Positions 1 through 28,596 of a DNA stretch of 28,596 nucleotides are shown here, piece after piece (within the stretch, counting starts at the first letter, position 1; each line of letters starts with the position of its first letter). The DNA comes from a virus. A program made the position numbers and the translations under genes. The stretch covers positions 1 through 28,596 of the IMG/VR virus record IMGVR_UViG_3300050821_005722. One strand, written 5' to 3'. A model generated the notes under the pieces. It saw only the letters and a program-made list of their open reading frames with translations, did no database searches and had not been told where the DNA came from.

Positions 1-323
1 GAAGTTCCCCAGATATCGCTAAGGGGTTTGCTGTATCGAAATTCGTCGAAGGAAAGAATATCCGTATATGTGTTGACCCCGTCATACTGCGGGTTGCCCG
101 GACGCCGTGACAGAGTTAGACGATTAGTCACTTCGACGTTCGAACCTGCGATCATCGCATCGCCTGAAGGACCGTAATACTTTTCCGATATACGTCCTGT
201 CGCCGCGTCACGCAACGGAGAACGGTTCGTCCATAAACCCGTAGTGTTGCGGCCCACGTACAGCGGAGTCGCCTTCACTGGTTTTTCGGATTGCGCCCCA
301 TTGATTTGCAGTGCGTTAGCCAT
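1..323 (-). CDS. Phage virion-type protein, C-terminal part beyond window
   Basis: The reading frame opens with ATG at 323 and stays open to the window edge, giving 107 visible residues that begin MANALQINGAQSEKP. An AAGGAAAAG ribosome binding site lies just upstream, inside the 13-base gap to the previous gene's stop. The visible part is polar, with a central stretch resembling TTGLWTNRSPLRDA and the segment NRLTLSRRPGNPQYDG. From memory this resembles uncharacterised structural proteins found beside tail genes in environmental phages, but no catalytic motif is visible. It is the last gene seen of the leftward virion operon. A role in the tail or baseplate is inferred from position only. The length is unknown because the 3' end lies outside the window. 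Confidence 0.8.
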   Translation of the reverse strand, partial: MANALQINGAQSEKPVKATPLYVGRNTTGLWTNRSPLRDAATGRISEKYYGPSGDAMIAGSNVEVTNRLTLSRRPGNPQYDGVNTYTDILSFDEFRYSKPLSDIWGT

Positions 324-336
324 GATTCTTTTCCTT

Positions 337-1350
337 TTATGCTGACTGCCAAGCGGATATCCACACGCCCGATTCCAAACCTGCGGGGATTACGGGATTC
401 TGTATAGGGGAGACGTGGGTATTATCAGTAAAACCATTCCCCATAACCCCGCCAAAAAATTGTGAACCCATTCCCCTAGCAACAAGGGTATTGTGAGGAC
501 TTCCCGAGGAAGTATGTGCCATGAAATAGTAGTCATGTGCCGCATCAATTTGCAGAGAGATTGCATCACTTACATTCACTCCTGCGGATAAAGTAGGAGT
601 TGCGCTTCCGCCGAAGGTAATAGTTGTGACATCTATAACCGTCAAACTACTTGTTGCTGTTCGCGCCAACACCATATTATCGAACGGTATACTGGGGTCG
701 GAAACTTCTAAGGTTATTTTCCACAGCAGAGGATATGCTTGAATAACCGGGGCGGGAAAAACCATAACAGCCGTTCCCGATGCTTCCGTAACTCCAGAGT
801 TAAACCCTGCGCCAATCACCGTCGTACGATTCCATGGTATGGATACAACATTTTGTCCTGCGGGTACTAAGCCACCCGATGCCGTTGCAGATACATTTCC
901 TCCCGAGTTCGTAAATGAAACCGTCCCTGAATTCACAAAATTTAGAAGAGTCTGGCTAACGTTGGGCGTTCCGTTAACTTCTAGAAGAAGAGATTGTACC
1001 GATGGAGACCAACTTATAACTTGGTTAGGAATCCATGTACCTACATCAAACGAACTGCTACCCATAACCTGCTGGTTATTTGGACCCCAAGCAATTTGTC
1101 CTGCGGCGGTATACGCCGTGACTTTGTAATAGCTATTGAGGGGGAGCAACACATCATTGCCCCAAACATATTGACCCGCAACACAGTTTCCCGAGGAATC
1201 GAGGTTTATTTTTATCTCAATTCCACTACAAATGAGAGAGTCGTTCACTTCCTCATCGCTGGATAGTTTCATTGTTAGGTATCCAAGATTGAGAACATTG
1301 CCCTGCAAATCTTGGAAGTTACCGCCGATCAACTGTACTTTGGATGCCAT
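337..1350 (-). CDS. Putative tail fibre or receptor-binding-type virion protein
   Basis: This is a 337-residue protein. ATG at 1350 follows a TAGGAGTACC ribosome binding site in a 7-base gap. Residues 1 to about 100 are clearly homologous to the whole 99-residue protein encoded immediately upstream: both begin with an [IL]xGGNFQ motif, then GY[VL]T, NGN or SGN, WxND and a TAAGQ or TSAGQ block. The remaining 235 residues are rich in Ser, Thr, Gly, Val and Asn with alternating hydrophobics, as in beta-structured fibre proteins. The segment after the shared domain (LLLEVNGTPNVSQTLLNF) resembles a linker used in fibre-like proteins. The likely role is an outer virion or fibre component whose N-terminal domain docks and whose C-terminal part is exposed. 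This is inferred from architecture and location; no enzyme motif is seen. Confidence 0.75.
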   Translation of the reverse strand: MASKVQLIGGNFQDLQGNVLNLGYLTMKLSSDEEVNDSLICSGIEIKINLDSSGNCVAGQYVWGNDVLLPLNSYYKVTAYTAAGQIAWGPNNQQVMGSSSFDVGTWIPNQVISWSPSVQSLLLEVNGTPNVSQTLLNFVNSGTVSFTNSGGNVSATASGGLVPAGQNVVSIPWNRTTVIGAGFNSGVTEASGTAVMVFPAPVIQAYPLLWKITLEVSDPSIPFDNMVLARTATSSLTVIDVTTITFGGSATPTLSAGVNVSDAISLQIDAAHDYYFMAHTSSGSPHNTLVARGMGSQFFGGVMGNGFTDNTHVSPIQNPVIPAGLESGVWISAWQSA

Positions 1351-1357
1351 GGTACTC

Positions 1358-1657
1358 CTACGCGAAATCGCTACCCACTGTTGTGATAAAAAGTTGCTGG
1401 TCCCAAACTAACTGGCCCGCAGACGTAAATGCTTGGGCGATATAGACCGTGTTATTCGGGGTCATTTGATCGTTCGGCCAGATAAGTCCTGATAGATTCC
1501 CGTTCACGTCCAAAGGAAAGGTCAATATCCTTCCTGCTGAAATTTGAGAATCTCCAGCAGAGGCATCCATATTTAGTCGAAAGGTCACGTATCCGCCTGC
1601 CAACGGTACACCATTAGGGGCTTGAAAGTTCCCGCCCGTTATAAGAATCTTAGGCAT
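1358..1657 (-). CDS. Small virion protein, single-domain paralogue of the downstream fibre-like protein
   Basis: The gene encodes 99 residues beginning MPKILITGGNFQ. I start it at 1657 rather than at the upstream in-frame codon at 1723. The ATG at 1657 overlaps the stop of the upstream gene by one base (TAATG), has a GAGGT ribosome binding site, and puts the GGNFQ motif at the same N-terminal place as in its paralogue at 337-1350. The protein is essentially one beta-rich domain with conserved GGNFQ, GY, WPND and SAGQ blocks. It may be a free copy of the fibre docking domain, perhaps capping or replacing the larger protein. The biochemical role is unknown. Confidence 0.75.
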   Translation of the reverse strand: MPKILITGGNFQAPNGVPLAGGYVTFRLNMDASAGDSQISAGRILTFPLDVNGNLSGLIWPNDQMTPNNTVYIAQAFTSAGQLVWDQQLFITTVGSDFA

Positions 1658-2601
1658 TAAGTACCTCGTGCTTGCGAACCCTGCTGCATTTTCCCGGTTG
1701 CTTGGCTGGTCTGGACATTCCAATTGTTCAAGAAAATATTTCGTTCCTCTTCAGTCAATCCATCTGCGCGGGCGAGTAGGCCCGCCGTGAATTTCGCATT
1801 AGCAATTTGGAATCGTGCATCATCCGAGAATGCCCAGATGAGTGCGAGGAATCCCCAACTATAAATGTACTGCATGAAATCCGGCAATGGACTCCACGCC
1901 TGATTGATACTTGTGATAAGCGGGGCGGCGAGTTGTACGTGTAGACTGACTGGGTATACCCCGTTCGGGGATGGCATGACTCGGAAAGTCACATTCCCAT
2001 TTCCGTCTTCTACTTCCGGTCCTACAAATGTAGGACGAGCACTCCGCGAATCGAGCGCCAAATTATTCTGGACTTTCAGTTCTACCCAATTCGAAGGTGT
2101 GCGGGTAGTATCTAATACCGTTGCATGCTCGATATGGGAGAAGTTTGGTACTGCGACTGTGTAATCCTGTGTAGTCGCATTTGTAAGTGTTCCAGTGTCG
2201 GCGGCGGACGCGTAAGTAGTTGTGGTGACAGCGGCGGTAATCTGCGTCGGACTTGCCGTCAATACGATTAGCAACTGGCCATTCAGGAAGGTTGCCGTAA
2301 CAACGTTCGACGGGATTACCAGATTCCCTACAGCGAACGTATTCGCAGTTATGATCGTGGCGATTCCTGCGGTCACCGAGACGTTAGTCAAGGGCGCGGA
2401 ATATGCCATAGGAGAAGTCGTAAATGCCAACTCCTTAGTATTCCACCACCATTGAAAAGGCGGACCGAGGATCGTCTGCATGACCATATTGGCAGAAGTC
2501 AACGCGGGTTCGAGATTATTTCCTATCGCTGACAGACGATTGAAAGACAGCTTCTTCGCCCATTCCATCGTCTGCGAAATCGTAACTGTTGAAATTGCCA
2601 T
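1657..2601 (-). CDS. Putative tail or baseplate structural protein, paralogue of the 2611-3684 product
   Basis: The 314-residue product starts at ATG 2601 behind AAGGAAAAA. Its ends match the neighbouring 357-residue protein. The N-terminal block ANMVMQTILGPPFQWWWN corresponds to ANDVMQNMLAGGPNGQPFNWKWN, and the C-terminal block with PLPDFMQYIYSWGFLA and ARFQIANAKF corresponds to PIPDDFYTFFKQGFFA and AKFEMEYNLW. Between these lies a Thr/Ala/Val-rich insert (about residues 75-145) ending near YASAADTGTLT, which looks like an inserted beta-sandwich module of the kind shuffled between phage tail proteins. The gene overlaps the next one by one base. A structural role in the tail is inferred from this architecture and from position; no catalytic motif is visible. 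Confidence 0.75.
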   Translation of the reverse strand: MAISTVTISQTMEWAKKLSFNRLSAIGNNLEPALTSANMVMQTILGPPFQWWWNTKELAFTTSPMAYSAPLTNVSVTAGIATIITANTFAVGNLVIPSNVVTATFLNGQLLIVLTASPTQITAAVTTTTYASAADTGTLTNATTQDYTVAVPNFSHIEHATVLDTTRTPSNWVELKVQNNLALDSRSARPTFVGPEVEDGNGNVTFRVMPSPNGVYPVSLHVQLAAPLITSINQAWSPLPDFMQYIYSWGFLALIWAFSDDARFQIANAKFTAGLLARADGLTEEERNIFLNNWNVQTSQATGKMQQGSQARGT

Positions 2602-2610
2602 GATTTTTCC

Positions 2611-3684
2611 TTAGTAGTTCCATGGTCCATATGGCTGAGCAGGAGAAATCGGGTTATAGCTGTACCCGGTATCCATGACGTTGCTCTGCGGTACGAATCC
2701 CCAATCATCCTCTTGGTTCGCGCCAAACATAATCGCGTTGGTCAATGCCTTCTGCCAGAGATTGTATTCCATCTCGAACTTCGCTCGCACTTCCTTGAGC
2801 GGCGAGCGGCGATAGCATTGCGCGAAGAAGCCTTGTTTGAAGAATGTGTAGAAATCATCTGGAATCGGGTCGAGTGTAGTCGAAAGCGATTTGATGAAGG
2901 GTACTTTCATCTGGCCTACGGGCTGGATGAGCCACACCGGACCTGTCTGGCACGGCAGCGGATTGATCCTATAGCCTTGGCCTTTCGGATTAACGGCGGT
3001 CCATTTGACCGTCCCATCCGTCACAACAGTAGAGACAATGCTCTGATTTTGCACGGTTGGAAAAGTCGGATTGAGATTCGTAAGAAATGGATTTGTATTC
3101 CCACACGTTCCGTATTGCGTGAGCGTCCACAGATTCCCGAAGGCGTCTTTGATCGCCGTAGTCGGATTGATCGGCTGGGCAATCGCAGTTCTGGGGTCCG
3201 TATATACTACACCGGGGCCGGGTTGCGTTTGTCCTGTCGGAGTCAATTGTGTCGATGCGCCCCAAGTTCCTGCCTGCATAGTGTCGTTCGACATCCAGCA
3301 AATACGGGCGTCGTTATTCGTTGAAAGGTTGAATGTAATAAGCAAGTCTCGTTTGACGATGACCGGATACACGGGTTTTGGGAATTGGGTAGAACTGAAA
3401 TTTACAGCCGTGCAACTTTCTAGCCAGCCGACGTTCACTTGATTCGGGATGAAATAATCCTGTTGCCAACTATTGATGAAGAACGGCGCTTCTATAGCCC
3501 GGTTCCATTTCCAGTTGAAGGGCTGGCCGTTTGGCCCGCCTGCCAGCATGTTCTGCATTACATCGTTCGCGATTGATAGTGCAGGGGCGTCGGAGAATCC
3601 GCCAGCGGGAATTGCTGGTGCGAGTTCACCATTGCTGCGAGCATCGTCCACCAAATCCTGTAGCTGTATCGAACTGTTTCCCAT
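2611..3684 (-). CDS. Putative tail or baseplate structural protein
   Basis: The 357-residue protein starts at ATG 3684 after TAGGAGATTT. It shares conserved N-terminal (QPFNWKWNR) and C-terminal (DPIPDDFYTFFKQGF) blocks with the product of the next gene downstream, so the two form a duplicated pair. Its middle carries a different module, about residues 160-245, with the pattern DAFGNLWTLTQYGTCG then VTDGTVKWTAVNP. This 'DGTVxW' repeat type is common in exposed beta domains of phage tail proteins. A strong hairpin terminator lies just upstream of the gene, so its dose relative to the genes before it may be set by read-through. The exact position in the virion is not known. Confidence 0.75.
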   Translation of the reverse strand: MGNSSIQLQDLVDDARSNGELAPAIPAGGFSDAPALSIANDVMQNMLAGGPNGQPFNWKWNRAIEAPFFINSWQQDYFIPNQVNVGWLESCTAVNFSSTQFPKPVYPVIVKRDLLITFNLSTNNDARICWMSNDTMQAGTWGASTQLTPTGQTQPGPGVVYTDPRTAIAQPINPTTAIKDAFGNLWTLTQYGTCGNTNPFLTNLNPTFPTVQNQSIVSTVVTDGTVKWTAVNPKGQGYRINPLPCQTGPVWLIQPVGQMKVPFIKSLSTTLDPIPDDFYTFFKQGFFAQCYRRSPLKEVRAKFEMEYNLWQKALTNAIMFGANQEDDWGFVPQSNVMDTGYSYNPISPAQPYGPWNY

Positions 3685-3701
3685 AAATCTCCTATAAACA
3701 C

Positions 3702-3757
3702 AAAAAGAGGAGCATTGGCGGGTTGTACGAATACAATCCCGCCCACTGACCGTGCTC
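3702..3757 (-). terminator. Rho-independent terminator or attenuator with TTCG tetraloop inside the late operon
   Basis: Read on the minus strand, GAGCA (3757-3753) pairs with TGCTC (3714-3710). An inner arm GGCGGGATTGTA (3743-3732) pairs with TACAACCCGCC (3727-3717) with one bulged base, closed by a TTCG tetraloop (3731-3728). A five-T run follows at 3706-3702. The structure sits 18 bases before the start of the 357-residue structural gene, so transcription into the last tail genes probably depends on partial read-through or a new promoter. I do not recognise a promoter in this gap. Confidence 0.7.
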
Positions 3758-3813
3758 TGCGGTGGTGAGTGTTCCCTTCCGGGCCGTCATCCGCACTCTG
3801 CGGAAATTCCGAA

Positions 3814-3978
3814 TTATCTGGGCTTTCGTTTTTCAGTGCCCGCGAGTTCGTTCACTCGCGTCACGAAGGCGGGGTTCGTAGTCACATGAATCTTATACAC
3901 ATCAGAAGACATGCGATCTACATCTGCGCTAGTAAGAAGCGCAACTTGGTCGGCGGTCAAAGATTGTACTTGGCTCAT
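3814..3978 (-). CDS. 54-residue protein carrying the scaffold-type C-terminal motif
   Basis: This short gene has ATG at 3978 behind TGAGGTAAC and ends with TAA at 3816-3814; the previous gene's stop is one base away. The product begins MSQVQSLTADQVALL and ends in a basic tail, TEKRKPR. Residues about 20-46 match the C-terminal end of the 330-residue putative scaffold (7752-8744). The core TNPAFVxRVNEL is shared, with a similar M-S/P-S-D/E lead-in and a basic end in both. Such a stand-alone copy could bind the same capsid or portal surface as the scaffold tail. That is inference. The remaining 136 bases to the next gene hold only the terminator hairpin. Confidence 0.75.
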   Translation of the reverse strand: MSQVQSLTADQVALLTSADVDRMSSDVYKIHVTTNPAFVTRVNELAGTEKRKPR

Positions 3979-3979
3979 G

Positions 3980-4627
3980 TTACCTCAGGTTGGTCGATTT
4001 CACGTGCTGGCGATAGTCGTTCGTCGCGTCCACCCACTGCTCAGACTTCTCATCCCACTTGCTGAATTTGCAAATGACAGAGCCGGACGGGGTGTTATTA
4101 GTTTCGAAGGCAACTGCCGTACGATAATCTGCTTCGGCCTTTGTGAACTTCTCTGCTGAGAATGTACCATCCACCGGAGCCACTTGCTTGCTCTTTTCGT
4201 TGAAGTAGAAATTCTCTTTAACTGGCGGAAGCCACGTCTTACCACAACGGAGGCAGCGAACCCAGAAGTCGCCGTTAATCATCTGGTGCTTGATTACTGC
4301 GAACTGCGGACTGTTACCGCCCGTGCTGAGCACTTGCAGGTTGCGTTGCGAGACCACTCCACCCTTCTTGTGGGTACAGGCGCTCTGCTTCGCTTCGTCT
4401 TCACGCTTCTGGGCGGCGAACACCTTACCTTGCTGCTCGCGGTCCATCGTTTTCTGCTTCTGCTTAGTGAGTCGGTCCGCGATAGTGCCGCGTTTTTCTT
4501 CGATGCTCAACTCACGTTCTTGTTTTTGGAGTTCAAGATCGGCCAACTGTGCACGCTTGATACTCAGTTCAATCGCTGCAATTTCCTCAGCAGCGTTGGA
4601 ATAAACCTTCTTTGTGTCTTCACTCAT
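3980..4627 (-). CDS. Coiled-coil protein with a Cys/His zinc-ribbon-like centre
   Basis: The 215-residue product starts at ATG 4627 after TAGGAGGAAGT. Residues about 10-82 are strongly charged and heptad-like (Glu, Lys, Gln and Leu rich), predicting a long coiled coil. This is followed by C84-x-H86 and, after about 38 residues, C125-x2-C128 in the context RCLRCGKTW, with H114 nearby, which looks like a metal-binding ribbon. The C-terminal third includes short beta-like stretches and aromatic residues. It lies between the tail and head gene groups in the late operon. I do not recognise a named family. A structural or assembly role is inferred from location, and a nucleic-acid-binding role would also fit a zinc ribbon. 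Confidence 0.75.
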   Translation of the reverse strand: MSEDTKKVYSNAAEEIAAIELSIKRAQLADLELQKQERELSIEEKRGTIADRLTKQKQKTMDREQQGKVFAAQKREDEAKQSACTHKKGGVVSQRNLQVLSTGGNSPQFAVIKHQMINGDFWVRCLRCGKTWLPPVKENFYFNEKSKQVAPVDGTFSAEKFTKAEADYRTAVAFETNNTPSGSVICKFSKWDEKSEQWVDATNDYRQHVKSTNLR

Positions 4628-4642
4628 ACTTCCTCCTAGTAA

Positions 4643-4807
4643 TTACTGCGCCGTACCGATCCCGCTGTGCCAACTCTTACGCCAAAACCACGTGCCCAAA
4701 CTCACGCTGAGCGTCCATCTATAGAGACCTGCGGGGTCTCCTAAAGAAGGTGACTTGGCAAGAAAGACGCCAAACCCAAATACATTCTGTTTCAATTCTT
4801 TGTACAT
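4643..4807 (-). CDS. Small aromatic-rich hypothetical protein
   Basis: The 54-residue frame starts at ATG 4807, preceded by TTGGAGGATTCT. The longer open frame reaching back to 4927 has no such site and would overlap the previous gene. The sequence begins MYKELKQNVFGFGVF and continues with alternating hydrophobic and polar residues (LYRWTLSVSLGTWFWRKSW), suggesting beta strands rather than a membrane helix. There is no signal peptide and no known motif. It sits in the late operon between two uncharacterised genes with short gaps on both sides. Function is unknown. Confidence 0.6.
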   Translation of the reverse strand: MYKELKQNVFGFGVFLAKSPSLGDPAGLYRWTLSVSLGTWFWRKSWHSGIGTAQ

Positions 4808-4826
4808 AGAATCCTCCAATTCTGTG

Positions 4827-5534
4827 TTACGTCTTACGACCACGATTCCTGTACGATTGCAGGATGGTGTTATATCTCTCCGCGCACGGCAGGTTGGCCT
4901 CCCCAAAAACTTTGTGGGCCTTCTCAATAGTGATAATCTCTTTGAGAATCAACTGTAGCAGTACAGTCCGCCAGCCACGATACTTCTCTGCGAGTGGAAC
5001 GCCGTGATCGTCGAAACCCATGACGGTATACTCTGGCATCCATCCACGCTGCACCCAGCAGGCAATTTCTGGTTTTTTATCCCCCGCACTATCCGAATAC
5101 AATAGCGTCAATTTGTCTGCTTGCGGGTGCTCGCGATAAAACACCCTAAGTTTACACTCATTCCGTAATTTGTTTATCAGTTGATCGTGACTCATGATCT
5201 GGCCGAATCGTTGCTGGATATCTGCATACTCTTCGGGAGTGCACCACTGGTATTCCTTAGCTACTTCCGCATTGCCTTCCTTCCACCGACAAAGTTCTTC
5301 TTTCGTCTGGTTGCTGCTATCATCATGTACGTTCTCTGCGTACGCGGCGACTGCGGCAGCTTGCTCAGGACTTAACTGCTCCTCCACCATGTAATTCTCC
5401 CACGGTGCGGCGTCTTCATTGCGGGTTCCCTGAACCTTCTTGATTTGTTCCGGAGAGAGATTGCTGTTTACCGCTTTCGGGGCAGCAGCTTCCCATCTCT
5501 CCATGTACTCTTCATTTGATACGTGTGCACTCAT
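4827..5534 (-). CDS. Hypothetical late phage protein
   Basis: The 235-residue product starts at ATG 5534 with AAAAGGAGGATAGGCC directly upstream. The N-terminal 110 residues are acidic, Gln/Glu/Ala rich and probably helical (LSPEQ occurs twice, near residues 26 and 54). The C-terminal half is more compact and mixed in character, with the run LRNECKLRVFYREHP and a Trp- and Tyr-containing stretch near residues 155-190. No catalytic motif or membrane segment is visible. The start region can fold into a 10-bp hairpin that covers part of the ribosome binding site, described separately. From memory similar proteins occur in environmental phage genomes without a function. Confidence 0.7.
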   Translation of the reverse strand: MSAHVSNEEYMERWEAAAPKAVNSNLSPEQIKKVQGTRNEDAAPWENYMVEEQLSPEQAAAVAAYAENVHDDSSNQTKEELCRWKEGNAEVAKEYQWCTPEEYADIQQRFGQIMSHDQLINKLRNECKLRVFYREHPQADKLTLLYSDSAGDKKPEIACWVQRGWMPEYTVMGFDDHGVPLAEKYRGWRTVLLQLILKEIITIEKAHKVFGEANLPCAERYNTILQSYRNRGRKT

Positions 5535-5578
5535 GGCCTATCCTCCTTTTGGCTCAGGCTTCCATCGAAGGATAGGCC
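5535..5578 (-). promoter_or_regulatory. 10-bp hairpin covering the ribosome binding site of the 4827-5534 gene
   Basis: On the minus strand GGCCTATCCT (5578-5569) is a perfect complement of AGGATAGGCC (5544-5535), with a 24-base loop. The 3' arm lies directly next to the ATG at 5534 and takes up the last bases of the AGGAGG ribosome binding site. In RNA this could lower or switch translation of the gene. Regulation is inferred from geometry only. Confidence 0.5.
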
Positions 5579-5670
5579 CGTCGTGCGTTGTACGAATCAG
5601 CGTCCGCCGCGAGGATCAGTCGCGGTAACTACTAACGTCTCGCTCGCCTTTCGAACGGTGAGTCCGACTA

Positions 5671-5708
5671 GAATCTACAGCTTAACCAATAACGGTGTCC
5701 GTAGATTC
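5671..5708. repeat. 8-bp perfect inverted repeat in the 5579-5712 gap
   Basis: GAATCTAC at 5671-5678 and GTAGATTC at 5701-5708 are perfect inverted copies separated by 22 bases. The surrounding 134-base gap has no gene with a ribosome binding site. It also contains a small CCGCGA/TCGCGG hairpin near 5610-5628. No T-run follows on the minus strand, so a terminator is not supported. An operator or RNA-processing structure is possible. Confidence 0.4.
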
Positions 5709-5712
5709 ACGT

Positions 5713-5898
5713 CTACAAATCTTCTTGGCACATGTCTCTAAATGCTTCATCGTTCTGAATCTGAATGTTCTTGAGTCTACGCAAGTCGCTGATACTCTTC
5801 CTCAGCCTCCCTATCAACTTACGTTGTCTCGAATTTTCGGTTCGCAGTAGCTCGATTGACTCCCGCAAAGCCTTTACAATTCCTAGTTCTTCTGACAT
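5713..5898 (-). CDS. 61-residue basic coiled-coil protein
   Basis: The start at ATG 5898 is preceded by CCTTGGAGGAGGAATT, the same strong ribosome binding site style used in front of the scaffold gene. The product has leucines at heptad spacing (IVKALRESIELLRTENSRQ then LIGRLRKSISDLRRLKNI) with many Arg and Lys residues, which predicts a single amphipathic coiled coil. There is no other domain. It sits just after the putative capsid decoration gene in transcription order. Small coiled coils of this kind can be assembly factors or DNA-associated virion proteins, but nothing here distinguishes these. Confidence 0.65.
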   Translation of the reverse strand: MSEELGIVKALRESIELLRTENSRQRKLIGRLRKSISDLRRLKNIQIQNDEAFRDMCQEDL

Positions 5899-5923
5899 AA
5901 TTCCTCCTCCAAGGAAATGAGTA

Positions 5924-5947
5924 GGGCTGTATCTGCTACTACAGCCC
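5924..5947 (-). repeat. 8-bp hairpin between two late genes
   Basis: GGGCTGTA at 5924-5931 pairs perfectly with TACAGCCC at 5940-5947, with an 8-base loop. It lies 9 bases beyond the stop of the Ig-like protein gene and before the strong ribosome binding site of the coiled-coil gene. The minus-strand bases that follow (TACTCATTTCC) are not a convincing T-run, so it may protect or process mRNA rather than terminate. Confidence 0.45.
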
Positions 5948-5955
5948 GTCTCAAA

Positions 5956-6555
5956 TTACGGGATTACGTTGACCACGATCTGGACAAAGATCATCTGGAT
6001 CGGTTCAGCAGTAAGTCCACCAGTTACCTGCGGACCGTTGCCTAGCGTATTGTCAAAAGTCGGGAATGCAACTTCAACAATGGTCTGGCCTGCTGCGCGA
6101 GATGTAATCAGCCCGCTCGAACTAACGGAGGCGACGTTCTCGTCATAACTCGTATTTCCTGTGATCCCACCAGAAGTTCCTCTGGAAGGTCGATACCACG
6201 TAGGTGCGGCACCCGCTTTGTTTGCCGGATCACCATACGAGCGATACACTGGCGTACCAACCGGAGTGTACGTGGTGTTAGCCACGTCTTTCAGGACGGT
6301 CGTCAACTGACAGGTGTTAGCGTATGCAACGCCATTGACAGTCTTAGACGCCAGACTCAATGTCAATTCATACTGTGCAACAGGGTGATTCGCGGATGGG
6401 GCTGCGCCGATACCTTGGCCCAACGGAAACCCGGTCGTACCCTGCGCGGACCCTGCGCCACCACTGTTGTTCACAACGTTGGTGCCTGTGACTTGGACGT
6501 AAGCCGCTACGCCCTTACCATCAGTGGGATTGTGCTGCGGATTTGGATTTGCCAT
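5956..6555 (-). CDS. Ig-like (Big2-type) virion protein, candidate capsid decoration
   Basis: The 199-residue product starts at ATG 6555 with a weak AAAGAG site. Residues about 130-160 contain the pattern VASVSSSGLITSRAAGQTIV, which closely matches the bacterial Ig-like group 2 signature (V-A-x-V-S-S-x-G-L-[VI]-T-x-x-x-A-G-x-[AT]-x-[IV]). The last strand is IQMIFVQIVVNV. The N-terminal part is Gly/Ser/Asn/Pro rich. The gene directly follows the major capsid gene in transcription order, where head decoration proteins often lie. In tailed phages Ig-like domains commonly sit on capsid or tail surfaces and may bind cell-surface sugars. Decoration of the head is inferred from domain type and position. 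Confidence 0.7.
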   Translation of the reverse strand: MANPNPQHNPTDGKGVAAYVQVTGTNVVNNSGGAGSAQGTTGFPLGQGIGAAPSANHPVAQYELTLSLASKTVNGVAYANTCQLTTVLKDVANTTYTPVGTPVYRSYGDPANKAGAAPTWYRPSRGTSGGITGNTSYDENVASVSSSGLITSRAAGQTIVEVAFPTFDNTLGNGPQVTGGLTAEPIQMIFVQIVVNVIP

Positions 6556-6574
6556 ATTTCTCTTTTCTGAAAGA

Positions 6575-6630
6575 GCCGTTGCTCATTTCGATTGTCAATA
6601 TTTCAGAGTACTGGTCACAGGAACAACGGC
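6575..6630. repeat. 7-bp inverted repeat in the capsid-decoration gap
   Basis: The 151-base gap between the capsid gene and the Ig-like gene (6556-6706) holds no convincing gene. GCCGTTG at 6575-6581 and CAACGGC at 6624-6630 are inverted copies 42 bases apart. A smaller CTCTTT/AAAGAG pair lies at 6560-6575, beside the ATG of the Ig-like gene. These may form mRNA structure that sets expression after the very abundant capsid gene, but no T-run or promoter is seen. Confidence 0.3.
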
Positions 6631-6706
6631 ATACCTGCTTTGAATGAAATTCAGATGGGCAGTCCGACTTACTGGCCGCGCGAACCGCCCTTATTCTGAA
6701 AGTCAA

Positions 6707-7738
6707 TTAGCTGATCGCGCTCGCGGCGTCGATCTGGCGCTGACGGATGGTCGTGTCAGGCCCGAGCGAAGTCGTGAAGTGCACGCGATAGCTGGTCCAT
6801 CCGGGGATCAACCCTTCAGGATCGGCAACAGTTGGCTCTGCGTTCTGCACAATGTTGCACTCGATGTTACGCCACTCACCGTCACCGAATCCGGTGTCAC
6901 CCTTTGCTCCGAGGTTGATGGAGAAGATACCATCGCGACCGAAGATGTAGGTGCGGAGTGCGGTCAGACCTGTGATGCCTTGGAAGTTCGAGGTCTGGGT
7001 GACCAAGTTGGTCTGGTAGAAGTCCACGCCCGTAGAAGGCAGCGTGATAACTTCGGTCAAATCAACCGAGACGAGACTGTCCATCTTCATCTGGCCCACC
7101 GGAGTGTGCTTCAAGATGTCGATTGGGGAATCGTTGCTGTTGTCAGCCAACACATCACCCAAAGCGAACGGATGGATCACGCCTGCGAAGCTCTTGGAGC
7201 CTTCGTCGAACGGACGCACACTGCGACCCGCCAGCGACTGAACGCTGTTACGAATCTGGGAGAGCGACAGAGCGGTGAAGCTGGAAGTGCTTGAAGCGGC
7301 CAGTTGGGTCAGAACACTGGCGTCGATGCTCGATGCACCGTCAGCGGTTGCACGCACGAGTGCGGACAACGATTCGCCCAGACGATACGACATTTCACGA
7401 GCAACGTTCTCGACGGTGTTGTCAATCGCGGTAGCGAGAGACAGCGAAGAGAAGTTCGCGTAATCGGCGTACTCACCGATTGTCGCTGTGGTGGTCAGAA
7501 CGGAAACGCTCAGAGACGAACCAACCGTCCCTTCCGTGGTCTGCGTGGTGTTAGCAGCCAACGGAACGTACATGAACATCTCGTACTGGTTACCGGAGTT
7601 CATCGGCAGATCGAGACGTTCCGAGCATGCGACGAATGGGGTCTGTGCCTTCAAGTTCTCACGGAACTTCTTGTCATAAAACTTTACCGTGGACTGAGGC
7701 AGGTTGGAAAGCTGGTTACCCGCTGGGGAGAAAGCCAT
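6707..7738 (-). CDS. Major capsid protein, N4-gp56 family type
   Basis: The 343-residue product starts at ATG 7738 after CAGGTAAACAAAT. It has the expected length and order of the N4-gp56 capsid family (HK97 fold). An N-terminal arm is followed by LPMNSGNQYEMFMYVPLA, then TTEGTVGSSLSVSVLT, then an ATIGEYADYANFSSLS strand, and a long helix (VENVAREMSYRLGESLSALV) that would be the capsid spine. The C-terminal part has RTYIFGRDGIFSINLG and GWTSYRVHFTT strands. It assembles the head shell in the host cytoplasm. The putative scaffold gene lies directly upstream and portal and terminase further upstream, the usual head-gene order. Identification is from family pattern recognition, not a database search. 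Confidence 0.88.
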   Translation of the reverse strand: MAFSPAGNQLSNLPQSTVKFYDKKFRENLKAQTPFVACSERLDLPMNSGNQYEMFMYVPLAANTTQTTEGTVGSSLSVSVLTTTATIGEYADYANFSSLSLATAIDNTVENVAREMSYRLGESLSALVRATADGASSIDASVLTQLAASSTSSFTALSLSQIRNSVQSLAGRSVRPFDEGSKSFAGVIHPFALGDVLADNSNDSPIDILKHTPVGQMKMDSLVSVDLTEVITLPSTGVDFYQTNLVTQTSNFQGITGLTALRTYIFGRDGIFSINLGAKGDTGFGDGEWRNIECNIVQNAEPTVADPEGLIPGWTSYRVHFTTSLGPDTTIRQRQIDAASAIS

Positions 7739-7751
7739 ATTTGTTTACCTG

Positions 7752-8744
7752 TTATCGACGAGGACGTGGGGGCCGGGTTGCTTCCAACTCGTTCACACGT
7801 TTGACAAACGCTGGGTTTGTCATAATCTGCTTCCGATAATCTTCGGAAGGCATATCGTCGATCTTTTTCAAAGTCAGTGATTCCATCTCGGTTGTAGGCA
7901 TCGCACCACCCACCGGGGCAATACGATTATTCAAACCTGACGGAACATGACTCTGTCGCTTTTCTTGCGGCGGCGGAACTTCGTTAATTCGAACGGGTTC
8001 CACTGCTACAGCCTGCGGTTCCGGCTGTATTTCCGCCACGCGAGTCACAACGGATGTGACTACTGGCGGAACCTCACGCACGATAGGAGAAGAAAGAAGC
8101 AATCCGGCTTCTTCCATCTTTGCTTGGGCAAATTCAAAATTCTTAACGGATGGCTTTAGCCCTGTCTTTGTCATCCATTCACAAACTGTGTTGATATTTT
8201 CCGGGCACGAATAAAATTCTGGGTGCCTTTCGAGCCAAACCTCAGCATTCTGGCGAGCAAGAATCTGCTGCGTCTGTTGCTGTTGTTCGTTCAATGTGTC
8301 ACGTAACTGCGCGGGAGGAACGCCGAGCGAGGACTCTAGGAGTCGGTCGCGGGCGGACTCAAACTTCGCCGGATCATTCATGTCCTGTGAAATCGCATAC
8401 CGTTCTTCCGTAGTAAGCGGCTTCTCTTTGAATTGGATGAATGTCGAGGTCCGTTCCAAATCTTCAGGCAGGGCATCTACCTCAGGGGTTCCGAGGCGAG
8501 CCTTGCGTTTTACATCACGCATTCCGAGGATAGAATTGCTATGAGCCTTTTCTAACTTCTCAACCAACTCTTCCATGGTGGTATAACTGAATCGTTGTTT
8601 GCCACCGACGGGCCTATTGTGCTCGTCTACAGGCTGATACTCGTGCCATTTCACTTCGGGCGCTGCTGGCGCAACGGCCACGGGCGCTTCTACGACGGTT
8701 GCACGTTCAATTAACTCTGTGGAAAACATCTGTGTTGTACTCAT
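7752..8744 (-). CDS. Putative capsid scaffolding protein
   Basis: I start the 330-residue protein at ATG 8744 (MSTTQMF), which has a CTTGGAGGAGG site; an in-frame ATG five codons earlier would fall inside that site. The sequence is hydrophilic, rich in Glu, Gln, Pro and Val. It has a Gln-rich helix (TLNEQQQQTQQILARQ, about residues 150-170), a predicted folded segment around ERHPEFYSCPENINTVCEW, and a long Pro/Val linker. Its C-terminal motif MTNPAFVKRVNELE is followed by a basic end (RPPRPRR). A helical, low-complexity protein with a basic C-terminal binding element just before the major capsid gene fits a scaffold. The C-terminal motif recurs alone in the 3814-3978 gene. Scaffold identity is inference from position and composition. 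Confidence 0.65.
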   Translation of the reverse strand: MSTTQMFSTELIERATVVEAPVAVAPAAPEVKWHEYQPVDEHNRPVGGKQRFSYTTMEELVEKLEKAHSNSILGMRDVKRKARLGTPEVDALPEDLERTSTFIQFKEKPLTTEERYAISQDMNDPAKFESARDRLLESSLGVPPAQLRDTLNEQQQQTQQILARQNAEVWLERHPEFYSCPENINTVCEWMTKTGLKPSVKNFEFAQAKMEEAGLLLSSPIVREVPPVVTSVVTRVAEIQPEPQAVAVEPVRINEVPPPQEKRQSHVPSGLNNRIAPVGGAMPTTEMESLTLKKIDDMPSEDYRKQIMTNPAFVKRVNELEATRPPRPRR

Positions 8745-8761
8745 ACAATCCTCCTCCAAGG

Positions 8762-9094
8762 TTACTGCAATTCCGGCATTTCAGTCGCATTCTCAACTTG
8801 TGGTGCACGGTTGGTGTATGCGACGATTTGGCACTCGCTCTCGATCTTTTCCATGAGTGCCGTGTAAAATTGTGCCACGCCTTTTGCGATGAAGTGAGCG
8901 GCGAGGACTTCTTCCTGTTTCGAGGGGTTGGTATCGAGCAATTTGAAATTGAACTTACGAACCTGATCTTCCATAATCCGTTGCATGATTTCGAAGCCGC
9001 GTTGCTTTACGCTGGCGGCTAGGACTCCACGCTCGTCATCAGTGAGTACCAACTCGATATCCAATCCCCTTAATTCGTTTGTAACTTTCAGCAT
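8762..9094 (-). CDS. Hypothetical late phage protein (110 residues)
   Basis: ATG at 9094 follows CTTGGAGGAGAC. The product begins MLKVTNELRGLDIELVLTDDE and is mostly helical, acidic and Glu rich, with no Cys cluster, membrane segment or catalytic motif. It ends with a flexible tail (ENATEMPELQ). The gene sits between the membrane protein gene and the putative scaffold with short gaps that hold ribosome binding sites. From memory proteins with this start are recurrent beside portal and scaffold genes in environmental phages. Function is unknown; help in head assembly is a guess from location. Confidence 0.7.
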   Translation of the reverse strand: MLKVTNELRGLDIELVLTDDERGVLAASVKQRGFEIMQRIMEDQVRKFNFKLLDTNPSKQEEVLAAHFIAKGVAQFYTALMEKIESECQIVAYTNRAPQVENATEMPELQ

Positions 9095-9112
9095 GTCTCC
9101 TCCAAGAGTTTC

Positions 9113-9577
9113 TTATGCCGTCTTTCGAAGTTTGTCTACTACTATGTATCCCCAGATGAATACACAGAAAGCGCCCAACCATTCTCCGAGTTCTAACAGT
9201 TCATCTCCAATGCTGTATGTACCGTCATGAAAATCAAAAACGTCGGCCAAAGCATTCAGATGAGTCTCGGAGGTCATTATGCAATGACGCTCATCGAGCA
9301 TTTTCTCCTCGTACATGATCTTGATTTCTGCCGCCGTGATTGCTGCTGCTCTCCTGCTCTGGACTTTTTCCGCAGGATCGCTGGCTCTTTCAACAGCTTC
9401 TTCGTAGGCAACAAATTCTTTTAACGACAGAGTCCTATACTCGGCGGTGTTAATCATGACAGGGAATCTGTCATGGTTGGCAATCAGTACAAGTTGATTG
9501 GAAACTGCGCCAAGTCCACCGATAGCGGTTGGAAGGAGCAGAATCCATAGGAAGGTCTTACGGAGAAAATTCATCAT
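9113..9577 (-). CDS. Two-helix phage membrane protein
   Basis: I place the start at ATG 9577 (MMNFLRKTF), which has TGGAAAGAAAGCC upstream. The in-frame ATG at 9604 has no ribosome binding site and would add a charged leader. The 154-residue protein has a basic N-terminus, one hydrophobic segment at about residues 7-25 (FLWILLLPTAIGGLGAV) and a second near residues 130-147 (AFCVFIWGYIVV), followed by a basic end. Between them is a soluble segment with SNQLVLIANHDRFPVMIN and MTSETHLNALADVFDF. This suggests an inner-membrane protein with a loop in either the periplasm or the cytoplasm. Possible roles include lysis accessory or exclusion; nothing proves either. Placement between portal and scaffold genes is unusual for a lysis gene. 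Confidence 0.7.
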   Translation of the reverse strand: MMNFLRKTFLWILLLPTAIGGLGAVSNQLVLIANHDRFPVMINTAEYRTLSLKEFVAYEEAVERASDPAEKVQSRRAAAITAAEIKIMYEEKMLDERHCIMTSETHLNALADVFDFHDGTYSIGDELLELGEWLGAFCVFIWGYIVVDKLRKTA

Positions 9578-9637
9578 GGCTTTCTTTCCATCCAGAGCAT
9601 TCATTTACGACGCCCGCAAGCGGCCCTCTGTTCGTCG

Positions 9638-9658
9638 GGCGGGATGTTTAGTCCCGCC
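9638..9658 (-). repeat. 7-bp hairpin at the end of the portal gene
   Basis: GGCGGGA at 9638-9644 pairs with TCCCGCC at 9652-9658, touching the TAG stop of the portal gene. A second small GC-rich hairpin lies around 9613-9625. The minus strand downstream is GC rich with no T-run, so termination is not supported. mRNA stability or processing between the portal and later genes is possible. Confidence 0.4.
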
Positions 9659-11787
9659 TATTCAATTGTTGGAGTCTGGCCCTGTAATCCACCCGTACTC
9701 GGTTCGCCCTCAACGGTTTCGGAAAGCCCTGATGCCTTTGCCGATGCGATAACGAGGTCGCGCTTAATACGGTTGTTAGAAGACTGGTCTTCCAATTCTT
9801 GTTTCTGTTCAAACTTCTGTTGCGTTGATTGTCCCTGAGCAGCATTTTTTGCCGCGTTCATTGCCGCTGGAGAATTCGCCTTTCGTTCTGCGACTTCTTC
9901 CGGCGTCATAGGAACGACGATATCATTCGCGTTCTTCCATTCGCTTGCTTCCATCCACATGTGGAAAATCACGTCGAAGTCAATCTTCTTTCCCTGTTTA
10001 GCAAGTGCATCCGCCAACTGCGGGTTATCAAGGAACTGCGTCAACATCGTCATGGACTGGGCCATAGTACGTTTCGCGGACATTGCAGCACCCGCGAGAA
10101 CTTCGAAGTCCATGGTTGCATCCCAATATTCTTGCATGCCGATGGATTTCGTTAATGGCTTGCCGAGCACGTCACCCAGAATGTGAAGGATTGACGCATC
10201 TGACATTTTCGTGAAGACGAGTTCATCCATGATATACAACCATGGTTTGAACACTTGCTCAATGAAGTTGTCCAACGGACCATCGAGTCTTGTCGCACTC
10301 GCGGATGCTTGAATTGCGGCACCGCCTGAAGTGCGACCCATACTAGAGCGTGGGCCTGCTGAACTGCCCTGCACTAATTGCTGGTCTGCGCCGGACGATG
10401 ATTCTGTCGCTTGTTCGGATTCTCGCAATGCTTGCCAAACATCGGAAGGCACTTTTGGAGTTTCCATTAGCTTGAATGCTTTGTCCGCTTCGCCATCGAC
10501 AGTCATTACCTTGCCGAGGCTGGTCTTGACCATCTGCGTGAAGTTGTTTCCGTCACGTTTTTTCAGATAGATCGGGTTGACACCGTACGACAAAATTTTG
10601 AGAATTGCATTAATCGTGCCTTGGTCAACTCTCTGGTTCTGACCGACGATGAGACCCAGACCCATTCCATAAAACGATTTCGGTCTGTTCCACCAGTTTG
10701 CAGATAAGAACGGCAGACGTTTGAATTCGTTGTCGCCCTTATATAAAACTTTCTCGCCCTTTAGGACGATGATCTTCTGTTTTCCATCCCAGTACTCAAG
10801 CACTTCCAACTTGGTCATCAGCGGGTTAGGCGTAATGCCGATATTGGAATCTTGAGCGTGATGGACCGCGCCTTTCATGTAAAGCGCCTGCTCTACATTT
10901 TGATTCGGTGCGGTAGGTGTTTGCACGGCCCACACATCTTTTAGATTCGCGGGGAACGTCCAACCATCCATGACTGACTTATCGTCTTTTGCTTCCAGTT
11001 CCAGCGCCTCTCTTATGGCGTCTAGTTCGTAAAAATCCATCGAACGAACATCAATTGCCCATCGCGCTTCTCGAATATCTGCGACAGCCAGCTTTGGGTC
11101 AACAAGAACTGCGTCCAATGGACGATGTTCAAAGAAAGGCATAGGCACGACCTTAGTCGTCACCTTGATGCTGGGTGGTTTATCTTCAGGGATGAGATGG
11201 ATGTCGGGTGCGTTATCCGGCCCTGTCTTGATGGTAGCGACAGCGGCTGTGCGTTTGGACGTTGTAATCTCCGTCCAATCGTATCCCCACTTCCAGATGC
11301 CCGTACCGAGATGGGCCATCGTTTCGAGTCCCCACTTCGTCTCAGTCTTGAACTTACTCTTGTCGAGTACGTATGAGAACAAAGCTGTCTTCGCGTCCGT
11401 AATCTCCTGCTTGACGCCGGGACGCGGGCGAAGAATCATTGGCGGATCATCATAGAACATGCCCTTATACAACTGCGGAACAACAGAGTTGCAAATCTTC
11501 GCAACCGTAAACCGCACCACATTAGGTTCGAGAACATAAGTATTCTCGTAGACCGTCATAGGTCGCGGTGCCTGAAATAGCAAGTCCGCATCTCTCCAGA
11601 GAAGGTTCCACTGTTTGTTCAAAAGAAAGTCTCGTGCAGCTTGGGCAGATTGAATAACGGTCGCTAGATGAGCCGAAAGGTCGCCCTTCACTTCTTTAAT
11701 TGCGCCTGATTTGTCGTAATTTGCACCCGTCAGGGTTTCATTCGGATTACCGTCGGCTACCAATTGTGAATCAATCATTTCGGGCAT
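9658..11787 (-). CDS. Portal protein
   Basis: The 709-residue product starts at ATG 11787 after TTAGGAGCGAT, 7 bases beyond the terminase stop. Size, acidic character and order right after the large terminase gene indicate the portal, the dodecameric ring at the head vertex through which DNA is pumped. The N-terminal part has the run RDFLLNKQWNLLWRDADLLF. The middle has PFLSANWWNRPKSFYGMGL, then VGQNQRVDQGTINAILKI, typical of portal crown and stem helices. The C-terminal about 100 residues are Ala/Gln/Lys rich and flexible. It sits with terminase, scaffold and capsid in classic packaging order. The exact portal subfamily cannot be named without a profile search. Confidence 0.88.
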   Translation of the reverse strand: MPEMIDSQLVADGNPNETLTGANYDKSGAIKEVKGDLSAHLATVIQSAQAARDFLLNKQWNLLWRDADLLFQAPRPMTVYENTYVLEPNVVRFTVAKICNSVVPQLYKGMFYDDPPMILRPRPGVKQEITDAKTALFSYVLDKSKFKTETKWGLETMAHLGTGIWKWGYDWTEITTSKRTAAVATIKTGPDNAPDIHLIPEDKPPSIKVTTKVVPMPFFEHRPLDAVLVDPKLAVADIREARWAIDVRSMDFYELDAIREALELEAKDDKSVMDGWTFPANLKDVWAVQTPTAPNQNVEQALYMKGAVHHAQDSNIGITPNPLMTKLEVLEYWDGKQKIIVLKGEKVLYKGDNEFKRLPFLSANWWNRPKSFYGMGLGLIVGQNQRVDQGTINAILKILSYGVNPIYLKKRDGNNFTQMVKTSLGKVMTVDGEADKAFKLMETPKVPSDVWQALRESEQATESSSGADQQLVQGSSAGPRSSMGRTSGGAAIQASASATRLDGPLDNFIEQVFKPWLYIMDELVFTKMSDASILHILGDVLGKPLTKSIGMQEYWDATMDFEVLAGAAMSAKRTMAQSMTMLTQFLDNPQLADALAKQGKKIDFDVIFHMWMEASEWKNANDIVVPMTPEEVAERKANSPAAMNAAKNAAQGQSTQQKFEQKQELEDQSSNNRIKRDLVIASAKASGLSETVEGEPSTGGLQGQTPTIE

Positions 11788-11794
11788 ATCGCTC

Positions 11795-13813
11795 CTAATT
11801 GTACAGCCCCGCGTCCGCTAATGGGTCACTATAACCCCCAACGCCATCCTGATGTGCTTTGACCGCGTCCTGCGTAGACATATCGGGGTTTTCCAGAGCC
11901 ACGTTGAGAGCCTTCTGTTTGAAGCATTTCTCGTAAGTGCCCTTGCCATATATGTGATCGTACTGTTGCTTCTGTTGTGAACTGATAACGAAGTCGGGAG
12001 AGGCTTCCTGCTTCTTGCCTTCCATGTCCGCGTATGAAGAAAACTGGTCAACGAGAATCGAGAGTGCACTCACGATATCATCATGCGTGCCCGCTGCGGT
12101 TCCAAAATTGGCTAGTTCTGTATACAACTCTTCGAGTCCGACCATCTGGTTAGCGAACAGCATGCGCTCGTCTCCGAGATATCGGAGAACGGGTTTCGCC
12201 TTCTGATCTTTAGCAGTGGCCTTGCTGCCCTTGCCGAGCGGCACAAACTCAATCGGTACACGTACACGTAACTTATCCATCTCTCGATAAATTTCTTTAC
12301 CGAGCCATTTCACACCGACAGATTCTTCGATGCACATTCGTGCGGGTCGCCATTGGTTCGCCACAGACGCAATCTTTACTGGGAGTTCAAATTCGTTCCA
12401 CTTGCCACGGGCCATATCAATGATATAAAATCGACCCCCATAAATCAGAGCCGTAATCATGACCGTATAGTCTGCCCAACTCTTCGTTGAGTAGGCCGTG
12501 TCAATACATGTGACAACCAACCCCGATTGCGGGAGGAGATTGGAGTGGATCGTCCGACGTTCGAGCAACTCCCGTGGGAACTTGACCGTATGTGCTCTGG
12601 TCGGATCGTTCAAATACTTTATCGCAAAACCTTCGGCATCATGCATCTTCGAGCGAAGGAAAGCGTACGTCAATTGGCCGGGGACGTTGAACCACAATTC
12701 GTAGTCAGACTCCTGCATCTCGCTTTCAACTTTACCCGCCTTCACTGCGGCGGCATTCGGCCACCAACAAGGACGCAGGTAAACTTTCATGTTGATAGGA
12801 TCGCCCGCCTTCTCACAGGCTTTAATGTGCTTCATGTCTTGGCCGTACGTATCTTCGGAATCGTACCACGTTCCGATTTTATCGTAGAAGCCGTAAGGGT
12901 GAAGCATGGCTTGGTTGATGCTAACTTGTTTGTTGACGTTGATTATTCTATCTACCGTTCGACTGTTTTCGTTGGTCACAACGTCATCTAATTTCATGAC
13001 GCCCGCGTGCCAACCAGATAAGTTCTGGTCAATAGATGCCGCCCATACGGTAGACCCGGTGCCCTGAGTAGAACAAGCAGGCGTATCGAATTCAGATTCT
13101 CGACCATCATCCTTGTCAATGCAGTGTTCCGCAAATAAAACTTGGAACATGAAAGGGGTGTCATCATCCATTGTTCGGGGCTTAATAGCTTTCTTCGTCT
13201 CGAATAGGTTGACGTTTTCCATTGTTCCTTCTTCGAGTTTGAAGAAGCCTTTTATTTCAGTGACAAAATCTTTCGCCAACTGCAACACGCCCGTAAGAAT
13301 GATGACAGTGACTTCAGGAAAATTGATGATCCACTGTACCGTATCAGCCATGTCAATAGATGACTTGAAGCCTCCACGAGGGACAAGTAACAACCGTTCC
13401 TTATGATCTACGTATGCTTGCGCGAATTCTTTGAAAGTCTTGACTGTAGGGTCTTTACGCACGAAAAAATCGTTGCAAATTTCTTCATGCGTATTATGAG
13501 TCGTCCCATCAATCCAGACATACGTCTTGTCGGTCGTATCCTTGTATTTTTCGAGCAGATGGCACAGCGCGAATAGATTCGTCTGTGCTAGGAAACGATA
13601 ACGCAGCATCTGCGTCATGGTTTCCGGCTGGTCGTCCATTACAACTTTGTATGCACGGCAAATATCAAGTACGCGCTGCTGGTGAACCTGCTTCATCTTC
13701 ATGAAGCTGGAGAGGGCTTTCGCGTCGAATTCGTCCATCGACATGTCCCGATGCTGATAATTCGTATCGGCTTTGTGCTTATCAAACCATGTCTGTAACG
13801 TTTCGACTTTCAT
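11795..13813 (-). CDS. terL: Terminase large subunit (packaging ATPase and nuclease)
   Basis: The 672-residue protein starts at ATG 13813 with GCGAGGAGCGGT upstream. Residues 144-151 (VPRGGFKS) are a variant Walker A typical of terminases, and KLDDVV at about 274-279 fits Walker B. The C-terminal RNase H-like nuclease has its acidic set: D438 in VVTCIDTAY, E496 in MCIEES and D578/D579 in THDDIVSAL. The protein cuts the phage concatemer and drives DNA into the prohead through the portal, whose gene follows. A length of 672 is somewhat above the common 450-600. No small terminase gene is recognised upstream; the basic 86-residue or 199-residue neighbours are candidates only by position. Confidence 0.93.
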   Translation of the reverse strand: MKVETLQTWFDKHKADTNYQHRDMSMDEFDAKALSSFMKMKQVHQQRVLDICRAYKVVMDDQPETMTQMLRYRFLAQTNLFALCHLLEKYKDTTDKTYVWIDGTTHNTHEEICNDFFVRKDPTVKTFKEFAQAYVDHKERLLLVPRGGFKSSIDMADTVQWIINFPEVTVIILTGVLQLAKDFVTEIKGFFKLEEGTMENVNLFETKKAIKPRTMDDDTPFMFQVLFAEHCIDKDDGRESEFDTPACSTQGTGSTVWAASIDQNLSGWHAGVMKLDDVVTNENSRTVDRIINVNKQVSINQAMLHPYGFYDKIGTWYDSEDTYGQDMKHIKACEKAGDPINMKVYLRPCWWPNAAAVKAGKVESEMQESDYELWFNVPGQLTYAFLRSKMHDAEGFAIKYLNDPTRAHTVKFPRELLERRTIHSNLLPQSGLVVTCIDTAYSTKSWADYTVMITALIYGGRFYIIDMARGKWNEFELPVKIASVANQWRPARMCIEESVGVKWLGKEIYREMDKLRVRVPIEFVPLGKGSKATAKDQKAKPVLRYLGDERMLFANQMVGLEELYTELANFGTAAGTHDDIVSALSILVDQFSSYADMEGKKQEASPDFVISSQQKQQYDHIYGKGTYEKCFKQKALNVALENPDMSTQDAVKAHQDGVGGYSDPLADAGLYN

Positions 13814-13828
13814 ACCGCTCCTCGCTAC

Positions 13829-14089
13829 TTATTTCCCGCTAGTTACTGGGCATTCGCCTACTGCGCCCGGACGACCTGTCGCCGCGACATGGTTGTTCCC
13901 TGCGCGTTTCGTGCCTTCCGAAACTTTGTTGCTCACACCGACTGGCTTAGTCTCATAGTCAGGATATTTGGTGCTGCCTGCACGTTTTTCTCCGACTTGA
14001 TTGAAAGCCTTGCTTGGACTGGTATGCTTCAAAACTGGGGGAACCGCTGTCTTGTACAGTATCGGTTCTGCTGTCTTTACCTTCGCCAT
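13829..14089 (-). CDS. Small basic late protein
   Basis: ATG at 14089 follows TATAAGGAGATTTT. The 86-residue product is rich in Lys, Gly, Pro, Thr and Val, with little predicted order (KVKTAEPILYKTAVPPVLK, then repeated basic/Gly patches such as EKRAGSTKYP and GTKRAGNNH). The partial repetition of KRAG suggests a short internal duplication. The gene lies directly before the large terminase, a common place for a small terminase or head-joining protein, but the product is short and seems disordered, so I do not assign it. Confidence 0.65.
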   Translation of the reverse strand: MAKVKTAEPILYKTAVPPVLKHTSPSKAFNQVGEKRAGSTKYPDYETKPVGVSNKVSEGTKRAGNNHVAATGRPGAVGECPVTSGK

Positions 14090-14098
14090 AAAATCTCC

Positions 14099-14698
14099 TT
14101 ATACTGCGGGTGCTGCTGGTGCTGCGGGTGCTCCTGCTGCCGGGGCTGCTGGCGGTCCGCCTGCGGGTGCTCCCATTACAGCCGCATCGCTCGATCCATC
14201 CCCCATGTTTGCATTCATATGCGACATCACAGATTTCATATCTGGGGAGGCGTGCTCTTCCATTTTGTGATGCTCCGGGTGTGTGTGATGATGCTCATGA
14301 ATATACCCACCCGACTTTGCCTTACGCGTTCGAATTTCGTGAATCTCTTTCTTGGGCTTCTCTTCAGAGCGGCCCGGAACTAATGCCATGGAATCCATTT
14401 TGTTTTCCTTTTTAGTCTTGACCGCTTCACCCTCGTGCAACTTGTAAACACCAGTCTTCGGAACATAGTCCGTACCATGCTTGAAACTTCCAAGTGGCTT
14501 AGTCATCTGGTCTACCGGGATTCTTACTTCACCCTTGCGGTCTCCGTACTTTGCATGCTTGTTAATCTTATCAGGATTCTCCTGAGGAGGGGTCGCTTTC
14601 GGTAATGAAGGGGCTACTTCATTTACTACCGCATTTGTCTCTCGAACACGTGATCGGAGTCCCGGCCCATCATTCATTACATCTTGTTCTTTCGGCAT
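14099..14698 (-). CDS. Disordered protein with a His-rich patch and a Pro/Ala tail
   Basis: I start the gene at ATG 14698, which has CCAAAAGGATAGT upstream, and not at the TTG six codons earlier. The 199-residue product is hydrophilic and Lys/Glu rich. A motif KTGVYKLHEGEAV lies near residues 80-95, then comes a His-rich patch (HEHHHTHPEHHKMEEH) and a final low-complexity tail of Ala, Pro and Gly. The patch could bind divalent metal. The tail resembles flexible linkers of virion proteins. The previous gene's stop lies only two bases upstream. Function is unknown; a virion-associated role is plausible from the operon context. Confidence 0.7.
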   Translation of the reverse strand: MPKEQDVMNDGPGLRSRVRETNAVVNEVAPSLPKATPPQENPDKINKHAKYGDRKGEVRIPVDQMTKPLGSFKHGTDYVPKTGVYKLHEGEAVKTKKENKMDSMALVPGRSEEKPKKEIHEIRTRKAKSGGYIHEHHHTHPEHHKMEEHASPDMKSVMSHMNANMGDGSSDAAVMGAPAGGPPAAPAAGAPAAPAAPAV

Positions 14699-14699
14699 A

Positions 14700-15188
14700 C
14701 TATCCTTTTGGGGCAATCTCGTCCCACATCTTTCGGGCTATATACTCCATTCCGTGACCGGGGTCATACGGACTATAAAGCGTCTTGAAAATTTTCTTGG
14801 CCCTGTTGAAAGGTTGTGGCAACTCACCGATGGATCGCATGAACAACATGGCCGTTGTCGGGCCTCTACTATGTCCCGCGTTGCAGTGTACAAGTATCTT
14901 TTTACCCTGTGACCACATCTCTTGCGCGAATTCTATACCCTGAAGAATCATCTTATCTGAGATAAAGTCGGGGTCATCTGTGTCGATCAAATTCATCGCA
15001 GCGTGGTCACCTTGTCGAATGAACAAATAGTTTTTGTCCTTAGGGGCACCCATAGTCGTATAACCAAGCATCTCGCGGTGACCATCCGGACCGTCTTTTG
15101 CGGCGGTAAGTCTGGCATAACCACGTCTCTTCGCCTCAGGCACGTCTTCGTCACTGCCTACGTATAGATTCGGAATTACTTGTTCCAT
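14700..15188 (-). CDS. Dual-specificity (tyrosine) phosphatase-like protein
   Basis: The 162-residue protein starts at ATG 15188 after TTTGAGGAGAACGT. It has the HCx5R phosphatase loop as VHCNAGHSRGPT, with H101, nucleophile C102 and R108, so all catalytic loop residues are present. The N-terminal EQVIPNLYVGSDEDV matches the usual 'I-x-x-x-L-Y-[LIV]-G' start of dual-specificity phosphatases, and candidate general acids are D69-D74. The family removes phosphate from Tyr/Ser/Thr of proteins or from other substrates such as RNA ends or phosphoinositides. Size fits a single catalytic domain without extra modules. It is embedded among late packaging genes, which is an unexpected place for a signalling enzyme. 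Its substrate cannot be read from sequence. Confidence 0.85.
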   Translation of the reverse strand: MEQVIPNLYVGSDEDVPEAKRRGYARLTAAKDGPDGHREMLGYTTMGAPKDKNYLFIRQGDHAAMNLIDTDDPDFISDKMILQGIEFAQEMWSQGKKILVHCNAGHSRGPTTAMLFMRSIGELPQPFNRAKKIFKTLYSPYDPGHGMEYIARKMWDEIAPKG

Positions 15189-15520
15189 ACGTTCTCCTCA
15201 AACAGTGATAAGCCGAGAGAGTTGAAAGCGTCTCTCGTGTGCTCGCGAAAGTGATTATTGTCTTCGCGATTCGCGAATAGCGAACAGCGACGGGCGGCTA
15301 AGACTTTGCTGTCCGTACCGAATACCGACAAATAATCACAGGGTCTTTTCGGGAAAGCTATTGACCGGATGACCGCCGTCGTAGCAGATTTCAATTTTCG
15401 ATTACGAGAATCAGGGCCGCGTAGCGCGACCAGTGTATTCCACAAATCTTCGCTATACTCAGTCCCAGACAACATTCTCTGGATTTGATTGAGCGCACCA
15501 CGAAGTGTTTTGGGGATCAT
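15176..15520 (-). CDS. Hypothetical late protein (114 residues)
   Basis: I start this gene at ATG 15520 (MIPKTLRGAL). The frame is open up to 15661, but the 47 codons before 15520 overlap a different-frame 49-residue gene whose stop overlaps this ATG (TAATG), with GGAG upstream inside that gene. The product is basic, helical in its first half (RGALNQIQRMLSG, EDLWNTLVALRG) and ends near GLSLFEENVWNK. It overlaps the phosphatase gene by 13 bases, which suggests coupled translation. No known motif is visible. Confidence 0.7.
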   Translation of the reverse strand: MIPKTLRGALNQIQRMLSGTEYSEDLWNTLVALRGPDSRNRKLKSATTAVIRSIAFPKRPCDYLSVFGTDSKVLAARRCSLFANREDNNHFREHTRDAFNSLGLSLFEENVWNK

Positions 15521-15669
15521 TACTGCTTCTCCAACCTCGCATAAATCTTCGCGCCATGCTTCTCGATAAATTCTTGTTTCGACAGGAACGCATAGTCCCA
15601 TGTCAACTGGTCTGTATTCTGACTCGCAGGAGCCGAGAATTTCTTCTGGGCGTATTGGCATCCGTTCAT
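15520..15669 (-). CDS. 49-residue hypothetical protein in a coupled gene chain
   Basis: The frame from ATG 15669 to TAA at 15522-15520 encodes MNGCQYAQKKFSAPASQNT and so on, ending IYARLEKQ. Both ends show translational coupling: the upstream stop overlaps its ATG (TAATG) and its own stop overlaps the next ATG in the same way. It uses the same DNA as the N-terminal stretch of a longer open frame, but the coupling pattern favours this reading. The product is mixed helical and polar, with no recognised domain. Confidence 0.6.
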   Translation of the reverse strand: MNGCQYAQKKFSAPASQNTDQLTWDYAFLSKQEFIEKHGAKIYARLEKQ

Positions 15670-15878
15670 TAGTCTACCCCCGCAGCGATCATCGAATCGA
15701 GAGATAATTGCAAACTCGCCATCATGTCGCGCATTGCTTGTTGGCCGCTGCCTCGGTAGTAAAACTTATACGCACATAGAATTTCATCCGTATATACGCC
15801 GCATATGCGTACGGGAAGAACACCTTCGTGATAACAATCTAACCCGTGTTTTTGTGCTAATTCTTCGACGTATTGCAT
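15669..15878 (-). CDS. Small hypothetical late protein (69 residues)
   Basis: ATG at 15878 overlaps the preceding stop (TAATG) and follows GGAGGAG. The product begins MQYVEELAQKHGLDCYHEG and contains VRICGVYTDEILCAYKFYYRG, with three Cys residues but not in a zinc pattern. The C-terminal third is a probable amphipathic helix (AMRDMMASLQLSLDSMI). It might be a small regulator or assembly helper; no family is recognised. Confidence 0.65.
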   Translation of the reverse strand: MQYVEELAQKHGLDCYHEGVLPVRICGVYTDEILCAYKFYYRGSGQQAMRDMMASLQLSLDSMIAAGVD

Positions 15879-16084
15879 TACTCCTCCGTAGAAATAATCT
15901 TTGGCGCGACGGCGGCTTTCGCCTTAGCCATCTGTTGCTCGACAAAAGATGTCACGATTACATTCGCAAAGTCTGCGGCGAAGGAAGCGTGAACCTCGTC
16001 AATGATGTGGTGAATGTTTCGGTGCTTCCACTGCTTTGCAAAAGCGATTGCCTGTTGTGATGTCGCAATTTTAAGCAGTTGCAT
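15878..16084 (-). CDS. Small hypothetical late protein (68 residues)
   Basis: The start at ATG 16084 lies within the end of the upstream gene (14-base overlap), with a GGGGGTG stretch as likely ribosome binding site. The product begins MQLLKIATSQQAIAFAKQW, has a His cluster KHRNIHHIIDEVH, and is mostly helical, ending in Lys/Ala-rich sequence. It is coupled by TAATG to the next gene. No known function; the chain of tiny coupled genes suggests expression in fixed ratio. Confidence 0.65.
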   Translation of the reverse strand: MQLLKIATSQQAIAFAKQWKHRNIHHIIDEVHASFAADFANVIVTSFVEQQMAKAKAAVAPKIISTEE

Positions 16085-16340
16085 TGGTCACCCCCGTTGT
16101 CGCGGCGTGACGCGCTTTCAAACTTTCAAGCAACGGATCAGCCGTAGGAATGGGCGGGGTGAAAGGTTGGCCTGAGTCACCTGTCAACCTCGGAAGGTCG
16201 TCTACAACTGCGAGTCGGTCCGCTGCTGCCAGCATGACACTCAACTGCGATGCGGAAAACGCTTCCTTATTTCTGGCGATGGACTTTAGAATGCCGACAT
16301 AGAAGTCAAGGCTTTGTCCTTTGCGTCGTTTATTTGCCAT
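16071..16340 (-). CDS. Small hypothetical late protein (89 residues)
   Basis: ATG at 16340 is preceded by TCGGAGGAGAATACC. The product begins with a basic stretch (MANKRRKGQSLDFYVGILK), continues with two amphipathic helices (about residues 18-48) and a Pro-rich C-terminal region (GQPFTPPIPTADPLLESLK). The basic start could contact nucleic acid, and helical small proteins with such starts include small terminase-like or DNA-binding factors, but no helix-turn-helix is clear. It opens the chain of short overlapping genes that leads to the phosphatase. Confidence 0.7.
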   Translation of the reverse strand: MANKRRKGQSLDFYVGILKSIARNKEAFSASQLSVMLAAADRLAVVDDLPRLTGDSGQPFTPPIPTADPLLESLKARHAATTGVTNATA

Positions 16341-16562
16341 GGTATTCTCCTCCGAAACCCTAGCGATTCTTCCGGTGAACTTGCGCCGGAACAGTGGTAC
16401 GTGTCAAGCAATGGGTCTTTTAGCGATGAACCTATTTCCCTTGGGAACGTGTCCATACACTTCTTTCTGCCTGAATTGTAGGAGGAGTTTTTTACAGAAA
16501 CTCTGCCCATAAAACTGTCATTCGCGCAATTGGCCGAAGGCGATCTTGCGAATGGAATGCGA
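16341..16562. other. 222-base gap without a convincing gene
   Basis: The gap separates the glycan island and its 111-residue follower from the small late genes. A minus-strand frame (16286-16510) crosses it, but that frame has no ribosome binding site, uses AGA, AGG, ATA and CTA codons, and overlaps the next gene. Two structures are visible: TTCCGG/CCGGAA at 16370-16391 and GAGTTT/AAACTC near 16485-16503. A TTGACA-like hexamer on the minus strand near 16402-16407 has no matching -10 box. The gap may hold a late promoter or processing site that I cannot resolve. Confidence 0.4.
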
Positions 16563-16898
16563 TTACTCGTGCTCTGGTGCGAGAGACAGACCAGCCGAAG
16601 CTGCCTGTGCCACGTTGACAGTGGGAACCAGACCCTTGCCTGCTGTACTCGGCAAAGTGTTTCCTAGCGGGCTGTTATTGCACACCAGCTTGGTTGCGTT
16701 CTGGATTGTACCATCAACTAATTTGATTCCGGGCTTGCCGGGAGGTACTGTCCCAAGAATGTTACCTGAGTCGTAACCCTTGATGTTGGCAGTCGTACCA
16801 ACCGTACCTTGTTTCTGATACTGAGCGGCGATACCCGCGACTTGTGCGCCAGCGTTCACCGTTGCTCGTGAAATCAGCAGTGCTCCGTTATTTGCCAT
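16563..16898 (-). CDS. Hypothetical virion-type protein (111 residues)
   Basis: ATG at 16898 follows AGAAAAGGAAACTT. The product begins MANNGALLISRATVNAGAQV and is rich in Ala, Gly, Val, Asn and Thr, with KLVDGTIQNATKLVCNN in the middle, which suggests a beta-structured small virion protein. The gene directly follows the last glycosyltransferase gene (12-base gap), so it is cotranscribed with the glycan island. It could be a virion protein that is itself glycosylated, since it has several Ser, Thr and Asn residues. That is speculation from position; no signature is recognised. Confidence 0.65.
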   Translation of the reverse strand: MANNGALLISRATVNAGAQVAGIAAQYQKQGTVGTTANIKGYDSGNILGTVPPGKPGIKLVDGTIQNATKLVCNNSPLGNTLPSTAGKGLVPTVNVAQAASAGLSLAPEHE

Positions 16899-16910
16899 AA
16901 GTTTCCTTTT

Positions 16911-17621
16911 CTAGCGGGGATGCCTGTCCCACCAATTTGTTATTAGCCCGGTCGAATCGTATGTCATCTTGCGGGGCAGCAACAGTTCCCCCGTCCATGG
17001 AGGGCTGTTGAATATTCTTTCAAACTCCTGAAGTTTTTGTGCTTGTGTATGCGTAGAATCAAGATGCACGCACCGAGCTATCTTGACCGAAGGATTTTCT
17101 GTAGTACGCTGGTGGAGTGAGTACCCATCAGCATTTGTCAGTTGGATGCCCTTCTCGCGTAAAACTTGAGCCACCCATTTCTCATCATCAAAGTCGTGAG
17201 GGAGCGAATGTACAGCTACCGCTTCCATACTCTTTCTGCTGAGGATATAGCAAAAACCAAATGTAACCGGACATGGGCCGGGTCGATTCATACCCCCGGA
17301 AAAATCGTGCTTGTCAAAACCGGAATCTAAAAACGCTTGTGGTCGAAGCACGACATCGTCGTCGATTTTTAACAGATGGTCGTATTCCCTCGATAAAGCC
17401 CATCTAGTTATAGACTGGATTTTAGCGGGCAAATCTTTATATGCATCCGAACAATCTAACTCCACAATTCCATCCGAATCGGAAATCGGATCGCCTTTTC
17501 CTACGAAAAAGAAAATGTCTGCGCGATCTTTCGGAACTTGAGGAAGCCATGTTTTTCTAATTACATCCCGCCAATCGGCACGATGCCTAGCATTGACTAT
17601 AGCTATTAGGGTCTTAGGCAT
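16911..17621 (-). CDS. GT31-like (galactosyltransferase family) glycosyltransferase with intact DxD
   Basis: The 236-residue protein starts at ATG 17621, overlapping the upstream gene by 8 bases, with AAGGGG ahead. It shows the GT31 order: an N-terminal strand (KTLIAIVNA), the R-x(3)-IRKTWL block near residues 18-26, a strand and spacer with CSDAYKDL, then the metal-binding motif KIDDDVV with D87-D89, then FSGGMNRPGPCPVTFG and a late acidic segment HDFDDEKWV. GT31 enzymes use a UDP-sugar and usually make beta-1,3 links. No membrane anchor is visible, so it would act in the cytoplasm. It is the last glycan gene in the transcript and has two diverged relatives in the island, 19513-20154 and 22879-23556. 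Confidence 0.82.
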   Translation of the reverse strand: MPKTLIAIVNARHRADWRDVIRKTWLPQVPKDRADIFFFVGKGDPISDSDGIVELDCSDAYKDLPAKIQSITRWALSREYDHLLKIDDDVVLRPQAFLDSGFDKHDFSGGMNRPGPCPVTFGFCYILSRKSMEAVAVHSLPHDFDDEKWVAQVLREKGIQLTNADGYSLHQRTTENPSVKIARCVHLDSTHTQAQKLQEFERIFNSPPWTGELLLPRKMTYDSTGLITNWWDRHPR

Positions 17622-18453
17622 TGAGTAACCCCTTGTTTACCTCGGAGAAATATTCTCTGGTAAACAGTTTGAACCGTTCCTGATTCGCCCGAAAGTATGG
17701 GGGAGTCCTATCATCTCCGGTCGGTATGTACTGTCCGTTTCCTATACCTGAGCGATGGAACAAATCAACGCCTTCGATGATATCTTGCGCGATCTGTCGA
17801 TCAGAGCGTGATTGGATGTATGGGTGAAGGTCATCATGCGAGATTGCGTATACCTTTTCGCGAATTTTCTCTACGCTTGGGTGAAAGTAGCTCCCGTGCC
17901 ATCCGCCATTTTCTATGGATGGAAAGTTCGGGTCCAAATCACCTACCCCGCCGCGAAAATTAATCATGCCTCCGCGTAAAGCGATGTCGCCTATCGAGCC
18001 AATTCTGGCTCGTGACCACGGTCGCCCGCCATAGTTCATGAGATTGTTGTAGTTGTAGTAAAACGTGTACTGCTTCAGATTTCGCAGCCCCATCGCGGGG
18101 AGATACGACTTTACTACTTCAGGGTTTGGTATCTCGTCCAAGTCAGAAAAAGACAAAGTGTCCGCTGGGTCTGTAGTCACGCCGTAAATCAAACGTATCA
18201 GAGCCTCGCGGGGACTGGCTTCATATGTCCACCCATGTCCATTGTGCGGAAGGCTCATCGACGCAAACACGATCTTGTGATTCCACTTCTCAAAAAGTTG
18301 ACGGTTTTGCTGGTAGTGATAGGGCTTCGGCTGGCCCATGAAAGTCTTATCTGTCTCTACGAAGACAAACTTGTCAACCACTTCATCTAGTTGACCGAGT
18401 CGCAATTCAAGAAGGTCGAGTTCGTTATTGAAGATGAACGCATCAATTACCAT
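17614..18453 (-). CDS. GT17-like glycosyltransferase
   Basis: The 279-residue product starts at ATG 18453 after TAGGAGGGGTT. Its N-terminus has the hallmark of GT17 proteins (beta-1,4-N-acetylglucosaminyltransferase family): FNNELDLLELRLGQL, followed by VDKFVFVETDKTFMG and PKPYHY. The motif FSDLDEIP near residue 100 supplies the acidic residues expected for sugar-nucleotide binding, and GGWHGSYF and KVYAISH segments follow. Eukaryotic GT17 members add a bisecting GlcNAc; bacterial and phage members are poorly characterised, so donor and acceptor are unknown. There is no membrane helix. It is cotranscribed with methyltransferases and the terminal GT31-like gene, pointing to a multi-sugar chain. 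Confidence 0.85.
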   Translation of the reverse strand: MVIDAFIFNNELDLLELRLGQLDEVVDKFVFVETDKTFMGQPKPYHYQQNRQLFEKWNHKIVFASMSLPHNGHGWTYEASPREALIRLIYGVTTDPADTLSFSDLDEIPNPEVVKSYLPAMGLRNLKQYTFYYNYNNLMNYGGRPWSRARIGSIGDIALRGGMINFRGGVGDLDPNFPSIENGGWHGSYFHPSVEKIREKVYAISHDDLHPYIQSRSDRQIAQDIIEGVDLFHRSGIGNGQYIPTGDDRTPPYFRANQERFKLFTREYFSEVNKGLLNA

Positions 18454-18461
18454 AACCCCTC

Positions 18462-19019
18462 CTATTTACGAATCACGATCAGTCGGTCGTCTCGGGTGCT
18501 GAGGTCCATGTTAAACTCAGCTACTTCGCATACGTATTTCGGCAAACCAGATATCACTCTTCCCGGTTCCGCTACATCCTCAATTACATAAAGCCCGCCG
18601 TCATTTACAAGCGGCATGATTACGTTGGCGGATAGTATCTGGTGTTCGGGATTGTGAGAACCGTCATCTACTACAAGATCAAAACCTTTTCCGATTGAAA
18701 AGAGTGCCCGGTTCAATGAGTCTGTGTCGCCTTGGTTACAGTCGAAGCACTTTATGTTTCCCTCATTGATTAGGATGCTGGGATTACAATCGAAACCAAA
18801 AATCTCCGCATCAGGATAATAGTCCTGCCACATGAGCAGACTTGCGCCCGTGACGTACCCCGTCCCCATGTGACACATGGTCGTCGGACATCCGATGCCT
18901 ATTTCTAAAATCGTTTTTATTTCCCTACCCGCGAGCAGTTGCGAATAGTAGGGAGTGTAATTGTGGTGCCCCCATTTGTCGGACTTCCACTTAATAGCCA
19001 GTTCACTCAACCTGTCCAT
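18462..19019 (-). CDS. SAM-dependent methyltransferase (class I), second of a pair
   Basis: I start the 185-residue protein at ATG 19019 (MDRLSELAIKW), which overlaps the upstream stop as TGATG and follows GTGGAGGGG. The longer in-frame extension to 19124 lies inside the upstream gene. Motif I is ILEIGIGCP at about residues 37-45, post-I acidic residue FGFDCNP, and the later FDLVVDDGSHNPEHQ and GGLYVIEDV match the class I fold found in sugar O-methyltransferases and related enzymes. It would use S-adenosylmethionine to methylate a small acceptor or sugar. Placement among glycosyltransferases suggests sugar methylation, for example capping of the glycan; this is inference. Confidence 0.82.
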   Translation of the reverse strand: MDRLSELAIKWKSDKWGHHNYTPYYSQLLAGREIKTILEIGIGCPTTMCHMGTGYVTGASLLMWQDYYPDAEIFGFDCNPSILINEGNIKCFDCNQGDTDSLNRALFSIGKGFDLVVDDGSHNPEHQILSANVIMPLVNDGGLYVIEDVAEPGRVISGLPKYVCEVAEFNMDLSTRDDRLIVIRK

Positions 19020-19549
19020 CACCCCTCCACATCCCATTTGTCGGGATTGAATACTACAATCCCCGTACCCGTATAGTGCCCTATCGCAGTGACATCTATT
19101 TTCTTCAGAGTAATTGATTCCCAAAAGGAAGTCATCCCCTTATCGAGTTTCCAGTAAATGTCATCGAGGATAAGAATACCCTCGAAGGAACGACGACGTA
19201 GTTCGTCAAAAAATTTCTGCTCTTTGTCTCCGTCATGCGGAGATACGTCCAGCAAAACCAAATCGGCGCTGGCAATTTCCGCTATGCGTTCAAGTTCTAC
19301 GTGTAGAACACGGGTGACGTTTTTGGGAAGTGCCAACGTCACGAAATCTATTTCGTCATATGTCACTACTCGGACTTTCGGATTCCGCGCTAACGCAACC
19401 GCAGAATACCCTTGATACGTTCCTACATCAGCTAGAACGGAATCATCCGGCATCTGGAGTGAGAGAGATGAGAGCAATGCGTAATGCTCGCCGTACCCAT
19501 TGATCTTTGGGTTTATAGTCCGGTCGAGTCTGAGTGTGAACTTAGCCAT
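19019..19549 (-). CDS. SAM-dependent methyltransferase (class I), first of a pair
   Basis: The 176-residue product starts at ATG 19549, 37 bases inside the upstream gene, with TGGGGAGCATCGAAG upstream. It has motif I as LADVGTYQGYSAVALA, an acidic strand end (VVTYDEID), motif IV-like LVLLDVSPHDGDKEQ and EGILILDDIYW, a layout seen in Methyltransf_24-like O-methyltransferases. It differs clearly in sequence from the next methyltransferase, so this looks like two different enzymes rather than a recent duplication. The stop overlaps the next ATG by one base. The target is likely the same glycan product. Confidence 0.8.
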   Translation of the reverse strand: MAKFTLRLDRTINPKINGYGEHYALLSSLSLQMPDDSVLADVGTYQGYSAVALARNPKVRVVTYDEIDFVTLALPKNVTRVLHVELERIAEIASADLVLLDVSPHDGDKEQKFFDELRRRSFEGILILDDIYWKLDKGMTSFWESITLKKIDVTAIGHYTGTGIVVFNPDKWDVEG

Positions 19550-20154
19550 CTTCGATGCTCCCCATACATCACATCTGCCGTATATCCGCCGGGGATGGGG
19601 CTAAGATGATTTGAAACGATGTCATTCGTCTTCAACGGTCCCGGCCCGAGATATCGAAAGCGGTCATCGTGTTGCGGTGCTATTCCATTTTGCCGCATGA
19701 TGTCCGCGACAAAGCAATCTTCATTGCTGTATGATTCGGGTGAGTCTACTACCAGTTTCGCAGCAGAGGCGCTAAGAAAGTATCCGGGTCCGCCTTGGCA
19801 GTATGCTCTGCCGGGGCAGTTGTGCGCCGTCGTTCCGTAATACGGATAATTTCCAAAACCGCAATCACGTAAACGCTCTGGGCGAGCATATAGATCAGGA
19901 AAACAAGCGAACACATAATCATAATCGTGCTCCAAGGCCCACCGCAATTTCAATTTCGTCTTGTCTGTTAGTGCAAAGTATTCGTCCGGACACGAGATGT
20001 TGATTACATCTTCCCTTGGCTGGGAATTGCGACCGTGGAAAAATTTGTAGTCCCATCCTGTGGATAAGTCCGGCAACCATGTATCTCGTAAGGGTTGGTT
20101 GAGTCCTGAGTCTTCGTATGCTTGGCAACTACTAAGCGCAACCAGTACTTTCAT
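19513..20154 (-). CDS. GT31-like protein with a broken DxD motif
   Basis: The 213-residue protein starts at ATG 20154 with TGAGGTGGT ahead, 23 bases inside the upstream gene. It follows the GT31 plan ([42 protein letters not shown]) and resembles the 22879-23556 product in particular. Where the relatives have DDD, it has F85-P86-D87 in VFACFPDLYARPERL, so only the last acidic residue remains. A metal-dependent GT31 reaction would be impaired. It may be a non-catalytic partner, an acceptor-binding subunit, or an enzyme that uses another way to bind the donor. Otherwise the frame is intact, which argues against simple decay. Confidence 0.75.
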   Translation of the reverse strand: MKVLVALSSCQAYEDSGLNQPLRDTWLPDLSTGWDYKFFHGRNSQPREDVINISCPDEYFALTDKTKLKLRWALEHDYDYVFACFPDLYARPERLRDCGFGNYPYYGTTAHNCPGRAYCQGGPGYFLSASAAKLVVDSPESYSNEDCFVADIMRQNGIAPQHDDRFRYLGPGPLKTNDIVSNHLSPIPGGYTADVMYGEHRRWLSSHSDSTGL

Positions 20155-21064
20155 ACCACCTCACGGTTTTGGATAACCCTGACCGCAAATCCGTTTGAGC
20201 CTTGAACCCAAAAGCGTTTGCCCGCGTTACATCTAGGCATCGCCGGGGTTGACCGTCCGGTTTGCAAGTATTGTAAACTGTGCCTCCCGCATATCCGGTT
20301 GCATACTTAATCTCTTGAATCAAATCATTGATCGAAATCTCAGAACCAGTCCCAAGATTTACCGGATCGGAAGATTCATATTTCTGTGTAGCGAGTACAA
20401 TTCCCTCCGCGCAATCGTCTACATAAAGGAATTCACGAGATGCGTTCCCCGAACCCCATACTGAAATGTTGGGGGCGTTGCACGCTCGTGCTTCTATGCA
20501 CTTCCGTATCAAAGCAGGAATTACGTGAGAAGTCTCGGAATTGAAATTGTCGTACGGCCCGTACAAATTTACCGGGATGACCGTGATCGCGTTCAGGTTA
20601 TACTGTGCACGATAAGCGCGACACATTTCCATCAAGGTCTTCTTCGCGATGCCGTAAGGAGCGTTCGTCTCCTCAGGATAACCATTCCAGATATCCGTCT
20701 CTTTAAAAGGAACTGGACAATACTTCGGATATGAACACACCGTTCCTACTTGAACAAACTTTTGGACCTTAAAATCTTTGGCCGCGTCGATCATCTCAGC
20801 GCCCATGACAAGATTCTCGTATATGAATCGGCCCGGTTCTTTCTGGTTTGCGCCGATACCACCACAGACCGCTGCAAGATGTATCACAACTTCTGGTTCG
20901 AAGATTTCGTATACGTGACGCACGTCTTCTCTGCGGCGAAGATCAAAGCTGCGAGACCGGATAACAGATACATCCGCACCCAAGTCCGTGAGTTTATTTA
21001 CGATATGTCTTCCAAGAAATCCCGCGCCACCAGTCACTACAATTTTCTTATTGAGTAGTTCCAA
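20132..21064 (-). CDS. fcl: GDP-L-fucose synthase
   Basis: The 310-residue enzyme turns GDP-4-keto-6-deoxymannose into GDP-L-fucose by epimerisation and NADPH reduction. It begins at TTG 21064, supported by GTGGAGGCGGAAC upstream; no ATG precedes the NADP motif [10 protein letters not shown] (residues 9-18). Other hallmarks are [11 protein letters not shown] near residue 70, VCSYPKYCP with the conserved Cys, the YGIAKK catalytic Tyr and Lys, [16 protein letters not shown] with the conserved His, REFLYVDD, and DGQPRRCLD near the end. It overlaps the dehydratase gene by 17 bases, so the two successive enzymes are coupled. Length is close to the usual 310-325 residues. Confidence 0.93.
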
Positions 21065-22001
21065 GTTCCGCCTCCACCATGAGATGTATCAGATCAGAGA
21101 ACTTCGTCTTCGGTTCCCATCCTAAAATCGCCTTGGCTTTCGATGCGTCTCCTTGTAGGATGTCTACTTCGGTAGCCCGGTAGTATCTCGGGTCCACCGT
21201 GACGTACTGCCCCCAATCAAGGCCCACGTGATCGAATGCGACATCGAGCAACTCTCGAATTGTATGCGTCTCGCCTGTTGCGATAACAAAGTCATCCGGG
21301 TGCGTCTGTTGTAGCATCAACCACATTGCTTCAACATATTCTTTCGCGTAACCCCAATCACGTTTCGCGTCGAGGTTTCCTAGAGCGAGAGTTTTTTGGA
21401 GGCCGCGACTGATGTTTACTGCCGCTTTCACGATCTTGCGGGTCACGAAGGTTTCGCCGCGTCGGGGAGACTCGTGATTAAACAGAATTCCATTACACGC
21501 GTACAGCCCTTGTTCGCGGGCGTTCACCGTATACCAATAACCGAATAGTTTCGCGATCCCGTAAGGGCTGCGCGGATAGAAAGGCGTGTTTTCAGTCTGG
21601 GGTGTTTCTAAAACTTTTCCATACAGTTCACTCGAACTCGCCTGATAAAACTTCGCATCCGGGCAATGTGCTCGCACTGCCTCTATCATTCGGAGTGTGC
21701 CCATTGCGTCCACGTCTACCGTGTACTCTGGACAATCGAAAGATACCCGTACATGTGACTGTGCACCCAGATTATAAATCTCCTGAGGCTTTATGCTGCT
21801 GAGCAGAGAACCGAGCGATGTGGCGTCGGTAAGATCACCATAATGAAGGTGCAAGTCTCCGAAGATGTGGTCAATACGGGCCGTGTTGAAAGAACTAGAA
21901 CGCCGAATAATTCCATGCACTTCGTAACCTTTGGACAAGAGTAGTTCAGAAAGATAGGAGCCATCCTGTCCCGTAATTCCCGTGACCAAAGCTGTCGGCA
22001 T
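21048..22001 (-). CDS. gmd: GDP-mannose 4,6-dehydratase
   Basis: The 317-residue enzyme carries out the first committed step of GDP-fucose (and GDP-rhamnose) synthesis, converting GDP-mannose to GDP-4-keto-6-deoxymannose with NADP. ATG at 22001 follows GTGAGGAGAT. The sequence is strongly typical: [47 protein letters not shown], the catalytic SSSELYG (Ser and Glu) and SPYGIAK (Tyr and Lys), then [18 protein letters not shown] and [16 protein letters not shown]. Length fits the shorter bacterial and viral forms (about 320, against about 370 in E. coli). Host GDP-mannose would be the substrate. Its neighbour makes the final GDP-L-fucose. Confidence 0.96.
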
Positions 22002-22007
22002 ATCTCC

Positions 22008-22892
22008 TCACTTTTTCTTGTTATGAATTCCCTCAGTAATGTAGTTCTCGATCAAATCCCATTGGTGCACACTCTTCAGTGCGATGTTGTAATTCTCTTC
22101 AATGGCAGATAACCGTTCTGTGTACAACCGGGGGTTGATCTGTCTCAATCGAGTCTTTAACTGTTCCAGATTTTCAAAAGTGAGAAAACCTTCGGGGTTA
22201 AAACCAAACTTGGTGAGGTCCGGACAACCGCAATAGATAGGAAACGTTTTGGCTATGAAACAGTCTACTATTTTCTCAGTGTAATATCCGGCGTACTGGC
22301 AATTCTCTACCGCGATGCTGAATTGTACAGGTTCGAGAGTCACTCGCTTATCGTCAATGCGAGGAGGTGATCGGTGTTTCTGTACGTGTAGAAGTTCCGT
22401 GGATTCGTCCGGCGATACAGTCGCGGGTAGCCAATCGAAAATTTCTTGGCGTAGTTTGTGACCCGGCAACCATCCTTTCGAACTGGTCAAAAAGGATACT
22501 GCGAATTTTTTCGCGGATATGTCACAAGGAGAATAATTAGCTACTGAAGGGAAAAATTCAGGAGAGAAGTGTGCGGAGACATCCCCACTCTTCTTGCCGA
22601 TCCAACTGCATGCTGACTCGGTAAGATATCGTGCGTTTGGACACTGTGCTAACACCCTCTCGTCGAACGCCAGAATCAAATCATAAAACTTGTGATTACG
22701 AATCAAAACGTTTATGACATCGAGTACGGCGGGCGGCTCGCATTGGTGATGAACCTTGAACCAAGAGTCGTCAGAGAAATTGAAACCGTCATCCCACGTT
22801 ATCGAAACAGATTCTGGTCGATCCAGAAAATTGTGGCTGCAATCTACATTGAAACCGATTGAGCTAGATGGGAAACACTTAGGATGCGGCAT
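22008..22892 (-). CDS. GT10-like (alpha-1,3-fucosyltransferase family) glycosyltransferase
   Basis: The 294-residue protein starts at ATG 22892 behind GCGAGGAGCC, overlapping the upstream gene by 14 bases. Its C-terminal half carries the GT10 donor-binding core: VQFSIAVENCQYAGYYTEK, followed by IVDCFIAKTFPIYCG and NPEGFLTFENLEQL. In the family these Glu, Tyr, Thr-Glu-Lys and Pro-Ile-Tyr positions contact GDP-fucose. The N-terminal half is less conserved, as expected for the acceptor domain. The gene lies directly before gmd and fcl, so the phage provides both donor and transferase. The enzyme would be cytoplasmic; no membrane segment is seen. Acceptor unknown. Confidence 0.85.
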   Translation of the reverse strand: MPHPKCFPSSSIGFNVDCSHNFLDRPESVSITWDDGFNFSDDSWFKVHHQCEPPAVLDVINVLIRNHKFYDLILAFDERVLAQCPNARYLTESACSWIGKKSGDVSAHFSPEFFPSVANYSPCDISAKKFAVSFLTSSKGWLPGHKLRQEIFDWLPATVSPDESTELLHVQKHRSPPRIDDKRVTLEPVQFSIAVENCQYAGYYTEKIVDCFIAKTFPIYCGCPDLTKFGFNPEGFLTFENLEQLKTRLRQINPRLYTERLSAIEENYNIALKSVHQWDLIENYITEGIHNKKK

Positions 22893-23556
22893 GGCTCCTC
22901 GCGTGATGTAATCTCATTTGGTCAGGACTTAGCGCATGGATAGTCAGGTAGTTGTTTTCTGTCTCCAACTCTCCATCGCTAATATAGGGGTTCGTTCTTG
23001 TCGGTTTGACAAGGTGATATCTGTTATCAAAAGCACAACGAATCTGTTGTTTCTTTAATGCTTCGCCAATCCAGCGATCCTCTGCCCAAGTTCCTGCTGG
23101 ACTTTTATCCAGTATCTGCATTGCCCGCTTGCTCAACCAATAAGTAAAGCCCGGACAAAAATATGCCTTCAATCCATCTAAAGGCTCTCCTCTATCGCTG
23201 CCTGTGTAATCTGCGGTCGGCACATTCGCCATGAGACGGTCATAGTACACGTACACGTCGTCATCGACCTTACAAACATAATCGTATCCGTTGTCGAGAG
23301 CATAGCGAATCAGCGCCCGAATTTTTTCCGCGCTGTGATGGTAGTCGTCAGGAGCATTGAGAAAAACTGTATCACTTTTTCTCAACGCTTCATTACCGCG
23401 ACCTTTGAAAATTTTGTAATCGCCTGTGACATCCTTCAACCAAGAATCTCTTATTCCAGATTCCCGGTCTACCGGAGTGCGGATAAACCAGTCTCGGAAT
23501 TCGGTAGTAGTGTACTGATATGAATGACACGAAAATATCGCGAGTAGGATTTTCAT
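22879..23556 (-). CDS. GT31-like glycosyltransferase, first gene of the glycan island
   Basis: I start the 225-residue protein at ATG 23556 (MKILLAIFSCHSYQ), which has TCGGAGGAAT ahead and aligns with the start of its relative at 20154; an upstream in-frame extension to 23619 runs through a hairpin. Features in order: KILLAIFSC strand, GIRDSWLKD (the R-x-x-W block), DYKIFKGRGN, YALDNGYDYVCKVDDDVYV with D98-D100, then GLKAYFCPGFTYWLSKRA and a WAEDRWIGEAL segment with acidic residues for catalysis. This is the GT31 pattern. It follows the structured non-coding region and may be the first product of the late glycan transcript. Confidence 0.82.
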   Translation of the reverse strand: MKILLAIFSCHSYQYTTTEFRDWFIRTPVDRESGIRDSWLKDVTGDYKIFKGRGNEALRKSDTVFLNAPDDYHHSAEKIRALIRYALDNGYDYVCKVDDDVYVYYDRLMANVPTADYTGSDRGEPLDGLKAYFCPGFTYWLSKRAMQILDKSPAGTWAEDRWIGEALKKQQIRCAFDNRYHLVKPTRTNPYISDGELETENNYLTIHALSPDQMRLHHARSHAAS

Positions 23557-23574
23557 ATTCCTCCGAAATGAAGA

Positions 23575-23608
23575 ATGCCCACTCAACGGCTGGCACCGGA
23601 GTGGGCAT
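23575..23608 (-). repeat. 10-bp perfect hairpin before the first glycosyltransferase
   Basis: ATGCCCACTC at 23575-23584 pairs with GAGTGGGCAT at 23599-23608, with a 14-base loop. Minus-strand bases after it are TCTTCATTTCGGAGGAAT and then the ATG, so the hairpin ends 18 bases before the start. With a weak T-rich tail it could be an attenuator or a structure that guards the ribosome binding site. Confidence 0.5.
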
Positions 23609-23632
23609 CGTTTTGGCACTGGGTGCCGATGT

Positions 23633-23677
23633 CGGCGCAGTAGGCTTGTGGCCTAGGAGGAGGTCTGCGCCGTTTTT
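23633..23677 (+). terminator. Plus-strand hairpin with T-run, candidate antisense terminator
   Basis: CGGCGCAG (23633-23640) pairs with CTGCGCCG (23665-23672) and is followed by TTTTT at 23673-23677. An inner TAGGC/GCCTA hairpin lies in the loop. The T-run exists only on the plus strand, yet the leftward genes read on the minus strand, so it would stop transcription that runs rightward out of the late genes towards the replication module. Confidence 0.5.
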
Positions 23678-23898
23678 CAAAGCCGCGCCTCTGCGCGGTC
23701 AGGGAGACTTACTAATGGCTCCCGCAATATTTGCCCATTACTCCGGGTCCAGAGCGTGGCTCGAATTACTCCGAGCGAAGTGTGCCGTTTTAGGGTGGTA
23801 CGAGACCACGTGTGCCCCTTGGTTAGCTTATGGGCGACAATGGTAACGGCGAACCAAACTTTTCTTGTATCTCTCACTCTTCTTAATAATTTGGCGTC

Positions 23899-23918
23899 AA
23901 AAACGTCTCATACTGAGA
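23899..23918 (-). terminator. Short terminator after the 71-residue gene
   Basis: On the minus strand TCTCA (23918-23914) pairs with TGAGA (23910-23906) across a three-base loop, followed by CG and TTTTT (23903-23899). It lies 45 bases beyond the stop of the small gene at 23963 and would separate the tRNA/small-gene transcript from the glycan island. The stem is only 5 bp, so efficiency is uncertain. Confidence 0.5.
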
Positions 23919-23962
23919 TTCTCGGTCGCAACTCTCTGATTCTAAAGAGAAAATTCTTTTTA

Positions 23963-24178
23963 CTATTCCGCCTGTTTGTGTGGCATTTTTCGTCCATTCG
24001 TAGAACGGGTACGCTCAAGGGTCTCTAAATCGTTCGAATTTCCGATAGGAATGAGCCTCGGATCGCGCCCCGCTTCTACGGACAAATCCTCTGTTGAGAG
24101 TATACGATTCCAATATTCAGCACTTTGCGGGTCATATAACTTCCCTGCAATCATACGCTTACGGTCTTTCTTAGCCAT
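23963..24178 (-). CDS. 71-residue basic hypothetical protein
   Basis: ATG at 24178 follows GAAAGGGGTTC. The product begins MAKKDRKRMIAGKLYDP and is charged throughout, with a predicted short helix (AEYWNRILS) and a basic C-terminus (RKMPHKQAE). It is read leftward from the promoter at 24291-24319, directly behind the tRNA, and is followed by a short terminator. The basic start could contact nucleic acid, but no DNA-binding fold is clear. It is separated from the late genes by over 400 bases, so it may be an early leftward gene rather than a virion gene. Confidence 0.65.
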   Translation of the reverse strand: MAKKDRKRMIAGKLYDPQSAEYWNRILSTEDLSVEAGRDPRLIPIGNSNDLETLERTRSTNGRKMPHKQAE

Positions 24179-24196
24179 GAACCCCTTTCAAAGAAA

Positions 24197-24283
24197 TGGA
24201 GGAAAGGGTGGGAGTCGAACCCACAAAGGCTAAGCCACGAGAGCCACAGTCTCGCGTCGGCAACCGATACCGACATCCAATCC
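24197..24283 (-). tRNA. tRNA-like gene, anticodon GTG, with a long variable arm
   Basis: On the minus strand a cloverleaf can be drawn. The acceptor is GGATTGG/CCTTTCC (24283-24277 and 24207-24201) with T-T mismatches at pairs 4 and 5. The D arm is GTCGG/CCGAC (24274-24270, 24260-24256). The anticodon arm CGAGA/TCTCG (24254-24250, 24242-24238) has loop CTGTGGC, giving anticodon GTG (His). The 13-base variable region contains GGC-TTA-GCC. The T arm is GTGGG/CCCAC with TTCGACT. Discriminator T and encoded CCA (24199-24197) follow. The T and anticodon arms are perfect. A long variable arm, no extra 5' G and a T discriminator are unusual for tRNA-His, so identity or function may be altered. Confidence 0.75.
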
Positions 24284-24290
24284 AATTACT

Positions 24291-24319
24291 ACATTACACC
24301 CTCGACCGGGCGTTGTCAA
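24291..24319 (-). promoter_or_regulatory. Leftward sigma70-type promoter before the tRNA
   Basis: The minus strand has a perfect TTGACA at 24319-24314, a 17-base spacer and TAATGT at 24296-24291. Predicted initiation near 24284 coincides with the 5' end of the tRNA. The -35 box is consensus; the -10 box is weak (TA at the start and final T match). Confidence 0.6.
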
Positions 24320-24348
24320 GTTTAATTGCGAAAAAACATGACTTGACA
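24314..24348. promoter_or_regulatory. 8-bp inverted repeat joining two divergent -35 boxes
   Basis: TGTCAAGT at 24314-24321 and ACTTGACA at 24341-24348 are perfect inverted copies, 19 bases apart around an A-rich centre. Each contains the -35 hexamer of one of the two divergent promoters. One dimeric protein bound here would cover both promoters. The symmetry may also simply follow from two consensus boxes facing apart, but it extends two bases beyond the hexamers. Confidence 0.55.
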
Positions 24349-24371
24349 GGCTCTTGAGGGCATGGTAGATT
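24343..24371 (+). promoter_or_regulatory. Rightward sigma70-type promoter, upstream copy
   Basis: TTGACA at 24343-24348, a 17-base spacer and TAGATT at 24366-24371 (four of six -10 matches). Predicted initiation is near 24378, about 137 bases before the first replication gene. Confidence 0.55.
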
Positions 24372-24389
24372 GGCAATGGAGACCTCAAG
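24353..24389. promoter_or_regulatory. 7-bp inverted repeat around a -10 box, operator candidate
   Basis: CTTGAGG at 24353-24359 and CCTCAAG at 24383-24389 are perfect inverted copies separated by 23 bases. The pair brackets the -10 box and start site of the upstream rightward promoter, a usual place for a repressor operator. No repressor gene is visible in the window. Confidence 0.4.
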
Positions 24390-24435
24390 GGCACGTGAAG
24401 GAACTCGCTCGCACATGATTCAATTTAGAATTCCT

Positions 24436-24464
24436 TTGACATTACCAACGTAATCTGTTATGAT
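24436..24464 (+). promoter_or_regulatory. Strong rightward sigma70-type promoter for the replication genes
   Basis: TTGACA at 24436-24441, exactly 17 bases, then TATGAT at 24459-24464 (five of six -10 matches). Initiation would be near 24471, giving a leader of about 44 bases before the ATG at 24515. This is the best promoter in the window. Confidence 0.8.
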
Positions 24465-24514
24465 CGTAATGGGTGAACAGAACAATGCGCGATCCCACCG
24501 GAGACAAAACCAAA

Positions 24515-24928
24515 ATGATTATCGAAGAGAAGGTGTACGAACTGCCTAGCGAAGACCAACATCGGTTAGAAGTCGTCGAAATCGGTGAAATGAAGAAAAT
24601 CGAAACGTCCTACGGCATCAAGAACAAGTTTGGCATCAAGATCAAGGTGCTCGATGAGAAGTCGAGCGAGGGTGAAGACCTGTACGTGTATCTCAATGTG
24701 TCGCCCAGCATCGGCGTCAAGGCAACCCTCGGCAAGTTCGCCCGTCGTTTGAAGCTGAACGTTCAGGGAAAGTTTGACGTAGACGAATTGGTCGGTTTGA
24801 AGTTCCGCGCTTCCATCGCCCATAACAAGGGAACCGGGCAGTCCGAAGGCAAGACTTTTGCCAATCTGGTCATCGACACCGTCGCGCCTTTGACCGCTCC
24901 AAAGCCACAACCCGTCGAGCAGTTCTAA
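24515..24928 (+). CDS. Putative OB-fold single-stranded DNA-binding type protein
   Basis: I start the 137-residue protein at ATG 24515 (MIIEEKVYELPSED). The frame is open to a GTG at 24473, but the strong promoter places transcription start at about 24471, and GGAG lies 11 bases before the chosen ATG. The product alternates strands in an OB-like order: HRLEVVEIGEMKKIETSYG, NKFGIKIKVLDE, EDLYVYLNVSP, then GKFARRLKLN and GLKFRASIAHNK. It ends in a short Pro-rich tail with acidic and aromatic end (PKPQPVEQF), partly like the C-terminus of SSB proteins. It is the first rightward gene before primase-helicase and polymerase. A role covering single-stranded DNA during replication is inferred, not proven. 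Confidence 0.65.
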   Translation: MIIEEKVYELPSEDQHRLEVVEIGEMKKIETSYGIKNKFGIKIKVLDEKSSEGEDLYVYLNVSPSIGVKATLGKFARRLKLNVQGKFDVDELVGLKFRASIAHNKGTGQSEGKTFANLVIDTVAPLTAPKPQPVEQF

Positions 24929-24963
24929 CCAAGAGGGGTCCACACAAAAAAGAACCCCTTCAT

Positions 24964-25006
24964 CCCGCCTTGCAACTCAATAAGTGCCAATTGGCCGCAA
25001 GACGGG
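24964..25006. repeat. 10-bp hairpin in the gap before the primase-helicase gene
   Basis: CCCGCCTTGC at 24964-24973 pairs with GCAAGACGGG at 24997-25006 with one mismatch; the loop includes the palindrome CCAATTGG. A smaller AGGGGT/ACCCCT pair lies at 24933-24957. The AT-rich stretch after it (25019-25040) is not an immediate T-run. The 146-base gap may hold an attenuator or a weak extra promoter. Confidence 0.45.
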
Positions 25007-25074
25007 TATGACGGGGTATCTTTTATTATTTATTATCTGTAGAAAAACCGGAACCCCTTCTTGGAAAGGAAAAA

Positions 25075-27219
25075 ATGACTATCACAGAAGAAATTCGGAA
25101 AGGTGTAGAAGCCCTCTTTCCGGAGGGATCACTGATTGAACTCCGTATCCCAAAATCATCGGTTGGCACGATCATTGGATTCTTCCGCGACCGGGAGAAG
25201 TTGATACAGGCAATTGAGGAATACTCTGGCAAGGTTCCCGCTGTATACTATACACTCAACGCGCCTCCACCTGAATTATATGACAATGCCCAGTTGAAAG
25301 ACACAGCTATCGCGGGCGTACACGGTTGTAAGGACGATGAAGTCATGGTCCGCAATTGGTTGCTGATCGACTGTGACCCTACACGTGTAGACTCTACAGG
25401 CAAACCTTTGTCGGACCAAAAGGTTTCTACTACGGACGAGGAAAAAGCCGCGTCTCTTGAAACCGCCCAGAAACTAAAAGCCTATCTTCAGGAGAAGGGT
25501 TGGCCTGCGCCTGTCTCTGCTGATAGCGGCAATGGATACCATCTCTTGTATAATCTCGGCGGCATGCCCTCGACGAAAGAATTGACAGAGACAGTTCATA
25601 AGGCGCTCGAACATCTCGCAGAGAAGTTTAATTCGGATCGGGTGAGTGTGGATGTTGTAGTCTCTAACCCATCACGTATCACGAAGGCATACGGTTCGCT
25701 TACGATGAAGGGCGCAGCGACCGTAGAACGTCCGCATAGATTTTCTCGTGTCCGAATGGTGGGGGGACAAGAGGTTGTAACAATTATGCAGTTGGCCGCG
25801 TTGAAGCCGACGCAGGCCGTCGCGAAGAAATCATCCATTGTCATTAAGGCGAAAGCGGCTGAGAAATATGCTACGACAGATGGACCCGAGAAGATGGAAG
25901 AATTTCTCGAATGGTATGACATCGCTCACAAGGTCATGGCTCGCGAAAAGAACGGATACAAATGGCAGATCATTCCCTGTCCGTTCAACGCCGATCATAA
26001 TCTGGGAGAAGTGGCAGTCTTCGTAAACGACGACGGTGGATACGGGTTCAAGTGCTTCCACAATTCTTGCGTAGACAATCACTGGCAGGAATTTAAGAAC
26101 CAGCTAGAATCTATTTCGGGAAAGAAATTTTTCTGGCAGACGAACGTCGCGACTGCGGCAGCACCAGATGCAAAGCCTTCTACGAAGATAAATGTGAAAA
26201 GGGCCAGTAGCATCGCACCGGAAATTTTGAGTTGGTTATGGCCTAATCGAATTCCGTTCGGCAAGCTGACTCTGTTCGCAGGTCATCCCGGCGTAGGCAA
26301 GGGCATGGCGACAATGTACATCGCTGCGTGCGCGACGAAAGGAACAGGCTGGCATGACTGTACGAATATAAACGCTCCATCCGAAGTAATCATCGTGTCG
26401 TCAGAAGATGCGGCGGCAGACACGCTCGTTCCACGTCTCATGGCAGCGGGCGCGGACATGGATAAAGTCATGATCGTATCCGATGTCACAACAGGCACAG
26501 GTGATAAAGACTTTTCACTCCAGACAGACATCCCTGCTTTGCGGGAACTATTGGAATCGAATCCTGATGTAAAAGTCGTAATCATAGACCCGATCATGAA
26601 TCATATGGGCGGGCTGAAGGCGAACTCAGAACAAGAAGTTCGTGCGGGACTTTCGCCACTTGCTAAACTCGCGGAGAAGTATGGCATCGCAATCATTCTC
26701 GTGACGCATTTCAACAAAAGCACGAATGCGGAAAGTATACAACGCGTCGGTGGTGCGATGGGCATGGTCGGTTCTGTTCGTGTAGCATGGACATTTGGGG
26801 AAGATAAAGAAGACGGCAAGATGAAGATGTTGCCTCTCAAAGCGAACATCGCTCCGAATACGGGCGGGCTGGAATATCAGATTACACCTTTTGAAGTTTT
26901 TGTTAACGGTCAATACTCTTCGGAAGGTAGAATTACTTGGGGCGCAAAGACACATTCATCAGTCGATTCGGCAATCAAGTTCAAATCAAAAGATGATAAG
27001 CCTTATGCGTGGCAACTGGCAATGAACTGGTTGAAAGAACATCTCGCAGATGGAGAGCCCCATGGCGTTCTTGAGATAAAGACCGCTGCGGAATACGCGG
27101 ACTTCAAATCCGATACGATGGATACCGCCGCGATAAAGCTAGGAGTGGAAAAGACGCACCCAGTAGTACCCGGACCGTGGTATTGGCGGATTCCGAAACT
27201 GGAGAATGGCACTGAATGA
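25075..27219 (+). CDS. Primase-helicase: archaeo-eukaryotic-type primase fused to a RecA-like helicase
   Basis: The 714-residue protein starts at ATG 25075 after GAAAGGAAAAA. The N-terminal part has the three primase (AEP) motifs in order: D99-x-D101 in LLIDCDPTR, H156 in SGNGYHLLY, and D193 in VSVDVVVSN. A zinc-type cluster follows: C302 (PCPFNADH with H308), C327 and C332 in KCFHNSC. The C-terminal AAA_25/RepA-like domain has Walker A FAGHPGVGKG (403-410, ending in Gly where Ser or Thr is usual), VIIVSSEDAA, Walker B VVIIDP (D505) and ILVTHFNK. It would make primers and unwind DNA at the phage fork. The stop overlaps the polymerase ATG (ATGA), so the replisome is coupled. Confidence 0.88.
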   Translation: MTITEEIRKGVEALFPEGSLIELRIPKSSVGTIIGFFRDREKLIQAIEEYSGKVPAVYYTLNAPPPELYDNAQLKDTAIAGVHGCKDDEVMVRNWLLIDCDPTRVDSTGKPLSDQKVSTTDEEKAASLETAQKLKAYLQEKGWPAPVSADSGNGYHLLYNLGGMPSTKELTETVHKALEHLAEKFNSDRVSVDVVVSNPSRITKAYGSLTMKGAATVERPHRFSRVRMVGGQEVVTIMQLAALKPTQAVAKKSSIVIKAKAAEKYATTDGPEKMEEFLEWYDIAHKVMAREKNGYKWQIIPCPFNADHNLGEVAVFVNDDGGYGFKCFHNSCVDNHWQEFKNQLESISGKKFFWQTNVATAAAPDAKPSTKINVKRASSIAPEILSWLWPNRIPFGKLTLFAGHPGVGKGMATMYIAACATKGTGWHDCTNINAPSEVIIVSSEDAAADTLVPRLMAAGADMDKVMIVSDVTTGTGDKDFSLQTDIPALRELLESNPDVKVVIIDPIMNHMGGLKANSEQEVRAGLSPLAKLAEKYGIAIILVTHFNKSTNAESIQRVGGAMGMVGSVRVAWTFGEDKEDGKMKMLPLKANIAPNTGGLEYQITPFEVFVNGQYSSEGRITWGAKTHSSVDSAIKFKSKDDKPYAWQLAMNWLKEHLADGEPHGVLEIKTAAEYADFKSDTMDTAAIKLGVEKTHPVVPGPWYWRIPKLENGTE

Positions 27220-28596
27220 AGCGACTCTGGCTCGATTTTGAAACCCGCAGTCTATGCAACATCAAACACAGTGGATTAGACAGGTACGCGAAAGACCCGT
27301 CTACCACAGTGCTGATGCTCGCGTGGGCCGTAGATATGGAGATGCCTCATCTCTGGCAACCACGTCTCGGACCCATGCCTGCGGAACTGCGTGCGATGAT
27401 GCTGGACAAGACGATTCTCAAATGCGCGTGGAACTACAACTTCGAAAAAGACATATTTGAATTCGTGCTGGATATTCCGACCGAGCAAAAGGAATGGTAC
27501 GATCCTTCTGTCCTCTGCGCGTATATGTCCTTGCCGATCAAGCTGTCTCGTGCGGGCGATGCTTTATCCATTACGGACAAGAAGATTAAGATGCCTCCCG
27601 AAGAAGGTGTGAAACTATTCTCCGTTCCAAAAAAGTCTACAAAGAAAATGCTTGCGAATGGTGCTAGCCCTTTTTATTTCAAGGACTGGGATTCGAATCC
27701 CGAGCAGTGGGAAGCCTTCTGCGGGTATTGTATTCAGGACGTGATTGCTGAGCGAGAGGTTCACTTCGCAGCGGTCGCCATCAACTCTCCTATGACACCG
27801 GGAGAGTATGATGCGTGGCAATTAGATCAGCGCATGAATAGTACAGGCGTGTATGTGGACTTGGACTTCGTAAACAAAGGCCAGAAACTCGCAAAGGACG
27901 AGTCTGACCAATTGCTCTCACAAATGAAAACAATCACGGGCTGTGAGAATCCGAACAGCGGTGACCAATTGAAAGCGTGGCTGGCTCCTCGCAAGTATCC
28001 GTTCACGTCATTAGATGTTGAGCACATCGAAGAAGCCCTAAAGCTGAACTTCCTTACGGCAGAGGTGCGGGAAATATTGGAGTTGAAACAGAAGTTGGGC
28101 GGCTCCGCGTACAAAAAGTTTCAGAGCATTTTGGATCGCATTAGCAACGATGGCAGACTGAAGGACCAGTTCGTCTACCATGGTGCTCACACCGGAAGAT
28201 GGTCCGGGCGTGGTGTACAGCTACAGAATCTTTACAAACCAGACAAGGCCGCGTCGAAAGTTGCAGCCGCGATCATTGATGCAATTCGCGCAGAGACACT
28301 TGTGTCCGGAATGTTCCCCGGCATAGATGTCATGACGGCGATTGCTTCTGTCATCAGGACTTCTTTCTGTGCAGCACCCGGCCACAAATTGGTCGTAGGC
28401 GATCTTGCCCAGATCGAATCACGTGTGCTCGCGGCCCTCGCAGGCTGTCAGCCCATGATCGACGCTTACAAGAACGGCCACGATTTGTACAAAGAGTTTA
28501 TGTCGTGGTTGCTCAACAAGCCGATTGAGCAGATTGACTCCGATGAGCGTGCATATGGCAAGGTTGTAATCCTTGGCAGCGGCTTCGGAATGGGCG
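27216..28596 (+). CDS. Family A DNA polymerase with 3'-5' exonuclease, C-terminal part beyond window
   Basis: ATG at 27216 overlaps the previous stop by four bases; the frame is open to the window edge, giving 460 residues. The exonuclease domain has Exo I D7-x-E9 in WLDFETRS, Exo II around NYNFEKD (residues 73-79) and Exo III Y171-x3-D175 in YCIQDVIAE. The polymerase domain shows TGRWSGRGVQLQNL (326-339), motif A VVGDLAQIESR with D396, and the start of motif B (R445, K449 and GSGFGMG). This is the bacteriophage type of DNA polymerase I. Motif C and the rest of the fingers and palm lie beyond the edge. It replicates the phage genome with the primase-helicase. Confidence 0.94.
   Translation, partial: MKRLWLDFETRSLCNIKHSGLDRYAKDPSTTVLMLAWAVDMEMPHLWQPRLGPMPAELRAMMLDKTILKCAWNYNFEKDIFEFVLDIPTEQKEWYDPSVLCAYMSLPIKLSRAGDALSITDKKIKMPPEEGVKLFSVPKKSTKKMLANGASPFYFKDWDSNPEQWEAFCGYCIQDVIAEREVHFAAVAINSPMTPGEYDAWQLDQRMNSTGVYVDLDFVNKGQKLAKDESDQLLSQMKTITGCENPNSGDQLKAWLAPRKYPFTSLDVEHIEEALKLNFLTAEVREILELKQKLGGSAYKKFQSILDRISNDGRLKDQFVYHGAHTGRWSGRGVQLQNLYKPDKAASKVAAAIIDAIRAETLVSGMFPGIDVMTAIASVIRTSFCAAPGHKLVVGDLAQIESRVLAALAGCQPMIDAYKNGHDLYKEFMSWLLNKPIEQIDSDERAYGKVVILGSGFGMG

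Follow-up and report, generated by a model that had tools for sequence, protein, structure and literature searches.

A free-standing gene for the C-terminal module of a putative scaffolding protein in the head gene cluster of a soil phage

Introduction

The scaffolding protein of phage 80alpha binds the coat protein via a C-terminal helix and hook, and these elements are copied by CpmB, a protein with a dimerisation domain and an RIIK hook encoded by the satellite SaPI1 (a staphylococcal pathogenicity island), to compete for the coat (PMC5644958). A small separate protein that copies the coat-binding end of a scaffold is therefore already known from satellites. In phage P22, basic residues of a C-terminal helix-turn-helix of the scaffolding protein (gp8 271-300) meet the acidic N-arm of the coat protein (PMC9965877), and in phage Pa193 a helix-turn-helix fragment of gp24, a putative scaffold, remains in the virion, on the inside of the five-fold vertices (PMC11042391). 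The internal proteins of phage T4 have a capsid targeting sequence as their sole common feature (PMC3012670).

The present analysis concerns a window of 28,596 bases, which is a whole virus record from a soil phage. The window contains a free-standing gene (3814..3978 (-)) for a protein of 54 amino acids (5.98 kDa), MSQVQSLTADQVALLTSADVDRMSSDVYKIHVTTNPAFVTRVNELAGTEKRKPR, which had been likened in a first-pass annotation to the C-terminal tail of the putative scaffolding protein of the same phage. This protein may be a copy of the capsid-gripping module of the scaffold that acts as an accessory or competing scaffold element, a tentative reading to which we give a probability of about 0.42. Like CpmB, it is small, separately encoded and has an element in common with the C-terminus of a phage scaffold, where we infer coat binding. 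It differs in being encoded by the phage's own head operon (CpmB is satellite-encoded), in consisting of a three-helix module from which the RIIK motif is absent rather than of an RIIK hook and a dimerisation domain, and in that relatives of the window phage also have an N-terminal copy in the scaffold. With P22 it shares a basic helical element at the C-terminus of an otherwise flexible scaffold, whereas neither a free gene nor an N-terminal copy is described for P22 in the literature searched. The gp24 fragment of Pa193 is similar as an inner-capsid-bound helix-turn-helix of a putative scaffold, with an EMSGE turn that looks alike, but it is internal to gp24 and not a free gene. In a short search of open-access literature, no phage-encoded, head-operon version with N-terminally fused alternates was found.

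For comparison, 80 viral loci were collected via capsid searches and more via further searches, and about 97 related phage loci (handles beginning with L) were compared. Module copies in scaffolds were detected with an iterated HMM built from the scaffold tail.

Head gene neighbourhood

The free gene sits in the head gene cluster with the terminase, portal, scaffold and capsid genes, which supports a late, head-gene context for it. Directly upstream lies a gene for 215 amino acids (3980..4627 (-)), and on the other side a gene for 357 amino acids (2611..3684 (-)), whose product is a structural-protein homologue (Tunturi_3 gp12); these are the conserved left and right neighbours, respectively, of the slot. 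The major capsid protein (6707..7738 (-); phrog_1357, E=1e-16) has a pI of 4.7 and is presumed to be the module's partner. It shares 82% identity with gp6 of Tunturiibacter phage Tunturi_3, a podovirus of 97.6 kb with a head of 77 nm (PMC11924767). By analogy with Tunturi_3, the hosts of the free-gene clade would be Acidobacteriota. Tunturi_3 is the only cultured phage sharing capsid and portal, and the free gene is absent there; cultured phages searched directly with the 54-residue protein yielded no match. The portal of the window matches the Pfam SU10 portal family, and the order portal, small gene, scaffold, capsid and Ig-like gene is identical to that of SU10 (Escherichia phage, Kuravirus).

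The putative scaffolding protein (7752..8744 (-)) is encoded directly upstream of the capsid gene in this SU10-like arrangement and has 330 amino acids, presuming the ATG at 8744 as its start (a TTG start would make 335). It had no match in the family libraries, and a profile comparison with the SU10 scaffold (phrog_9013), which has a different C-terminus without the module, gave no similarity; the designation as scaffold is thus based on position, an acidic helical core and disordered linkers. Without its last 40 residues the protein has a pI of 5.1, and these last 40 residues, the C-terminal module (7755..7874 (-)), have a pI of 10.1.

Elsewhere in the window, a sugar gene cluster (16911-23619 (-)) encodes a GDP-mannose 4,6-dehydratase, an epimerase (perhaps GDP-fucose synthase), a weak match to family 10 fucosyltransferases, a family 17 glycosyltransferase and three galactosyltransferase-like enzymes. 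A dual-specificity phosphatase match under the Pfam cut-off (14700-15188 (-); E=1.6e-6) carries the signature HCNAGHSRG.

The 54-residue gene and its match to the scaffold tail

Residues 15-54 of the small protein (module and basic tail) were aligned by BLASTP, ungapped, with residues 290-329 of the scaffold at E=1e-11 (20/40 identical, 25/40 positive). The Smith-Waterman score was 98, compared with 48 for the top of 2000 shuffles and 39 for the second-ranking ORF of the window, which rules out chance similarity. The proposed relationship is thereby borne out, far above chance. The stretch TNPAFVxRVNEL, which the first-pass annotation had pointed out, is indeed common to both proteins, but the similarity is not confined to this motif and spans about 40 residues. 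A recent DNA repeat as the source of the two copies is ruled out as well, because DNA identity over the aligned part is only 52.5%; this points to an old duplication kept at the protein level.

A GAGG ribosome-binding site of the free gene falls within the final codons of the 215-aa gene, the stop of which is located one base ahead of the free gene's ATG; this arrangement indicates coupled translation. Between the window and L002 the free gene has a dN of 0.09 and a dS of 1.2, and between the window and L081, L095, L102 and L007 a dN of 0.35-0.48 with a dS of 2.2 or saturated. Since dN is far below dS, the gene is under purifying selection in the relatives, and judged by its sequence the ORF is a real gene. 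Its shortness and its absence from most relatives would fit a decaying or chance ORF with no product, but the strong purifying selection, the Shine-Dalgarno site and the one slot kept across distant relatives make this very improbable.

Sequence, predicted fold and charge of the module

What the two proteins share is a module of approximately 36 residues with the consensus TLADIDxMPSDEYKKRLxxxPxFxxxVxxLE, in which T16, M23, Y28, F38, V42 and L45 (numbering of the 54-residue protein) are nearly fixed. In an AlphaFold2 model of the L020 scaffold, which carries two copies, confident three-helix units (pLDDT about 86-96) were predicted at both ends; between them lies a helical core, connected to each unit through a disordered linker (about 36-99 and 286-360). 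The same helices were predicted for the free 54-residue protein, with a pLDDT of 87-88 over residues 11-40. No solved structure resembling the module or the 54-residue protein was found by sequence or fold, and the module is assigned to no named family. Regarding the P22 scaffold domain, no phage scaffold was among the PDB sequence or Foldseek matches, a test with little power for a fold this short. Kinship with DUF4355 (80alpha gp46) was rejected, as only 1/66 modules matched (E=0.0084), which is what chance predicts. Homology to Pa193 gp24, at which the EMSGE turn had hinted, was rejected at an hhalign probability of <1% against PB1 ORF21, which served as the counterpart of gp24.

The copies differ in charge. 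Free copies of the window clade retain a tail charge of +3 to +4, and the N-terminal copies are acidic and without a basic tail. The mean core charge is -2.2 in the free copies versus -0.1 in the C-terminal copies; an identical binding site is thus not assured, and the sites may differ. This bears on the reading that the module serves as a docking tag for a non-capsid partner (portal, scaffold core, 215-aa or 357-aa protein) which the free copy would recruit or regulate. The acidic N-terminal copies agree with it, in that a single site need not serve all copies, as does the constant position of the free gene, which adjoins the 215-aa gene and precedes the 357-aa gene. This reading is nevertheless judged unlikely, as only at the scaffold C-terminus, classically the end that binds coat, is the module nearly universal, and the 215-aa and 357-aa genes are retained in genomes without a free copy.

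Distribution among relatives

The module forms the C-terminus of almost all scaffolds in the family (90 loci, 68 distinct sequences). The single exception is the L033 scaffold (6566-7903), which has an unrelated C-terminus and only a weak N-terminal module match. A search for the motif in related phages, proposed together with the original observation, showed the module also at the N-terminus of many scaffolds and the free gene again in a distant branch. About 13 distinct scaffolds have another copy, which starts at their first residues and is attached by a disordered tether. Carriers of a free gene flanked by the 215-aa and 357-aa genes are the window, L002, L004, L006, L007, L081, L091-L093, L095 and L102. 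In a deeply diverged branch (L114, L117, L118, L120-L123), short genes with the module motif immediately follow the 215-aa homologue; with an earlier HMM, built without those sequences, most of them scored E about 1e-6 to 4e-4 (0.11 for L123).

Across all loci, the module was C-terminal only in 64, C-terminal and N-terminal in 14, C-terminal and free in 13, and free with the scaffold off the contig in 4. The lone locus with all three kinds is L004, where the N-terminal match is the start of the free gene fused to a second copy of the 215-aa gene. This second, partial 215-aa gene (L004 12195-13554) has its start joined in frame with the front half of the free module gene (TSADVDRMSSDVYRTQGKVFAAQ...), probably through local tandem duplication or an assembly join. 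This duplication aside, the second copy is N-terminal or free, never both in one genome. Among 28 whole records, N-terminal copies occurred in 6, free copies in 5 and both together in 0; the probability by chance alone is about 0.27 (hypergeometric), so mutual exclusion is not claimed to be significant. No further convincing module copies were found in these 28 records (viral ones up to 99 kb), the sole extra match being 13 residues in the L025 record (E=0.0018). No free gene was seen beside a scaffold lacking the tail: the tail is present in every free-gene genome with the scaffold on the contig, a weak test because almost all scaffolds of the family carry it.

Most near-complete relatives have no second copy of either kind, and the function is thus dispensable or clade-specific. 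The same scarcity bears on the main rival to an accessory or competing scaffold element, namely that the free module is a minor inner-capsid component that stays in the mature head (e.g., at the vertices) as a cement or plug once the scaffold leaves. The persistence of the Pa193 fragment in the virion (PMC11042391) provides a precedent, and the free copy, devoid of the scaffold core, is encoded among virion genes, but the free gene is missing from most relatives, and we regard this reading as somewhat unlikely.

The free copies of L081, L095 and L102 have additional N-terminal residues, and those of L117-L123 differ in their C-terminal part. Such extensions, like the T4 internal proteins that share only their capsid targeting sequence (PMC3012670), would be compatible with a targeting tag carrying cargo into the head, or with a decoy that blocks capsid-hijacking satellites. 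The window protein, however, scarcely exceeds the module and has no cargo domain, and no satellite is known here, which makes a tag or decoy quite improbable.

Two further observations concern the same loci. The 215-aa gene family is present twice, flanking a 235-aa gene, in L016, L001, L014 and others. The capsid gene is in pieces, tens to hundreds of bases apart, in L058, L062, L064, L066, L074, L081, L095 and L121, which suggests introns or inserted elements; no Rfam family was matched in seven of these loci.

Origin of the free copies

In the module tree, the free copies of the window clade (window, L002, L081, L095, L102) group together with a support of 0.94, and this group is embedded in the C-terminal copies belonging to that clade (support 0.77-0.89). 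Because of this placement and the retention of a basic tail of the RKPR/PPRQR type, these copies were probably derived from the scaffold C-terminus within that lineage. The distant free genes L117-L123 form a separate group (support 0.985), and L007/L091 are placed apart with poor resolution. It is possible that free genes arose independently in the same slot; with a module of just about 36 residues, the tree takes this no further.

Proposed function

Position, charge and architecture make it most likely that the module binds the capsid protein, on its inner face, and the pI values of the scaffold tail (10.1) and the capsid protein (4.7) are consistent with electrostatic binding. As an accessory or competing scaffold element, the 54-residue protein would probably be produced late, its translation coupled to that of the head genes, and would bind the same class of capsid-protein site as the scaffold tail, minus the scaffold core. 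By filling procapsid sites or competing for them, it may tune scaffold occupancy, scaffold release or shell geometry, in principle as CpmB does. An N-terminal module copy would make the scaffold bivalent; the free copy would be an untethered binder, serving as accessory scaffold or competitor. A broader proposal, which we consider doubtful, is that these phages have, as a built-in part, a second coat-binding element resembling CpmB, which in the course of evolution switches place between the scaffold N-terminus and an independent late gene, and that a self-encoded competitor tunes assembly.

Implications for capsid assembly

Because relatives carry the module as a separate gene or at the other end of the scaffold, it is likely, as far as sequences can tell, to be an element that can be reused in different places to hold on to the growing capsid. 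Should it indeed bind the capsid protein, these phages would provide a natural series of scaffolds with one module, with two, or with one and a free copy, so that both the number of coat-binding elements and the way they are tethered differ along the series. The effect of scaffold valency and of free competitors on capsid size, fidelity and scaffold release would then become testable, and the series would suggest that the capsid-hijacking trick of satellites has a counterpart within the phage's own assembly programme.
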